DNA of 64,000 bases from a gamma proteobacterium HIMB30. Lineage in GTDB: Bacteria; Pseudomonadota; Gammaproteobacteria; Pseudomonadales; Litorivicinaceae. Shown in pieces: positions 1-64,000 of the stretch. The stretch covers positions 62,001 to 126,000 of the forward strand of contig AGIG01000007.1 of assembly GCA_000227525.2 (NCBI GenBank), in the 5' to 3' direction. The number at the start of each line of letters is the position of its first letter. Position 1 is the first letter of the stretch. Both the position numbers and the translations under genes were made by a program. The notes beneath the pieces were generated by a model. That model was not told the DNA's origin. It made no database searches and worked only from the letters and a program-made list of their open reading frames with translations.

Positions 1-177
1 TGCCTCGGTCGACAACGACATCTCATAGGCACCCAACCGCGAATACAGATAAGTGGATCCGCCGAGTGCAACAGCAGTGATGAGTGATGCAATTAAAATC
101 CCTTGCCGACCGAACCCACGCAGTGTCCAAAGAAGTCCCAATAACACGGTGGCTGCAAGTAAACCCATCCAGATCAT
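1..177 (-). CDS. ccmI: CcmI/CycH cytochrome c biogenesis protein, N-terminal part (cut by window edge)
   Basis: Only the first 59 codons are in the window; the frame stays open through position 1. The peptide has two hydrophobic segments (about residues 1-17 and 25-42) separated by a short basic loop (RGFGRQG), the N-terminal layout of CcmI, which presents apocytochrome c to the CcmF/CcmH haem ligase at the periplasmic face of the inner membrane. The start overlaps the ccmH stop as ATGA, so the two are translationally coupled. The identification rests on position at the end of a complete ccmABCDEFGH operon plus this topology; the diagnostic TPR domain lies outside the window. Confidence 0.8.
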   Translation of the reverse strand, partial: MIWMGLLAATVLLGLLWTLRGFGRQGILIASLITAVALGGSTYLYSRLGAYEMSLSTEA

Positions 178-590
178 GTTTGAGATTCTCCGGCTTCAAG
201 TGCTTTTTTCGATTGCCGGATACGTAATCCGACGAAAATACCACCAAGGATCAACAGAACAGCCGGCCCAAACCAGAGGATCAGCGTGTGTTTGTCGAGC
301 GGTGGGTTATAGAGCACATAGCGCCCATATCGCGCCACCATGAACTCTTTAATCTCGTCATCAGTTGCGCCATCCTTTAGCATCCGATAGACCTCAGCCC
401 TCAGATCTCCCGAAATCTCAGCATCAGAGTCTCCAATCGCCTGGTTTTGGCACTTCGGACAACGGAGTTCATAACCAAGTTGACGGAATCGAGCTTCTTG
501 CTCTGGCGAGTCAAATTGGTAAGTCTCAATGGCCGCGTGAAGGCACAACGACACGCTCAACAGGCAGGCGATCAAGATGCTTTTGTTCAT
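174..590 (-). CDS. ccmH: CcmH/CycL cytochrome c maturation thiol oxidoreductase
   Basis: This 138-residue protein has a signal peptide (about 1-19), an LRCPKC redox motif with Cys44 and Cys47, and one C-terminal membrane anchor (about 102-122). In the family this CxxC reduces the apocytochrome haem-binding cysteines in the periplasm, together with CcmG and CcmF. It is the short form of CcmH, without the C-terminal TPR extension found in the E. coli fusion; that part is a separate ccmI here. It overlaps ccmG and ccmI by 4 bp on either side. Confidence 0.93.
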   Translation of the reverse strand: MNKSILIACLLSVSLCLHAAIETYQFDSPEQEARFRQLGYELRCPKCQNQAIGDSDAEISGDLRAEVYRMLKDGATDDEIKEFMVARYGRYVLYNPPLDKHTLILWFGPAVLLILGGIFVGLRIRQSKKALEAGESQT

Positions 591-1105
591 TGAATCGTCT
601 CAAGAACGGGTTGAATTTTTTTCGCATAGACACGGTCGTTGACTTCACCCTGAATGCGCAAATGAATCACGCCGTTTGAATCCACCAAAAATGTCTCTGG
701 CGCACCAGCAACACCCAAATCCAAACCAAGTCGCCCGGTCGGATCAAAGATTTGTAGCGCATAAGGATCACCTAATTTGGCAAGCCAATTTTTTGCAGCT
801 GTTTCTGTGTCCTTATAGTTGAGTCCGACAACTGGCATCTGCTTTGATAACTGAGTCAGATACGGATGTTCAACTTGGCAAGTGATACACCAACTTGCCC
901 ACACATTGAGCAGAAATGGTTGTCTCGGTAATTGCTCACGAGTCAAGCGCTCACCCGTCATCAAGTCGGTTAACTCAAATACCGGGACTGGTTGCCCAAT
1001 GAGCGCGGAGGGCTGTTCATTCGGATCTAAGGAAAGTCCTTTAAAAAAGAATCCCACGAGGATCGCAAAGATACCGAGTGGTAACCAGACCATCAAACGA
1101 TTCAT
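587..1105 (-). CDS. ccmG: CcmG/DsbE periplasmic thiol:disulfide interchange protein
   Basis: This is a 172-residue membrane-anchored thioredoxin-fold protein. The N-terminal anchor spans about residues 5-22. The active site is WCITC (Cys73, Cys76) and a cis-proline loop GAPETFL follows, both characteristic of DsbE. It passes reducing equivalents from DsbD to CcmH or apocytochrome c. The central pair is Ile-Thr, whereas Pro-Thr is common in enterobacterial DsbE, a conservative difference. It overlaps ccmH and ccmF by 4 bp each. Confidence 0.94.
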   Translation of the reverse strand: MNRLMVWLPLGIFAILVGFFFKGLSLDPNEQPSALIGQPVPVFELTDLMTGERLTREQLPRQPFLLNVWASWCITCQVEHPYLTQLSKQMPVVGLNYKDTETAAKNWLAKLGDPYALQIFDPTGRLGLDLGVAGAPETFLVDSNGVIHLRIQGEVNDRVYAKKIQPVLETIQ

Positions 1106-3078
1106 GCAGGCACTTCCTCACCACTGGCCTCACCTTTTTTCACTTCGAATTTTTGGCGGTATCTCCGATCGGTAATTGAGATAAATCCGCCAAGTCCCAT
1201 TAAAAATGCACCTGCCCAGATCCAGTCGACGAAGGGTTTGACCGATAGACGGACCGCCCAATCGCCATCTCCAAGCGGCTCACCCATCGCAATATACAGG
1301 TCGCGTGTCAGTCCCGAATCAATCGATGCCTCGGTCATCACCATGCCCGATGCGTTATAGCGCCGCTTCTGCGGAGTCACTGTTTTGAACAACTGATCAT
1401 CTTCATAAATCTCAAATGTTGCTTGATCTGCGACATAATTCGGTCCGTTGATTACGGCGAGATCCGTCATCCGAACATCATAATTGCCAAGCCGTTGAGC
1501 GTCGCCAACACCCATTCTCAAATCACGGTGTTCCGTATGATTTTCGACCATCACTACGCCGAGGATCATCACCGCCAGACCAAAATGTGCGAACCACATT
1601 CCAATCATGCCTTTCTCGACACGAGCGAGAGTGGTCGCTAGCCCACCATACAGTCCAACTTTCTTCTGAAAATCAACGACAGTGGCGATTGCGAGCCACA
1701 GCGCCAGAGTGACACCAATCGCTGTACCAATTGAATAACTACCAGCCAACAGGCTCGGCCAACCCAAACCCACAAGCACGCTAACGATCAACGTGACGAT
1801 CAAAGGGCGGTACAACTTCGGATCATCGGATTTCCGCCACTTTGCAAGCGGTCCAAATGCCATTCCACTGACCAAAATCGCTGTGAGTGGAACGAATACG
1901 GCGTTAAAGAACGGTGGTCCGACTGACACTTTTCCACCACCAACCGCATCAACTAAAAGAGGATATAGCGTACCCAAAAGAACACTGACTGCCATCACGG
2001 TCAGCACCAGGTTATTGAATAGTAAAAATGACTCTCGCGAGATCCATGCGAACTCACCCGGTTCAGACACTTTGCCCGCCCTGAGTGCATACAAAGTTAA
2101 CGAGCCACCGATCACGACGACCAGAAATCCGAGGATAAAAACGCCTCGCTCCGGATCATTTGCAAATGCGTGGACTGACGTCAATACACCTGACCGGACT
2201 AAAAACGTGCCGAGCAGCGATAACGAAAAGGCAGCAATCGCCAGTAACAACGTCCAACTCCGAAATAACCCCCGTTTTTCCGTCACTGCAAGCGAGTGCA
2301 TCAAAGCGGTTGCAACCAACCACGGAATCAATGATGCATTTTCAACCGGGTCCCAAAACCACCAGCCGCCCCAGCCAAGCTCGTAATAGGCCCACCAACT
2401 ACCGAGCGCAATACCGAGCGTCAGAAATGCCCAAGCCACCGTGGTCCAAGGACGTGACCAGCGGGCCCAGGTTGCATCCAACTGTCCAGAGATTAACGAT
2501 GCCATTGCAAAGGCAAACGCGACTGAGAGTCCAACGTAGCCCATATAAAGCATCGGAGGATGAAAAATTAATCCCGGGTCTTGAAGCAATGGATTGAGAT
2601 CTGCACCATTCCCGGGCGCAAACGGCAAGATGCGGACAAATGGATTACTCGTAAACAGCATGAAGGCGAGAAACCCAACGCTGATCATTCCCATCACTGA
2701 CAAAACCAGGGCTGACATGTGATCGGGAATACCACGACTGAATAAAGCCACCGCCACACCCCAAAATGCAAGGATCAATGCCCACAAAAGAAGCGAACCC
2801 TCGTGCGCACCCCAGACTGCACTCATACGGAAATGCCAGGGCAGATCAAGATTTGAGTTATCTGCGACGTATTTAACGCTGAAATCATGAGTCAGAAAGC
2901 CATACATCAAGACACCGAAGGAGACCGCCAGAGCAAACCCCTGCAGCAAGGCTAGAGGCTTGGCTGTGGCACAAAATCCGTCCTGGCTGGTGAGATATCC
3001 GTATAAAGGAAACACGGCTAAACAGATGGATACAGCGAATGCGAGGACAAGTGCAAAGTGTCCGATTTCAGGAATCAC
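1102..3078 (-). CDS. ccmF: CcmF haem lyase subunit of cytochrome c maturation system I
   Basis: This 658-residue polytopic inner-membrane protein is of normal CcmF length. It carries the haem-handling WWD signature WGGWWFWDPVENA at about residues 236-248, an upstream WGAHEGSLLLW segment near 89-99 and FHPP near 172-175. CcmF with CcmH ligates haem from holo-CcmE to apocytochrome c. Its start touches the ccmE stop (TAATG, 1 bp shared) and its end overlaps ccmG by 4 bp, so translation is coupled. Confidence 0.96.
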   Translation of the reverse strand: MIPEIGHFALVLAFAVSICLAVFPLYGYLTSQDGFCATAKPLALLQGFALAVSFGVLMYGFLTHDFSVKYVADNSNLDLPWHFRMSAVWGAHEGSLLLWALILAFWGVAVALFSRGIPDHMSALVLSVMGMISVGFLAFMLFTSNPFVRILPFAPGNGADLNPLLQDPGLIFHPPMLYMGYVGLSVAFAFAMASLISGQLDATWARWSRPWTTVAWAFLTLGIALGSWWAYYELGWGGWWFWDPVENASLIPWLVATALMHSLAVTEKRGLFRSWTLLLAIAAFSLSLLGTFLVRSGVLTSVHAFANDPERGVFILGFLVVVIGGSLTLYALRAGKVSEPGEFAWISRESFLLFNNLVLTVMAVSVLLGTLYPLLVDAVGGGKVSVGPPFFNAVFVPLTAILVSGMAFGPLAKWRKSDDPKLYRPLIVTLIVSVLVGLGWPSLLAGSYSIGTAIGVTLALWLAIATVVDFQKKVGLYGGLATTLARVEKGMIGMWFAHFGLAVMILGVVMVENHTEHRDLRMGVGDAQRLGNYDVRMTDLAVINGPNYVADQATFEIYEDDQLFKTVTPQKRRYNASGMVMTEASIDSGLTRDLYIAMGEPLGDGDWAVRLSVKPFVDWIWAGAFLMGLGGFISITDRRYRQKFEVKKGEASGEEVPA

Positions 3079-3530
3079 TACTTTTGTCCTCCCATCATCT
3101 GATCAAGTTTTCCGGATTGTCTGAGCGCTTCAGTGACCTCAGGTGGCATGTAGTTTTCATCGTGCTTAGCCAGTACCTCACTTGCCACGAATTGCCCTGA
3201 ATGGATACGACCCTGGACCACCACGCCCTGACCTTCTCTGAATAAATCAGGAAGGATTCCCTCGTAGGTGACGCGCACGTTATGATCAAAATCAGTCACA
3301 TCAAACGCAACCTTGAGGCTCTGCGGATCACGATCTACAGTCCCGTCCGCGACCATTCCGCCCACACGAATCATTTGCGCAGAGGGAGCTTCGCCCTTGG
3401 CAATTTGAGTTGGAGTGAAAAATAGGTTGATGTTTTGACTCAGCGCATACATGACCAAGCCAACCGCAATCCCCAATCCTGAAACCAACCCGAGAATTAT
3501 CAATAAACGTTGCTTGCGTTTAGGATTCAT
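3078..3530 (-). CDS. ccmE: CcmE periplasmic haem chaperone
   Basis: This 150-residue protein has one N-terminal membrane anchor (about 8-28) followed by an OB-fold domain. The covalent haem-attachment motif HxxxY is present as His123-Asp-Glu-Asn-Tyr127. CcmE accepts haem from CcmABCD and hands it to CcmF. The gene overlaps ccmD by 11 bp. Nothing is unusual apart from the compact packing. Confidence 0.95.
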
Positions 3531-3711
3531 GCGTCTCCTCTCGTTCCAAATTCCGTTGAATCATACGTACCGCCCGACGGTGCTGACGCGCATTCGCGAA
3601 CGTCAACCCACCGAGGACTAAAACACCGAGTCCATAAATGGGCCACACATAGATACCGTGAGGCGCCATCTCAAAAAATGCCGTAAGGGAAGCGAACTGG
3701 AACTCAAGCAC
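3520..3711 (-). CDS. ccmD: CcmD small membrane protein of haem export
   Basis: This is a 63-residue protein with a single membrane helix (about 20-40), a short basic cytoplasmic tail and an acidic C-terminus, the usual CcmD layout. CcmD helps release holo-CcmE from the CcmABC complex. Sequence conservation is low in this family, so the call rests on length, topology and its place between ccmC and ccmE. It overlaps ccmC by 8 bp and ccmE by 11 bp. Confidence 0.88.
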
Positions 3712-4444
3712 GACTGACCAACTCCCTCACCCAGGCAGAACGACGCTCCCGCTCGAGAACAATGGCTCGCATTGAGCCGAGGATCAGATAGGCAGCAGCA
3801 ATGTAATACCCAAGAATGTTAGTCAACAGCGGGACCCACATTGAGGCTGGCATCGCCGGCTTTTCTGTGAGTTTCAGACTTGCTGGCTGATGCAATGTAT
3901 TCCACCACTCGACCGAATATTTGATGATCGGTAGATTCACAACGCCGACCAAAACCAAAATCCCGCAAGCCTTACCCGCCTGATCAGGGTCTTGGATTGC
4001 AGCCCGTAGGCCAATGACCCCAAGATACAAAAATGCCAAAATCAGCATGGAGGTTAACCGTGCATCCCAGACCCAATAGGTGCCCCATGTCGGTTTACCC
4101 CAGACCGCACCGCTGATGAGTGACAGCGCTGTGAAAGCAAAACCCATGACCGCAATGGATTGCATCGCCACATCAGCGAGTTTCATTTTCCAAACGAACA
4201 ACACCACAGCGCAGACGGCCATTGCCGCATACAGCGCTTGAGCCAGAAAAGCGACTGGTACATGCAGATAAATGATGCGATAACTATTGCCCTGCTGATA
4301 ATCAACCGGCGCCAACGCAAGCCCCCAAAAAGAACCCGTTATCAGAAGAGTCAGTGCCAACCAACCACAAACCAGTTGCCAGCGGCCTGCGCGCTCATAG
4401 AACCATCGGGGTGAACCCCATTGATGAAACCAACGCCAACCCAT
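3704..4444 (-). CDS. ccmC: CcmC haem-handling membrane protein
   Basis: This 246-residue, six-helix inner-membrane protein carries the tryptophan-rich signature WGTYWVWD at residues 120-127 and a His61-Val-Pro periplasmic loop; a second conserved His lies further on. CcmC binds haem at the outer face and attaches it to CcmE. The C-terminal tail is basic. The start shares one base with the ccmB stop. Confidence 0.95.
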   Translation of the reverse strand: MGWRWFHQWGSPRWFYERAGRWQLVCGWLALTLLITGSFWGLALAPVDYQQGNSYRIIYLHVPVAFLAQALYAAMAVCAVVLFVWKMKLADVAMQSIAVMGFAFTALSLISGAVWGKPTWGTYWVWDARLTSMLILAFLYLGVIGLRAAIQDPDQAGKACGILVLVGVVNLPIIKYSVEWWNTLHQPASLKLTEKPAMPASMWVPLLTNILGYYIAAAYLILGSMRAIVLERERRSAWVRELVSRA

Positions 4445-5118
4445 TAGTTAGAACCTCCAATATTCAATCGAATTGCCGCAGAGACCGCGATCGGAACAAG
4501 AGTCGCCGCAACCACACTAAACGCTCCCAGCAATGCCAATAAGGGCAGTGTGTCAGAACCATCCATGGCTCGAATCAAGACGCCTGCCGCCAGTATAACC
4601 ACCGGCACGAACAAAGGCATCATGACTAAGACGCCTAGGATACCAGATCGAGACGACCCAAGGGTAAGCGCGGCACCCAGTCCAGAAAAACAGGTCAAGG
4701 CAGGTGTCGCTATGACCAGCGTTACTAACAGTGCCAATAGCACGTCTGTCGGCACGGACAGCATGATCCCAGCAATTGGTGTAATCAGAATTAAGGGCAG
4801 TACATGAAAAAGCCAATGCGCGATTAACTTAAGGCCAACCAGCCATGCCAACGGTCGATCCAGAAATAGCCATTGCTCTAGTACGCCATCAGAAAAATCG
4901 GATTGAAATAAATGCTCCGTATTTAATAGCAGTGCGAGCAAAGTGGCCACCCAGATCATTGCCGAACCGATTTCCGACAACAAATCCGAGTCCGGTGCCA
5001 GTGCAAGTGGCACCATTGAAATCACCAACATGAGAAACCACATGGGCTTGAATATGTCCCCGGGCCGAGCTGCAATCAGCTTCAACTCCCGAGTCAACAT
5101 CCGTCGTTCAAGTGACAT
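4444..5118 (-). CDS. ccmB: CcmB membrane subunit of the CcmAB ABC complex
   Basis: This is a 224-residue protein of about six membrane helices, the CcmB/CycW permease. I place the start at the ATG at 5118, which gives the family-typical beginning (MSLERRMLTRE). A longer in-frame reading to 5265 would run deep into ccmA and adds nothing CcmB-like. The gene overlaps the 3' end of ccmA by 11 bp. CcmAB uses ATP to release haem-loaded CcmE from CcmCD. Confidence 0.93.
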   Translation of the reverse strand: MSLERRMLTRELKLIAARPGDIFKPMWFLMLVISMVPLALAPDSDLLSEIGSAMIWVATLLALLLNTEHLFQSDFSDGVLEQWLFLDRPLAWLVGLKLIAHWLFHVLPLILITPIAGIMLSVPTDVLLALLVTLVIATPALTCFSGLGAALTLGSSRSGILGVLVMMPLFVPVVILAAGVLIRAMDGSDTLPLLALLGAFSVVAATLVPIAVSAAIRLNIGGSN

Positions 5119-5716
5119 GACCAAGTTCCAATGTGGTGTATTTGAGTGATTGTGGTGGTTGGTGAGTGGTGAAAAGACAAATCCCTCCTGCGGCAGCATG
5201 CGCAGTGATTCGTGCATCCAGCGTTTTGACCATCTCGACATCAAGTGCCGTGTAAGGCTCATCAAGAATCCAGATTGGGGACTCTACACACCATAGACGT
5301 GCTAACGCACACCGCCTCCCTTGGCCCTGCGAAAGCTCTTTGACGAGCGAGTCATGATACCCTTTCAAGCCAACATCACCGAGCGCTCGCTTCAAGTGAT
5401 CGTCATCAGATCCCGTCAGAAATTTTAAGTTGTCCAATACGGTCAAGTCCTTGGTGACCTGGGGCTTATGACCGATGTAAAGAATTTGCTCCAAGCACTC
5501 GGTCAGGGGCGATTGATTCATCCGAATCGCCCCCGTTTGAATTTCGAAAAGTCCTGCTATCATTCGTAACAGAGTCGTTTTACCCGCACCATTGGGCCCT
5601 GCAACACGCAGAATTTGCCCTGAACTGAGTGTCATTGATAAATTTTTGAACAATAAGCGATCATCACGCTCACAACTGAGTTCAGAAATTTCGATATCAA
5701 TCGGCTCAAAAATCAT
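5108..5716 (-). CDS. ccmA: CcmA ATP-binding subunit of the haem-handling ABC complex
   Basis: This 202-residue ABC ATPase has Walker A GPNGAGKTT (40-48), an LSQGQ signature (128-132), Walker B IWILDEP (148-154) and a late His in TTHQPP. It is first in the ccmABCDEFGHI operon, which reads leftwards. No strong Shine-Dalgarno sequence precedes the ATG. It is divergent from tRNA-Arg(CCT), with 86 bp between them holding any promoters. Confidence 0.95.
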   Translation of the reverse strand: MIFEPIDIEISELSCERDDRLLFKNLSMTLSSGQILRVAGPNGAGKTTLLRMIAGLFEIQTGAIRMNQSPLTECLEQILYIGHKPQVTKDLTVLDNLKFLTGSDDDHLKRALGDVGLKGYHDSLVKELSQGQGRRCALARLWCVESPIWILDEPYTALDVEMVKTLDARITAHAAAGGICLFTTHQPPQSLKYTTLELGHVT

Positions 5717-5802
5717 GGCAGGAGTGTACCGGAAACAGAGACTGGGACTCGAGGGAAGACTCGTGATAACCTCGCGATCAATAATAACAACGACCCAGCG
5801 AT

Positions 5803-5879
5803 GTCCCGGTAGCTCAGTCGGATAGAGCGGCCGCCTCCTAAGCGGCAGGTCACAGGTTCGATTCCTGTTCGGGACACCA
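5803..5879 (+). tRNA. tRNA-Arg (anticodon CCT)
   Basis: The 77-nt cloverleaf starts GTCCCGG and ends in an encoded CCA. The acceptor stem pairs over seven positions with one G-T wobble. The anticodon arm is GCCGC-CTCCTAA-GCGGC, giving anticodon CCT, and the T loop is GGTTCGATT. It decodes the rare AGG codon. It stands alone, with no tRNA neighbour. Confidence 0.96.
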
Positions 5880-5909
5880 TTGATTCAGTTTTTAACGATC
5901 GACTCTTAA

Positions 5910-5974
5910 GCACTCGGTCATCGAATAATCGAGTGCCTCAAGGATAGAGAATCATCGACCACGAGGCACTCGAT
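5910..5974. repeat. Competing inverted repeats downstream of tRNA-Arg(CCT)
   Basis: The heptamer GCACTCG occurs three times in alternating orientation. Positions 5910-5916 can pair with 5930-5936, or the 12-bp arm at 5928-5939 can pair perfectly with 5963-5974. The two hairpins exclude each other. No T-run follows, so neither is a classical terminator. The element sits between the tRNA and the stop of the small lipoprotein gene on the other strand. Confidence 0.5.
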
Positions 5975-5983
5975 GCAAAGTGT

Positions 5984-6181
5984 TTAGAACCAAGACAGTG
6001 GGTTCCACCAAGTGCTGCCGTCCTCATCTGCATCAGATTCAGCTTTGGAATCCTCGGCCGTCGTCTCCGAATTCTCAGCACCGATCTGAGCCCATTCAGG
6101 AGCTATCGAGTTATAGGACGCACAACCACTGAGGGAGATCAACAGCAGCGCAAGAACAGACGGAGTCACCAGTTTTTTCAT
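5984..6181 (-). CDS. Small secreted lipoprotein, function unknown
   Basis: This is a 65-residue protein starting MKKLVTP. It has a short basic N-terminus, a hydrophobic stretch and the lipobox LSGC (Cys20). The mature part is short and very acidic (many Asp and Glu) and ends in an aromatic WWNPLSWF tail. The call of an exported lipid-anchored protein comes from the signal sequence. I chose the ATG at 6181 because it starts the signal peptide directly; longer in-frame starts add unrelated residues. I recognise no family. Confidence 0.65.
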   Translation of the reverse strand: MKKLVTPSVLALLLISLSGCASYNSIAPEWAQIGAENSETTAEDSKAESDADEDGSTWWNPLSWF

Positions 6182-6301
6182 AGGGTCATATCTCATTAGG
6201 TCGTATCCACGAAGCATACACCAAACAAGCGCCTGGCTGTTAAGTACTGCTCGCATTTGGAGGACTCATCATTGAAGGCTATCGGTCAAAAGGATGGCAG
6301 G

Positions 6302-6348
6302 GATGGGTCTAGAACAGAGACTCCTTGCTCTGAAAGCCTAGACCCATC
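6302..6348. repeat. Nested hairpin in intergenic space
   Basis: The arms GATGGGTCTAG (6302-6312) and CTAGACCCATC (6338-6348) are perfect complements over 11 bp. They enclose a second stem, CAGAG (6315-6319) with CTCTG (6328-6332). No T-tract follows on either strand. It lies in the 302-bp space between the small lipoprotein gene and the orphan membrane protein, which holds nothing else I can name. It could be an RNA structure or an old repeat element. Confidence 0.5.
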
Positions 6349-6483
6349 AGATAACCACGGAAGGTATCCTTTCCCGCCGAGGCGAAGATTAATATGATTG
6401 ATCAGCAGTGATAAATAATCCTTTTGTCTGGACAGAAATCTCCTCTGCGACAGCATGTTCAAAATGAGGACTGAGGGTGTTGA

Positions 6484-7035
6484 TCAGGTTTTCGCCAAAC
6501 ATAAAAAACCCGTGATTAAAAAGAACCCGCTTGGTACGACAATGAACGGGTAATTGAGATCGATGTTTGAGCCTGATGCGACAAGCGCGATTTCCATATC
6601 AGGTTTAGCCAGATTCGAGTAAAACGCATTATCAGAGCGAGAAAAAATTCCATAAGCCCACGAGGGTAAATATTGAAACTGGGGCTTCTGGAAATTCTTG
6701 ACAAGTACGTTGGCAACGATCGTGATGATCAGAAAACTCGTAATAAAAGCGAACGCACAATAATTCGCAAAGCTTTCAGAATAGGAGATTTTACCCTGAA
6801 GTCTTCTCGCGATCGTCAAATCGTCGGACTCGATAACGTGCATTGCTTTTAACCGACTCTTGATGAGAGCACGCAGTAGATACAGGCCCGGAATGGCACC
6901 CGCCAAAGAAAAACACAAATAGGAGTTTGCGTTCTGATAGACGATCTCGTGGGAAATAATACCAACGAGCAACCCGAGGAGCGCAGAGGTGCCAATTGGT
7001 TTTTCAGCCGTCTCATCATTCTGAATATCAGCCAT
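6484..7035 (-). CDS. Four-helix membrane protein of unknown function
   Basis: This 183-residue protein has hydrophobic segments near residues 17-33, 40-56, 92-112 and 163-181. A charged cytoplasmic-type loop follows the second segment, and a longer polar loop rich in aromatic residues lies between the third and fourth. I do not recognise the family. Neighbours are also uncharacterised and point in the same direction, but gaps of about 150-300 bp argue against one tight operon. The ATG at 7035 is the natural start of the reading frame. Confidence 0.6.
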   Translation of the reverse strand: MADIQNDETAEKPIGTSALLGLLVGIISHEIVYQNANSYLCFSLAGAIPGLYLLRALIKSRLKAMHVIESDDLTIARRLQGKISYSESFANYCAFAFITSFLIITIVANVLVKNFQKPQFQYLPSWAYGIFSRSDNAFYSNLAKPDMEIALVASGSNIDLNYPFIVVPSGFFLITGFLCLAKT

Positions 7036-7185
7036 TTCGGCCTCGTCCCTGCCCGGCTCTGAACCTACAAGGTTTCAGAAACAGAGACAACGCAGGCTTG
7101 CCGGGTGATCAATATACCGCGCGTCCGTGACGTTTGATTTCAATCGGTCAACCTGAACAACAATGGCCTTAAGCCACTACTGTGC

Positions 7186-7341
7186 TTAGAATCGGATACC
7201 CAACAAAAATCGGGCGATCAGGCCCTTCCGACCAACCTCGTGACTTGATAGCGATTTCTTCCATCGCTTCGCTTTGATTTCTTGGTTCGCGAGACGTTCA
7301 TACGAACGAACAACCGCTCGACCGACACCAACTGGGATCAT
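7186..7341 (-). CDS. Small basic protein (51 residues), unknown function
   Basis: I start this at the ATG at 7341 because it is preceded by a near-perfect Shine-Dalgarno (GGAGGTG, spacing about 6). The product is strongly basic (many Arg and Lys) and ends in hydrophobic RFLLGIRF. It has no signal peptide or clear membrane helix and no family I know. It diverges from the XRE regulator gene across a repeat-rich intergenic region, so it is a candidate target of that regulator. Confidence 0.5.
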   Translation of the reverse strand: MIPVGVGRAVVRSYERLANQEIKAKRWKKSLSSHEVGRKGLIARFLLGIRF

Positions 7342-7692
7342 GATTAACACCTCCAACTTGTTATTCTCTTCGCATAATACACGCACAAAATGCATAATGC
7401 AAATAGTGCGCTCAAAAAATTACATTATAATTCAAAGAGATTCTTAATTAATACGCATTATTTGCGATCAAAAGAAATGAGGTGCCCTCTCTATAATCGG
7501 CATCAAGTTTCCGTTACGAGGCTCAATCGACCATCATTTTCGATTCAAAAAACTGATGGTTTAAAGCGCCTTCGGACAATATAGACGTCAATTAATGCGC
7601 ATTTTGTGCGCTTAATTGTCACGGAAATTTCACAAAATCACCGGGCCAACTGTTGATAATGTTGTCGCATCTCAGAAGGTTGAGCCGATCAC
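7342..7692. promoter_or_regulatory. Divergent control region with four CGCA-N5-TGCG operator-like sites
   Basis: This 351-bp AT-rich region separates the 51-residue protein gene from the XRE regulator gene. Sites fitting CGCA-N5-TGCG occur at 7454-7466 and 7598-7610 (exact), and at 7382-7394 and 7398-7410 (one mismatch each). Spacers are AT-rich. The 7598-7610 site sits inside a larger imperfect palindrome at 7589-7618 (12-bp arms with one bulged base). Repetition of one dyad at four places next to a helix-turn-helix gene suggests operators; that link is inference. Confidence 0.55.
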
Positions 7693-7920
7693 ATGAAACC
7701 CAGCGAATTCAAGGCCTGGCGCAAAGACAATCAATTGACTCAAGAGCAGGCAGCTAAAAAGCTCGGCCTGAAAAAACGGATGATTCAATATTACGAGAAA
7801 GGGAAACGAGACGGCAAAGATTTTAAAATTCCCAAAACGACAGAGTTGGCGTGCTACGCTCTTTCGGTGGGGATCGAACACTATTTTGGCCCACAGTCGT
7901 TGAACAGTGATGAGCAATAA
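7693..7920 (+). CDS. XRE/Cro-type helix-turn-helix regulator
   Basis: This is a 75-residue single-domain DNA-binding protein. The helix-turn-helix covers about residues 8-35 (LTQEQAAKKLGLKKRMIQYYE), the usual order of lambda-Cro-like domains. The C-terminus is a short acidic tail with no sensor domain. AGAAGG lies about 12 bases before the ATG. The length and lack of an effector domain fit an autoregulator or an antitoxin-like factor, but no toxin gene sits beside it. Confidence 0.75.
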   Translation: MKPSEFKAWRKDNQLTQEQAAKKLGLKKRMIQYYEKGKRDGKDFKIPKTTELACYALSVGIEHYFGPQSLNSDEQ

Positions 7921-7932
7921 CCCGCCGACTAC

Positions 7933-9642
7933 TTAAAGTCTCACAATATTCACCAATTGCTTTGGCTTCACACCCAACCACTGTCGCACTAACGTCCCGA
8001 TCTCTCGTTGCAATGCACTTCGTAAGCCATCATCCGATTGTAAGGTCCTCGAATTCTGCTCTGATAAGATTTCTTCGATCGCATATCTCAGGTCGCCATT
8101 GAGCGTCTCTGGATCAATATCTCCTGATGGCACACCAACAAACTGAACCTGTGGTTCGGTTGCCAATCGCGCCTTCTTATCAAGCACAACGGTCACAGTC
8201 ATCAGTCCACCATCGGCCAACGCACGACGCTCGGAAAGCGCTCGATCGTTCAAAGGAATCAGACTCGATCCAGATAATCCAAGCCGTCCTGTCTGTACGC
8301 GTGCAATGCAATTCACGCCGGTCGGATCCAACTGAAGTACATCACCGTTAACGACGCGAGCTGATCCCAATCCCATCTCATCAGCAAGTTGCGAATGAGA
8401 TGCCATATGTCGCTCCTCACCATGCACTGGAATCACGACCTTTGGTCGCAATGCGCGATACATCCAACGCAGTTCATCTCGACATGGATGACCTGATACG
8501 TGAATCGGAGCATCTTGCTCAGTGATGACCCTCACCTTTTTCTGCGAGAGAAGGTCATAGAGTCGATACAGTTTTTTCTCGTTTCCCGGAATCACCTTTG
8601 AAGAGAACACGACGGTATCATCGGGCTCAAGTAGCAAATCTTGATGCTCGCCTTTAGCCAACCTCGCCATCGCCGCTCTTGGCTCACCTTGCGAGCCTGT
8701 CGCTAAAATCAGTTGCTCTGACTTCGGTAGATAATCCAGATCTTCGGTGGGCACCAAGTCAGGAAAGTTTTTGAGGTAGCCTGTGGCCTTGGCTGTTTGC
8801 AAATAGTTGAACAAACTGCGTCCAAGCACCGTAATCCGACGGCCTGTCTCGTGCGCGATATCGCCTAAGCTCGCAAGACGGGCTGTATTCGAAGAAAAAC
8901 AAGTCACAGCAACACGATTTGGCTGTGAAGCGATCACCTCATGCAATGCCTTTCGACACTCAGATTCTGAGCCAGACCACCCCTCAACCGTTGCGTTCGT
9001 TGAATCCCCGACCACAAACTCGATCCCCGACTCACCAAGTGACAGTAGACGACCGTCATCGTAATGCTCGCCCTCGATCGGATGCGGATCAAGCTTCCAA
9101 TCACCCGTGTGGAAGACGGTTCGATCCGCAGCTCGTATGACAAGCGCATTGGGCTCTGGAATCGAATGAGTGAGAGTCACCCACTCTAATTGGAAGCCAC
9201 CTAATTCGAGCAAAGAACCCGGTAGTACTTCGTGTAAGGGAACTTGATCGAGCAGACCTGCCTCACCGAGTTTGCGTCTGGCAACCGACGCGGTAAACGG
9301 TGTGCAGTAAACTGGCGCCTTCAGCTGATTCCATAAATAATGGAGCGCCCCAACGTGGTCCTCATGCGCATGCGTGATCACAATACCAACGAGTTGATCA
9401 CGAACTGACCGAAGCGCAGAAAGATCCGCACAGATCACATCAATACCGGGCGGTGTTGAGTCGTCAGCAAATGTGATTCCGACATCAACGATGAGATATT
9501 GGCCATCACAACAATACACATTGAAATTCATCCCTATCTCGCCAGATCCGCCGAGTGGAATGAAATACAACTGCCCATCAATGAATGGAACCTGAGAAAA
9601 ATTAGCAAACGGCTTCAAAATACTGTACAAATATCCAGTCAA
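7933..9642 (-). CDS. RNase J-family ribonuclease (metallo-beta-lactamase fold)
   Basis: The protein has up to 569 residues. It opens with the family hallmark PLGGSGEIGMN, then the zinc motif HAHEDH (91-96 in the longest form), a beta-CASP region, and a C-terminal tail. RNase J enzymes process and degrade RNA by 5'-to-3' exonuclease and endonuclease action. The start is uncertain: the longest form begins at a TTG at 9642 with no good ribosome site and includes a LexA box in its first codons, so a TTG nearer 9570, just before the conserved motif, is possible. It diverges from the S24 gene. Confidence 0.87.
   Translation of the reverse strand: MTGYLYSILKPFANFSQVPFIDGQLYFIPLGGSGEIGMNFNVYCCDGQYLIVDVGITFADDSTPPGIDVICADLSALRSVRDQLVGIVITHAHEDHVGALHYLWNQLKAPVYCTPFTASVARRKLGEAGLLDQVPLHEVLPGSLLELGGFQLEWVTLTHSIPEPNALVIRAADRTVFHTGDWKLDPHPIEGEHYDDGRLLSLGESGIEFVVGDSTNATVEGWSGSESECRKALHEVIASQPNRVAVTCFSSNTARLASLGDIAHETGRRITVLGRSLFNYLQTAKATGYLKNFPDLVPTEDLDYLPKSEQLILATGSQGEPRAAMARLAKGEHQDLLLEPDDTVVFSSKVIPGNEKKLYRLYDLLSQKKVRVITEQDAPIHVSGHPCRDELRWMYRALRPKVVIPVHGEERHMASHSQLADEMGLGSARVVNGDVLQLDPTGVNCIARVQTGRLGLSGSSLIPLNDRALSERRALADGGLMTVTVVLDKKARLATEPQVQFVGVPSGDIDPETLNGDLRYAIEEILSEQNSRTLQSDDGLRSALQREIGTLVRQWLGVKPKQLVNIVRL
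9621..9640 (+). promoter_or_regulatory. LexA (SOS) box
   Basis: The 20-bp site TACTGTACAAATATCCAGTC matches the E. coli LexA consensus TACTGTATATATATACAGTA at 16 of 20 positions. The core is CTGT-N8-CCAG against the ideal CTGT-N8-ACAG. It ends 20 bp before the ATG of the S24 gene, where a repressor would block a promoter. It falls within the longest possible reading of the RNase J gene on the other strand. Confidence 0.7.
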
Positions 9643-9660
9643 ACATTGAGGGGTTCCGTT

Positions 9661-10119
9661 ATGGTAACGATCTTATTGCCGCAGACCAAACACTCACAAC
9701 CGCTAGCTGCGGCTGATATAGACCATGAATTAGTGGAGACATTTGAACGTATTGCAATTGTTGGTTGGGTGTCATGTGGACAGCCGATCGATATGTTTAC
9801 GCAACAAGAATCAATCGAAGTGCCATCAAAGCTGGTACGCAAAAATACCTATGCTTTGCGCGTTCGAGGCAATTCGATGGTCGATGCGAATATTCTGGAC
9901 GGCGATGTTGTGGTCATCGAACAATCTCAAATCGCAGAAAATGGTGAAAAAGTCGTCGTTCGAATCAACCAAAAAGAAGTGACCTTGAAGACGCTCAGGC
10001 TTGATCAGGACGGCGTTAAATTAATTCCAGCAAACAGTTCAATGAGCCCAATCGTCCTCAATAATGCAGATGTCGAAGTATTAGGCATTGTTCGCGGTGT
10101 GATTCGTGACCGAATTTAA
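9661..10119 (+). CDS. LexA/UmuD-like S24 autopeptidase without DNA-binding domain
   Basis: This is a 152-residue protein starting at the ATG at 9661. It has the self-cleavage dipeptide Cys39-Gly40 (VSCGQPI), nucleophile Ser72 in RGNSMVDANILDGD and general base Lys110 in EVTLKTL. The spacing (Ser to Lys 38 residues) is close to UmuD and LexA (37). The 38 residues before the cleavage site are too few for the LexA winged helix, so it resembles UmuD. No umuC follows. The LexA box directly upstream supports SOS control. The 3' end overlaps cbbY by 4 bp, tail to tail. Confidence 0.8.
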   Translation: MVTILLPQTKHSQPLAAADIDHELVETFERIAIVGWVSCGQPIDMFTQQESIEVPSKLVRKNTYALRVRGNSMVDANILDGDVVVIEQSQIAENGEKVVVRINQKEVTLKTLRLDQDGVKLIPANSSMSPIVLNNADVEVLGIVRGVIRDRI

Positions 10120-10820
10120 TCGGAAAGCATCTCAAGATAGTCGACCGTAACAGGTTTACCGTCTCCCCGCTCGGCAAGACTCTCAACGACTGCGGTTGCT
10201 TTCGATAAGTCGTGCTCAATCGTGTAAAACGATGGACTGGCAAGACAGCGCAACCCAGCCCCTCTGGCGGCCGTTACTCCAGCTTTCGCGTCCTCAATCG
10301 CGATTGCCTCGCCAGAATTCAGACCCAGTTTCTCAAGAGCAACTTGATAGACCCTAGGATCCGGCTTTTTCTCAGGCACAGTGATTCCGCCAACCACAGC
10401 TTCGAACCGTTCGAGTTTCAATGCGCCTCCCACGGCCCGATCTAACGCGTCAACGTTCGCCTCCATTGTTGTTGTTGCAATTGCTAAGCGGATCGATCGC
10501 GATAAACACTCATCAATCAAACGCTCAACCCCCGGGCGCAGGGTCGCAGATTGGGGCAGTAACTCCGCGTAGCGTAGGGTTTTCAATCGATGTAGCGAAG
10601 CAATCTCTTCATCACTGATATCGGTCATTGATTCGGTCTGAGCGTAGTGACGAATTCGCTCTTTACCACCGGTCACCTTTAATAACTCACGATACTGCTC
10701 AGGGGACCAAAACCATCCAAGTCCAACTTCGTCAAACACTGTGTTGAATGCCTCACGATGCACCTCCTCTGTTTCCGCGAGGGTCCCATCAACATCAAAA
10801 ATCACTGCTTTCAACATCAC
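10116..10820 (-). CDS. cbbY: CbbY-type HAD phosphatase
   Basis: This 234-residue HAD hydrolase opens with DVDGTLAETEEVHREAFN (nucleophile Asp9, acid/base Asp11), the CbbY form of motif I, followed by a cap domain. The IAIEDAKAGVTAARGAG stretch is motif IV. CbbY enzymes remove the phosphate of xylulose-1,5-bisphosphate, a misfire product that inhibits RuBisCO. It is last in the Calvin-cycle operon and overlaps the gph stop by one base. Confidence 0.87.
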   Translation of the reverse strand: MMLKAVIFDVDGTLAETEEVHREAFNTVFDEVGLGWFWSPEQYRELLKVTGGKERIRHYAQTESMTDISDEEIASLHRLKTLRYAELLPQSATLRPGVERLIDECLSRSIRLAIATTTMEANVDALDRAVGGALKLERFEAVVGGITVPEKKPDPRVYQVALEKLGLNSGEAIAIEDAKAGVTAARGAGLRCLASPSFYTIEHDLSKATAVVESLAERGDGKPVTVDYLEMLSD

Positions 10821-11506
10821 TATGCCGCCAAGTCTTTCAGTGCATCAAACAAATAATCAAAACGATCAATCACGACGTCAGAACCAAGGAGCTCGGGTGC
10901 TGTATTGGTATAGCCACCGCGGACTAAGATGCACGGCATCCCCGCATTCCGAGCAGCTTTGACATCGGCAACTGAGTCACCGACCAAAACAGCTTGCCGA
11001 TCTCCTGTTCCAATGCGCTCTGCACACAACAGCAAGGGTTCAGGATCAGGCTTCAGTGCGCGGTCTGGCATCGACCCAATATAGTCAGTAAAAAATGCCA
11101 TCAGCTGAAGCTCATTCAAAATTGTCTCAGCAACAGGTTCAGACTTATTTGTGCACACGCCCATGGTGAACGAGGCATCCTTAGCAGTCACTAATGTTTC
11201 GCGAACAGCACGCATTGGCTTCGTTTTAACAGCAGGCTCGCTCATATATCGCGTCTTGAAGGCACCATAGAACGCCTCCTGAATATCAGCTGGGCCGCCC
11301 GTCGCCTTTAACGCACGTTCACACAGCTTCGGCATGCCATCACCAATAAATTCTTGGGTTTCTTCAATGGAGATGTGACGCAGCCCATGGCTCGCGAGTA
11401 CGGTATTGACAGCAGCCTGAAGATCAGGTGCTGAATCCACCAACGTACCATCTAAATCAAAAACCAGGGAAAATCGGCTCGCTAAGTCGCGGTAATTGGT
11501 CATCAT
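10820..11506 (-). CDS. gph: Phosphoglycolate phosphatase (CbbZ/Gph)
   Basis: This is a 228-residue HAD phosphatase with [15 protein letters not shown] (Asp17, Asp19), a CTNKSEPVA motif II region and [15 protein letters not shown] motif IV. The family hydrolyses 2-phosphoglycolate, formed by RuBisCO oxygenation or DNA repair; the operon context favours the photorespiratory role. The first ATG overlaps the rpe stop as ATGA; a second ATG follows directly. Confidence 0.9.
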
Positions 11507-12171
11507 TGATCCTTGACTGCGTTTCGAATCGCCTGGATGTTGTCTCGGTAGGCATTTATCGACCCACCTTTAAACACCGCAGAGCCTGCAACCAGTGCTG
11601 TCGCGCCGGCAGCCACAACAGATGGAGCAGTCTCGGGGGTAATGCCACCATCCACTTCAATATCAACATCTCGGCCGCCGAGCATATCGCGAATCCGAGT
11701 AATTTTATCAACCACCGTCGGGATGAATGATTGGCCGCCAAAACCGGGGTTCACACTCATCACCAACACCAAATCAACTCGATCAAGTACATAACGCAAG
11801 CAGTCTTCAGATGTGTGCGGATTCAAGGACACACCGGCTCGACAACCGAGCTCACGTATCTGAGCCAAGGTACGATCGAGATGGTCGCAAACCTCTGCAT
11901 GCACTGTGATGATATCGGCACCCGCTTTTTGGTAAGCCTCCAACAATCGATCCGGGTTACTCACCATCAAGTGCGCATCGAATACCTTTTCGGTTGCACT
12001 TCGAACCGATTGGATAATTGGCGGACCAAACGTGAGATTAGGTACGAAATGTCCATCCATTACATCCAAGTGGATCCAATCACACCCCGCCTGATCAACC
12101 GCCTGAATCTCTTCTGCGAGCTTTCCAAAATTTGAGGCAAGTACTGATGGTGCAATTTTGACTTCAGCCAT
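11503..12171 (-). CDS. rpe: Ribulose-phosphate 3-epimerase
   Basis: This 222-residue TIM-barrel protein has APSVLASNF, the metal and active-site segment [31 protein letters not shown] and the closing EVDGGI. It interconverts ribulose-5-phosphate and xylulose-5-phosphate in the Calvin and pentose phosphate cycles. It sits between fba and gph, 24 bp after the fba stop, with AAAGGAATTCAC before the ATG as a ribosome site. Confidence 0.96.
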
Positions 12172-12195
12172 GTGAATTCCTTTGTATTGTTGAGT

Positions 12196-13245
12196 TTACA
12201 GCGCTCCTGAAGCGTACCTATGAGCCATTTCACTGAGTGGAATCGGCTTAATTTTGGACGCATTCCCAGCGCAACCGAAACGTTCAAATCGGTCTGCAAC
12301 CAGTGCTTCCATGGCATCCATTGCCGGCACTAGGAACTTTCTTGGGTCAAACTCTGCACGTTTTTCAGTTGCAACACGGCGGAAAGCACCGGTCATTGCG
12401 AGTCGGCAATCGGTATCAATATTCACCTTCCGTACGCCGCATTTGATACCCCGCTCAATCTCCTCAACGGGAACACCGTAGGTTTGTGGGATATCACCCC
12501 CGAACTCGTTAAACAGTTCCTGAAGATCTTGAGGAACCGAGCTTGATCCATGCATAACCAAGTGAGTATTGGGTAATTTCTTGTTAATCGCTTCGACCAC
12601 GCGCATCGCGAGAATCTCCCCGTCAGGCTTCCGAGAGAATTTGTATGCCCCGTGGCTCGTGCCCATAGCAATCGCAAGTGCATCAACACCCGTCTTTTTC
12701 ACAAAATCAACTGCTTGGTCGGGATCAGTCAACAGCTCATCTTCAGATAGCTTACCCTCAAAGCCATGACCATCTTCTTTCTCGCCTTCACCAGTCTCGA
12801 GTGAACCAAGTACACCCAGCTCTCCCTCAACAGAAGCACCGACAGCATGCGCCATTTCAGTCACTCGTTGCGTGATATCCACGTTGTACTCGTAGGATGC
12901 GGGTGTTTTCGCATCGCCTTCAAGTGATCCGTCCATCATTACCGAGGTAAATCCATGTTGCATTGCTGTCAGACATGTTGCTTCGTTATTGCCATGGTCT
13001 TGATGCAACACGATAGGGACATCCGGATACATCTCAGCCAGAGCTGTCACCATTGCTTTTAGCATCAGATCGCCAGCATAAGTGCGTGCTCCGCGCGATG
13101 CCTGGAGGATGACCGGCGCATCCAACTTGTCTGCCGCCTTCATAATCGCCAGGCCCTGCTCCATATTGTTAATGTTAAACGCAGGAACTCCGTATCCACG
13201 CTCTGCTGCATGGTCGAGTAATTGTCTTAATGAGATAAGTGCCAT
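12196..13245 (-). CDS. fba: Class II fructose-1,6-bisphosphate aldolase (CbbA type)
   Basis: This is a 349-residue zinc aldolase. The segments HQDHGNN and MHGSSSVP and the NIDTD stretch near the end are the class II active-site signatures; the length matches the CbbA subgroup. It condenses dihydroxyacetone phosphate with glyceraldehyde-3-phosphate or erythrose-4-phosphate. I start at the ATG at 13245, preceded by GGGAGACGAAAAT; a longer frame to 13359 would overlap tkt and lacks homology. It lies 16 bp after tkt. Confidence 0.95.
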
Positions 13246-13261
13246 ATTTTCGTCTCCCTGA

Positions 13262-15241
13262 TCAAGATCGCTGAATGAGACGGTCAGCGGTCTCACAAAT
13301 TGCTTCTTTTGTAATTCCAAAATGTTCATATAACTCGGGCGCAGGACCCGAAGCGCCAAAGTCAGTCATGCCAATAAACGCATCCTGAGTTCGCAAATAG
13401 CGATCCCAACCGAATCCACTTAATGCCTCCACGGCGATTCGTGGTGCCGAGCCGAGTACAGACTGACGATACTGATCCGACTGTTGATCGAATAACTCCC
13501 AACACGGCATTGAGACAACCACCACCTGTAAACCTGATGACTCCATCATTGCTGCTGCCTCAAGGGCAATCGCAATCTCAGAGCCTGTCGCCATTAAAGT
13601 GATATCTCGAGCTCCGCGCACATTCTTGAGGATATAACCGCCTTTCTGTGTGAGATTTTCGTTCGTCCGTTCTGTGCGGACTGTGGGTAATCCCTGTCGT
13701 GACAATGCCATGACTGAAGGCGTCTCAGTCGATTCAAGAGCAACCTCCCATGCTTCAGCTGTCTCCACCGCGTCACACGGGCGGAACACCAACATGTTAG
13801 GCGTCGCGCGCAACATCGCAAGATGCTCAATTGGTTGGTGCGTCGGTCCATCTTCACCGAGTCCAATGGAGTCATGTGTCAGCACATAAATTACGCGTTG
13901 CTTCATCAATGCAGACAAACGCATCGAGCCTCGCATGTAGTCGCTGAACACGAGAAATGTCCCGCCATAGGGAATCATCCCTCCATGCAACGCCATACCG
14001 TTCATGACAGCGCCCATCGCGTGTTCACGGATTCCAAAATGGACATAATTACCACGGAAATTACCTGGCGTAATCGAACGCATAGTCGATGTCTTGGTCA
14101 GGTTTGATCCTGTCAAATCTGCTGAGCCGCCAACCATTGAAGGCACCGCACCATTGATCACCTCCAAGACCATTTGTGACGCTTGACGGCTTGCGACCTT
14201 CGGTAAATCGGCTTTCAATTCCTTCTTATATCTGCGCATCCGCGTGGCCAATGCTTTCGGCACTTCGCCTGAAATCGTCCGCTCAAAACGCAATTTTTTC
14301 GGGCTCACATCAAGCCGTGACTGCCACTCATGACGAGTCGATTGACCGCGACTTGCGATTGATTCCCATGCAGATCGGATATCTGCAGGGATCTCAAACG
14401 GACCATGTGTCCACCCAAGGGCATCGCGTGTTGCTTGAATCTCTTCCGCACCCAAGGGCGCACCATGCGTTTTATGACTCCCAGCCAAATTGGGTGCGCC
14501 GAAACCGATCGTCGTTTTACAAGCGATCAATGAGGGCTTTCTCGATTTCTTCGCAACTTCAACGGCAGCACTCACAGCATCGATATCATGACCATCGACT
14601 CGGGCAACTTGCCATCCTGAGGCTTTAAATCGTGCAATCTGGTTCGTCGACGTCGCAATGTCAGTTTTGCCGTCGATTGAAATTTCATTGTCATCCCAAA
14701 GAACGATGAGTCGACCAAGTTTCAGATGCCCGGCCAGGTCAATGGCCTCATGGCTAATTCCTTCCATCAGGCAGCCATCGCCAGCAATCACATAGGTGTA
14801 ATGATCCACCAGTGCACGACCGAATTGCGACGCGAGTCGCCTTTCAGCCAATGCCATCCCGACGGCAGTGGTAATCCCTTGACCCAATGGCCCTGTTGTC
14901 GTCTCAATCCCTGCTGCATGGCCAAATTCAGGGTGTCCTGCAGTCCGAGCGCCGAGCTGTCTGAATTGTTTCAGTTGATCAGTACCCATATCGGAATAAC
15001 CGAGTAGGTGGTTCAACGCATAGTGCAGCATCGAACCATGACCGGCGGAGAGGACAAAGCGATCGCGATCTGGCCATTGTGCATCCGACGGATCAATGTT
15101 GATGTGGTCAGCAAATAAAGCAACTGCCGCATCGGCCATACCCATTGGCATCCCCGGGTGGCCTGAATTGGCCGCTTGAACACCATCCATGGCAAGGAAT
15201 CGAATAGCATCAGCCATCCGTTGACGTTGCGTGCGTTCCAT
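13262..15241 (-). CDS. tkt: Transketolase
   Basis: This 659-residue enzyme has SGHPGMPMG near the N-terminus, the thiamine diphosphate motif GDGCLMEG with its following Asn, and the second-domain [18 protein letters not shown]. It moves two-carbon units between sugar phosphates in the Calvin and pentose phosphate cycles. The start ATG at 15241 has a very good ribosome site (AAGGAGATTTCT). It is third in the operon, after fbp and prk. Confidence 0.96.
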
Positions 15242-15251
15242 AGAAATCTCC

Positions 15252-16130
15252 TTAATCGCGAAGACGACGTGATTCAGAAGCAAGCTTCCAGATCATCGGC
15301 GTCAAAATGAGTTGAAGCGCAAGCGCCATCTTTCCACCAGGAATCACAATCGAGTTTGGTCGAGACATAAAGCTGTCATGAATCATCGACAACAGGTAGG
15401 GGAAATCGATTCCACGGGGATTGGCGAATCGAATAACAACCATTGACTCATCCGGCGTTGGAATCCAACGCGCAATAAATGGATTCGAGGTATCGACAAT
15501 TGGTACCCGCTGGAAGTTAATATCGGTTAGCGCGAACTGTGGACAAATGTAGTGCACGTAATCGTGCATTCTCCGTAGGATCGTATCGGTCACCGCCTCA
15601 GTTGAATACCCTCGCTTTGATTTGTCACGGTGTAACTTCTGGATCCATTCCAAATTCATCACTGGAACAACACCGACTTTTAGGTCTGCGTATTGAGCGA
15701 TATCTACTTTGTCGGTTGCGACAGCCCCGTGAAGACCCTCATAAAATAAAAGATCAGTATCATCCTCAAACGAGCGCCAGTCGGTAAACGTGCCAGGAGG
15801 GCAACCCCATTGTTCGGCCTCTTCATCATCATGGACGTAGGTCCGCGTGCGACCATTTCCAGTCTCGCCATAGGTTTTGAATACATCTTCAAGGAGCGCA
15901 AATTCGTTCGCTTCTTCGCCAAAATGTGAAAAATGGTTGGCTGGATTGCCCTGTGCCTCCGCCATTTTTTTCTTCATTTCGGCACGATCAAATCGATGGA
16001 ATGCATCACCTTCAATAAACGCTGCTTTCACCTTTTCCCGGAAAAAAATCTGTGCAAAGGTATCCCGTACTGTTGAGGTACCTGCACCTGACGACCCTGT
16101 GATCGAAATAATTGGATGTTTTTGTGACAT
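15252..16130 (-). CDS. prkB: Phosphoribulokinase, bacterial class I
   Basis: This is a 292-residue kinase with the P-loop GSSGAGTS (12-19), the [10 protein letters not shown] segment, and a region with FYEGLHGAV (Walker B). It converts ribulose-5-phosphate to ribulose-1,5-bisphosphate, a step specific to the Calvin cycle, so its presence strongly implies RuBisCO elsewhere in the genome. The short octameric bacterial form is indicated by length and the lack of redox-regulatory cysteines near the P-loop. It lies between fbp and tkt. Confidence 0.95.
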
Positions 16131-16144
16131 GATTTGCTCTCCGT

Positions 16145-17170
16145 TTATGAGCGGAATAAGTTGCGATGACTAAATAACGGTGATTGATCAAGGCCTTGTC
16201 GTGTTTCAGCTTCGTAGCTTCCGACCCAACGGACCTCCGTTTTTGACCCAAACACCAAAGCGGTACGCTCATGGATTTCTGTTGGCGTTTTTTCGAGAAT
16301 TCGTGTGACGCCGTCAGTGGCAGCACCGCCAGCCTGCTCAACTAAAAATGCAACCGGGTTTGCCTCATAAATTAACCGCAGACGGCCATTTTCGTACTTG
16401 GGCCGACGATCTCCGGGATATAAAAAGATCCCACCACGGTTGAAGATTCGACCGGCGTCGGCGACCAGAGAACCAATCCAACGCATATTGAAATTGCGTT
16501 CCCGCGGACCTTCACTGCCCAATAGCAGATCACTGATATATCGCTGAACCGGCGTGAACCATTGACGCGCATTGGAGGCATTGATCGCATATTCAGAGGT
16601 TTCTTCAGATATTTCGATTCCTTCCTCGATCAAGAGAAAGATTCCTGATGTCGGATCCATCCGATAAAGATCTGTTCCGTTACCCGTCGTCAGGTAAAGC
16701 GCTGTCTGCGGGCCGTAGACAAAAAATGCAGCCGCCAGTTGTTGATCTCCAGTCTGCATTGCAGATTGCTGCAGATCGCCACCTGGATTCGGTAACACAG
16801 AAATAATTGTTCCGATCGATACGTTAACATCGATGTTTGATGACCCATCCAGCGGATCAATGGCAATAATCAGCGGGGCTTCCTCGTCAAGAATCACCGC
16901 TTGGTCTTGTTCCTCGCTGCAATAGGCAGCAACGACACCAGAAGCCTGTGCTGCCGCCAGGAATTCCTCGTCGGCCATGACATCAAGCGCTTTCTGCGCA
17001 TCACCATCAGCATTTTGGTCGCCAATCGTGTGACCAAGCTCTCCTCCGGCTGAAATAATTCGACTAACCTCGTGTGCTTTGGCGGCAAGCGCTGTAAATA
17101 ACTCAACCAAAGCATCCTGTTGTGGCTGACCAGTTTTCAACGACTGCAACCGAGTATCCAGAGCGATCAT
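16145..17170 (-). CDS. fbp: Class I fructose-1,6-bisphosphatase
   Basis: This 341-residue phosphatase carries the metal and substrate site DPLDGSSNIDVNVSIGTI and the later sugar-binding region LRLIYEANPVAFLVEQAGG. It hydrolyses fructose-1,6-bisphosphate in gluconeogenesis and Calvin-cycle regeneration. It is the first gene of the operon and diverges from cbbR, the normal arrangement for CbbR control. Confidence 0.95.
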   Translation of the reverse strand: MIALDTRLQSLKTGQPQQDALVELFTALAAKAHEVSRIISAGGELGHTIGDQNADGDAQKALDVMADEEFLAAAQASGVVAAYCSEEQDQAVILDEEAPLIIAIDPLDGSSNIDVNVSIGTIISVLPNPGGDLQQSAMQTGDQQLAAAFFVYGPQTALYLTTGNGTDLYRMDPTSGIFLLIEEGIEISEETSEYAINASNARQWFTPVQRYISDLLLGSEGPRERNFNMRWIGSLVADAGRIFNRGGIFLYPGDRRPKYENGRLRLIYEANPVAFLVEQAGGAATDGVTRILEKTPTEIHERTALVFGSKTEVRWVGSYEAETRQGLDQSPLFSHRNLFRS

Positions 17171-17252
17171 GTTTCGTTTTCCGTTTGGTGATGAAGTATT
17201 TGTTCCACGGATAGTTGTACCGATCCAGATTACCTAGTACAAACAATAAAAA

Positions 17253-17269
17253 CTAAATTTAATTTTTAG
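17253..17269. promoter_or_regulatory. LysR-type inverted repeat between fbp and cbbR
   Basis: CTAAA-N7-TTTAG forms a perfect 5-bp dyad with a 7-bp AT spacer, the size expected of a LysR-family recognition site. It lies in the 111-bp gap between the divergent fbp and cbbR starts, 12 bp before the cbbR ATG and touching its ribosome site. A role as a CbbR site for autoregulation is inference from position. Confidence 0.5.
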
Positions 17270-17281
17270 GAAATCTGAATA

Positions 17282-18190
17282 ATGAGAATCAAAAACGTAA
17301 CACTCGTCCAGTTGAGAACATTTTTGTCCCTTGTTCGTAACGAAAGTTTCACGAAAGCTGGACAAGATTTGGCGGTATCACCGGCGACTGTGACCGCCCA
17401 AATCAAGCAACTCGAAGATGCTTTGGATGCGACACTCGTTTTTCGGACGACGCGATCAGTCCGTCTAACTGATGCAGGCGCCGTTCTAGCGCGGCAAGCC
17501 ACCAAGATTCTTCACCTTATCGAAGCCATTCCCGAGCGACTGGGTGCCGTCGAAAACTTAGAGCGAGGCGAAGTATCCGTCGGCATTATCGGGACTGCTG
17601 GATATGTCATACCAAAAGTTTTGGCAGCTTATCAGGAGGAGCATCCAGGAATTCATCTGGACCTTATGATGGGTAACCGAAATACCATCTGGGATGCAAT
17701 CCTCGAGGGGAAGATTGATATCGGAATCATGGGTACACCGCCGGAGGATACCAATATCGAAAGCGAGATCATCGGCGAGCATCAGCTGATTTTTGTCGCT
17801 CATCCGAACCATCCGCTGTCAAAACTCGAACGAGAAATTACAGCCAGAGAGCTGATCCGATATCAGCTTATCGCCCGAGAAGTTGGGTCAGGAACTCGAC
17901 TCGCGATGGCTGCGTATTTTGGCGCGCTATTCCATCAGACAGCCCGGACACCTGTGGTACTCGACACCAATGAAGGGATCAAACAAGCTGTGCTCGCTGG
18001 GATGGGGATTTCAATGCTATCAGAGGCCACATGTGAGGTAGAGCTGCACCATGGCTTACTGAAACGCCTGACGGTTGAAGGCACCCCGATCCCAAGGCAA
18101 TGGTATGCGATTCGCGTTGCCAACATGGAACGTAATCCAGCAGAAATCAGCTTGCTCAACTTCCTCGCAGCACAATACAAGAAGCCCTAG
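17282..18190 (+). CDS. cbbR: CbbR, LysR-type regulator of the Calvin operon
   Basis: This is a 302-residue LysR protein. The winged helix-turn-helix covers about residues 7-65 (FTKAGQDLAVSPATVTAQIKQLE), and a two-lobe effector domain follows. CbbR proteins sense metabolites such as ribulose-bisphosphate, NADPH or phosphoenolpyruvate and activate cbb operons. Divergence from fbp-prk supports the name over a generic LysR call. Its stop overlaps the DUF2237 gene on the other strand by 4 bp. Confidence 0.88.
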   Translation: MRIKNVTLVQLRTFLSLVRNESFTKAGQDLAVSPATVTAQIKQLEDALDATLVFRTTRSVRLTDAGAVLARQATKILHLIEAIPERLGAVENLERGEVSVGIIGTAGYVIPKVLAAYQEEHPGIHLDLMMGNRNTIWDAILEGKIDIGIMGTPPEDTNIESEIIGEHQLIFVAHPNHPLSKLEREITARELIRYQLIAREVGSGTRLAMAAYFGALFHQTARTPVVLDTNEGIKQAVLAGMGISMLSEATCEVELHHGLLKRLTVEGTPIPRQWYAIRVANMERNPAEISLLNFLAAQYKKP

Positions 18191-18567
18191 GCTTGGGCTC
18201 TGTATTGATGATGCACCAACGTTTCAAGACTCACGTGATCAAGAATCTTCTCGTGAGTACTGTCTAGGATGACCGGTGCAATGACTCCCGCGCGAACAGC
18301 TTCCACCCATCGCAATGCACACAAGCACCAACGGTCTCCCGGCTTGAGCCCGGGAAACTGGAATTCAGGACGGGGCGTGATCAGATCGTTACCTTGCTCA
18401 CGCGAAAAATCGAGAAATTGAGAAGTCATCACCGCACAAACAACATGGCTCCCGCGATCAGAGGACTCAGTCTGACAGCAGCCATTCCGAAAGTATCCGG
18501 TGAGTGGATCCATCGAGCACGGCTTTAAAGGCTCCCCGAGAACATTCAGTTGGTTTGTGTCTGTCAT
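18187..18567 (-). CDS. DUF2237 family protein
   Basis: This is a 126-residue cysteine-rich cytosolic protein with the family signature: NVLGEPLKPCSMDPLTGYFRNGCC, then GSHVVCAVMT, then FPGLKPGDRWCLCALRW. The conserved cysteines suggest metal or redox chemistry, but no activity is established that I know. I use the ATG at 18567; a GTG at 18591 is an alternative eight codons upstream. It follows the pnt terminator, so it needs its own promoter or read-through. Confidence 0.85.
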   Translation of the reverse strand: MTDTNQLNVLGEPLKPCSMDPLTGYFRNGCCQTESSDRGSHVVCAVMTSQFLDFSREQGNDLITPRPEFQFPGLKPGDRWCLCALRWVEAVRAGVIAPVILDSTHEKILDHVSLETLVHHQYRAQA

Positions 18568-18593
18568 ACCCGGTATTTGGGGAGTCCTCACAC

Positions 18594-18627
18594 AAAAAAA
18601 AGCCCCGAGGAGTTCTCGAGGCTTTTT
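18594..18627 (-). terminator. Bidirectional-looking intrinsic terminator after pntB
   Basis: An 8-bp stem (18602-18609 with 18615-18622, one G-T pair) and a 5-nt loop are flanked by eight A bases on the left and five T bases on the right. On the minus strand it gives an eight-T tail just after pntB; the plus-strand reading also has a T5 tail. Confidence 0.85.
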
Positions 18628-18641
18628 CTAAGCAAGGTGGA

Positions 18642-20015
18642 CTAGTTAATCTGCGATAACAACTGATCCAAACTCGACTTGGCATCACCATAAAACATCC
18701 GCGTATTCTCTTTGTAGAACAGCGGATTCTCGATACCTGAGTACCCAGTGCCTTGACCACGTTTCGACACAATGACTTGCTTGGCATTCCAAACCTCAAG
18801 CACAGGCATTCCAGCGATCGGAGAATTCGGATCCTCTTGCGCTGCCGGATTAACGATATCATTCGAACCGATGACGATTACGACGTCTGTTGAAGCAAAG
18901 TCCTCATTGATCTCATCCATCTCAAGGACGATATCGTAGGGCACTTTCGCCTCGGCGAGTAACACGTTCATGTGTCCGGGTAACCGGCCAGCAACTGGGT
19001 GAATCGCAAAACGAACCTCTTTCCCTTTTGCTCGTAATCGACGAGTCAACTCACTCACAGACTGCTGCGCCTGAGCAACTGCCATGCCGTAGCCAGGGAC
19101 AATAATGACACTATCAGCATCATCGAGAGCGCTGGCGACACCGTCAACGTCGATTGCGATCTGTTCGCCTTCGATTTCCATTGCTGGACCTGTTGCATCA
19201 CCCCATCCGCCAAGTATCACCGAGAGGAATTGTCGGTTCATGGCTTTACACATGATGTACGAAAGAATTGCGCCAGATGATCCGACAAGCGCACCAGTGA
19301 CGATCAACAGATCATTACCCAATAGGAAACCAGTCGCTGCGGCTGCCCAGCCTGAATAAGAGTTCAGCATCGAGACAACGACCGGCATGTCAGCCCCACC
19401 AATGGCCATGACCAGGTGCACGCCCAGAAGCAGTGCAAGCACCGTCATCGCATACAGGGTCCACGAACCCGCATGGTTCATGTACATCAGTAACAATACA
19501 AAGGATCCGCTAACCATTGCTAAATTCAGCAAATGACGGCCCGGTAAGATCAACGCCTTACCACCGATCTTTCCAGCCAGTTTGCCGTAGGCGATGATAG
19601 ACCCAGTGAAGGTGACCGCACCGATAAACACACCGAGGAAGATTTCCACTTCGTGAATCACTCGCTCCGCGTTGGATGCAAAGTCATGTGTCGACATGTC
19701 GGAGTTGATCCCGATAAATACTGCTGCCAATCCCACAAACGAGTGCAGTGCCGCAACCAACTGCGGCATGCCAGTCATCTCGACACGGTTCGCAACAATC
19801 ACACCGATAACCGCTCCGACCACGATTGCCCCGATTAACATCGAGCTGAGCGTAACGCTTGGTTCCGCGATCGTCGCAACCACCGCGATGGCCATCCCAA
19901 TGATGCCGAACCATACCGCACGCTTCGCCTTTTCTTGGTTTGATAGGCCGCCAAGCGCCAAAATAAACAGAACAGTTGCCGAAATATAAGCGGCTGTTTG
20001 AAGTCCAATTGTCAT
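18642..20015 (-). CDS. pntB: NAD(P) transhydrogenase beta subunit
   Basis: This 457-residue subunit has about nine membrane helices (proton channel domain II) followed by the NADP(H)-binding domain III, recognisable by [12 protein letters not shown] and [14 protein letters not shown]. With PntA it uses the proton gradient to reduce NADP+ with NADH. NADPH supply fits the neighbouring Calvin operon, but pnt genes are widespread, so the link is only suggestive. It lies 15 bp after pntA. Confidence 0.96.
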
Positions 20016-20030
20016 TTCATGTCCCTCCGC

Positions 20031-21599
20031 TTATGACTTCTTAAACATCTGGAGCATTCGGCGTGTCACCATAAAGCCCCCGACAATGTTAATGGTCGCG
20101 ATCAGCACAGAAATCCCTGCCAGAATCGAAACAATCGGAATATCAGAATCGACCTGGAGTAATGCACCAACAATGATAATTCCAGAAATCGCGTTCGTGA
20201 CTGCCATCAATGGCGTGTGTAGCGAATGAGCAACGCCCCAGATCACTTGGAAGCCCACGAAGACTGCTAGGACGAACACAATAAAGTGCTGCATGAACGC
20301 AGTCGGTGCATACAAGCCAATCAATCCCATCAACGCAGCACCTACAATCAACAGTTGAGTCTGCTGACGACCTGATTTCGCCATCGCAGCCGCTTCCTCG
20401 GCTGCCTTCTCTTCTGGTGTCTTTTCAGGCTGCTTTGGTGCTGCCTTGGACGCAATCGCTTGAACCTTGAGAGGTGGTGGTGGATACGTGATTTCACCCT
20501 CAAAGGTGACTGTCGACGAACGGATCACATCATCTTCCATGTTGTGGACCAGTTGTCCGTCTTTCTCAGGAGTGAGATCAGTCATCATGTGGCGAATATT
20601 TGTAGCGTATAACGTTGATGACTGCGCTGCCATTCGACTTGGAAAATCGGTGTAACCAATAATTGTCACGCCGTTGTCTGTGACGACCTTCTCATCGGCA
20701 ACCGTTAGTTTGCAGTTACCACCTTTCTCTGCAGCCAGATCCATGATCACCGAGCCAGGCTTCATCGCTGCAACCATTTCTTTGGTCCACAGCTCTGGCG
20801 CTTCACGATTCGGAATCAATGCCGTTGTGATAACGATGTCAACTTCAGGTGCTTGCTCGAGGAACAGTGCCAGTTGCTTCTCGCGAAATTCTGGGCTCGA
20901 TGGCGCAGCATAGCCACCGGTGGCAGCACCATCCTGATTATCCTCGAAATCCAAGAAAAGGAATTCTGCACCCATCGATTCGATTTGTTCAGCAACTTCA
21001 GGACGAACGTCAAATGCACGAACGATTGCTCCCAATGATTGAGCTGTTCCAATCGCTGCTAGGCCCGCGACTCCAGCTCCAACGACGAGTACCTTTGCGG
21101 GCGGAACCTTACCCGCGGCCGTAACTTGACCTGTAAAAAATCGACCGAAATTGTTACCTGCTTCAATGACCGCTCGATAACCGGCGATGTTTGCCATCGA
21201 CGACAATGCGTCCATTTTCTGCGCTCTCGAAATCCGAGGCACCATTTCCATGGCTATCACATTCGCTTCACGCGACTTAGCAAGCTCCAACAGCTCACCG
21301 TTACCAGCTGGATCAAAAAAGCCAATGAGTGTTTGCCCCTTCTTGAGCCGTTTGATTTCGTCCTCAACCGGAGGTCTGACCTTCGCGACGACATCAACTG
21401 CCTCGAACAAAGCGTCTGCTGAGTCGACCACTGTGACGCCTGCCGATTCATAATCGGCATCAGAGAACCGCGCGAGCTGCCCCGCTCCGCTTTCTATGAA
21501 ACACTCATATCCGAGTTTTTGTAGCTGAGCCGCAGAATCTGGCGTCATGGCGACGCGCGCTTCTCCCGGCATAACTTCCTTTGGGGATCCGATTCGCAT
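20031..21599 (-). CDS. pntA: NAD(P) transhydrogenase alpha subunit
   Basis: This is a 522-residue single-chain alpha subunit. It contains the NAD(H)-binding domain I (VLVVGAGVAGLAAIGTAQSLGA dinucleotide fold), an Ala/Pro/Lys/Glu-rich linker near residues 385-405, and about four C-terminal membrane helices. It is the fused E. coli-like arrangement, not the split alpha-1/alpha-2 form. The ATG at 21599 follows GGGAGTCAGTTG; a TTG one codon earlier is less well spaced. Confidence 0.95.
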   Translation of the reverse strand: MRIGSPKEVMPGEARVAMTPDSAAQLQKLGYECFIESGAGQLARFSDADYESAGVTVVDSADALFEAVDVVAKVRPPVEDEIKRLKKGQTLIGFFDPAGNGELLELAKSREANVIAMEMVPRISRAQKMDALSSMANIAGYRAVIEAGNNFGRFFTGQVTAAGKVPPAKVLVVGAGVAGLAAIGTAQSLGAIVRAFDVRPEVAEQIESMGAEFLFLDFEDNQDGAATGGYAAPSSPEFREKQLALFLEQAPEVDIVITTALIPNREAPELWTKEMVAAMKPGSVIMDLAAEKGGNCKLTVADEKVVTDNGVTIIGYTDFPSRMAAQSSTLYATNIRHMMTDLTPEKDGQLVHNMEDDVIRSSTVTFEGEITYPPPPLKVQAIASKAAPKQPEKTPEEKAAEEAAAMAKSGRQQTQLLIVGAALMGLIGLYAPTAFMQHFIVFVLAVFVGFQVIWGVAHSLHTPLMAVTNAISGIIIVGALLQVDSDIPIVSILAGISVLIATINIVGGFMVTRRMLQMFKKS

Positions 21600-21761
21600 C
21601 AACTGACTCCCTGATCTATTAAGTTACTTAAGAATTAGATGTTATATCACTAGAACTCATGGTTATAAAAGTTCTTCCTGCGTCGGGTAGCATGGCACAT
21701 TCCGACAGAACGCAAAAGCCAACCGAACCAATGAACGTTATGAACCAAAGGAAAAAGAGAA

Positions 21762-21854
21762 TGGCGGAGACGGAGGGATTCGAACCCTCGATAGGGCTAC
21801 AAACCCTATACTCCCTTAGCAGGGGAGCGCCTTCAGCCACTCGGCCACATCTCC
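21762..21854 (-). tRNA. tRNA-Ser (anticodon GCT)
   Basis: This is a 93-nt class II tRNA on the minus strand. The acceptor stem GGAGATG pairs with CGTCTCC, the anticodon arm is CTCCC-CTGCTAA-GGGAG giving GCT, and a long variable arm (TATAGGG...CCCTATC) marks it as serine. CCA is encoded. It decodes AGC and AGU codons. Confidence 0.96.
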
Positions 21855-21905
21855 AGAGGGACGCGATTCTAACACGTCTCACACAGTTGTTAAGTGTTAC
21901 GCGTA

Positions 21906-22637
21906 TTAACCGCTCCACCATTGCCAAAGCGCATACAAGATCGGAACCAACGTCGCTGTCGCGAGTCCATTTAAACCAACCGCCAAAGACGCAAATGCAC
22001 CCGCATTTTGATTAATCTGGATCGCTCGTGCTGTACCGATTCCATGCGCCGCCACACCCATCGCGAACCCCCGCGCGCGCCAAGAAGTCACTCGAGCCGC
22101 ATTCAATACATAAGGTCCAAACATCGCTCCAATCACACCAGTCATAATCACACAAACGGCGGTCAATGACGGCAGTCCTCCAACCCGTTCTGCGATCCCC
22201 ATGGCAATTGGAGTAGTCACACTTTTCGGAGCGAGCGATAAGATCGTTTGTTCAGACGCTTGCAATAAGTCTGCAATGAATACCGCTGAACCTGCTGCAG
22301 TCAGGGATCCAGTGAGAAGACTCACGGCAAGTGCTCCATATCCGTCTCGCATGGTTTTCAATAAACGGGCAACCGGAATCGCAAGCGCAACGGTTGCTGG
22401 ACCCAACAGGAAATGCACAAACTGAGCACCTTCAAAATACGTCCAATAATCAATTCCAGTGACTGACAGGCCCACTGTGATCACGATCACTGCAATCAAA
22501 ACAGGATTGACAATCGGCATCCTTCCGGTTTTTTGGTAAACCCAGTCGCCAAAAAGATAGGCGAGTAAGGTGATGGTTAACGCTGTTAGCGGACTTGCCG
22601 AGAGATAAACCCAGACCTCCTCGAAATTAGGATTCAT
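21906..22637 (-). CDS. lrgB: LrgB/CidB family membrane protein
   Basis: This 243-residue, six-to-seven-helix protein has the family segments LLGPATVALAIP, SVTTPIAMGIAERVGG and GVAAHGIGTARA. LrgB works with LrgA. The pair was first described as antiholin-like control of murein hydrolases and is now also linked to export of pyruvate or similar small molecules. It overlaps lrgA by 11 bp and is the last gene of the pair. Confidence 0.9.
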   Translation of the reverse strand: MNPNFEEVWVYLSASPLTALTITLLAYLFGDWVYQKTGRMPIVNPVLIAVIVITVGLSVTGIDYWTYFEGAQFVHFLLGPATVALAIPVARLLKTMRDGYGALAVSLLTGSLTAAGSAVFIADLLQASEQTILSLAPKSVTTPIAMGIAERVGGLPSLTAVCVIMTGVIGAMFGPYVLNAARVTSWRARGFAMGVAAHGIGTARAIQINQNAGAFASLAVGLNGLATATLVPILYALWQWWSG

Positions 22638-22977
22638 CGAATCGGCCTCGATGCAGTCGCTGAAGAATCCAACCAGTCACCAACACAGTTACAATAGTCG
22701 AGCCAATCAAAGAACCAACAATCGCAGGCCATTCGTTCCCAAGGACTGTTAGATGCGCAACGACGCCTACCCCAGCTGGGACGAACAACAGCGACAGATG
22801 CGACAAAATACCTTCAGCGGTCGACTCAAGGGATTGCGGTATCGTCTCCTTGTACAGCAACACAATGAGCAACAAACTCATCCCAATCACAGGCCCCGGA
22901 ATTGATAACTCTAGAACTCTCGCAATGACCTCTCCAACGAGTTGGCAACACAACAGTTGGGTAATCGCAACTAACAT
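22627..22977 (-). CDS. lrgA: LrgA/CidA family holin-like protein
   Basis: This is a 116-residue protein with four membrane helices and the family stretch SIPGPVIGMSLLL. The ATG at 22977 has an excellent ribosome site (GAGGAGAAACTG), so I reject the longer frame to 23040. It is co-translated with lrgB. Given possible pyruvate transport by CidAB/LrgAB-type pairs and the pyruvate dehydrogenase genes in this window, a metabolic role is conceivable but unproven. Confidence 0.88.
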   Translation of the reverse strand: MLVAITQLLCCQLVGEVIARVLELSIPGPVIGMSLLLIVLLYKETIPQSLESTAEGILSHLSLLFVPAGVGVVAHLTVLGNEWPAIVGSLIGSTIVTVLVTGWILQRLHRGRFDES

Positions 22978-23266
22978 CAGTTTCTCCTCAGACGCGCGTT
23001 CAACCGTGATCAAGATGCTTGAGACATCGAAGACCTGCACTGAATGACACCTTCATCACCCTCTTTGATACCCTTGCTTAAAAATGCAAAATGCTCAAGA
23101 TCAATGGCAACATCACCGTGCCGCGATCAATCACCGAAGGTATTTTTCACTTACTGAGACAGTCGTACCACCCCCGTCCTTAAGACGCAATTTTCGGGGG
23201 AAAATCCACAAAGACAGATTTTAGGTTGCATTTTTCCTGAAAATTATTAGTATTCACGCCCTTGAC

Positions 23267-23343
23267 GCGCTCGTAGCTCAGCTGGATAGAGTACCTGGCT
23301 ACGAACCAGGCGGTCAGAGGTTCGAATCCTCTCGAGCGCGCCA
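23267..23343 (+). tRNA. tRNA-Arg (anticodon ACG)
   Basis: This is a 77-nt cloverleaf. The acceptor GCGCTCG pairs fully with CGAGCGC, the anticodon arm is CCTGG-CTACGAA-CCAGG (anticodon ACG, read as inosine after editing), the T arm is AGAGGTTCGAATCCTCT, and CCA is encoded. A possible promoter with -35 TTGCAT near 23227 and a GC-rich stretch before the 5' end fits a stable RNA gene. Confidence 0.97.
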
Positions 23344-23406
23344 ATTTTCCCCTGCGACTTTCTATTCCCAGTGAATCGGCATACTCTCTAACGCATTGGA
23401 GGGGTT

Positions 23407-23967
23407 ATGCGTCATGCGTTAACAATGCTCGCGGCTATTGCGCTGTCAAGCAACATCAACACCGCTCAAGCCGATCAAACAAAACCTGAACTCAATGCGC
23501 TATTTGATGTTCTCAGGTCATCGACAGACCTCGTAGACATGTCGGTGGCCCAAAATGAAATTTGGATCCATTGGTACGAATTACCAGCAGATTCCACTGC
23601 TCTGCAAACGATTTTTGATGATGGAATGCGGGCGCTGCATTTTGGCCAACCACAGATCGCGGTCACACATTTTAGTCGCGTCATCGAGAGCGCTCCGCAC
23701 TTCGCAGAAGCTTGGAACCGTCGTGCCACAACATATTTTATGTTGGGAGATTTCGAGGCATCGTTAGCTGATATTCAACAAACCCTTGCGCTTGAGCCAC
23801 GACATTTTGGCGCACTCAGCGGGCTCTCAATGATCTTCGAAAATACAGAACAATTCGATCGAGCAATACAGGCGGAATTACTGTTGTTGGACCTGATGCC
23901 GAATAATGAACTAATCCAAGCACGGATCGACCAATTGAGACAAAAAGCGCTCAATTCGAGGATCTAA
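23407..23967 (+). CDS. Exported TPR-repeat protein
   Basis: This 186-residue protein has an N-terminal signal peptide (about 1-21, ending TAQA), so it is likely periplasmic. At least two tetratricopeptide repeats are visible, around residues 78-111 and 112-145, including AWNRRATTYFMLGDFEASLADIQQTLALEP-type helices. TPR domains bind partner proteins; the partner is unknown. The ribosome site GGAGGGGTT precedes the ATG. It lies 63 bp after tRNA-Arg(ACG). Confidence 0.85.
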   Translation: MRHALTMLAAIALSSNINTAQADQTKPELNALFDVLRSSTDLVDMSVAQNEIWIHWYELPADSTALQTIFDDGMRALHFGQPQIAVTHFSRVIESAPHFAEAWNRRATTYFMLGDFEASLADIQQTLALEPRHFGALSGLSMIFENTEQFDRAIQAELLLLDLMPNNELIQARIDQLRQKALNSRI

Positions 23968-23968
23968 C

Positions 23969-24067
23969 TCAGTACTTCCCACTGACAAACTCGAGCACAA
24001 TCAGAGGTGATGCCAAGCTGACGCCGACAATGACCACCAATAATAACCAATCTAAAAACCGAGACAT
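23969..24067 (-). CDS. Candidate 32-residue single-pass membrane protein
   Basis: This is a short frame on the minus strand beginning MSRFLDWLLLVVIVG. It has a hydrophilic basic start, one hydrophobic helix of about 18-20 residues and a short polar tail. The ATG is preceded by GAGAGG at a good distance. It lies tail to tail with the TPR gene (1 bp between stops). The evidence is composition, topology and ribosome site only; no homologue is recognised. Confidence 0.4.
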   Translation of the reverse strand: MSRFLDWLLLVVIVGVSLASPLIVLEFVSGKY

Positions 24068-24192
24068 CGCAAACCTCTCATATCGACCTAAGCTCAGATT
24101 GGCAGAAATCAAGCTCTCAATAAGCACAAATTGACGCATCCCACTGGCTCCATGACAAGCTCTGAGTCATGACAGCCGCACGTTGACGGAGT

Positions 24193-24879
24193 ATGGTGAC
24201 GCAATGTGACCCGGAGCTCACCTTGCTAACCATTACCAACCTCGATCTCAGTTACCCTGGCGATGAACCACTTGCAACCATATCCTGGCAAGTCGAACGC
24301 GGCGATCAGATTGCACTACTCGGGCGCTCAGGAACGGGTAAATCGACACTATTAGCGGCCATCATCGAGGGGTCGCCCGCTATCATTAAAGAGAGTGAAC
24401 GCATTGCTTATCTATCTCAACAACCTGCGCTTCTGCCATGGGCTACGGTTATCGAAAACGTCCTTCTCGGTTTTAAGTTACGCGGAGACACTCAGTCATC
24501 CGACACTACCGAGAAAGCGCTCAATCTTCTCGGCCAGGTCGAACTCGGCACTCATGCTCATCGACAAGTTGCGTTACTCAGTGGAGGCCAAAAAGCCCGA
24601 GTCGCCCTTGCACGCGTATTACTCGAACAATCAGATTTGGTATTACTGGATGAACCGTTCGCGGGTCTCGATCGCTCGACACGCATCCAAATGGCTGCAC
24701 TCTGTCAGACACTACTTGCCAGCAAAACAGTCATTTTAGTTACTCATGACCCTCGAGATGCCCAAGATTGGTTGGATACTGCGATGGTTCTCACAACAGA
24801 GTCGATCAAAGGTCCCTACCGGTTAAACGAGTTTGCAAGTGATCGCGCATTGATACAAGCGCTGGACGGCGACCTATGA
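24193..24879 (+). CDS. ABC transporter ATPase, NitT/TauT (HMP/thiamine) type
   Basis: This is a 228-residue ATPase with Walker A GRSGTGKST (44-52), the Q-loop SQQPALLPW, signature LSGGQ (129-133), Walker B LVLLDEP (149-155) and switch His in VTHDP. The order and the LLPW Q-loop fit importers for sulfonates, nitrate or thiamine precursors. It overlaps its permease by 4 bp. No binding-protein gene is adjacent, so the substrate cannot be assigned. Confidence 0.85.
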   Translation: MVTQCDPELTLLTITNLDLSYPGDEPLATISWQVERGDQIALLGRSGTGKSTLLAAIIEGSPAIIKESERIAYLSQQPALLPWATVIENVLLGFKLRGDTQSSDTTEKALNLLGQVELGTHAHRQVALLSGGQKARVALARVLLEQSDLVLLDEPFAGLDRSTRIQMAALCQTLLASKTVILVTHDPRDAQDWLDTAMVLTTESIKGPYRLNEFASDRALIQALDGDL

Positions 24880-25622
24880 ATCGGCTGCTTTCCGCGACCT
24901 TTCCATTTCTCCTGTTGGTCGGGCTATGGTGGCTGGTGGTCATCACCCTCGAGGTACCCCACTTCATCTTACCCTCCCCAGAGCGAGTCGCCCGCGTGTT
25001 AGTGGAGCGCCTGCCTCTCATCAGTGGTCACGCATTCACAACTGCATCGGAAATTGTCTGTGGTCTCATGCTGGGCACTGTGCTCGGTTTTGCTGTCGCA
25101 TGCCTGATCGGCGACTCCAAAAAACTCACACAGATCACGATGCCTGCACTCGTCATCAGTCAAGCACTGCCAGTGTTTGCCATTGCACCGATTTTGATGC
25201 TGTGGCTTGGCTATGGGTTCGCATCAAAACTCGCCATGACAACCCTCATCGTTTTTTTCCCTGTAACTGCGAGCACGCTTGCCGGCTTTCGAGCGATGCC
25301 GAGGTCATGGGAACTGACATTTCAAACTTTGCGCCCGAAACGCTCACAACTATTTTGGTTTGTTCGTTTCCCGCTTGCGATCCCCTATGCACTCTCAGGA
25401 GTTCGGGTGGCAGCGTCAGTTGCGCCAATCGGCGCGGTTGTGGGTGAGTGGGTTGGTTCGTCGAGCGGACTCGGCTATTTGATGCTACACGCAAATGGGC
25501 GTGGACAAACCGATTTAATGTTTGCTGCACTGATCGTATTGTGTGTGGAGGCGTTGTTGATCTGGAGTCTGGTGAACCGGCTAGCTAACCGGTTCGACCA
25601 AAACTCTCATTTTGCCGAGTAA
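24876..25622 (+). CDS. ABC transporter permease, NitT/TauT type
   Basis: This 248-residue permease has six membrane helices and the cytoplasmic EAA-like loop (AGFRAMPRSWELTFQTL...FWFVRFPLAIPYALSG). The family imports compounds such as taurine, nitrate or pyrimidine precursors with a periplasmic binding protein, which is missing here. It ends 13 bp from the convergent BMP-protein gene. Confidence 0.85.
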   Translation: MNRLLSATFPFLLLVGLWWLVVITLEVPHFILPSPERVARVLVERLPLISGHAFTTASEIVCGLMLGTVLGFAVACLIGDSKKLTQITMPALVISQALPVFAIAPILMLWLGYGFASKLAMTTLIVFFPVTASTLAGFRAMPRSWELTFQTLRPKRSQLFWFVRFPLAIPYALSGVRVAASVAPIGAVVGEWVGSSSGLGYLMLHANGRGQTDLMFAALIVLCVEALLIWSLVNRLANRFDQNSHFAE

Positions 25623-25635
25623 TTGAGATTTATAT

Positions 25636-26712
25636 TTACGGTAAGGAACCCTCGATTCCTTCAACATAGAAATCCATACCAAGCAGGGTTCCATCGTCAG
25701 CAGTCTCACCCGCTTTCAACCAAGGTGATCCATCTTGCTTATTAATTGGTCCGGTGAATGCATGCAGCCGCCCTTCGGTGATTGCTTTACGAGCTTCTTC
25801 AGCCATTGCTTTAACGTCATCTGGAACTGCTTTGCCATAAGGTGCGAGTGCAACCATACCCGTATCGAAGCCACCCCACGTGTCAGTTGAAGACCATGAT
25901 CCGTTCATCGCCTCGTCTACACGGCGGACGTAGTAAGGCGCCCAATCATCAATGATTGCAGTTAACTGTGCGTTAGGGCCATAAGCTGCTTGGTCGGAAG
26001 CTTGTCCAAAGGCATAGATACCACGCTCCTCAGCAATCTTCATCGGAGCCGCTGAGTCGGTGTGCTGCATCAAAATATCAGCACCTTGATCGATTAACGC
26101 TTTCGCTGCATCCGCTTCTTTACCGGGATCGAACCAAGTCGATACCCAGATCACTTTAAATTGCACCGCTGGGTTTACGCTTTTTGCTGCCAAATACGCA
26201 GCGTTAATGCCTCGAACGACCTCTGGAATTGGGAATGATGCAATATAACCAATCGTATTTGACTTGGTCATTTTACCCGCTATCAGCCCGAGGACATGAC
26301 GGCCCTCATAAAAACGCGATGAGTAAGTCGCCACATTGTCTGCACGCTTATATCCAGTCGCATGCTCAAATTTCACATTAGGAAATTGTTTCGCCACTTT
26401 GATCGTTGGATTCATGTATCCGAACGAGGTTGTGAAAATTAAATCGGCACCCTCAGCAGCCATTTGAGAAATTACCCGTTCAGCATCAGGACCTTCAGAT
26501 ACGCTTTCGACAAATACTGTCTCGACCTTATCACCGTGTTCTTTCTCCACAGCCAAGCGCCCACGATCATGCTCATAAGTCCATCCAGCGTCAGCGACCG
26601 GACCCACGTAGACAAATCCCACTTTGGTTGGGTCGGCAGCATTGACTGATGTCGCTAACGTCAACGATGCAACAAAGCATCCGAGCGCAGTTAAATATCG
26701 AAAACCAAACAT
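25636..26712 (-). CDS. BMP-family ABC transporter substrate-binding protein
   Basis: This is a 358-residue periplasmic protein with a Sec signal peptide ending VNA-A (about residue 25). The BMP fold opens with VGFVYVGPVADAGWTYEHDRGR. Members of the family bind nucleosides or related compounds. It has an AxA-type signal rather than a lipobox, so it should be soluble in the periplasm. It is the last gene of a four-gene operon that runs ATPase, permease, permease, binding protein. Confidence 0.92.
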   Translation of the reverse strand: MFGFRYLTALGCFVASLTLATSVNAADPTKVGFVYVGPVADAGWTYEHDRGRLAVEKEHGDKVETVFVESVSEGPDAERVISQMAAEGADLIFTTSFGYMNPTIKVAKQFPNVKFEHATGYKRADNVATYSSRFYEGRHVLGLIAGKMTKSNTIGYIASFPIPEVVRGINAAYLAAKSVNPAVQFKVIWVSTWFDPGKEADAAKALIDQGADILMQHTDSAAPMKIAEERGIYAFGQASDQAAYGPNAQLTAIIDDWAPYYVRRVDEAMNGSWSSTDTWGGFDTGMVALAPYGKAVPDDVKAMAEEARKAITEGRLHAFTGPINKQDGSPWLKAGETADDGTLLGMDFYVEGIEGSLP

Positions 26713-26723
26713 GCTAACTTTCC

Positions 26724-27647
26724 TTATCTTGATTCTTTAAAAATTTTACCCAGCGAACCAGGAGCCGCCTGACTTGTCCCAGCACGACTTGCGATCACCA
26801 CCAATGCGCCGATCGTAACAACATAAGGTAGCATTGATAACCATTGCGAGGCTACAGAAACGCCAAGCGCCTGGCCATGGAGTTGGATTATCGAGACGCT
26901 TCCAAATAGATAGGCTCCCGCGATGACCCGAAATGGACGCCAAGAGGCGAACACGACCAATGCGAGTGCAATCCAACCACGTCCCGCTGTCATCCCCTCG
27001 ACGAATAAAGGAGTCTGAACAAGGGTTAGATATGAACCGCCAATCCCAGCCAGTGCACCACCACAAATGATCGCTAAAAAGCGAACCCCTCTGACTGAGA
27101 ACCCAAGCGCATGCGCTGATGTGTGATTTTCGCCAACTGCACGCAAAATGAGTCCGGTACGCGATTTTGTTAAAAACCACCAAATCACAAAAGCGGTAAA
27201 GATCGATAAGTACACCAACGGGTCATGTGAAAACAGCGCGCGACCAACTACCGGTATTTGGCTTAAAAACGGTATCTCCCAAGCGGCGACTTGCGGCGCC
27301 GCCTGACCGACATATTGCGATCCCGCTAATGCAGCAAGACCAAGCCCGAAAAGTGTCAATGCTAAACCGGTCGCAACTGGATTTGCATAGAGCCTCAACA
27401 CCAATAGGGCGAAGATCGAAGCGAGCATTGCACCAGCGAGTGATGCCATGAGGATGGACACAAGTAACGGAAAGCCTGCAACAGCAGTCGCAAATCCCGC
27501 TAATGCACCGACGATCATCAGACCCTCAATCCCCAAGTTCAGGACTCCCGCTCGCTCCTGGATTAACGCACCAAGCCCTGCGAAAACCAACGGTGTGGAT
27601 GCGACCAAAATGGAGTGAATAATTGATGAGAGTAATCCGTAATCCAT
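26724..27647 (-). CDS. Nucleoside-type ABC transporter permease (second subunit)
   Basis: This 307-residue permease of the branched-chain/ribose superfamily has an N-terminal hallmark (TPLVFAGLGALIQERAGVLNLGIEGLM) and about eight to ten helices. It pairs with the permease just upstream to form the transport channel of the BMP-dependent importer. Its ATG shares one base with the preceding stop codon (TAATG). Confidence 0.91.
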   Translation of the reverse strand: MDYGLLSSIIHSILVASTPLVFAGLGALIQERAGVLNLGIEGLMIVGALAGFATAVAGFPLLVSILMASLAGAMLASIFALLVLRLYANPVATGLALTLFGLGLAALAGSQYVGQAAPQVAAWEIPFLSQIPVVGRALFSHDPLVYLSIFTAFVIWWFLTKSRTGLILRAVGENHTSAHALGFSVRGVRFLAIICGGALAGIGGSYLTLVQTPLFVEGMTAGRGWIALALVVFASWRPFRVIAGAYLFGSVSIIQLHGQALGVSVASQWLSMLPYVVTIGALVVIASRAGTSQAAPGSLGKIFKESR

Positions 27648-28708
27648 TACGCGACCCGCCCAAAACGAATTCGATAATTCACAAGTAGCGACGTACCCAA
27701 GAGGAAGAACAGAAGCAATCCCTGAAAGACCTGCGTACTGGCTGCCGGGATCCCTAACGAGAGTTGCGCAGCCTCACCGGCCAAATAAGACAAGGCCACC
27801 AGGAGCCCGGCCGGGATCACTGCCAGCGGATGAAGACGCGCAAGGAAGGCGACGATAATTGCGGTGAATCCATACGATGGGGAAATGTTCGGCACCAGTT
27901 GCCCAATATTTCCGGTGACTTCAACAACGCCAGCGAATCCACTCATGCCACCGCCAATCAACAAAGCCATCCAAACCGTCCGATCACGGTTATAACCGGC
28001 AAACTTAGCGGCAGACGTCGACAGGCCAGTGACACGCATTTCGAAGCCGAGATGCCAGCGTTTCACGACCCACGTACCTAACACTGCAAAAATCAGCGCG
28101 AACACAAATCCTAAATGGCCACGACCTGCCGAAAACAGCTTGGGTAAGGTGGCCGCATCGTGAAAAAGGCGGCTTTCGGGAAAGTTGAAACCCGTCGGAT
28201 CGCGCAAGGGTCCATGGACCATGACACTTAGCAAGAGAATCGCAACATAGGTCAGCATCAGTGAAACTAAAATCTCATTAGCGTTAAACCGAACCTTCAG
28301 AAATGCTGGAATTGCTCCCCATGCAAGACCACCGAGCGTTCCACCCAACAGAATCAAAGGCATCACCCAAAATCCATCGATGTTCCAGAAGGCCAGAGCG
28401 ACGGCACCCCCGCACAATCCGCCCATGACCAATTGACCCTCAGCGCCAATATTCCAGACTCCTGCTCGGAATCCCAAGGCAAGCGCGACGCCGATCGTAA
28501 TCAGCGGCGTTGCCTTTGCGAGTAATTCACTGACGCCATACACCGAGTTCAGTGGGCGAATGAAAATACGCTGCAAACTCGAGATCGGATCCAGTCCAAG
28601 CGACGCGAGTAACACAGACACCGTTGCAGCGGTCAGTAATAGCGCGATGAATACTGCAATCCACTCGTGATACCAACGGGTGACTGCTCGCGCCTCAATC
28701 ATGATCAT
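27647..28708 (-). CDS. Nucleoside-type ABC transporter permease (first subunit)
   Basis: This is a 353-residue permease with an N-terminal helix and the family region ATPLITIGVALALGFRAGVWNIGAEGQLVMG. It is the longer of the two unlike permeases typical of YufP/NupP-type nucleoside importers. It overlaps the ATPase gene by 4 bp (ATGA) and is coupled to the next permease. Confidence 0.91.
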   Translation of the reverse strand: MIMIEARAVTRWYHEWIAVFIALLLTAATVSVLLASLGLDPISSLQRIFIRPLNSVYGVSELLAKATPLITIGVALALGFRAGVWNIGAEGQLVMGGLCGGAVALAFWNIDGFWVMPLILLGGTLGGLAWGAIPAFLKVRFNANEILVSLMLTYVAILLLSVMVHGPLRDPTGFNFPESRLFHDAATLPKLFSAGRGHLGFVFALIFAVLGTWVVKRWHLGFEMRVTGLSTSAAKFAGYNRDRTVWMALLIGGGMSGFAGVVEVTGNIGQLVPNISPSYGFTAIIVAFLARLHPLAVIPAGLLVALSYLAGEAAQLSLGIPAASTQVFQGLLLFFLLGTSLLVNYRIRFGRVA

Positions 28709-30264
28709 GAGTCAATCTCCTGACCAAGCATCAGCGCACCTAAATGCTCCGGAGTCATCTCTTCGGTCGAGAAGGTGCGGCTTAGCCTGCCGTGACAAAT
28801 TGCACAAATGCGATCCGTCACCGACAGCAGTTCATCGATATCTTGGCTGATAAGAATAATCGACGCGCCCTGATCAGCCAGCTTCAGCAGCATCTGATGG
28901 ATAAATAGCTGTGCTTTCGCATCCACGCCCCACGTAGGGTTTGAAACGATAAAAACCTTGGGATTCCCGAGCAGCTCCCGACCAATGAGAAATTTTTGGA
29001 GATTTCCACCCGAAAGGCTCGATGCTTTTGCATTGACAGATGGTGTCCGTACGTCAAATGTTGCGATCACCTCTTCGGCAAATTCCTTCGCGGATGTGCC
29101 ACTGATTAGATGATTATTTTTTAAAATACCCCGCGTATGCCGCGCAGTGAGAATTACATTTTCCCATAAGGTCAAATCAGGAATTGCAGCGTGACCCAGT
29201 CGATTCTCAGGCGCTCCCAAGAGCCCTCTCAGTCGACGCTGCTCGACGTCCAAATGTGCGAGAGGTTCACCGTCAAGCACCATACTGTCTGGATTTGGCA
29301 AGGTCAGTTCACCCGTGAGCGCATCGAACAAGGTATCCTGGCCATTCCCCGATACACCCGAAATACCGAGAATCGATCCTGGTGCCACTGAAAGATAGAC
29401 GTCCGTTAAAACGACATTCCGTGTTGACTCCGGGTAGACATCACCCACTCGGACAGTGAAGCGTGCTTTTTGTGAGTGAGCTTCAGTCACTTGAGTGCGC
29501 TTGGTCTCATTCAACCGTTCACCGATCATCTTCTCACCGAGAGAACGGGTACTCTCTTGACGCGGATCGACGACGTCAACGACTTGACCGGCTCGCATCA
29601 ACGTTGCACGGTCGCAGAGTGCCCGAACCTCATCGAGCTTATGCGAAATGTAGATGATTGAACGACCCTCGTCAGACAAGCGATCCAATGTCGTAAACAG
29701 TTGTTCCGTTTCCTGCGGCGTAAGAACTGAAGTTGGCTCATCAAGGATCAATAATCGAGGGTCCTGCATGAGAACTCGAATTATTTCAACTCGTTGTCGT
29801 TCACCAGCACCCAAATCATGAATGCGCCGATCAAGCTCGACGTGCAACCGATACCGCTCACAAACCTCCAAGATCTCGGCAGCTAATGCCTCATCCGGAA
29901 ACCGTCCCTCAAGACCTAACGCAATGTTTTCCAGCACAGTTAATGCGTCGAACACGGCAAAATGCTGGAACACCATACCGACACCAGCCGACTTCGCATC
30001 ACTCGGGTTATTTGGAGAATATGAACTCGCTAAAAGTTCCATCGACCCTGCGTCAGGCTTCAGGATCCCATAGATCATTTTGACAAGGGTTGACTTTCCG
30101 GCGCCGTTCTCGCCAAGAAGCGCATGAATTTCGCCTGCATCAATCGACAGAGTCACGTCACGGTTTGCAGCAAAATCACCGAAAAACTTACTCAGTCCGC
30201 GCACACCAAGACATTGCTTCGATGAAGCTGATAAACGCTCTGCGATGGCGACCGATTCAGTCAA
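28705..30264 (-). CDS. Nucleoside-type ABC transporter ATPase with two nucleotide-binding domains
   Basis: This 519-residue tandem ATPase has a first domain with LLGENGAGKST, the GAGERQRVEI signature and LLILDEPTSVLTPQE. The second domain has a degenerate Walker A (SGVSGNGQDT), LSGGNLQK and a changed Walker B (IVSNPTWGVD). One active and one degenerate site is usual in sugar and nucleoside importers. It is the first gene of the operon; the start is a TTG with a weak ribosome site, so the true start may lie up to about 20 codons later. Confidence 0.91.
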   Translation of the reverse strand: MTESVAIAERLSASSKQCLGVRGLSKFFGDFAANRDVTLSIDAGEIHALLGENGAGKSTLVKMIYGILKPDAGSMELLASSYSPNNPSDAKSAGVGMVFQHFAVFDALTVLENIALGLEGRFPDEALAAEILEVCERYRLHVELDRRIHDLGAGERQRVEIIRVLMQDPRLLILDEPTSVLTPQETEQLFTTLDRLSDEGRSIIYISHKLDEVRALCDRATLMRAGQVVDVVDPRQESTRSLGEKMIGERLNETKRTQVTEAHSQKARFTVRVGDVYPESTRNVVLTDVYLSVAPGSILGISGVSGNGQDTLFDALTGELTLPNPDSMVLDGEPLAHLDVEQRRLRGLLGAPENRLGHAAIPDLTLWENVILTARHTRGILKNNHLISGTSAKEFAEEVIATFDVRTPSVNAKASSLSGGNLQKFLIGRELLGNPKVFIVSNPTWGVDAKAQLFIHQMLLKLADQGASIILISQDIDELLSVTDRICAICHGRLSRTFSTEEMTPEHLGALMLGQEIDS

Positions 30265-30327
30265 AGTAACAACTCGCTATAACATCAGCCGAAAAGAATA
30301 CATCATTCTTTCGGCCAAACCCACGGC

Positions 30328-31260
30328 TTAACTTGCGTTCGACTGAAAGAAGAAATACTCAGAACTGATGTTTTCGTGCAAACTGACCAGCCCTTGTTGA
30401 ATCCAATCCATATTTTGTGTCAATAGATCAGGTGTCAGTCGCTCAAGATCAAGCGCTTCGAGCCCTCCAACAATACCCTTGATCAAGTCAGGTGAAACAC
30501 GCTGATGAGGGAGATCACCCAACAATTGCCCGGCACGATCTAAAGCTGATGCCATTGATTGCGGAAATTTGGTATCTCGCAATACAAAATCCAGTACATC
30601 ACTGCCACGGATCCGATTCCGAGCGCTATGCCGATAAAGTTCGACCCCTCCGAGTGCTGACAACAAATTTTGCCATCCGATCGCTTCATAACTGGTCCAT
30701 CGAGTGGATGCGCCGGGAACCATTTGCGTGACCCGCGGGTCGACCAGGCGAGATACCATGTCCGCGTGTTCTAAGCGGTCTCCGAGGCGCAAAAAAAGCC
30801 AACCCAAATCTCGCGCTTGACTTGCCATCAAACAGCCATGCCAGAGCCGACAGCTCGAGATCACTTGTTTCAGTAAGCGAATACGTGATGATCGATCAAA
30901 ACTTGCAAACGATTGACGCTCAATCAATCCGTGTAGTTCGTTCAATGCAACCCAAGCATCTTTTGGAATCAAATCGCGTGTGACACGCGCATTCTCTCGA
31001 GCAGCCGCAATCGATGCACGAATTGATCCTGAATGCTCCAGACCGAGCACTAATTGTTCCATGACCTCTGCTTCAGAAATCCCAGGGTTCGAGTCACCCG
31101 ATCCAAAAACCTGCATTAACGATTCCCAATCGTAAGGAACCCCATCAGGCAAATCCAAAATTGTGTCAGATGCAGCGATCGCCAACCGCGCGGTTGCCTC
31201 TGCTCGTTCCACATAGCGGGAAAGCCAATACAGATGTTCAGCTACTCGCGCCAGCATCAA
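30328..31260 (-). CDS. Alpha-E domain protein (DUF403)
   Basis: This is a 310-residue, mainly alpha-helical protein opening with ARVAEHLYWLSRYVERAEATARL, the hallmark of the alpha-E family. In many bacteria it is encoded next to a circularly permuted ATP-grasp enzyme, and the pair is thought to act on a peptide or amino acid substrate not yet defined. Here it overlaps the ATP-grasp gene by 4 bp. Neither a transglutaminase-like protein nor a protease partner lies next to the pair. Confidence 0.88.
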   Translation of the reverse strand: MMLARVAEHLYWLSRYVERAEATARLAIAASDTILDLPDGVPYDWESLMQVFGSGDSNPGISEAEVMEQLVLGLEHSGSIRASIAAARENARVTRDLIPKDAWVALNELHGLIERQSFASFDRSSRIRLLKQVISSCRLWHGCLMASQARDLGWLFLRLGDRLEHADMVSRLVDPRVTQMVPGASTRWTSYEAIGWQNLLSALGGVELYRHSARNRIRGSDVLDFVLRDTKFPQSMASALDRAGQLLGDLPHQRVSPDLIKGIVGGLEALDLERLTPDLLTQNMDWIQQGLVSLHENISSEYFFFQSNAS

Positions 31261-32729
31261 TCATGTGCCTCATCTGCAACAACCCAAAAATCTTTGGATC
31301 CACCGCCTTGGGAGGAATTCACAACCAGTGACCCTTCCTGTAACGCCACCCGACAAAGCCCACCAGTTGAGCACCACTGCTCGGAGCTTTGCAGAACAAA
31401 AGGACGCAAATCGACATGTCGGGGCGCTAAATCCCCATCATTCGTGACTGTTAACGTGGTCGAAATTGAAAGAGTCGGCTGAGCCACCCATACCCGTGGA
31501 TTCTCCAGAATCTCAGCGCGACGAGTCACTAAAGCCTCATCCGTTGCATGCGGACCAACCATGATTCCGTAGCCACCAGACGCATCAGCCGGCTTCACCA
31601 CAAGTTCATCTAAATGGTCAAGCACATAGGCCCGCTGCTCAGGATCTGAACAGATGTATGTCGGAACATTATCAAGTAGCGGCTCTTCATTCAGGTAGTA
31701 TCGAATAACCTCGGGAACATAGGCATACAGGACTTTATCGTCAGCGACTCCGCTTCCCGGAGCATTGGCAATCGATACCTTTCCGGCTCTCCAAGCGCGC
31801 ATCAAACCAGGGACGCCAAGGACAGAGTCTGGATTTAATACATCGGGATCTAGGAACGTGTCGTCGATTCGACGATAAATAACATCGACTCGACTGACTC
31901 CTTCGACCGCCTTCATGTAGACGCAGTTATCGGAATCAACGAATAGATCGGAACCTTGAACAAGCTCCGCGCCAATCTGCTGAGCCAGATAACTATGCTC
32001 AAAATACGCCGAATTATAGATCCCAGGGGTCAACACAACGATCACGGGGTGGTCGACAGGTCTTGGTGATAACGCATTCAGCATATCGAGGAGATCGGAT
32101 GCATATTGGCTGACTGGAAGAATCTGATGATGCCTGAAAAGCTCTGGATAGATCTGCTTCATCACAGACCGATTCTCCAGCATGTAAGACACACCACTCG
32201 GCACTCGAAGATTATCTTCAAGAACGAACAATTGTCCTGATCGATCTCTGACCAAATCTGAACCACAAATATGGGCCCACGTATCAAAAGGCGGCTCTAT
32301 GCCAGATGCCAATTCAATAAAATGTGGGCTCGCCGTCACCAATTCGGTAGGAACAATCCCATCGTGAAGGATTGCTTGCTCGTTGTAGATATCGTTCAGG
32401 AATAGATTGAGTGCCTTCAATCGTTGCTTCAGGCCTTGCTCCGTCTGATTCCACTCCGAGGCCCGCATCACACGAGGAACGAGATCCAGTGGCCATGAGC
32501 GATCAATATTCATGCTATCGGAATACACCAGAAACGAAATGCCCTGACTTTTGATCGCAGCTTCAAGGGCTGCTCGTTTTTCTGACAGTACTTGAGGCGA
32601 GAGCTGTTTTAAAAAGTTGAGTAAACTCTCGGCCCCGGGGCGCGCCTGCCCATCAGCTTTGATAAGCTCATCAAAGAATTGTCCGGCCGCAATTTCTGGG
32701 GTGACTTGGATCACGATCCATTTGTCCAA
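31257..32729 (-). CDS. Circularly permuted ATP-grasp type 2 protein (DUF404/DUF407)
   Basis: This 490-residue protein has the expected order of motifs: VLEDNLRVPSGVSYMLENR near the first third, the IVVLTPGIYNSAYFEHSYLAQQ segment, and VVKPADASGGYGIMVGP in the ATP-binding region. ATP-grasp enzymes form amide-type bonds through an acyl-phosphate. The start is uncertain: the longest form begins at a TTG at 32729 and lacks a good ribosome site. It diverges from yaaA. Confidence 0.88.
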   Translation of the reverse strand: MDKWIVIQVTPEIAAGQFFDELIKADGQARPGAESLLNFLKQLSPQVLSEKRAALEAAIKSQGISFLVYSDSMNIDRSWPLDLVPRVMRASEWNQTEQGLKQRLKALNLFLNDIYNEQAILHDGIVPTELVTASPHFIELASGIEPPFDTWAHICGSDLVRDRSGQLFVLEDNLRVPSGVSYMLENRSVMKQIYPELFRHHQILPVSQYASDLLDMLNALSPRPVDHPVIVVLTPGIYNSAYFEHSYLAQQIGAELVQGSDLFVDSDNCVYMKAVEGVSRVDVIYRRIDDTFLDPDVLNPDSVLGVPGLMRAWRAGKVSIANAPGSGVADDKVLYAYVPEVIRYYLNEEPLLDNVPTYICSDPEQRAYVLDHLDELVVKPADASGGYGIMVGPHATDEALVTRRAEILENPRVWVAQPTLSISTTLTVTNDGDLAPRHVDLRPFVLQSSEQWCSTGGLCRVALQEGSLVVNSSQGGGSKDFWVVADEAHD

Positions 32730-32789
32730 ATATTGAATCTAGGTGTAGTGTCCGGCTTCATCTGTATCGACGCAAGAGGAAGAGAATCA

Positions 32790-33560
32790 ATGTTCGCAAT
32801 TTTATCGCCAGCCAAATCACTCAACACGGATTTGACCGCGGAACGCTCGAGGATCACATCGCCTCAATTCCTCAAACAAGCGGCACAGCTTGCTGAGATG
32901 ATGCGTGGCTACAGCCCTTCTGATCTCGCGGTGCTAATGAAACTATCTGATAAACTCTCAGCCCTCAATGCCGCACGATTCGAGGAATGGAACATCGATC
33001 ATCAATCGAATGATCTGCTGCCGGCAATCGATGCATTCAATGGCGACGTCTACCAGGGACTCGACGTTCAAACGCTGGACAATGCTGCGCTTGACCGACT
33101 CTCTGAACGTGTTCGAATCCTGTCTGGCCTGTACGGACTTTTGAGACCGTTCGACGCGATGCGGCCGTATCGCCTGGAAATGGGTACAAAACTTAAGGGG
33201 CAGGCTGTGCAATCATTGCCGGATTTCTGGAAGGTCCAAGTGACTGAAAGCCTGAATGAATTGTTAGAGGGAAGACCTCTGGTGAATTTGGCGAGTAACG
33301 AGTATGCGGCTGCTGTGGACTTTAAGTCGGTTAATGGCGCTGTGATTTCTCCGGTCTTTAAAGACCGCAAGAATGGTGAGTACAAAATCATTAGTTTTTA
33401 TGCGAAGCGAGCTCGGGGTTTGATGGCGCGGTTTATGGTCGAATCAGACGCGAGGACGATGGATGACTTAAGGCAATTCGATTACAACGGCTATCGATAT
33501 TCCGAGTCGCTTTCAAAAGATAACGCACCATGTTTTATTCGTGATCCGGAAACACATTGA
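32790..33560 (+). CDS. yaaA: YaaA, peroxide stress protein (DUF328)
   Basis: This is a 256-residue protein starting MFAILSPAKSLN, the invariant opening of YaaA, and containing LSGLYGLLRPFD and LASNEYAAAVD. In E. coli, YaaA limits free intracellular iron during hydrogen peroxide stress and has a DNA-binding fold. The ATG at 32790 has AGAGGAAGAG upstream; an in-frame extension to 32679 lies in the promoter region and is rejected. It is followed by a TTG-started gene that overlaps its stop. Confidence 0.94.
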   Translation: MFAILSPAKSLNTDLTAERSRITSPQFLKQAAQLAEMMRGYSPSDLAVLMKLSDKLSALNAARFEEWNIDHQSNDLLPAIDAFNGDVYQGLDVQTLDNAALDRLSERVRILSGLYGLLRPFDAMRPYRLEMGTKLKGQAVQSLPDFWKVQVTESLNELLEGRPLVNLASNEYAAAVDFKSVNGAVISPVFKDRKNGEYKIISFYAKRARGLMARFMVESDARTMDDLRQFDYNGYRYSESLSKDNAPCFIRDPETH

Positions 33561-34015
33561 GCGTCCACACACCAGACTCAGTCATCGCGCCGTGGCTCGA
33601 GTCGGTCCAGCCTCACACCTTGTGGGTCATTGGAGAGACGACGCCACCGGTCGTGACCGACTATCAACAATACAGCAGTAACTCAGTAACCACGCTGTCT
33701 CCCAAAGAGATCAGCTCTACTCGCCAACTCCCGCAAGCAGCTCTCATTGCGAAACCCTTAACTTCAACGGACGGGCTATTAGTTGCTGGACAACTGAGGA
33801 ATCTGTTGATCTCCAACATTCTGTGTTTTGTGCATGTCTCCATCCCTCAAGATTCACTCTACGCGCTCGCTTTTAAGCGTGGTGAAGAATGTCGGGAAAA
33901 AGGGAATGCTCTCTTGAGTTTTCACTATTCGCTCGCCACTTATAACCACACACGCGTCTGGAACAACCCTAAATTCTGGGCAAACCCCGAAAATTGGAAT
34001 AAATATTGGTGGTGA
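33557..34015 (+). CDS. DUF6231-like protein
   Basis: This 152-residue soluble protein ends in a run rich in Trp and Asn (WANPENWNKYWW) which I associate with DUF6231, a gammaproteobacterial family of unknown function. That assignment is from memory of the C-terminal motif and is moderate. The start appears to be a TTG that overlaps the yaaA stop by 4 bp, with CCGGAA upstream. It forms a run with yaaA and the M16 protease gene (1-bp gap). Confidence 0.7.
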   Translation: MSVHTPDSVIAPWLESVQPHTLWVIGETTPPVVTDYQQYSSNSVTTLSPKEISSTRQLPQAALIAKPLTSTDGLLVAGQLRNLLISNILCFVHVSIPQDSLYALAFKRGEECREKGNALLSFHYSLATYNHTRVWNNPKFWANPENWNKYWW

Positions 34016-34016
34016 C

Positions 34017-36746
34017 ATGCGACTGTTTGCAGCCGTTTTAATCTGTATTTCAACCTCAATCCAGGCATCCATAGAAGCTCCCGGACTCAGTGATCGTGAC
34101 TATCGATTCCTGTCACTGCCCAACGCCTTGAAGGTCTTGTTAATTTCCGATCCAACAACTGACAAGGCCGCCGCCTCGATGGATGTTTTCGTCGGAACCA
34201 ATAACGACCCAGCAAACTTTCCAGGTCTTGCGCATTTCCTCGAACACATGCTGTTTCTCGGAACGGATCGCTACCCTGAGGCTGGCGAATATCAGCAGTT
34301 TATTTCGGACCAGGCTGGCTCGCACAATGCTTTCACGGCGCCTGAGCATACCAATTACTTTTTTTCCTTGAATCCAAAAGCACTCGAGCCAGCACTCGAT
34401 CGCTTCAGTCGTTTCTTTATCGCACCGACGCTTGATCCAGCGTACGTTGATCGCGAAGTCAATGCGGTTCATTCGGAATATCAATCGAAACTTCGAGACC
34501 CTGCACGTCTGAGTTTTGAGGCAACAAAACAAGGATTAAATCCATCTCACCCGTTTTCACGATTTGGGGCAGGAAACTTAAGTACGCTAAAAAAACCGGG
34601 GCTGTTGGATGCGTTGAAACGTTTTTACACCAATGAATATTCAGCCAACCGGATGGCACTCGTTGTTCTGGGCGAGGAGTCACTCGACACACTCGAGCAA
34701 TTGGTGCGCGATCGATTTACCGAGATACCCAATCGACAACTCCCGTCAAGTGTGACCGAGCTCTCACTGTTTGATATGGAGCGCCTCCCGTTTGTGGTGC
34801 AATCCAAGCCAGCAACAGAATCGAGGCGGCTCACGCTTTTATTCCCGGTTCCTGACACGGATGCGTTTATCGATCGGGATCCGCTTCGATATATCGGTCA
34901 TCTGCTGGGTCACGAAAGTGAAGGCAGTCTTCTCGCACACCTCAAATCGAAAGGCTATGCCAATGGCCTCTCAGCCGGTGAAAGTCTTGGGATGACAGAA
35001 AGTCGCTCGTTTTCAATCAGCATCAGCCTGACGCCCGAGGGCTTTGCAAACCGCGACGAAATCATCGCCGAGATATTCAAGACCATTCGACTGATCGAGA
35101 CACAAGGCATTGACCGCTGGCGGTTCGATGAGCTGAAAGTCGTTTCTGATGCAAATTTCAAATTCGAAGAGGAGTCAGATCCACAGAATGTAGTGACCTA
35201 TTTGTCGCAAAAACTGCATTCGGTCCCTCCTCAACAGTTGTTTACCCGTGGCCGCCTACTCAAGCAATTCGACGGCCTTCTGATCAAGGATATGCTGAGC
35301 TGGTTGACCCCTGAACGCATGTTAGTCCGAGTGACTGCGCCTGAAATCGAACCCACGGAAACAACGACATACTACCCGACATCGATTCATCGATTTGGAT
35401 TGGGCGAGCAACGTCTCAAAGCATTCAAGAGCGCTCGCACTGAAATCAGCGATATTGTTCGACTTCCTGAGCCAAATCCGTTCATCCAAACACCCGACGC
35501 TCCACTACCTCCCACACGTAAAGCCACTATCGAAACACAACCACGCGTCCTGTTTTTATCAGAAGGATCGCTCGGTTATGTGCTCAGTGAAAATCGCTTC
35601 TCCCAGCCAAAAAGTGATCTCTACATCCGGCTGAGGACGCCTCTGGCGTCGAATTCACCTGAAGCATCGATCATGAGTGATCTACTCGCAGATGCGATGA
35701 ATGAGCATCTCAACAGCCTCAGTTACGCTGCAGCATTGGCGGGTGCGGGTTTCTCTGCGCAAGCCTCACAATCGGGGATCACACTGCAATTCTCTGGATA
35801 TCACCAGTCAGTCATTCCCCTGGTCAACCAAGTTCTCGATCGTCTCCCCATTCCATTGATCGATGAATCAACCTGGTCACGGCTCCGACAGTTGAAATCG
35901 CAAGAACTTGCGCGGGTTCAGGCAACCCGGCCTTCAGGTCGCCTGTTTGATGAAATGACTGCCGAGCTGATGCCACTGGCATATTCAAGCGCTGAGCTGA
36001 ACGAGGCCTTCGCCAGTATTGATCGACAGACATTCCATCAATACCAAAAAGCATTTTTCGCAGGGTTCTCAAGCGAACTGTTTTTACACGGTCCTGTGTC
36101 TCGAGACGAGGGCAAAGCACTTCTCGAATCCTGGGTCAAACAATTACCGATCGACGAGTCGACACCGACAGTGCAAATAACAACCAATCCGTGGCCTGGT
36201 GAACGCGCTCGATCTTACCAATATAACCACCCAGACCAGGCCGCCACGGTGCTATATATTGATGGGAACACCGATCCCGAATCTCGAATTTTAAATCGGC
36301 TTGCCGGCAACATCATCGAGGCTCCGTTTTATACTCGTTTGAGGACAGAACAACAACTCGGATATCTCACATTCGCGACTGCTTTTCCGCTCTATAACAC
36401 GCCGATCTTAACCGGTGCGATCCAATCACCCACGGCCGATCCAGATGAATTAGTGAGCGCAATTCAAAAAGAATTTGAAGGCTTTGCAGCGATGGTTGAA
36501 GAGATGCCGAACGAACAATTTGAAAGCCAACGACTGAGCCTTCTCGATCAGTTGTTGAACCCACCGTCGACCCAAAGCGAACTTTCAAACGCAATTTGGA
36601 GCGCCATCGGCTTACGCCGCCCATTCAGTGACCGAATGGAACAAGTCACAATCCTCCAAGCATTGACCAAAGAACAGTTCGTCAACTACTTGGAACAGCG
36701 AATCCAGAATCCAGTCGTCTTAAAGGCTTTCAGAACAGATGATTAG
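34017..36746 (+). CDS. M16 family zinc protease (pitrilysin-like), exported
   Basis: This is a 909-residue protease with a short signal peptide (about 1-18). The inverted zinc motif HxxEH is His73-Phe-Leu-Glu76-His77, and a likely third ligand is Glu154 in AVHSEYQ. The length and the GAGNLSTL and TRLRTEQQLGYLTFA regions match protease III/insulysin enzymes with an active N-half and an inactive C-half. It probably degrades peptides in the periplasm. It follows the DUF6231-like gene by 1 bp. Confidence 0.93.
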   Translation: MRLFAAVLICISTSIQASIEAPGLSDRDYRFLSLPNALKVLLISDPTTDKAAASMDVFVGTNNDPANFPGLAHFLEHMLFLGTDRYPEAGEYQQFISDQAGSHNAFTAPEHTNYFFSLNPKALEPALDRFSRFFIAPTLDPAYVDREVNAVHSEYQSKLRDPARLSFEATKQGLNPSHPFSRFGAGNLSTLKKPGLLDALKRFYTNEYSANRMALVVLGEESLDTLEQLVRDRFTEIPNRQLPSSVTELSLFDMERLPFVVQSKPATESRRLTLLFPVPDTDAFIDRDPLRYIGHLLGHESEGSLLAHLKSKGYANGLSAGESLGMTESRSFSISISLTPEGFANRDEIIAEIFKTIRLIETQGIDRWRFDELKVVSDANFKFEEESDPQNVVTYLSQKLHSVPPQQLFTRGRLLKQFDGLLIKDMLSWLTPERMLVRVTAPEIEPTETTTYYPTSIHRFGLGEQRLKAFKSARTEISDIVRLPEPNPFIQTPDAPLPPTRKATIETQPRVLFLSEGSLGYVLSENRFSQPKSDLYIRLRTPLASNSPEASIMSDLLADAMNEHLNSLSYAAALAGAGFSAQASQSGITLQFSGYHQSVIPLVNQVLDRLPIPLIDESTWSRLRQLKSQELARVQATRPSGRLFDEMTAELMPLAYSSAELNEAFASIDRQTFHQYQKAFFAGFSSELFLHGPVSRDEGKALLESWVKQLPIDESTPTVQITTNPWPGERARSYQYNHPDQAATVLYIDGNTDPESRILNRLAGNIIEAPFYTRLRTEQQLGYLTFATAFPLYNTPILTGAIQSPTADPDELVSAIQKEFEGFAAMVEEMPNEQFESQRLSLLDQLLNPPSTQSELSNAIWSAIGLRRPFSDRMEQVTILQALTKEQFVNYLEQRIQNPVVLKAFRTDD

Positions 36747-36918
36747 GTGCTGTTGCAGGATAGATCTTTAACTCAACGCATGACTGCACCCACGAGGCCC
36801 CAGTGGTTCATGACGGTGACGCATGGAGGGTGATCCGTCACGAATCACCAGAAGATAGTTATTCAGATACCAGTGCATTCATAGCAATCGTGTGGTCGAT
36901 CGACGCGAAAACCGACAG

Positions 36919-38376
36919 TTATACAGGAGGCTGCTTATCCAACCACATCACGAATTGCTCGAGTTGCTCGATCTGATGGGGTTCGAGATCTGTTCGTTGA
37001 CTGATTGCGACTAATTCATCCTGTACGCGACTCGCTTGCGTTTTTGTCGAATGAACACCCATCAGCTTTTCCCTCCGAGTTTTTTGCCACAATTTCCACT
37101 CACTCTGCGTTAGCGACTGCGGAAAATTACGAGCACGGTATCGGAATAACAGGGTGTCATACCTGGGATCATCAAATGATTGTGTCCATTGGCTTAGGCT
37201 TTCTGGATCCATTAAGGGAAGACTGGCCAGCAAATCTTTATCGTGCGTTGATAAAAAATTTCCTGCGTAAAGTCCAAAGTCGACATCATCAGGCAACGCT
37301 TGTTCTGTTTCTGCTAAAACCTGCACGGCCAGTCGATAGAGCTGTTTAAACGCGGGAGATTCTTGAATATGTTGCCACACATCGAGATTCTGATTTTGCC
37401 GGACTTCATCTCGACCAAATGCTTCCAATCGCGATTTAGTATGTGGCTCGAGCGTCGCACGGCGGAACAACATCGGTTGTGCGTTAATCCGAATTGTATG
37501 AATGCCCAATGCCCTCACTTGTTTTCTCAGCTCAGACCGATCTATCGAGTGATTTTCAACTAACCCAATCAGATTTGTCATCACCTGTTGTGGGTCATAA
37601 TTCAAGTCAAAAGCAACATAATCATTAGAGCGTTCCGATAATCGAAATGGAATCCACAAATCACGAACAAATCCTTGGTCCCAACCGGCAAAGGATGTCA
37701 CCTCCAAAAGGCCTTCACTGCGGCCATCTGCGCGGATTTGATCGGTCACAAAATGCTTGTCGATCCGCTTCAAACAGGTGGCAAATAAATCGGGATCATG
37801 TAACGCGAGCTGTCTGGCCAAACGTGCTGTGACAGCGACATCAGAGGATGCATCGTGGGCTCGTTTCAAACCTCGATCAAGTTGGTTCAAAGGCCCAATT
37901 CGATCCAACTTAAATCGTGGCCGACCATCGTGGTCTTCCGGCCAGCGAATCGCCTCTGGCGCAAGTACAAAATAGGCCAGAACCACCGGATACAAGTCAA
38001 ACCGTCCACGTCCATCGGCGTACTGCCAAGCATACGGGTCACGCAAACAACGGTAAAAAATATGTTGGGTGAATTTATCGTCAAATCCACGGGAGTTGTA
38101 ACCGGCAACTAAGGTTCTCGGAGCAATCAATTGCTCAAGGTGGTTTGCAAGCTCAGCTTCTGAAATCCCTTCGCGCTGGTGCACTTCAGGCAGAATTTGA
38201 TGCACCAGCATCGCGCCAGGCGAGGGTAAAACATCATCTGGTAGACGAACCAATAATGACTCAGCATCAGCGACTGGCTCCATCCCTGGGTCTGTCACCT
38301 GCCATCCCAACTGTACCGGCCGATCTGCCGCAGCATCGCGTCCGGAAGTTTCGTAGTCATACCAAAGAATCTGCAA
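36919..38376 (-). CDS. sbcB: Exodeoxyribonuclease I
   Basis: This 485-residue DEDD-family exonuclease has WYDYETSG (Asp7, Glu9) for Exo I motif, AGYNSRGFDD for motif II and AHDASSDV for motif III. It degrades single-stranded DNA 3' to 5' and is linked to mismatch repair and recombination. The usual residue in motif I is Phe-Gly (YETFG), here Tyr-Ser. It begins 1 bp after the minE stop, so it is probably transcribed with minCDE. Confidence 0.93.
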   Translation of the reverse strand: MQILWYDYETSGRDAAADRPVQLGWQVTDPGMEPVADAESLLVRLPDDVLPSPGAMLVHQILPEVHQREGISEAELANHLEQLIAPRTLVAGYNSRGFDDKFTQHIFYRCLRDPYAWQYADGRGRFDLYPVVLAYFVLAPEAIRWPEDHDGRPRFKLDRIGPLNQLDRGLKRAHDASSDVAVTARLARQLALHDPDLFATCLKRIDKHFVTDQIRADGRSEGLLEVTSFAGWDQGFVRDLWIPFRLSERSNDYVAFDLNYDPQQVMTNLIGLVENHSIDRSELRKQVRALGIHTIRINAQPMLFRRATLEPHTKSRLEAFGRDEVRQNQNLDVWQHIQESPAFKQLYRLAVQVLAETEQALPDDVDFGLYAGNFLSTHDKDLLASLPLMDPESLSQWTQSFDDPRYDTLLFRYRARNFPQSLTQSEWKLWQKTRREKLMGVHSTKTQASRVQDELVAISQRTDLEPHQIEQLEQFVMWLDKQPPV

Positions 38377-38377
38377 T

Positions 38378-38632
38378 TTAGTTCTCAGGAAGTGTCACGT
38401 TGAGTTCTAACACTGATGCATCACCTGCCCGATCTAAACGAACACTCACGTGATCCTCTCGAATTGCCACATACTTTTTGACAACATCCAGAATATCGCG
38501 TTGCAGATCAGGTAAGAAATCGGGCCCCTGACGATTTTGTCGTTCATGCGAGATTAAAATCTGTAGCCGCTCTTTCGCGGCGGCAGCTGATGTTTTCTTC
38601 TTCCCGGAGAACAGTCCAAACAAACCCATCAA
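38378..38632 (-). CDS. minE: MinE cell division topological factor
   Basis: This is an 84-residue protein with the anti-MinCD segment (AAKERLQILISHERQNR) followed by the dimerisation domain ending in acidic and hydrophobic residues. MinE drives pole-to-pole oscillation by stimulating the MinD ATPase. It overlaps minD by 4 bp. Confidence 0.95.
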   Translation of the reverse strand: MMGLFGLFSGKKKTSAAAAKERLQILISHERQNRQGPDFLPDLQRDILDVVKKYVAIREDHVSVRLDRAGDASVLELNVTLPEN

Positions 38633-39444
38633 TCACCTCCCCCCAAGATCCGGCTCAATAAGCCTTGTTTTCTCGGAGTCACAAACCGCATTGGACGATC
38701 CTCTCCCAAAAAACGCGCGACTGAGTCGCTATAGGCAAGCCCAGCATCTGAGTCCTGATCCAAAATAACTGGAGCTCCTGTGTTTGAAGCCTTGAGTACT
38801 GCTTTTGATTCTGGGATGACGCCAATCAGTTTCACAGCAAGAATATCGCATACATCTTCTTTCGAAAGCATCTCGCCATTCTCAACGCGGACCGGGTCAT
38901 ACCGAGTAATCAAAAGATGCTCATGTACTTTTCCACCCTCTTTTGCGCGCTTAGATTTCGACTGGAGAATGCCGAGGATTCGGTCTGAGTCACGCACCGA
39001 TGACACTTCTGGATTTGTCACGATGACTGCATGATCCGCAAAATGGAGTGCCATTGTTGCACCGCGTTCGATGCCCGCAGGAGAGTCACAGACGATATAT
39101 TCAAAACCGAGCTCTGCAAGTTCATCGAGAACCTGACCAACCCCTTCTTCTGTGAGCGCATCCTTATCTTTGGTTTGACTGGCTGCCAGGATCGACAAAT
39201 TTTCAAGTCGCTTATCTTGGATCAATGCTTGATTCAGTGTTGCTTCTCCTGCGATGACGTTCACAAAATCGAACACCACACGACGCTCAACACCCATGAT
39301 GAGATCAAGGTTCCGCAGACCAACATCAAAATCGATGACCACAGTCCGATGTCCCGCTTGAGCTAGACCCGCTGCAATCGCAGCAGACGACGTGGTTTTA
39401 CCAACTCCACCTTTTCCTGAAGTCACAGTGACAACGGTAGCCAA
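38629..39444 (-). CDS. minD: MinD septum-site ATPase
   Basis: This 271-residue ATPase has the deviant Walker A motif SGKGGVGKTT at residues 9-18 and a C-terminal amphipathic membrane-targeting helix (KQGLLSRILGG). It recruits MinC to the membrane near the poles. It lies between minC (12 bp away) and minE (4-bp overlap). Confidence 0.97.
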   Translation of the reverse strand: MATVVTVTSGKGGVGKTTSSAAIAAGLAQAGHRTVVIDFDVGLRNLDLIMGVERRVVFDFVNVIAGEATLNQALIQDKRLENLSILAASQTKDKDALTEEGVGQVLDELAELGFEYIVCDSPAGIERGATMALHFADHAVIVTNPEVSSVRDSDRILGILQSKSKRAKEGGKVHEHLLITRYDPVRVENGEMLSKEDVCDILAVKLIGVIPESKAVLKASNTGAPVILDQDSDAGLAYSDSVARFLGEDRPMRFVTPRKQGLLSRILGGGD

Positions 39445-39456
39445 TCTTTTTCTCCT

Positions 39457-40137
39457 TTATGTCATCAATCCAAAAGTTATTTTTTGTGAGCTTTCATCAA
39501 GTCTTACTCGCACTCTAGCAGACCAGAGTTCTTCTGGAATCTGATCCGATCCACAGTACGTCCCTGCCAGCGAAACAAGCTCAGACTCGAATGTTAAACA
39601 GAAAATCTCTGCAGAGACCTGACCGCTGACTCCAGCAGCAACCCGCCCGCGACACCGTCCATAAATATGTACGTGGCCATCAGCCATGATTTCGGCGCCC
39701 TCACTCACCTGTCCAATCACGATTAAGTCTCGATCTTTGGCGTAAATTTGGACGCCTGAACGAATTGGACCCTGCATGATCAATGCTGTGTCTGGTGATT
39801 GGCTGGCGACCATCTCATGACTCGACTCTGACTCGATCGGACCATGGTTTGAAGATAACCATGCAAGACCTAACTCATCAGCCACAACACGGTGCTGAGG
39901 CGAACCTGTCAACCCCATCAAACCAAGATCCAACTGATCAAGCGTCTCGACTGCCAACCGGATTTCCTCGGGCGGATGTTCCGGTGCCGGCTTCAATACA
40001 ATTGCAATTTCATCCATAAGCGCCGGTGCTTTTTCACGTTGCGCTTTGAGCCAATCCGCAAGCGGCTCACTCTCCTGAGGCCACTCAAGTGTCATGAGGC
40101 TATACCGATTGGCACGTAATCTAGGCGCTTTCATCAT
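39457..40137 (-). CDS. minC: MinC septum inhibitor
   Basis: This is a 226-residue protein with an N-terminal FtsZ-antagonising domain and a C-terminal beta-helix domain recognised by VIGQVSEGAEIMADGHVHIYGRCRGRVAAG. MinC blocks FtsZ ring formation away from mid-cell. Two adjacent ATG codons make the start uncertain by one residue. It diverges from the initiator tRNA gene. Confidence 0.94.
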   Translation of the reverse strand: MMKAPRLRANRYSLMTLEWPQESEPLADWLKAQREKAPALMDEIAIVLKPAPEHPPEEIRLAVETLDQLDLGLMGLTGSPQHRVVADELGLAWLSSNHGPIESESSHEMVASQSPDTALIMQGPIRSGVQIYAKDRDLIVIGQVSEGAEIMADGHVHIYGRCRGRVAAGVSGQVSAEIFCLTFESELVSLAGTYCGSDQIPEELWSARVRVRLDESSQKITFGLMT

Positions 40138-40185
40138 TTATTCATCCAGGTATTAAAAATAGTGCGTTTGTTTGCCGGCTGTTGC

Positions 40186-40214
40186 TTGACGAAACTACTT
40201 CACTTCATTACAGT
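40186..40214 (+). promoter_or_regulatory. Sigma-70 promoter of the initiator tRNA gene
   Basis: TTGACG (40186-40191) and TACAGT (40209-40214) are separated by 17 bp and match the sigma-70 boxes at five and four positions. A GC-rich discriminator (ACGCGCC) follows, as is common at stable-RNA promoters. The tRNA begins 13 bp after the -10 box. Confidence 0.7.
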
Positions 40215-40226
40215 ACGCGCCTCGAT

Positions 40227-40281
<55 letters not shown>

Positions 40282-40303
<22 letters not shown>

Positions 40304-40629
40304 CTTTCCCCTGAAATGCTCCAATCAACACGCTGGATTAGACTGACTAGCGTCGGATGAACCTGCTTTCCAGCGCCTGACAACATCTCAACATAGGGGA
40401 TTATTGCGCAAGATTCGGGTAACCGATCGCCCTGCTCGAGGATCTCTCGCATCCGACCCAAAAAGATAAACTGCAGCCATTGCTCGAGCTCGAGGGTGTC
40501 ATAGCAAAACGGCATGGTGCTTGCCAAAGCCTCTGGCTCAGGACGGGCATCGGACCACAGGCCCAAGTCCCGCAATCCCAACTCCAATGCATTCAGCGCG
40601 TCGATAACCTCGGTCGTGTGTTGATCCAT
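40282..40629 (-). CDS. yqcC: YqcC-like protein (DUF446)
   Basis: This 115-residue all-helical protein has the family stretch STMPFCYDTLELEQWLQFIFLGRM. Function is unknown; the E. coli relative lies next to truC. The last 22 bases overlap the 3' end of tRNA-fMet on the opposite strand, so the C-terminal residues (GESGSGERI) are probably not conserved. It shares one base with the ParA gene upstream and follows it in the same operon. Confidence 0.82.
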
Positions 40630-41396
40630 CAGCGTGTCGAGTCAAGCTCCTGAAACAAGGCTTCGAACTCAAGACTCAGACGATGCTTGGGCTTTAAGTA
40701 CACCAATGGTTTTGCTTTTTCGTGAGATTCTCGCATGATCACGCTCGACGACAGCGTCGTTTTTGAAACAGGAAGCGAGTCTGCCTTAAGCTCGGCAATC
40801 AATTGTTGGGGCAAATTCGCCCTTGCTGGGACTTGATTCGGGATAATCGCCTCGAGGCTAAGCTTGGCATTATGATCGGCCTTGATCTCTTCAATTGTTT
40901 CGGTCAGTTGATACAGTGCCTGCTTTGAAAACGTATCGCAATCGAAAGGGACGACAACCCGATCTGCTGCAATCATTGCCGACCGAGAAAAAAAATTAAG
41001 AGCAGGCGGCGTATCTAAATAAATGCGATCAAAGTCCTGCATCAATTCATCAAGACATTCTTTTAACTTATACATCTTGTAGCGACTTTCAAGTTTGTGC
41101 TCCAGTTCAAGCAGGCCTCGGCCCGAGGGCATCACTGATAAATTGTCATACACACTCTGATGGATCAAAGACGTGACTGGCTCTCTTGAATACAACGAGA
41201 GTTGATTTTGGAAAAATTCTTCAACACCCGAAAGTGGCTCAGTCGGTTCGCCGACAATGTAGTGTGTGCTATTCCCTTGGACATCCAAATCGACCAATAA
41301 GGTTTTCAGACCTGCTTTTGCACTCGCGGCAGCGAGATTGACAGCGATACTGGATTTCCCAACACCACCTTTTTGGTTAAAGACTGCCCGACGCAT
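40629..41396 (-). CDS. ParA/MinD-family ATPase (orphan)
   Basis: This is a 255-residue ATPase with the deviant Walker A FNQKGGVGKSS, the DLDVQGNSTHY segment and YLDTPPALNFF (Walker B region). It resembles chromosomally encoded orphan ParA proteins that position cargo rather than plasmid partition factors: no parB follows and no parS-like repeats are seen. It is between the coiled-coil protein gene (2-bp gap) and yqcC (1-bp overlap), so the three probably act together. Confidence 0.85.
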   Translation of the reverse strand: MRRAVFNQKGGVGKSSIAVNLAAASAKAGLKTLLVDLDVQGNSTHYIVGEPTEPLSGVEEFFQNQLSLYSREPVTSLIHQSVYDNLSVMPSGRGLLELEHKLESRYKMYKLKECLDELMQDFDRIYLDTPPALNFFSRSAMIAADRVVVPFDCDTFSKQALYQLTETIEEIKADHNAKLSLEAIIPNQVPARANLPQQLIAELKADSLPVSKTTLSSSVIMRESHEKAKPLVYLKPKHRLSLEFEALFQELDSTR

Positions 41397-41398
41397 GA

Positions 41399-42382
41399 TT
41401 ACTCCCTGGGTGATAGTGCAAGATTCACGCGGCCATCAAGATCGATGATCCGTTGTGTTAACTGCTTACGGCTGGCATCAACTGCATCAATGACCTGCTG
41501 TTGCTGCTCAGTTTGCTGAGCCAGTCGATCCACTTGTTCTGAGAGTACATCGAGAACAATCAGTGCATTACTGGTGGTGGCGAGTTGGGCGAGCTGCTCG
41601 TTAATACCATCAAGTGCCAATTGAATATCTTTAACAGTTTGGTCAGTCGAAGCCTGTCCCGCATTCGCTGCTTCAAGACGCCCATCGAGGGTCGACAAAG
41701 CACCCTGCAATGAACGCAGTTCATCACTCAATGCAATGACTGCCTGTCGAGTACCCGCAACCACATCGATCCGAGTCCGCTCTGCGTTGATTTGTTCACT
41801 GAGTAGGGCAACTGATTCATCAAATTTTGATTGCGCTTCCCTTGAGGACGATTCTGCAGCTCCCAGTTTTTGTTCGATCGATTGAATTTGTTGACCGACA
41901 ACGCCAAACTCTTTCGACACGGCTGCCTGTGATGTTTCGATATTTTGCTGGACTGATTTGACTTGCTTGGCAAGTGCATCAAGATCTCGAGTCACATCCG
42001 ACTTGAGGCGAGCCTCGACCGACTGCACCATTTTTCTCATCTGGGCATCAGATTGAGCCAATTCCCCGATCCCTTGAGCCTGAGCATCATTCAATCGATC
42101 AATTGTTGACTCAAGCTCTCGAGCCTGACTTTCAGCCTGAGTCAGGGCCGCCTGGTACCGTCCAGCCTCCTCAAGCCCGAAAAATGCCATTCCAAACGAA
42201 ACACATAAGCTCACCACAACGAATAACCACAATAGCCAATTCGAGCTCGATTGCTTAGGCGGCGCGGATGTCGTGCGACGAGAATGATCAGCACCGATAT
42301 CAGAGCGTGCCGAATCAATCGTCTCTGCGACTGCAATTGGCGTATTCAGATCATCGCTAAATTGAGGTTCTTTACGGGTCAT
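41399..42382 (-). CDS. Membrane-anchored coiled-coil protein, unknown function
   Basis: This 327-residue protein has a polar N-terminus of about 47 residues, one membrane helix (about 49-70), then about 250 residues of Ala/Gln/Glu/Ser-rich heptad-like sequence predicted to form a long coiled coil in the periplasm. No catalytic motif is visible. It is the first gene of the operon with the ParA ATPase and YqcC and could be the anchor or the cargo receptor of that system. Confidence 0.7.
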
Positions 42383-42509
42383 ATGGTTGCCTTACGCATC
42401 TGTCGAGTGTACCGAATCTACAGACAAAACGAACCCATCATCAGCGAAAAGATTGATTTGTAACCATCAGCCCCCACTAACTCAAAACCAAGTTACACTG
42501 GAGGTCATC

Positions 42510-43094
42510 ATGGCATTTGAATTGCCCTCATTGCCCTATGCTAAGAATGCATTGGCGCCGCACATTTCAGAAGAAACACTCGAATTCCACCACGGTAAAC
42601 ACCACAAAACCTACGTGGACAATTTGAATAACCTCGTTCCAGGAACAGAGTTTGAAGGTCAGTCGCTTGAGGCGATCATCAAAGCATCATCTGGCGGTAT
42701 TTTTAATAACGCAGCACAAGTTTGGAATCACACTTTTTATTGGCACTGTCTGTCGCCAAATGGTGGTGGAGAGCCGACTGGCGAATTGGCTGATGCAATT
42801 AACGAAACCTTCGGGTCATTTGACAATTTTAAACAAGAATTCACCAAGACATCGGTAACGACATTTGGATCCGGTTGGGGTTGGCTTGTCAAAACAAGTG
42901 ACGGGAAACTGGAGCTTGCGTCAACCACTGGCGCAGGAAATCCAATGACCGAAAGTAAAACGCCGTTATTGACATGTGACGTGTGGGAACACGCCTATTA
43001 CGTTGACTATCGTAACGCACGCCCAGCTTACCTGAAAGCATTCTGGGAACTGGTTAATTGGGAATACGTCGCGGAGCAATTCGCAAACGCCTAA
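42510..43094 (+). CDS. sodB: Iron superoxide dismutase
   Basis: This is a 194-residue enzyme. The N-terminal His in LEFHHGKHH, the [11 protein letters not shown] segment with the Fe-type Gln, and [16 protein letters not shown] supply the metal ligands. It removes superoxide in the cytoplasm. The ATG at 42510 has a good ribosome site (CTGGAGGTCATC); the longer frame to 42387 is rejected. A strong terminator follows directly. Confidence 0.96.
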
Positions 43095-43103
43095 CTCGGT
43101 GAT

Positions 43104-43132
43104 TAAAAAAACCCGCTTCGGCGGGTTTTTTT
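43104..43132 (+). terminator. Intrinsic terminator of sodB
   Basis: The ACCCGC-TTCG-GCGGGT hairpin (43111-43126), with a stable UUCG-type tetraloop, is followed by a T-run to 43132 and preceded by an A-run, extending the stem. It lies 10 bp after the sodB stop. Confidence 0.93.
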
Positions 43133-43156
43133 ATGTCATTCGTTTGCGTGAGGCAT

Positions 43157-43186
43157 AAAAAACCCCACCCGGAATCCGAGCAGGGT
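43157..43186 (-). terminator. Intrinsic terminator of groEL
   Basis: On the minus strand an 11-bp stem with three wobble pairs and a three-base loop (43162-43186) is followed by a T6 tail (43162-43157). It sits 20 bp after the groEL stop and back to back with the sodB terminator. Confidence 0.85.
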
Positions 43187-43205
43187 TTTAGCCTCAGCGG
43201 TCGGC

Positions 43206-45156
<1,951 letters not shown>

Positions 45157-45303
45157 CTGCTGATATCTCCGCTTTATGACAATGAACTTTAGGCTTGCGC
45201 CTTTCCTCGACCCACCCAACCCAATGAGTTGGAACGCTTTCCTTAGCTCACCTGTGGGGGGTTAACCGCCAGAGACTTGCCTGTCTCCGAGACATGCCGG
45301 TTA

Positions 45304-45328
45304 ATGAAGCCACTTTTATTTTTTTCAA
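45304..45328 (-). promoter_or_regulatory. Candidate heat-shock (sigma-32) promoter of groESL
   Basis: On the minus strand TTGAAA (45328-45323) is followed after 13 bp by CTTCAT (45309-45304) and then TAA. The consensus is CTTGAAA-N12-15-CCCCATTTA, so the -35 is exact and the -10 partial. It lies just past the fxsA stop, about 150 bp before groES. No CIRCE element is seen. Confidence 0.45.
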
Positions 45329-45336
45329 TAGCCAAG

Positions 45337-45732
45337 CTAGAAATTTCTATCATCGACGCGACGAAATTCGCCTTCGATAATAATTTTATCGCGGTAGCGA
45401 TCGACCAGCTTCAGGAGAAGCCATTGACGAGTTTGAGGGATTAATAACGCAAAGCCGATCGCATCGGTGACAAAACCCGGGGTCAACAATAATGCGCCAC
45501 CGACCGCAATCATCACACCACTGACGAGCTCAGATGCCGGAATTGATCCTTCATCCATTTTTCGCCGTGCACGCATCAGTGTTGATAGGCCCTGACGCTT
45601 GAGAAGCGACAATCCCAAAGTTGCAGTCAGGACCACGAGCGCAATGGTCGGTAACGCACCAATCCATCCACCGACTTCAATCAAGATCCACATCTCAACG
45701 ATCGGCACAAGCATAAAAATGAGTAAGGGCAT
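45337..45732 (-). CDS. fxsA: FxsA family membrane protein
   Basis: This 131-residue protein starts MPLLIFMLVPIVEMWILIEVGGWIG and has TLGLSLLKRQG and LLLTPGFVTDAIGFALLIP. It has three to four membrane segments. In E. coli FxsA interferes with phage T7 exclusion by the F plasmid; the normal role is unknown. The ATG at 45732 has GGAGGAATTGTG upstream. It is upstream of groESL in the same direction, as near groESL in E. coli. Confidence 0.92.
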   Translation of the reverse strand: MPLLIFMLVPIVEMWILIEVGGWIGALPTIALVVLTATLGLSLLKRQGLSTLMRARRKMDEGSIPASELVSGVMIAVGGALLLTPGFVTDAIGFALLIPQTRQWLLLKLVDRYRDKIIIEGEFRRVDDRNF

Positions 45733-45797
45733 CACAATTCCTCCGACCCGAAGGATACAGATTTGTGAATCCCAAACCAAAGAGGGGTAGCTTTTTT

Positions 45798-45856
45798 TTG
45801 CAGTGCAACTAAACTGACCACAAGAATATTGCATTGCAACAAAATTTTTTGTGCAA
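45798..45856. promoter_or_regulatory. Paired TTGCANTGCAA palindromes upstream of the SDR gene
   Basis: TTGCAGTGCAA (45798-45808) and TTGCATTGCAA (45829-45839) are exact 11-bp palindromes whose centres are 31 bp apart, about three helical turns. A third, partial copy TTGTGCAA lies at 45849-45856. They sit between the divergent fxsA and SDR genes, 49 bp or more before the SDR start. The cognate regulator is not in the window. Confidence 0.55.
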
Positions 45857-45887
45857 CCACGACATAGATACAGATTAAGGATTAAAC

Positions 45888-46649
45888 ATGGATCTCAACG
45901 GCAAAGTGATCGTCATCACTGGCGGCGCTCAGGGACTTGGCCGTGCTATGGCATTACGCCTAGCGCCCAAAAAGCCGCATATCGCTCTGATTGATATGAA
46001 CGCAGACACTCTCGCAGACGCGAAACAACTGATTAAGGATGCAGGGGCGACAGCATCGACTTGGGTATGCAACGTGGCGAAAGAAGATGAAGTTGACGAG
46101 ACGTTTGCGCAGATTGCTGCACAGACTGGTCGACTCGATGCGGTCGTTAACAATGCCGGTATTACGCGGGATTCATTATTCCTCAAAGTCAAAGACGGTG
46201 TTGTCGAGAAGCGGATGAGTTTCGAACATTGGCAACAAGTGGTTGATGTGAATCTGACCGGCACATTCCTGTGTGGCCGCGCGGCGGCAACTGAGATGGT
46301 GAAAGCAGGGAACGGTGGTTGCATTATCAATATCTCTTCAATTTCACGTCACGGAAATATGGGCCAAACCAATTACACAGCAACCAAAGCTGGTGTCGCT
46401 GCAATGGCCGTCACTTGGGCGAAAGAACTTGCGCGTCAGAGCATTCGCTGCGCAGCGATCGCTCCTGGCTACATCGGCACAGAAATGGTTTTGACGATGA
46501 AACCTGAGGCATTAGAAAAGATCGCTGCAGGCATCCCGGCGAAGCGACTTGGTCAACCTGATGAAATTGCACAAACGGTCGAATTCATCCTTGAAAATGA
46601 CTACGTCAATGGCCGCGTTATTGAGGTTGACGGCGGCCTCCGCGTCTAA
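45888..46649 (+). CDS. Short-chain dehydrogenase/reductase (FabG/PhaB-like)
   Basis: This is a 253-residue SDR with the cofactor loop TGGAQGLG (11-18), NNAG, the catalytic Ser in NISSIS, and Tyr and Lys in YTATK. The length and the closing NGRVIEVDGGLRV fit 3-oxoacyl-ACP or acetoacetyl-CoA reductases. The substrate is not defined by context. It is followed by an AmpG-like permease with a hairpin between them. The ribosome site TAAGGATTAAAC precedes the ATG. Confidence 0.87.
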   Translation: MDLNGKVIVITGGAQGLGRAMALRLAPKKPHIALIDMNADTLADAKQLIKDAGATASTWVCNVAKEDEVDETFAQIAAQTGRLDAVVNNAGITRDSLFLKVKDGVVEKRMSFEHWQQVVDVNLTGTFLCGRAAATEMVKAGNGGCIINISSISRHGNMGQTNYTATKAGVAAMAVTWAKELARQSIRCAAIAPGYIGTEMVLTMKPEALEKIAAGIPAKRLGQPDEIAQTVEFILENDYVNGRVIEVDGGLRV

Positions 46650-46663
46650 AAAATCTTGCCTTT

Positions 46664-46697
46664 CTGATCAAGCACCCGACAATGGGTGCCTGATCAG
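46664..46697 (+). promoter_or_regulatory. Long hairpin overlapping the ribosome site of the AmpG-like gene
   Basis: The arms CTGATCA-A-GCACCC and GGGTGC-C-TGATCAG pair over 13 positions with one internal mismatch and a six-base loop. No T-run follows. The end of the right arm runs into AGGA, the ribosome site of the next gene (ATG at 46706), so the folded form would hide it. Confidence 0.55.
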
Positions 46698-46705
46698 GAT
46701 GGCTT

Positions 46706-48052
46706 ATGACACTTAACGACACGCTCAAAACCTATCTCGATAAACGGATTCTATGGGTCTTCCTGATGGGTTGCGCCAGTGGGTTTCCTTGGGTCCTCAT
46801 TGCATCAGCACTTGCGGCATGGCTCAAAGATGCAGGCGTCTCAAGGACTGAGATTGGTCTCGTTGGTATTGCTTATGGGATCTATGCATTTAATTTTCTG
46901 TGGGCTCCCCTGATTGATCGGATCAACCTTCCTGCGATCGCGCGCATCGGTCAGCGGAAAAGCTGGATCTTAATCACTCAAGGCGCAATGGCAGCGCTCA
47001 CCCTCTATCTGGCCACAATCCAATCGCCTGCCGATTCACTGCTCGTGGTCGGTCTATTAATCTTCGGTATTGCCCTTTTTTCAGCAACTCAAGATATCGC
47101 AATCGATGCATTCCGAGTCGATCACTTTTCCTACAGTAACCAGGCATCCATCCCTGCCGCTTCCGCAATGGCAACCGTTGGCTGGTGGGCTGGTTATTCA
47201 TTTCCGGGATATTTCGCATTTGCCTATGCTGATACGCTCGGTTGGAACGCGGTGTACCTGATGCTCACTGGATGCTTAATCGCGTTCATGGTTGTAACCT
47301 GTTTCGTCACAGAACCGGTCACTGAGCGTGAATCGCTTCAACGCGAGATCGAAGCTCAGTATTCACAAACCGGGCAATCTCAGGCGCGACGTGTGATCAA
47401 CTGGTTGACAGTCACTGCCTGGGAACCACTTGCTGACTTCTTTAAAAATCATGGCTTACGCCTCGCCCTGTTAATTCTGTTATTTATTTTTCTGTTCAAA
47501 ATCGGTGAAGCATTCTTAGGGCGAATGTCGATCGTTTTTTATAAAGAGCTTTTCACAAACGAAGAGATTGGTACCTACCAAAAACTCTATGGTGGACTCG
47601 CGACTTGTGTCTTCGCGTTAATTGGTAGTGTCATTAACGTCCGCTTGGGCGTCACTCGCGGTCTATTCATCGGTGGCGTCACAATGGCAGGCAGTAATTT
47701 GTTATTCGCATGGCTTGCAATGGCTGGTCCGGATAAATCACTACTCCTGCTCGCGATCTTAACCGACAACTTCACCACGGCATTTTCCACTGTCGCATTC
47801 GTTAGCTTCCTCACCGCGCTCACAGGTAAGGCCTTCTCAGCGACCCAATATGCACTATTGGCGTCGATCGGTAATGCAGGTCGAACCGTACTGGCTTCAA
47901 GTGGCGGTTGGTTTGTCGACTGGACAGGTGGAAACTGGGCGCTATTCTTTGTCATCACTGCGTTGATGGTCATCCCAGGACTTGTTCTTTTAATGATCAT
48001 ACGAAAGCCACTTGAACGTATTACGAATCAGAACAAGGAATCCAATGGGTAA
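46706..48052 (+). CDS. AmpG-like MFS permease
   Basis: This 448-residue major-facilitator protein has about 12 membrane helices. GCASGFPWVLIASALAAWLKDAGVSRTEIGLVG at the N-terminus and FSATQDIAIDAFRVD in helix 4 fit AmpG, which imports anhydro-muropeptides for peptidoglycan recycling. The window also encodes AmpD, which acts on that cargo. The family also contains related carriers for other cargo, so the substrate is probable, not certain. It overlaps the next gene by 8 bp. Confidence 0.85.
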   Translation: MTLNDTLKTYLDKRILWVFLMGCASGFPWVLIASALAAWLKDAGVSRTEIGLVGIAYGIYAFNFLWAPLIDRINLPAIARIGQRKSWILITQGAMAALTLYLATIQSPADSLLVVGLLIFGIALFSATQDIAIDAFRVDHFSYSNQASIPAASAMATVGWWAGYSFPGYFAFAYADTLGWNAVYLMLTGCLIAFMVVTCFVTEPVTERESLQREIEAQYSQTGQSQARRVINWLTVTAWEPLADFFKNHGLRLALLILLFIFLFKIGEAFLGRMSIVFYKELFTNEEIGTYQKLYGGLATCVFALIGSVINVRLGVTRGLFIGGVTMAGSNLLFAWLAMAGPDKSLLLLAILTDNFTTAFSTVAFVSFLTALTGKAFSATQYALLASIGNAGRTVLASSGGWFVDWTGGNWALFFVITALMVIPGLVLLMIIRKPLERITNQNKESNG

Positions 48053-48599
48053 CCGACTGACAAAGCTCTACACCAAGACTGGGGACGACGGAACCACTGG
48101 CCTCGGTGACGGCTCAAGGACGACAAAAGACAGCTCCCGTATCGAAGCCGTCGGTACAGTTGACGAACTCAACTCATGGATTGGTTTACTGATCGCCGAA
48201 CTCCCATCAGATGAGCCGTTGATCAAGCCGTTGACTGATATTCAGCACCGTCTGTTTGATCTCGGTGGCGAGCTTGCCGTTCCGGGATTTCAGTTGATTC
48301 AAGCAGAGATGGTGTCAGACCTTGAAGCGTTGTGCGATCAACTCAATGAAGAACTCCCACCTCTTAAAGAATTCATCTTGCCGGGCGGTTCAAAATCCGC
48401 CGGGCTTTGCCACATGGCGCGCGCAGTCGCTCGACGTGCAGAACGGATCATCGTTACACTGTCAAGAGAAGAGGCCGTCGGCGATGCCTTAAACCAATAC
48501 ATCAACCGACTATCGGATGTCTTATTTGTGATGGCGCGCCAACTCGCAAGGCGTGATGGCGGTCAGGAAGTGTTTTGGAAATCAAAACGAACGCAATAA
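48045..48599 (+). CDS. Cob(I)alamin adenosyltransferase, PduO type
   Basis: This is a 184-residue trimeric ATP:cobalamin adenosyltransferase. Its N-terminal ATP-binding motif is KLYTKTGDDGTTGLGDG, and the later ARAVARRAERIIVTLSREE helix contains the Arg residues of the active site. It makes coenzyme B12. The start at 48045 follows AAGGAATCCA and overlaps the permease gene. The linkage to AmpG has no evident functional reason. Confidence 0.92.
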   Translation: MGNRLTKLYTKTGDDGTTGLGDGSRTTKDSSRIEAVGTVDELNSWIGLLIAELPSDEPLIKPLTDIQHRLFDLGGELAVPGFQLIQAEMVSDLEALCDQLNEELPPLKEFILPGGSKSAGLCHMARAVARRAERIIVTLSREEAVGDALNQYINRLSDVLFVMARQLARRDGGQEVFWKSKRTQ

Positions 48600-48622
48600 A
48601 AAATGCCCGGAGAACCGGGCAT
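48597..48622 (-). terminator. Intrinsic terminator of aceF
   Basis: On the minus strand an 8-bp perfect stem (ATGCCCGG with CCGGGCAT, 4-nt loop, 48603-48622) is followed by TTTTTT (48602-48597). It begins 4 bp past the aceF stop. On the plus strand the hairpin lacks a T-tail, so it does not clearly end the adenosyltransferase transcript. Confidence 0.88.
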
Positions 48623-48626
48623 GCCA

Positions 48627-50519
48627 CTAGAACACCAAGTGCCTAATATCGCAGAGTACTTTACTGAGAATTGTGGTAAATCGCGCACCATCTCCCCCGT
48701 TGATCACCCGGTGGTCATAGGAGAGACACAAGGGCAACATTAATCGCGGCTGGAACGCACTGCCATCCCAAACGGGCTGCATGGATGCTTTAGAGATACC
48801 TAAAATCGCTGCTTGAGGCGACGGCACAATCGGTGTGAATGCGGTCCCTCCAATCGAGCCAAGCGATGAGATTGTGAATGTAGCACCCTGCATTTCGGCT
48901 GGCTTCAACTTCTTGTTCTTCGCCTTGTCTGCAAGTTCCGATGCCTCAGCCGCAATGTCCCAGATCCCCTTCTGATCTGCGTCACGAATCACGGGAACCA
49001 TCAGACCATCCGGCGTATCAACCGCAATCCCTATGTGAATGTAGCCCTTTCGGACAATTTCATCAGTTGAGGGGTCGATCGATGCGTTCACCTGTGGGAG
49101 CTCAGCTAGGGCATACGCTGATGCCTTAATTAAGAATGGTAATGGAGTCAGTTTCACACCTTTCTTTTCAGCTTCTGCTTTCATCGATTTCCGGAACGTT
49201 TCCAGATCCGTGATATCTGCTTCATCAAACTGAGTCACTGCAGGCACATTGAGCCAACAACGCGTCATGTTGTCTGCAGTCAGCTTGTGAATCTTGGTCA
49301 TCGGAATCCGTTCGACCGGACCAAAAGCTGCAAAATCAACAGGAGGAATTGGTGGTATTCCTGATCCACCGTTCATGGTCTGACCAGACTCAGCTTCTTG
49401 TAGTTTCGCCTTCACAAAGTCATGTAGATCATCTTTGGTGATTCTCCCACGCGGCCCTGTCGACGGAACACTCGACAAATTGACACCAAGCTCTCGAGCG
49501 AGCGCACGCACGGCTGGTCCCGCATGCACGCTTGAGCCGACTGAAGGAACACTCGCTTCTTCAACCACAGGAGGTTGAGGAGCTGGGGCTTTAGTGGATG
49601 CCGGTGTCGCAGAGGGCTGTTGAGGAGACGCTGTTGTGGCTTGCGGCTGTGACCCTGCCGTTGCTTCAACATCAGCAATCGCATCACCTTGAGCAACAGA
49701 GTCACCTTCTTTGACAGACAACGCCAACACTTTGCCACTGACCGGTGATGGGATCTCCATCGATGCCTTATCTGACTCAAGAACGATCAATGTGTCGCCC
49801 TCGGATACCGTATCACCGACACCAATACTGACCTCGATCACGGTTACGCCGTCCGCGTTGCCGGTATCAGGCACAACGACCTTTTCAATACCGCCACTGG
49901 ATTGAGGAGCAAGCGATTCCGCGGCCGCTGGTTCGGATGATGCTTGCGGTACAGGCGTTGAGGTTGCGGTCGCATTACCGCCAGTCATCTCACAGATTGG
50001 ATCACCCTGAACAACCTGTTGGCCTTCAGACACTTTCAGAGCAATCACAACACCAGATGCTGGCGCAGGAATCTCCATTGATGCCTTATCAGACTCTAAA
50101 ACAATCAGAGTGTCTCCTTCGGCGACGCTGTCACCAACAGAAACGGCAATTTCAATAACTGTGACGCCATCCGCACTACCGGTGTCTGGAACAGACACCA
50201 ACTGTGAAGCACCACTGACCTCGGCAGCGATTGGTTCGGCAGGCGCTGATTGGCTCGAGGCTTCAGTCACTGTCTCAGCTGCCGACTCTGCGCCCTCAAG
50301 CTCACATATCGGATCGCCTTCATTGACTTCAGCGCCTTCGGAGACATGTATTTTTCCGACCACACCTGATGCATCTGCTGGGATCTCCATCGATGCCTTG
50401 TCTGATTCAAGAACGATTAAGGTATCGCCCTCTGCCACAGTATCACCTTGGGACACTGCAACCTCGATCACTGTGACATTAGAAGCATCACCGATATCTG
50501 GTACACGAATCGTTGTCAT
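48627..50519 (-). CDS. aceF: Pyruvate dehydrogenase E2, dihydrolipoamide acetyltransferase, three lipoyl domains
   Basis: This 630-residue E2 has three lipoyl domains with lysines in VLESDKASMEIP at residues 41, 145 and 251, linked by Ala/Pro/Ser/Thr-rich spacers. A peripheral-subunit-binding domain follows (about 330-367), then the catalytic domain with SYDHRVINGGDG (His603). It transfers acetyl groups to CoA. The three lipoyl domains are highly alike at the protein level. It lies 11 bp after aceE. Confidence 0.97.
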   Translation of the reverse strand: MTTIRVPDIGDASNVTVIEVAVSQGDTVAEGDTLIVLESDKASMEIPADASGVVGKIHVSEGAEVNEGDPICELEGAESAAETVTEASSQSAPAEPIAAEVSGASQLVSVPDTGSADGVTVIEIAVSVGDSVAEGDTLIVLESDKASMEIPAPASGVVIALKVSEGQQVVQGDPICEMTGGNATATSTPVPQASSEPAAAESLAPQSSGGIEKVVVPDTGNADGVTVIEVSIGVGDTVSEGDTLIVLESDKASMEIPSPVSGKVLALSVKEGDSVAQGDAIADVEATAGSQPQATTASPQQPSATPASTKAPAPQPPVVEEASVPSVGSSVHAGPAVRALARELGVNLSSVPSTGPRGRITKDDLHDFVKAKLQEAESGQTMNGGSGIPPIPPVDFAAFGPVERIPMTKIHKLTADNMTRCWLNVPAVTQFDEADITDLETFRKSMKAEAEKKGVKLTPLPFLIKASAYALAELPQVNASIDPSTDEIVRKGYIHIGIAVDTPDGLMVPVIRDADQKGIWDIAAEASELADKAKNKKLKPAEMQGATFTISSLGSIGGTAFTPIVPSPQAAILGISKASMQPVWDGSAFQPRLMLPLCLSYDHRVINGGDGARFTTILSKVLCDIRHLVF

Positions 50520-50530
50520 GGTATCCCTCC

Positions 50531-53200
50531 TTACAGTGTCACTGGATCAAGACGATCTGGATCGATTCCGAAGTCCTTAATCGCCTTCGACACGATTTTC
50601 GGATCGATCTTTCCATCCATCGAAAGCGCTCGGAGCGCAGCAACAGTGATAAATCGACGATCCACCTCGAAATGCTCACGCAGCTTTTTGCGCGAATCCG
50701 AGCGTCCAAAACCATCCGTACCCAAGGTGACATAGGTCGTCTTTCCGAGGAACGGTCGAATCTGCTCCGAATACAACTGCATATGGTCGGTTGCCGCGAC
50801 AACCGGTGCATCCGAGCCACCAAGCATGGCCTCGACATGACTAATGCGTGCTGTTTTCTCTTCAGGGTGTAACAGGTTGTATCGAGCGACTGACTGTCCA
50901 TCGCGACGGAGTTCATTGAAACTTGTTGCGCTGTAAACATCAGCGCCTACACCAAATTCAGCAAGCATTTCAGCCGCGGCTTCCACTTCTCTCAAAATCG
51001 TGCCCGAACCGAGGAGACGCACATGATTCTTCATCTTCGGCGCAACAGGTTTCAACAGATACATTCCCTTAATAATGTCTGATTCAACCCCTTCAGGCAT
51101 CTCGGGATGCGGATAGTTTTCGTTCATCAGCGTGATGTAATAGAAAACGCTTTGGTTCTCGTCGTACATTTGCTTGAGTCCGTGCTGAACGATGACAGCG
51201 ACTTCATAACTATAGGTTGGATCATACGAACGCTGATTCGGCACAGTCCCAGCGAGAATATGACTATGACCATCCTGGTGCTGCAAGCCCTCGCCATTAA
51301 GCGTGGTTCGCCCAGACGTCGCCCCTAACAAGAATCCTTTTGCTTGAATGTCCCCAGCGGCCCAAACTAAATCCCCAACCCGTTGATGTCCAAACATGGA
51401 GTAATAAATGTAGAAGGGAATCAATGGCTGATTATGATTCGCGTACGACGTCGCGCACGCCATCCATGCCGAGAACGCGCCTGACTCATTAATTCCTTCT
51501 TCTAGAATCTGGCCTGCTCGATCCTCGTGATAAGACAATACTTGATCCACGTCGTGAGGAATGTATTTCTGGCCCTCGGTGGTGTAGATCCCCAATTGTT
51601 TAAACATGCCCTCCATGCCAAAGGTTCGTGCCTCATCCGGAACGATCGGGACGATGCGATACCCAATGGTTTTGTCCTTAACCAGAGTCGACAACATACG
51701 AACAAACGCCATGGTCGTGGAAATCTGCCGGTCACCCGTTCCTTTCAGTTGCTGTTTAAATCCATCGAGATCAGGGCAACCCAGCGGCTCCTTCCAAGCG
51801 CGGCGAACTGGGAGGTATCCACCGAGCGTCTGTCTCCGTTCTTGCAAATAGCGACTTTCCGGACTGTCTGCACCGGGGTTGTAATAAGGTACATCGGCAA
51901 GTTCGTCATCAGTCACAGGAATCGAGAACCGATCGCGGAATCGTTTAAGATTATCCAAATCCAGCTTTTTCACTTGATGGGATGGATTCGCAGATTCACC
52001 TGATGAACCCATGCCGTAACCCTTGACTGTCTGCGCAAGGATCACCGTTGGTTGACCGGTGTGATTCACGGCAGCATGGTAGGCTGCATAAACCTTGGTC
52101 GGGTCATGTCCACCACGATTCAGTTTTGCAATATCCTCGTCTGACATGTCAGAGACCATATTTTTGAGTTCTGGATATTGGCCGAAGAAATGCTCTCGGG
52201 TATACGCGCCGCCCTTGGCTTTGCAGTTCTGTAATTCGCCGTCAACGACCTCATCCATCACCTTTTGCATCAACCCGTGACGATCGCGCGCGAAGAGTGG
52301 ATCCCAATGACGACCCCAAAGTACTTTAATCACATTCCAGCCCGCACCGCGGAACTGTCCTTCGAGCTCCTGAACGATTTTGGCGTTTCCGCGAACAGGT
52401 CCATCTAGCCGTTGCAGATTACAATTGATCACGAAAATCAGGTTGTCCAAGCGCTCACGACCAGCGAGACCAATCGCGCCAAGTGATTCCGGCTCATCCA
52501 TTTCACCATCGCCCAAGAACGCCCAAACTTTTCGATTTGGCTGATCAGAGAGGTCACGGTTCACCAGATATTTCATGACGTGGGCTTGATAAATCGATTG
52601 AATTGGCCCGAGTCCCATCGAAACGGTGGGAAACTGCCAATAGTCGGGCATTAACCATGGATGCGGGTATGACGACAAACCATCACCATCAACCTCGCGC
52701 CGGAAGTGATCAAGTTGATTTTCGGACAACCGACCTTCGAGGAACGATCGTGCATAGATGCCAGGGCTCGCGTGTCCCTGAATGTATAACAGATCTTGAC
52801 CTTCTGGATGGTCAGGCCCCTTCCAGAAATAGTTAAAGCCAACTTCATACAGCGTTGCCGCAGACTGATAGGTTGCAATGTGACCACCCAAATCATCTCC
52901 GGATTTGTTTGCTCGCATCACCATCGCAAGCGCATTCCAGCGAATCAGACTTCGAATTCGGCGCTCCATGAACAGATCGCCCGGCATTCTTGCTTCGTTC
53001 TGCACGGGGATAGTGTTTCTGTAGGGTGTGGTCATGGCTACTGGGAGGCTTGCCCCTTCCTGACTGGCTCTTGCGACAAGCTGATTCAACAAATAAGCCG
53101 CACGATCTGCGCCTTCATGCTGTAACACCGATTCGTAGGCCTCTAGCCATTCTTTTGTTTCGACCGGATCGTGGTCGATTGTTATAGGCGTATTCGCCAT
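50531..53200 (-). CDS. aceE: Pyruvate dehydrogenase E1 component, homodimeric
   Basis: This is an 889-residue thiamine-diphosphate enzyme of the AceE type. FLGDGEMDEPESLGAIGLAGRE is the cofactor-binding motif, and NCNLQRLDGPVRGN follows. It decarboxylates pyruvate and acetylates the E2 lipoyl groups. I start at the ATG at 53200 after GAGGTGAACGAT. No lpd (E3) gene follows aceF, so E3 must be encoded elsewhere. Confidence 0.97.
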   Translation of the reverse strand: MANTPITIDHDPVETKEWLEAYESVLQHEGADRAAYLLNQLVARASQEGASLPVAMTTPYRNTIPVQNEARMPGDLFMERRIRSLIRWNALAMVMRANKSGDDLGGHIATYQSAATLYEVGFNYFWKGPDHPEGQDLLYIQGHASPGIYARSFLEGRLSENQLDHFRREVDGDGLSSYPHPWLMPDYWQFPTVSMGLGPIQSIYQAHVMKYLVNRDLSDQPNRKVWAFLGDGEMDEPESLGAIGLAGRERLDNLIFVINCNLQRLDGPVRGNAKIVQELEGQFRGAGWNVIKVLWGRHWDPLFARDRHGLMQKVMDEVVDGELQNCKAKGGAYTREHFFGQYPELKNMVSDMSDEDIAKLNRGGHDPTKVYAAYHAAVNHTGQPTVILAQTVKGYGMGSSGESANPSHQVKKLDLDNLKRFRDRFSIPVTDDELADVPYYNPGADSPESRYLQERRQTLGGYLPVRRAWKEPLGCPDLDGFKQQLKGTGDRQISTTMAFVRMLSTLVKDKTIGYRIVPIVPDEARTFGMEGMFKQLGIYTTEGQKYIPHDVDQVLSYHEDRAGQILEEGINESGAFSAWMACATSYANHNQPLIPFYIYYSMFGHQRVGDLVWAAGDIQAKGFLLGATSGRTTLNGEGLQHQDGHSHILAGTVPNQRSYDPTYSYEVAVIVQHGLKQMYDENQSVFYYITLMNENYPHPEMPEGVESDIIKGMYLLKPVAPKMKNHVRLLGSGTILREVEAAAEMLAEFGVGADVYSATSFNELRRDGQSVARYNLLHPEEKTARISHVEAMLGGSDAPVVAATDHMQLYSEQIRPFLGKTTYVTLGTDGFGRSDSRKKLREHFEVDRRFITVAALRALSMDGKIDPKIVSKAIKDFGIDPDRLDPVTL

Positions 53201-53244
53201 ATCGTTCACCTCATTGGTTTCATTGGTGATCCGCAGCGCTTAAC

Positions 53245-54012
53245 TTAAGTCGATTGTGTCAACTCTTTTAAACGTCGCGGTTTCGTATCTGCAAGCCGTT
53301 CACGGTCCAGTGATTCACTCACAGTGAGCATGTGTTGACGGACAGCCCTCCTGGCCGCCGCCGGATCTCGATCGATGACGATCGCTCGATAAATCGCTTC
53401 ATGTTGCAGGGCCAAGTCCTGCTTTCTGATTCGATCTAGATTTAATTCAGCCAAATTCTTCACAATCGATTCTTCAAGTAGCACAAAGATCGATCGCATG
53501 ATGTGAAGGATCACACCGTTTTGCGACGCCTCAGCAACTGCCAAATGGAATTCAGCGTCGGCTTTTGCCTCACGGTGTAGGTCGTGTGAGCGGACTGCGG
53601 ATTGTAACTCATGATAACGCCGTTGCACGTTGCCGCGCGCTCGCTCAGTCGCACGATCTGCTGCAAGCCAGGCTGCAACACTCTCAAGCGCAAATCGCAG
53701 TTCCAGGATATCGAAGGTACCGTCTGGAGAACGCTGGATCATTGCCATCATTGGATCGATAAACGTCGAGCCGACATGCTCCGCTACAAACGTTCCACCA
53801 CCATGTCGCCGTTGGATCAGGCCACGCGCCTCAAGCTTTTGGATGGCCTCTCGAACAGTCGGCCGAGACACGCCAAACTCTTCCGCCAGGCTTCGCTCCG
53901 ATGGGAGCTTTTGTCCGGGACGCACTTTGCCTTCGAGGATCAAACGTTCAATCTGATCCATGATCACATCAGCGGCGCGCGTAACACGCGGGGTCGACAG
54001 ATAACCATCCAT
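53245..54012 (-). CDS. pdhR: GntR/FadR-family regulator, PdhR/LldR-like
   Basis: This 255-residue regulator has an N-terminal winged helix (LPSERSLAEEFGVSRPTVREAIQKLEARGLIQRRHGGGTF, about 36-75) and a C-terminal all-helical FCD effector domain with conserved Asp and His residues that bind metal and a small acid. Length and layout match E. coli PdhR (254 residues, pyruvate-responsive) and also LldR. Its place just before aceE supports PdhR. Palindromes of the PdhR/LldR type lie in its leader and near four other genes here. Confidence 0.85.
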   Translation of the reverse strand: MDGYLSTPRVTRAADVIMDQIERLILEGKVRPGQKLPSERSLAEEFGVSRPTVREAIQKLEARGLIQRRHGGGTFVAEHVGSTFIDPMMAMIQRSPDGTFDILELRFALESVAAWLAADRATERARGNVQRRYHELQSAVRSHDLHREAKADAEFHLAVAEASQNGVILHIMRSIFVLLEESIVKNLAELNLDRIRKQDLALQHEAIYRAIVIDRDPAAARRAVRQHMLTVSESLDRERLADTKPRRLKELTQST

Positions 54013-54036
54013 TTGCTATTTACCGGTAGTCCCAAG

Positions 54037-54068
54037 TGGTCTGACCAATAGCTTAACTGGTCAGACCA
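54037..54068. promoter_or_regulatory. Two PdhR/LldR-type operators before pdhR-aceEF
   Basis: TGGTCTGACCA (54037-54047) and TGGTCAGACCA (54058-54068) have centres 21 bp apart, two helical turns, so they face the same side of the DNA. They lie 25 to 56 bp before the pdhR ATG. The PdhR consensus is ATTGGT-N3-ACCAAT. They fit autoregulation of pdhR and control of aceEF. Confidence 0.75.
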
Positions 54069-54082
54069 AATTTCGCAAACCG

Positions 54083-55039
54083 CTAAACCAGTCGATCTCG
54101 TGGTTCACGTCCAGCAAAAAAGGCATCAAGGTTATCGAGTGCGCGGTCACCCATTGCTTTACGCGTTTCGCGCGTCGATGATCCGAGGTGCGGCAACATC
54201 AAAACATTTGGGCAAGCTGCAAATGCCGGGTTTCCGCCTGGCTCTGTTTGGAACACGTCAAGGCCAGCAGCCGCAATGTGCCCTGAGTTAAGCGCTTCAA
54301 TTAATGCGCTCTCATCAACCAGACGTCCTCGAGCCGTATTGACGAACACGACACCCGGCCTCATCCAACCGATCGATTGTGCGTTCACCAAATTCTCCGT
54401 TTCCGGTGTTGCCGGACAATTGAGAGAAATCATGTCCACGGTCTCAAACAGTGATTGCACCGTGGGATGAAAGACTGCGCCCTGCTCCAACTCTGGCGGA
54501 AGACGATTTCGATTGGTGTAGTGTATTTCCATTTCAAATCCGCGTGCCCGCTTCGCGACCGTCTGACCGACACGGCCCATCCCGACAATACCTAACCGTT
54601 TCGATGTCACTTGAATACCATTCATCTCAACCGGAGCCCAATGTTTCCAGGTACCCAGACGTAACATTTGATCGCCTTCATAAGCACGTCTGCTGGCGCC
54701 AAGTAGTAACAGCATCGCAATCTCTGCAGTCGCATCAGACAGCACATCTGGTGTGTTGGTTACAACGATCCCGCGCTCCTTCAACGCCGATAGATCACAG
54801 TGATCCACACCCACTGAATAATTGGCTACGATCTGTAATCGATCGGATAGACGGGCAACGACATCACGCGACAAAATCTCGGAATGACAAATCATCAATG
54901 CATCCGATTCAAAACTACGAGCTACGAGTTCGTCTGCAGACATGATGTGATCATCAGCGTTCAGCCATACTGAATAATCGGTTTTGGCACGTGCTAAAAC
55001 CGGTTCCACCAATAGTCGTGTGATACTTAAATCAGCCAT
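54083..55039 (-). CDS. D-2-hydroxyacid dehydrogenase (glyoxylate/hydroxypyruvate reductase type)
   Basis: This is a 318-residue NAD(P)-dependent enzyme with the Rossmann motif GMGRVGQ, the catalytic Arg/Glu/His regions (NYSVGVDHCD, NTARGRLVDESAL and MLPHLGSST). It reduces 2-oxo acids such as glyoxylate or hydroxypyruvate, or oxidises the hydroxy acid. It diverges from the TRAP transporter operon and shares an operator-bearing gap with it. The exact substrate is not determinable from sequence. Confidence 0.87.
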   Translation of the reverse strand: MADLSITRLLVEPVLARAKTDYSVWLNADDHIMSADELVARSFESDALMICHSEILSRDVVARLSDRLQIVANYSVGVDHCDLSALKERGIVVTNTPDVLSDATAEIAMLLLLGASRRAYEGDQMLRLGTWKHWAPVEMNGIQVTSKRLGIVGMGRVGQTVAKRARGFEMEIHYTNRNRLPPELEQGAVFHPTVQSLFETVDMISLNCPATPETENLVNAQSIGWMRPGVVFVNTARGRLVDESALIEALNSGHIAAAGLDVFQTEPGGNPAFAACPNVLMLPHLGSSTRETRKAMGDRALDNLDAFFAGREPRDRLV

Positions 55040-55104
55040 TTGCTAGTCCTTGATACTTTAGACTAAGTACAGTGGCCCCTTCGACGGCAAGTTGCAATCA
55101 AAAG

Positions 55105-55115
55105 TGGTCTGATCA
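55105..55115. promoter_or_regulatory. Degenerate PdhR/LldR-type operator between hydroxyacid dehydrogenase and TRAP genes
   Basis: TGGTCTGATCA differs by one base from the exact TGGTCTGACCA palindrome seen at pdhR and lldD. It lies in the 211-bp divergent gap, 66 bp before the dehydrogenase start and 136 bp before dctP. Confidence 0.55.
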
Positions 55116-55250
55116 GTTTTTTTCCAAAAACCTTGCAAGATCGGCGAGAAGTCATCACTATTCAAGCTCTCCATGGATGGAACTGCAGAGCGCGCTGTCT
55201 TTGGCAGTTACGGAATTGCGCAATAAAAAATTGATAAAAAAGGTAGTCCG

Positions 55251-56354
55251 ATGAGCAAAAAACTCGATCGCCGTTCATTCCTCAAGGGAGCTACGGCAAC
55301 AGCAGCGGCCACTAGTCTCGGTTTCCCAGCACTTGTAAACGCCGGTGGTCACGGTGGCACAACATTGAAAGTGCAGGCAGCTTGGGGTGGTGGTATTTTC
55401 CTCGAGAACGCACAAGCATATGTGGATCGCGTTCACGCAATGGCAGGTAAAGATCTCAAAATCGATCTACTGCCAGTTAACTCAGTTGTAAAGACTTCAC
55501 AAATGCAAGATGCAGTACACCGCGGCGTCCTCGATGGTTGCCATTACGTACCTGCATATTGGTATTCAAAGTCAAAGACAGCGTCACTGTTCGGAACAGG
55601 TCCATGTTTCGGCTGGTCATCGCAAGAAGTTTTGGGCTGGTGTCACTACGGCGGCGGTATGGAACTGTTCAATGAACTCATGGGTTCATTAGGACTGAAC
55701 ATCGTTTCATTCTTCAACAGCCCAATGCCAGCACAGCCAATGGGTTGGTTCAAAGAAGAGATCAAAGATGCTTCACAGATGAACGGTTTGAAATACCGGA
55801 CAGTTGGTCTTGCGGCAGACGTACTTCTCGAAATGGGCATGTCAGTTGTTCAGTTGCCTGGTGGCGAAATCCAGCCAGCAATGAAGTCGGGCTTGATCGA
55901 CGCAGCGGAATTCAACAACCCAACATCTGACCGTGACTTCGGCATGCAGGACGTCTCGAAAGATTATCACCTGGGTTCATTCCACCAGTCTCAGGAATTC
56001 TTCGAGATCTCGTTCAACAAGAAGAAGTACGACGCACTGCCAGCAGAGCTTCAGGCGATCCTGAAGTATGCTTCTGAGGCAGAAAACTCAAACTTCTACT
56101 GGCACAACACCAACCGTTACGCGGACGACTTGGAAAACTTGCGTGCACAGGGCGTGAATGTCCACCGTACTCCAGATTCAGTCATGAAGGAGCAGTTGAA
56201 AGCGTGGGATATCGTTGTTGATCGTCTGAACGCAGAAGATCCTTTCTTCAAGAAAGTCATTGATTCGCAAAAAGCATATGCAAAGCGCGTCATGGGGTAC
56301 TTGAACCTGAACCAGCCAGACTATCGGATGGCTTACGATCACCACTTCGGTTAA
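55251..56354 (+). CDS. dctP: TRAP transporter periplasmic binding protein (2-oxo/hydroxy acid type)
   Basis: This 367-residue DctP-family protein has a twin-arginine-like signal (DRRSFLKGA, then a hydrophobic stretch, cut near residue 31). The core LPGGEIQPAMKSGLIDAAEFNNPTSDRDFG with a Glu before the Phe resembles the TakP/lactate subgroup, in which a 2-oxo or 2-hydroxy acid is bound through a cation. Neighbours (hydroxyacid and lactate-type dehydrogenases, PdhR operators) favour a lactate, pyruvate or glycolate-like substrate. Hairpins separate it from dctQ. Confidence 0.88.
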   Translation: MSKKLDRRSFLKGATATAAATSLGFPALVNAGGHGGTTLKVQAAWGGGIFLENAQAYVDRVHAMAGKDLKIDLLPVNSVVKTSQMQDAVHRGVLDGCHYVPAYWYSKSKTASLFGTGPCFGWSSQEVLGWCHYGGGMELFNELMGSLGLNIVSFFNSPMPAQPMGWFKEEIKDASQMNGLKYRTVGLAADVLLEMGMSVVQLPGGEIQPAMKSGLIDAAEFNNPTSDRDFGMQDVSKDYHLGSFHQSQEFFEISFNKKKYDALPAELQAILKYASEAENSNFYWHNTNRYADDLENLRAQGVNVHRTPDSVMKEQLKAWDIVVDRLNAEDPFFKKVIDSQKAYAKRVMGYLNLNQPDYRMAYDHHFG

Positions 56355-56372
56355 TTCGTCGAGTGATTGTCG

Positions 56373-56479
56373 ATCCTGGGGTACATTGTGCCCCGGGATT
56401 TTTATTTTCTGGGTGGCACAACCAGTACAATGTGCCGGATGGGTCGTCAGACCCTGACGTTGTGGCACGACGCCACAAC
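56373..56479 (+). repeat. Three consecutive hairpins between dctP and dctQ
   Basis: First, ATCCTGGGG and CCCCGGGAT (56373-56399, one wobble) are followed by TTTTATTTT, a credible leaky terminator. Second, GGCACA pairs with TGTGCC (56414-56435). Third, GTTGTGGC pairs with GCCACAAC (56459-56479, perfect 8 bp) and is followed by AACTTTT. Such elements often leave binding protein mRNA more abundant than that of the membrane subunits. Confidence 0.65.
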
Positions 56480-56519
56480 AACTTTTAAGTGATGCGTATC
56501 TTGATGTGGAGAAATAATC

Positions 56520-57098
56520 GTGGATCGTTTCGTCTACACCATTGAGGGGTTAAACGTCTGGGTTGGACGCGCCTTCGGATGGTGTATTTTGATTTTGACA
56601 CTCTCAGTTTCTTACGAGGTGTTTGTTCGATATGTGCTTAATGCCCCAACCGTATGGTCAATGGATATGATGATCCAGATGTACGGCGCACTATTCTTAA
56701 TGGCGGGACCCTATGCGCTCGCCCAAGATGCTCACGTTCGCGGTGATTTTTTGTACCGATTATTGCAGCCAAGAACACAAGCAAAGATCGACTTTGTTCT
56801 TTATGTCCTCTTCTTCTTCCCAGGAATGCTTGCACTGTTCTGGTTCGGCGCAGAAATCGCCGCTGACAGCTGGCGTTATAAAGAGGTGAGTTGGAACAGC
56901 CCCGCACGAATCCAGATTTACTTTTTCAAAACACTCATCCCGGTCGCTGGCTTTTTGTTAATGCTCCAAGGCGCTGCAGAGATCTGTCGGTGCATTCGTG
57001 CAATCAAAGAAAATGAATGGATGGCAAGATTGAGCGACGTGAAAGAAACCGAACAACTGCTTATGGAAGAAGGTGATCAGCAGGAGAAACAAGCATGA
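56520..57098 (+). CDS. dctQ: TRAP transporter small membrane subunit
   Basis: This is a 192-residue protein with four membrane helices, the DctQ family, containing the RYVLNAPTVWSMDMMIQMYGALFLMAGPYALAQDAHVRGD region. It partners DctM. The start at 56520 is a GTG after GGAGAAATAATC. It overlaps dctM by 4 bp. Confidence 0.92.
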   Translation: MDRFVYTIEGLNVWVGRAFGWCILILTLSVSYEVFVRYVLNAPTVWSMDMMIQMYGALFLMAGPYALAQDAHVRGDFLYRLLQPRTQAKIDFVLYVLFFFPGMLALFWFGAEIAADSWRYKEVSWNSPARIQIYFFKTLIPVAGFLLMLQGAAEICRCIRAIKENEWMARLSDVKETEQLLMEEGDQQEKQA

Positions 57099-58456
57099 CC
57101 AACCCTGAAGTCGCAATTTTAATGCTATGCCTGTTTATCGTACTTGTCCTACTCGGCTTCCCAATCGCTTTCACTCTCATCGCAATGGGCGTGGGCTTTG
57201 GTTATTACGCCTACTACCAGTCGCCCGAAACGTTCGGTGACTTATTTACCAACCAAATCTTCTATCTGTTAAACCAAAATACCTACTCCGTCATGGAAAA
57301 CGATACCTTGGTGGCGATCCCGCTGTTCCTGTTTATGGGATATGTGGTTGAACGCGCTGATATCGTTGGACGGCTTTTCCGTTCATTGCAGATGGCCGCT
57401 CACAACCTACCAGGCTCAATGGCAATCGCCGCTCTGATTACCTGTGCGGTATTCTCAACGGCATCAGGGATTGTGGGCGCTGTCGTCACCTTGATGGGTT
57501 TGTTGGCCTATCCAGCCATGGCGAACGCGAACTATGATAAAAAGTTTGCAGCTGGCGTGATTTGCGCAGGGGGTACGCTCGGTATCCTCATTCCACCGTC
57601 AATCATGCTGATCGTCTATGCTGCGATTGCCGAACTGTCGCCACTGCGTTTGTATGCAGCAGCGATGTTCCCAGGCCTGATGCTGGCTGGACTGTACATC
57701 GTCTATGCGATCGTTAGGGTGTCGATCAATCCATCAATCGCGCCAAAGCCCCCCAAGGAAACCATTCCGCCAGTCCTCGAGATCTACAAAGACCTTTTGT
57801 TCTCGTTCGTTCCTCTCACCGTGCTGATTGTTACGGTACTGGGTTCGATCTTGGGCGGTCTCGCGACACCTGCTGAGGCAGCTGCAATGGGTGCTCTCGG
57901 ATCGATGGTTCTTGCCGTTCTTTACCGCGCACTAACATGGCAAAAAATTCAAGAAAGTGTGTTCTTGTGTGCGAAAGCGACCGCGATGGTTTGTTGGTTG
58001 TTTGTGGGGTCGTGGACCTTTGCATCCATCTTCTCATACCTTGGTGGTCACGACGTGATCGAGCACTGGGTGCTCGGGATGGAGCTAGCGCCTTGGCAAT
58101 TCCTCGTGATGGTTCAGGCAATCATTTTCGTATTGGGTTGGCCACTTGAATGGTCGGAAATTCTCATTATCTTTGTGCCGATCTTCCTGCCGATGCTCGA
58201 TAACTTCGGTGTGAATCCATACTTCTTCGCAATGTTGGTCGCACTGAATCTGCAGACGTCGTTCTTAACACCGCCAATGGCGATGTCAGCCTATTACCTG
58301 AAAGGCGTTCTGAAAGGGCAAATTGAGCTACTTGAAATTTTCAAGGGACTACTACCCTACCTTGGGATTGTTTTGTTCAGTATGGTGCTGCTCTATCAAT
58401 TCCCTGGAATCGCTCTCTGGCTCCCTGACTATCTGTTTGGGGAATACATTCCATAA
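57095..58456 (+). CDS. dctM: TRAP transporter large membrane subunit
   Basis: This 453-residue protein with about 12 helices has the DctM hallmarks (AVFSTASGIVGAVVTLMGLLAYPAM and GTLGILIPPSIMLIVYA). It couples sodium entry to uptake of the acid delivered by DctP. It overlaps dctQ by 4 bp and its stop shares a base with the amidase ATG (TAATG). Confidence 0.95.
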   Translation: MTNPEVAILMLCLFIVLVLLGFPIAFTLIAMGVGFGYYAYYQSPETFGDLFTNQIFYLLNQNTYSVMENDTLVAIPLFLFMGYVVERADIVGRLFRSLQMAAHNLPGSMAIAALITCAVFSTASGIVGAVVTLMGLLAYPAMANANYDKKFAAGVICAGGTLGILIPPSIMLIVYAAIAELSPLRLYAAAMFPGLMLAGLYIVYAIVRVSINPSIAPKPPKETIPPVLEIYKDLLFSFVPLTVLIVTVLGSILGGLATPAEAAAMGALGSMVLAVLYRALTWQKIQESVFLCAKATAMVCWLFVGSWTFASIFSYLGGHDVIEHWVLGMELAPWQFLVMVQAIIFVLGWPLEWSEILIIFVPIFLPMLDNFGVNPYFFAMLVALNLQTSFLTPPMAMSAYYLKGVLKGQIELLEIFKGLLPYLGIVLFSMVLLYQFPGIALWLPDYLFGEYIP

Positions 58457-59790
58457 TGGCGGAGTCTTCACAAACGATCGCTGAAACTATCGAAGCAATT
58501 GCCGAGGGTCGCTTGACCGCTCGGCAGTGGACGCAGCATTGTCTCGATCAAATTGCATCTCACGAAGAAATTGGCGCATGGTCTTTCGTAGACCAAGAAC
58601 GTGCCCTCGAGAAAGCCGATGCGCTTGACTGGATGCGTCAAGATGGGAGTGCCTTCGGTCCACTCCATGGTTGTCCAGTCGGTCTCAAAGACATTATTGA
58701 AGTGAAGGGAATGCCACATGGTTGTGGATCGCCTTTAATGGGTGGAGCATCCCAGTCGAATGCTGTGCTCGTGGACGCGCTCGAAGCCGCTGGCGCGGTG
58801 GTAGTTGGTAAAACTGAAACCACTGAGTTCGCTACCCTGCATCCGTCGAGAACCAAAAACCCCCACTCCTTGGAGCACTCACCGGGTGGATCATCATCAG
58901 GTTCGGCAGCTGCCGTCGCCTCAGGTGATGTTCCGGTGACCATTGGGTCTCAAACTAACGGTTCGACAATACGGCCTGCATCGTATTGTGGCGTGTACGC
59001 GATGAAGCCATCTGCTGGCATCATTCCTCGAGTCGGCGTTTTCGAACAATCGCCGACGCTAGATCAAATGGGTATCTTTGCAAACTCGCTTGAGGATATT
59101 GGCCTCGTGGTCGACGCGCTCTCTGTGCACGACAGCCGTGATCCACAGAGCATTGCTGCACCGCGACCCGCTTGTTTCGAAGGCGTGATGGCAGATCCGC
59201 CCATGGAGCCAAATTTCGCAATTTTGACGCTACCGTACCGGCAACTTCAAACACACGCTTGTACTGAAGGATTCCGGGAGGTCGCGGATGCACTCGATGG
59301 GCGAGTTGAAATCCTCGAGTGCCCACCAACGTTCGAGCAACTGATCCAAGCGCAGCGCACCATCCATTTAAAAGAGGCGTTTCAAGCGTTTGATCAACTT
59401 GGATTGATGGGAAATCCGCAACTCTCAGAGACGCTTCAGAGCATGTTGACTGAAGGCCAATCGTTCACTGACAGTCAGTATGATGAAGCCCTCGAAATTA
59501 GAGATTCCCTTTCCGGTTTTTTCGATAATTTTTTTGAAGATTTTGATGCGATCCTGTCGCCATCGGCGTCTGGTGAAGCGCCTTTACTGAGTGAAGGGCA
59601 TACCGGCAATCCCGTTTTTTGCACCGTTTGGACGCTGGCTGGCTTACCTTGTTTAAATCTCCCGATCTTGCAAGGCGAACATGGGCTTCCAATTGGGGTA
59701 CAGATGATCGGACGTCGCAAAGACGACGCCCGCCTATTGAGAACAGCGCGCTGGTTCATGACCACGCTTTTTGACGAAGGAGAGAGCTGA
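58456..59790 (+). CDS. Amidase-signature family hydrolase
   Basis: This is a 444-residue enzyme with the AS triad: Lys78 (PVGLKDIIEV), the Gly-Ser loop GGSSSGS (144-150) and nucleophile Ser170 in TNGSTIRPASYCGV. It hydrolyses an amide bond; the substrate is unknown. It is co-translated with the TRAP permease, so its substrate may be the imported compound or a derivative of it. No GatB or GatC homologue is nearby, so this is not the tRNA amidotransferase. Confidence 0.87.
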   Translation: MAESSQTIAETIEAIAEGRLTARQWTQHCLDQIASHEEIGAWSFVDQERALEKADALDWMRQDGSAFGPLHGCPVGLKDIIEVKGMPHGCGSPLMGGASQSNAVLVDALEAAGAVVVGKTETTEFATLHPSRTKNPHSLEHSPGGSSSGSAAAVASGDVPVTIGSQTNGSTIRPASYCGVYAMKPSAGIIPRVGVFEQSPTLDQMGIFANSLEDIGLVVDALSVHDSRDPQSIAAPRPACFEGVMADPPMEPNFAILTLPYRQLQTHACTEGFREVADALDGRVEILECPPTFEQLIQAQRTIHLKEAFQAFDQLGLMGNPQLSETLQSMLTEGQSFTDSQYDEALEIRDSLSGFFDNFFEDFDAILSPSASGEAPLLSEGHTGNPVFCTVWTLAGLPCLNLPILQGEHGLPIGVQMIGRRKDDARLLRTARWFMTTLFDEGES

Positions 59791-59990
59791 TGCTTCCACA
59801 ACGCGTAAGACAAGTTCTTGGCTTAATCGCAACGCTATTATTTGGTATTTTTATTTTTGGTCTATCGCACAGTATTTCGACTGGCTTCGCTGGTTTCTGG
59901 GGCGGTCTTCCGTTCGCAATTATTGCGGTCACCGTTGTCGGTATGGCTTGCTACGACCTCTGGGATGAGACCGTACGCAAACAAGACTAA
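59790..59990 (+). CDS. Small two-helix membrane protein at the end of the TRAP operon
   Basis: This 66-residue protein has a basic start and two membrane helices (about 8-27 and 34-54) with an acidic tail. It shares the amidase stop (TGATG), so it is in the same operon. No family is recognised; it may assist the transporter or be incidental. Confidence 0.6.
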   Translation: MLPQRVRQVLGLIATLLFGIFIFGLSHSISTGFAGFWGGLPFAIIAVTVVGMACYDLWDETVRKQD

Positions 59991-59997
59991 CCATCAC

Positions 59998-60077
59998 TGG
60001 TCAGACCAAGTAATTTAGGCTTGCCCCCTTAAGGCCTATGATCGGGCATCGAGTGACGCAAATTGGTCTGACCAATT
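59998..60077. promoter_or_regulatory. Two PdhR/LldR-type operators flanking the lldD promoter
   Basis: TGGTCAGACCA lies at 59998-60008. AATTGGTCTGACCAATT, a perfect 17-bp palindrome, lies at 60061-60077, 28 bp before the ATG. Centres are 66 bp apart. Between them TATGAT (60037-60042) is a plausible -10 box with a weak -35. E. coli LldR likewise uses two operators around the lldPRD promoter. Confidence 0.75.
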
Positions 60078-60105
60078 TGCTGCCAAAAGGAAAAGGAAAG
60101 TCCAT

Positions 60106-61263
60106 ATGTCAGTGATCACCTGTATCGATGATCTTAAGCAGATCTACAAGCGTCGTGTTCCAAAAATGTTTTATGACTACGCAGAAACAGGTAGTTGGAG
60201 TGAGCAGACATTTATTGAAAACACGTCCGACTTCCAAGAGCTATATTTCCGACAAAAGATCGCTGTCAATATGGAAGGTCGATCAACTCAAACAACAATG
60301 ATCGGCAATGATGTGACGATGCCCGTCGCTCTGGCCCCCGTTGGACTCACCGGAATGCAATGTGCAGATGGCGAAATCAAAGCAGCCCGTGCTGCTGCCA
60401 AGTTCGGAATTCCATACACCTTGTCAACGATGTCAATTTGCTCCATTGAGGACGTCGCCGAACACACCAATCATCCATTTTGGTTTCAGGTATACACACT
60501 GAAAGATGACGACTTCATGCGCCGACTGATGGAACGTGCTAAGGCAGCCAAATGCTCAGCGCTCGTCATCACCGTGGACCTCCAAATGCTTGGGCAACGG
60601 CATAAAGATCTCAAAAATGGGCTATCTGCCCCGCCAAAACTGACCGCCAAGTCCATCGCTGACATGATGACAAAAGTCAGTTGGGGCCTCGAAATGCTTG
60701 GAACCAAGCGTCGTTTCTTCGGCAATATTGTTGGACATGCAAAAGGTGTCAGCGATGCATCGTCACTCAGTAGCTGGACAGCCGAAGCATTTGATCAGTC
60801 TCTCGACTGGAAACGGATCGGACAGCTAATGGAGATGTGGGATGGTAAAGTCATCTTGAAAGGTATCTTAGATGCGGAGGACGCGAAGAAGGCGGCTGAT
60901 CTGGGTGCCGATGCAATCGTTGTATCGAACCATGGCGGTCGCCAACTCGATGGAGCCTCAAGCTCGATTCGGATGCTCTCGCACATCGTTGACGCCGTCG
61001 GTCACAAAACCGAAGTGATGTTCGATAGCGGGATTCGTTCTGGACAGGATGTTCTTAAGGCACTCGCGCTTGGTGCGAAAGGTACAATGATCGGACGTGC
61101 ATATACCTATGGCTTGGGTGCGAATGGCGAACAAGGCGTAACAGATGCACTTCAAGTGATCCATAAGGAGCTCGATACCACCATGGGCTTGTGCGGCCGC
61201 ACTCGCATTGGTGATATCAATCAAGATATCCTCATCGTTCCTGACGGATTTCACCGTCAGTAG
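60106..61263 (+). CDS. lldD: FMN-dependent alpha-hydroxyacid dehydrogenase (L-lactate dehydrogenase type)
   Basis: This is a 385-residue TIM-barrel flavoenzyme. ALAPVGLTGMQCADGE, LSTMSICSIEDVA and the catalytic SNHGGRQLDGA (His276, Arg279) are the signatures of L-lactate, glycolate and mandelate dehydrogenases. Feeding electrons to the respiratory chain is usual for this length. Lactate is the most likely substrate given PdhR/LldR-like operators; glycolate is possible given the Calvin-cycle genes. It is followed by an AEC carrier gene. Confidence 0.87.
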   Translation: MSVITCIDDLKQIYKRRVPKMFYDYAETGSWSEQTFIENTSDFQELYFRQKIAVNMEGRSTQTTMIGNDVTMPVALAPVGLTGMQCADGEIKAARAAAKFGIPYTLSTMSICSIEDVAEHTNHPFWFQVYTLKDDDFMRRLMERAKAAKCSALVITVDLQMLGQRHKDLKNGLSAPPKLTAKSIADMMTKVSWGLEMLGTKRRFFGNIVGHAKGVSDASSLSSWTAEAFDQSLDWKRIGQLMEMWDGKVILKGILDAEDAKKAADLGADAIVVSNHGGRQLDGASSSIRMLSHIVDAVGHKTEVMFDSGIRSGQDVLKALALGAKGTMIGRAYTYGLGANGEQGVTDALQVIHKELDTTMGLCGRTRIGDINQDILIVPDGFHRQ

Positions 61264-61313
61264 CACCCAACGAACGCTCTACGTTGTAATTTCAGGCAGT
61301 AAAGGACGCAACA

Positions 61314-62207
61314 GTGTCGAATGACATCATTCTTGATCGCATCCTCGGGAGCGTGATCCCCGTTCTGATCGTTGTGATCATCGGCTATGCGTATGGCCGT
61401 TGGCGTAAACCAGATATGTCGACCATCAATCAGGTCAACATGGAGCTCTTTGTTCCGATGCTGATCTTTTCAGTCCTTGCGTCAAAATCAGTCGATCTCA
61501 CAGAGTATTTGCCGCTCACCGTCGGCACGATCGCGATCATTCTGGGATCAGGACTCTTGGCTTGGCCAGTTTGCAAACTAACCGGCATTCAACCCAAAAC
61601 AATGATTCCACCGATGATGTTCACCAATACTGGGAATCTCGCGCTACCACTCGTCCTGTTGGCCTTTGGTGATGTCGCGATGCCGGCGATGATCGTCATT
61701 TTCATCATTTCAATGTTTTTACATTTTACGCTTGGTTTCTACATCCTGGATCGCCGAGCGCAAGTATTGAACGCACTATCCATACCCACAATTTTGGCGA
61801 CTTTCGCGGGCCTGGTTGTTGGCTTTACGCACACTGCAATCCCTGAGATCGTCCTAGTCCCGCTGGATATGCTCGGACAAATCGTCATTCCATTGGTGCT
61901 TTTTGCTCTTGGTGTTCGGATGCAGGATGTAAGCACAAATGACCTCGGAACGGGAATATTCGCTGCATGTCTGTGTCCAGTCCTAGGCCTTGGGATCGCC
62001 TACGGATTAGAGCCTTTCCTTCAACTGGATCCGTTGCAGTGGAGCGTATTTCTCATCTTTGCAGCCCTGCCGCCTGGCGTTCTGAATTACATGATCGCTG
62101 AACGTTACAACCAAGAGCCTACGCGGGTTGCTTCGATTGTCCTGATTGGTAATGTTGGTGCCATCTTTTGGATGCCCTTAGCGCTCGCGCTTGCACCAAC
62201 ATTTTAA
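61314..62207 (+). CDS. AEC-family (auxin efflux carrier-like) transporter
   Basis: This 297-residue protein has about ten helices of the AEC superfamily, with the family motif PMMFTNTGNLALPLVLLAFG. Bacterial members move malate, malonate or other small carboxylates. It begins at a GTG after AAAGGACGCAACA and follows lldD by 50 bp, so it is probably part of that operon. Its stop overlaps ampD by 4 bp tail to tail. Confidence 0.84.
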   Translation: MSNDIILDRILGSVIPVLIVVIIGYAYGRWRKPDMSTINQVNMELFVPMLIFSVLASKSVDLTEYLPLTVGTIAIILGSGLLAWPVCKLTGIQPKTMIPPMMFTNTGNLALPLVLLAFGDVAMPAMIVIFIISMFLHFTLGFYILDRRAQVLNALSIPTILATFAGLVVGFTHTAIPEIVLVPLDMLGQIVIPLVLFALGVRMQDVSTNDLGTGIFAACLCPVLGLGIAYGLEPFLQLDPLQWSVFLIFAALPPGVLNYMIAERYNQEPTRVASIVLIGNVGAIFWMPLALALAPTF

Positions 62208-62749
62208 CCGTCGGGTCGAATACGTTCGTACTCAAAATCTGCGCCAGGATCAATTTTACGACCTGGAGCAATCTCACGATGACCGACAATATGGGCGGGT
62301 TCGATGGCATAACTCAAACAGAGATCGGAACAGACCGTTGCAAGCGATTGATATTGTCGATCAGTGAACGGTCCCTCTTCCGGACCAATCAGTTCGATTC
62401 CAATACTAAAATCATTACACCGCTGGCGGCCCTCGAATTCAGACTCACCAGCATGCCAAGCCCGCTTATCAAAAGGCACCAGTTGATACACTTCTCCCTG
62501 TCGCCCAATCACTAAATGAGCAGAGACCCGAACATCCTTCAATGTCTCAAAATAAGGGTCGGTTCCGGTATCCAACGTTCCTTGGAAAAACGCCATAACT
62601 GGTAGCGCATTGAATAATCCTGGCGGAAGAGAAATCGCATGAATCACAATTAAGCTGATTTCATTTGACGGTCTTTCGTCAAAATGTGGACTCGGAATCC
62701 ACAAAGCGTCAGAAAAGCGATGATTCTGCATAGCACAACTGGGTCTCAT
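62204..62749 (-). CDS. ampD: AmpD, 1,6-anhydro-N-acetylmuramyl-L-alanine amidase
   Basis: This 181-residue amidase_2-family zinc enzyme has likely ligands at His37, His157 and Asp167, each three positions after the E. coli AmpD ligands. It also has AHLVIGRQGEVYQLVPFDKRAWHAGES, HREIAPGRKIDPG and the FSIGIELIG core. It removes the peptide from anhydro-muropeptides in the cytoplasm during cell wall recycling. There is AAGGAGGT upstream, rather far (11 bp) from this ATG. Confidence 0.93.
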   Translation of the reverse strand: MRPSCAMQNHRFSDALWIPSPHFDERPSNEISLIVIHAISLPPGLFNALPVMAFFQGTLDTGTDPYFETLKDVRVSAHLVIGRQGEVYQLVPFDKRAWHAGESEFEGRQRCNDFSIGIELIGPEEGPFTDRQYQSLATVCSDLCLSYAIEPAHIVGHREIAPGRKIDPGADFEYERIRPDG

Positions 62750-62786
62750 CTTGGTACATTACCTCCTTTCGATCTCGGATAATACT

Positions 62787-64000
62787 GTGACTCCATTACC
62801 TCTTATCGTCGGATTTGGCGGAATCAATGCCGCTGGCCGAAGCTCAGACCATCAGGCATTCAGACGTCTGATCATGGACGCGCTCTCTTCCTCTGAAAAG
62901 GCCCGCACAATCGACCAAGTCGGAGCGCTCGTTGGCATGGGTACAGAAACTTCAACGAACGAGGCGCAAGCCCAGCATATCCTTGAGAATACATTGATCC
63001 GAAAAATCCATCCGGATTGGTTCAATCCAGATCAAATGCCGCTGCATCGGCTTGGTCACACAAAACAGCCAACAAGTGTTTGGCTAGGCCCACTCCAGGC
63101 ACCCAATCCACTCCCTGCCGGATGGACTGTTGGACAAAAGGAAGGACGGCTGACTGAATATGTCATTGAGCCCAGTGAACTGTTGACACCCTGTACGCGA
63201 AAATCATCTGTACAAGCAGCTGGGATGGCACCAACAGGATTTCGGCCAGACAGGTTCTACCCGTCGAGAAATCATCCTAGGACGCTTCAGCTCGCCTTAT
63301 TCGCCTTGTCTGACTGCTGGTTAAGTTCCGGACTTCAATGGCACCAAATTAAACAACACATTGCCCCGAATCAGATTGCTGTTTTTGCCGGCTCATCCAT
63401 CGGACAGATGGACGAATCTGGTTTTGGCGGCATGCTCAAAAGTGCACTGCTTGGCAAACGAACGACATCAAAGCAGTTACCACTTGGTTATCCGCAAATG
63501 CCTGCCGATTTCACAAATGCCTACGTGCTGGGAAGTCTTGGCCGGTCAGGAGCCAGTATGGGGGCATGCGCGAGCTTTTTGTACAACCTTCATCACGCGG
63601 TGGAAGGCATTCAGGAAGGACGCTATCAGATTGCTGTCGTCGGCGGAGCTGACTGTCCAATCACACCTGAAGTCATTGAGGGCTTTCGTGCGATGGGGGC
63701 ACTTGCTGAAGACCACGGGCTCCGAGAGCTCGATGGGCTGAGCGAGCATGAGATCCCAAACTATCGTAAAACCAGCCGGCCCTTCGGTCTTAACTGTGGA
63801 TTTACCATTGGCGAATCCAGCCAATACGTCATCTTGATGAACGACCAACTGGCAGTTGACCTTGGCGCAACAATTTTTGGATCCATTCCCACAGTAGCCA
63901 GTCATGCTGATGGTGGTAAACGCAGTATTTCCGCGCCAGGTGCGGGTAACTACCTGACGCTGGCGCAAGCTGCAGCCAGCATTCGAGATTTGCTCGGGCA
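62787..64000 (+). CDS. fabY: FabY-like beta-ketoacyl-ACP synthase, partial
   Basis: Open from a GTG at 62787 to the window end, with 404 complete codons visible. It starts LPLIVGFGGINAAGRSS and contains the active-site Cys261 in SGASMGACASFLYN. The extended N-terminus of about 195 residues before the thiolase core (IAVFAGSSIGQMD) matches long FabY-type enzymes, which in Pseudomonas start fatty acid synthesis from acetyl-CoA. The catalytic histidines lie beyond the edge. It diverges from ampD across 37 bp. Confidence 0.83.
   Translation, partial: MTPLPLIVGFGGINAAGRSSDHQAFRRLIMDALSSSEKARTIDQVGALVGMGTETSTNEAQAQHILENTLIRKIHPDWFNPDQMPLHRLGHTKQPTSVWLGPLQAPNPLPAGWTVGQKEGRLTEYVIEPSELLTPCTRKSSVQAAGMAPTGFRPDRFYPSRNHPRTLQLALFALSDCWLSSGLQWHQIKQHIAPNQIAVFAGSSIGQMDESGFGGMLKSALLGKRTTSKQLPLGYPQMPADFTNAYVLGSLGRSGASMGACASFLYNLHHAVEGIQEGRYQIAVVGGADCPITPEVIEGFRAMGALAEDHGLRELDGLSEHEIPNYRKTSRPFGLNCGFTIGESSQYVILMNDQLAVDLGATIFGSIPTVASHADGGKRSISAPGAGNYLTLAQAAASIRDLLG

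Follow-up and report, generated by a model that had tools for sequence, protein, structure and literature searches.

Small autoregulators of the phage 434 Cro and lambdoid Cro type have palindromic operators, and the restriction-modification C proteins are known for tandem dyads at their promoter. The 75-aa XRE protein described here (R75) resembles phage 434 Cro (PDB 1zug, 71 aa) in consisting of a small single HTH domain, and the two match in sequence with an E-value of 3e-4. In contrast to 434 Cro, the recognised neighbours of R75 are housekeeping genes, its operator letters differ, and its sites lie 16 bp apart in the promoter of a tiny gene. The C proteins C.AhdI and C.Esp1396I are, like R75, XRE proteins of 75–80 aa, and such proteins appear among its structural hits (1y7y, 3g5g), but no restriction or methyltransferase gene was recognised among the R75 neighbours, and the match to the PADLOC control-protein model has an E-value of 0.045. 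Aca1 and Aca2 (7c0g, 7ezy) share the small HTH fold, 7c0g being bound to a palindrome, with Foldseek TM-scores (query) of 0.63–0.66; they differ in that identity is 25–28% with no Foldseek E-value under 0.001, and no anti-CRISPR gene was recognised near R75. The best structural hit was the HTH part of NE0471 of Nitrosomonas (2auw; 31% identity over 58 columns, TM-score (query) 0.67), whose chain has 155 aa compared to 75 aa in R75. Set beside these systems, the locus would be a unit of ordinary kind, i.e., a small XRE repressor that probably regulates itself, whose operator is unusually well supported and whose target would be an orphan small protein (B51).

The source genome belongs to the genus of the OM252 group (“Ca. 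Halomarinus”), which includes the isolate LSUCC0096 and records named Litoricola (PMC8269220). Neither the literature listings searched nor the passages of PMC8269220 consulted contain an account of R75, its operator or B51, and the main text of that paper uses neither “heme” nor “hemN”.

The R75 and B51 genes and their surroundings

The window, which is the whole stretch of DNA analysed (64 kb), spans bases 62001–126000 of contig 30 in a 2.17-Mb genome. Four dyads stand between B51 (7186–7341, minus strand) and R75 (7693–7920, plus strand). The features of the locus are as follows:

7186–7341, minus strand: B51, gene of a 51-aa basic protein (MIPVGVGR...ARFLLGIRF), recognised by its codon-position pattern; matches so far in one genus only
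7349–7354, minus strand: GGAGGT, ribosome binding site of B51, read from the sequence letters
7374–7402, minus strand: probable core promoter of B51, TTGCAT-N17-TATTAT, whose hexamers flank a dyad (promoter scan and pattern counts)
7382–7394: B51 site 2, between −35 and −10 (core dyad upstream in 15/15 intact B51 genes)
7398–7410: B51 site 1, overlapping −35, 16 bp from site 2 (core dyad upstream in 15/15 intact B51 genes)
7431–7467, minus strand: stretch collinear with the hemN 3' end of relatives, holding the 7454 dyad (statistical support via the sister copy G004b against G001 and G013 only)
7454–7466: third dyad, probably from the hemN coding end (core kept in 5/6 hemN genes, broken in G010)
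7598–7610: R75-side (formerly R75/hemN) site (core dyad, intact versus broken R75 copies)
7693–7920, plus strand: R75, 75-aa XRE (HTH_3) regulator (PF01381, E 8.5e-8; predicted helical HTH, mean pLDDT 86.6)

Both genes had been proposed from the letters of the window, the 51-aa ORF together with its GGAGGT, and both are present as claimed. They look like genuine genes, because the window copies differ from those of the related genome G001 mainly in the third base of codons: 4, 4, and 28 differences at positions 1, 2, and 3 for B51 (28/36 third) and 10, 2, and 36 for R75 (36/48 third; 71 codons). A comparison of G012 with G019, in which hemN was not found, gave dN/dS values of 0.070/0.20 for B51 and 0.052/0.32 for R75, indicating purifying selection. 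By these sequence comparisons, B51 is under purifying selection.

The sequence-only reading had assigned neither product to a recognised family. B51 is without a match in four libraries (Pfam, NCBIfam, PHROGs, and PADLOC), and R75 belongs to HTH_3 with 32.6 bits against PF01381 (gathering cut-off 23). R75 also matches some antitoxin and defence models weakly, through its HTH (e.g., TIGR03070 with 22.8 bits at a cut-off of 71.65). The N-terminus MIPVGVGR is shared by 14 of the 15 aligned B51 members. The five members examined carry a net charge of +7 to +9; B51 has a hydrophobic end, and in three of the five the strongest amphipathic stretch lies at the N-terminus. The predicted fold is one helix (mean pLDDT 75.6, pTM 0.34), a model that was too poor to be used for a structure search. 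B51 is most likely a small effector that would bind the membrane, nucleic acid or a partner protein.

Neighbours of the pair are an RNase J gene (by Pfam), a 183-aa protein gene without family match and a ccmA-like gene (by eye). The RNase J-like protein (7933–9642, minus strand; PF22505, E 3.6e-37) occurs here in a gammaproteobacterium, a group in which RNase J is uncommon. Its gene is overlapped by the start of a Peptidase S24 (LexA/UmuD-like) gene on the opposite strand (9499–10119, plus strand), and the same overlap is present in relatives, e.g., G001, G002, and G009. The 183-aa protein (6484–7035, minus strand) adjoins B51 and has no significant family match; in G004 and G019 its match falls in two pieces. 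In two genomes a similar ORF of 42–45 aa lies near B51 (L064:4605–4742 and L052:6994–7122); it is without a Pfam match and resembles the C-terminal tail of FliF. Rfam yielded nothing up to E 1 within 6900–8000. A link to photosynthesis was rejected, as a reaction-centre gene was found in only one of the 22 genus genomes (G015, locus L200), which is not the source genome.

Tandem dyads in the probable B51 promoter

A motif scan reproduced the positions and matches of the four CGCA-N5-TGCG dyads, those at 7382 and 7398 with one mismatch each and those at 7454 and 7598 exact. Four dyads in 229 bp are unusual; by a hand Poisson estimate from the rate of the window scan, the chance of meeting such a cluster anywhere in 64 kb is ~0.01. 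Over the whole window the motif is not enriched: 47 matches with at most one mismatch were counted where 38.8 ± 6.4 are expected, and 12 shuffles out of 100 gave at least as many. In the whole genome enrichment is not clear, with 49 exact matches against 38 for the pattern read backwards. The dyads are taken as real because they are conserved among relatives that carry both genes, and on this point the sequence-only reading was not contradicted. Its “array of four”, however, has to be taken apart, since two dyads form a tandem in the B51 promoter, the one at 7598 is the R75-side site, and the one at 7454 falls where relatives have the 3' end of hemN, a gene that is missing here.

Tandem core dyads (GCA-N5-TGC) are found upstream of 15/15 intact B51 genes in the genus, with a step of 16 bp (17 bp in G007), the nearer one beginning 52–60 bp before the start codon. 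None of the 40 upstream stretches covered by the scan has the reversed pattern. Among the matches listed, the source genome has a single exact tandem, at B51, and G001 has two, both at B51; away from B51 there is one each in G016 and G002. If one mismatch is allowed, the source genome has 8 tandems compared to 4 for the control.

The promoter scan places a minus-strand promoter of B51 at 7403–7374, in the form TTTGCA-18-TATTAT. This call is not telling alone, because two sites were found in the region where 1.5 are expected by chance. A combined promoter-with-dyad pattern, TTG-N6-GCA-N5-TGC-N3-TA-N3-T, matched 14 times across 22 genomes, with 11 of the matches at B51 and 3 elsewhere, whereas the reversed control gave 2; four intact B51 promoters fail this stricter pattern (G002b, G007, G009b, and G012). 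As judged from its letters, the B51 promoter is probably of the sigma-70 type. For repressors of this kind, a site between the two promoter boxes is an established argument for repression.

The R75-side site, the hemN gene and the origin of the third dyad

The dyad at 7598 is embedded in the 30-bp palindrome (7589–7618) described in the sequence-only reading, although the palindrome is imperfect, with one extra T on the left. Its arms, compared by eye, are CAATTAA/TTAATTG and GCGCA/TGCGC, and in the five hemN-bearing relatives shown the inner dyad is retained and the outer left arm is not. The core dyad is present at the same place in 7/7 intact R75 genes and in 0/3 broken copies; a fourth R75 remnant (G015) stands outside this count, and no dyad is listed within 2 kb of it. 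The three R75 copies at another site (G004, G012, and G019) have no dyad close by, and only the shared B51 tandem lies upstream of them, at 183–199 bp.

In G001, G002, G003, G009, and G013 a gene of 452–475 aa lies between R75 and B51 and is divergent from R75; a sixth relative, G010, has it in two parts at contig ends. The proteins of G001 (409.7 bits) and G003 (376.7 bits), which were the ones scanned, pass the cut-off of 324.95 of the hemN equivalog model TIGR00538, and the other four are 64–94% identical to that of G001. The hemN gene encodes the oxygen-independent coproporphyrinogen oxidase. It is absent from the source genome, whose sole match is 27% identical to part of hemN. The earlier description of a small autoregulated two-gene unit stands insofar as a small regulator is paired with a small gene via conserved sites, but in six relatives the unit comprises three genes with hemN. 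In three relatives, promoter scans of hemN and R75 turned up no sigma-70 promoter.

Local alignment of the R75/hemN side of the window gave scores of 82, 85, 44, 52, and 26 with G001, G013, G009, G002, and G003, compared to shuffle maxima (n = 100) of 41, 34, 41, 38, and 33, respectively; only G003 fails. The dyad at 7598 is the one that relatives have between R75 and hemN. The letters of the 7454 dyad equal codons near the end of hemN in G001, G013, G002, G009, and G003 (VANTAHSSAI in G001), and the step from the equivalent dyad to the tandem is 56 bp in G001, G013, G002, and G009 and 64 bp in G003. Since the best local alignment of the window itself was on the other side, this homology rests on collinearity and on the sister copy G004b, whose alignment to the hemN end beats the shuffles against G001 (48 to 37) and G013 (45 to 40), though not against G009, G002, and G003; another sister copy, G019b, has no best alignment at the hemN 3' end. 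The 7454 dyad is probably a leftover of the lost hemN end. It may nonetheless serve as an operator, since the window and G004b keep the dyad perfect.

Six genomes have hemN in the interval from R75 to B51 and this one lacks it, which could also mean that R75 and its sites had served hemN, and that the window copy is decaying after the loss of the gene. The R75 copies broken at the same place in G004, G018, and G019 would fit such a decay. However, neither ORF is disrupted here and both show strong codon constraint, albeit over a span that includes the time before the loss, and the pair is intact elsewhere in G004, G012, and G019, where no hemN was found (G004 and G019 being 60 and 72% complete). 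We therefore regard a relic as improbable.

A second R75 paralogue was observed upstream of dsbB (L071:4540–4773 and L073:5295–5558; dsbB is PF02600 in L071). It shares the HTH, and the same core dyad lies upstream of it in only 6 of 10 cases, 41–51 bp before the start. It might thus be that the dyads bind another regulator, such as this paralogue, and that R75 is a bystander, all the more as G007, the eleventh genome with an intact B51, has a distant B51 with dyads and R75 solely of the dsbB type. Against this, the R75-side dyad is absent wherever R75 is broken (3/3), and intact B51 accompanies intact R75 in 10/11 genomes, which makes a bystander role of R75 very improbable. Both R75 paralogues may bind the dyads.

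We consider it likely that R75 and B51 form a unit in which R75 represses B51 via the promoter dyads and regulates itself via the R75-side site, with control of hemN in relatives. R75, a small Cro-like protein and presumably a dimer, would recognise CGCA-N5-TGCG. Of the two sites in the B51 promoter, one overlaps the −35 box and the other lies in the spacer between −35 and −10, so that R75 bound there would be expected to obstruct RNA polymerase and B51 would stay off until a signal or a fall in R75 relieves the repression. The R75-side site probably provides autoregulation and, in the relatives, control of the divergent hemN. B51, strongly basic and probably helical, would then act under the inducing condition. 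In the source genome hemN would have been lost while the R75-B51 pair remained.

Distribution of the pair and R75 relatives in another class

B51 matches were obtained in 11 and R75 matches in 14 of 115 genomes (own genome included), all from one genus. Among 369 genomes of the class, B51 was found in the source genome only, as was R75 at E 1e-12. Intact R75 of the same type and intact B51 occur in the same 10 of the 22 genus genomes, a count in which several genomes are incomplete and phylogeny is ignored. In G004, G012, and G019 the pair sits elsewhere, on the ubiA/recG side (names by eye), and G004 and G019 hold broken copies at the old place.

The sequence-only reading had likened the locus to a toxin-antitoxin or defence-type module. 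In the former case B51 would be a small membrane-active toxin and R75 its repressor or antitoxin, which would suit the tight co-occurrence of the intact genes and the second location at which three genomes carry the pair, two of them with broken copies left at the old place. The basic character of B51, its hydrophobic end and its amphipathic start point the same way, as do the weak matches of R75 to a Y4mF-type antitoxin (E 6.3e-5, far below cut-off) and to HipB structures (E 0.005). One B51 copy adjoins R75 (hemN aside) in ten genomes. On the other hand, the B51 paralogues of G001, G002, G009, and G013 have no R75 in the 6–10 kb fetched (for two of them the contig ends at a distance of 1.4 and 2.3 kb), B51 matches no toxin family of the four libraries, and in seven genomes R75 has the RNase J gene close by. 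Also, B51 was not found in phages, nor in viral contigs, where distant relatives could be missed because the scan used the single peptide MIPVGVGR, and R75 was not found in plasmids. Two phage records hold an R75-like protein with 43% identity, and eleven viral-contig loci have weak R75 relatives. As to defence models beyond a generic HTH, B51 has none and R75 only the weak matches over its HTH. Overall, the toxin-antitoxin and defence readings are unsupported, and we judge a toxin-antitoxin pair to be unlikely.

Evidence for the regulator-operator pairing came from outside the class. Of 299 genomes searched across the phylum, and apart from the source genome, 14 contain an R75 match at E 1e-7. 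For three of them the E-value is under 1e-27, and none of these three is a member of the class; searches round one of the strong relatives turned up more. By our reading, the other class is probably the Alphaproteobacteria. An R75 relative of this class carries CGCATATAATGCG. An exact CGCA-N5-TGCG lies within 300 bp upstream of 16 of the 17 strong outside-class relatives, compared to a mean of 0.28 and a maximum of 2/17 in dinucleotide shuffles (300 rounds) and to 0 to 3 of 17 for nine other patterns. In a wider draw, which comprised 30 of 32 matches (two were without a locus, and L165 had been left out of the earlier set as its regulator was not located), the exact dyad was upstream in 21/30 loci, whereas ten control patterns reached 0 or 1 of 30. 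Because L201, L202, L204, and L206 repeat genomes of the 17-locus set, the count for new genomes is 17/26. Two or three exact dyads are present in 13 of the 21 dyad-bearing loci, and in twelve they are 26–34 bp apart. Nine of the 30 relatives are without an exact dyad, three of them keeping the core and 6 lacking the core, too. Divergent homologues with a different recognition region are without the dyad (L230 and a second copy in G490, of which 160 bp were seen), and a scan in which minus-strand loci were not turned gave no exact dyad for the weak relatives (E 1e-11 to 1e-7). The other-class dyads would thus tie the regulator to CGCA-N5-TGCG better than the window alone, and the pairing of R75 with this operator is, as a prediction of binding, well supported.

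An ORF family of ~80 aa occurs in 7 of the 30 other-class loci, upstream and on the other strand in the five whose position was seen (L206, L211, L214, L215, and L220); in L211, L214, and L215 the dyads lie between the genes. Two of these proteins are without a Pfam or NCBIfam match and by eye are unlike B51.

What these data offer is a regulator-operator code, open to testing, for a small XRE family that is present in at least two classes, and an orphan small-protein family that can be named for a cosmopolitan marine group. They also suggest that a regulator and its target may persist as a pair after an enzyme gene that once lay between them, hemN, has been lost. More tentatively, and with less likelihood than the repression of B51 itself, R75 could found a widespread, undescribed family of tiny autoregulators with the fixed operator CGCA-N5-TGCG, each with an unrelated tiny partner protein. 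If this were true, the partners would be B51 in OM252 and the ~80-aa opposite-strand protein in several genomes of the other class, and the R75 family would act as a switch of general use for very small effectors, which in OM252 would be tied to oxygen-independent haem synthesis.
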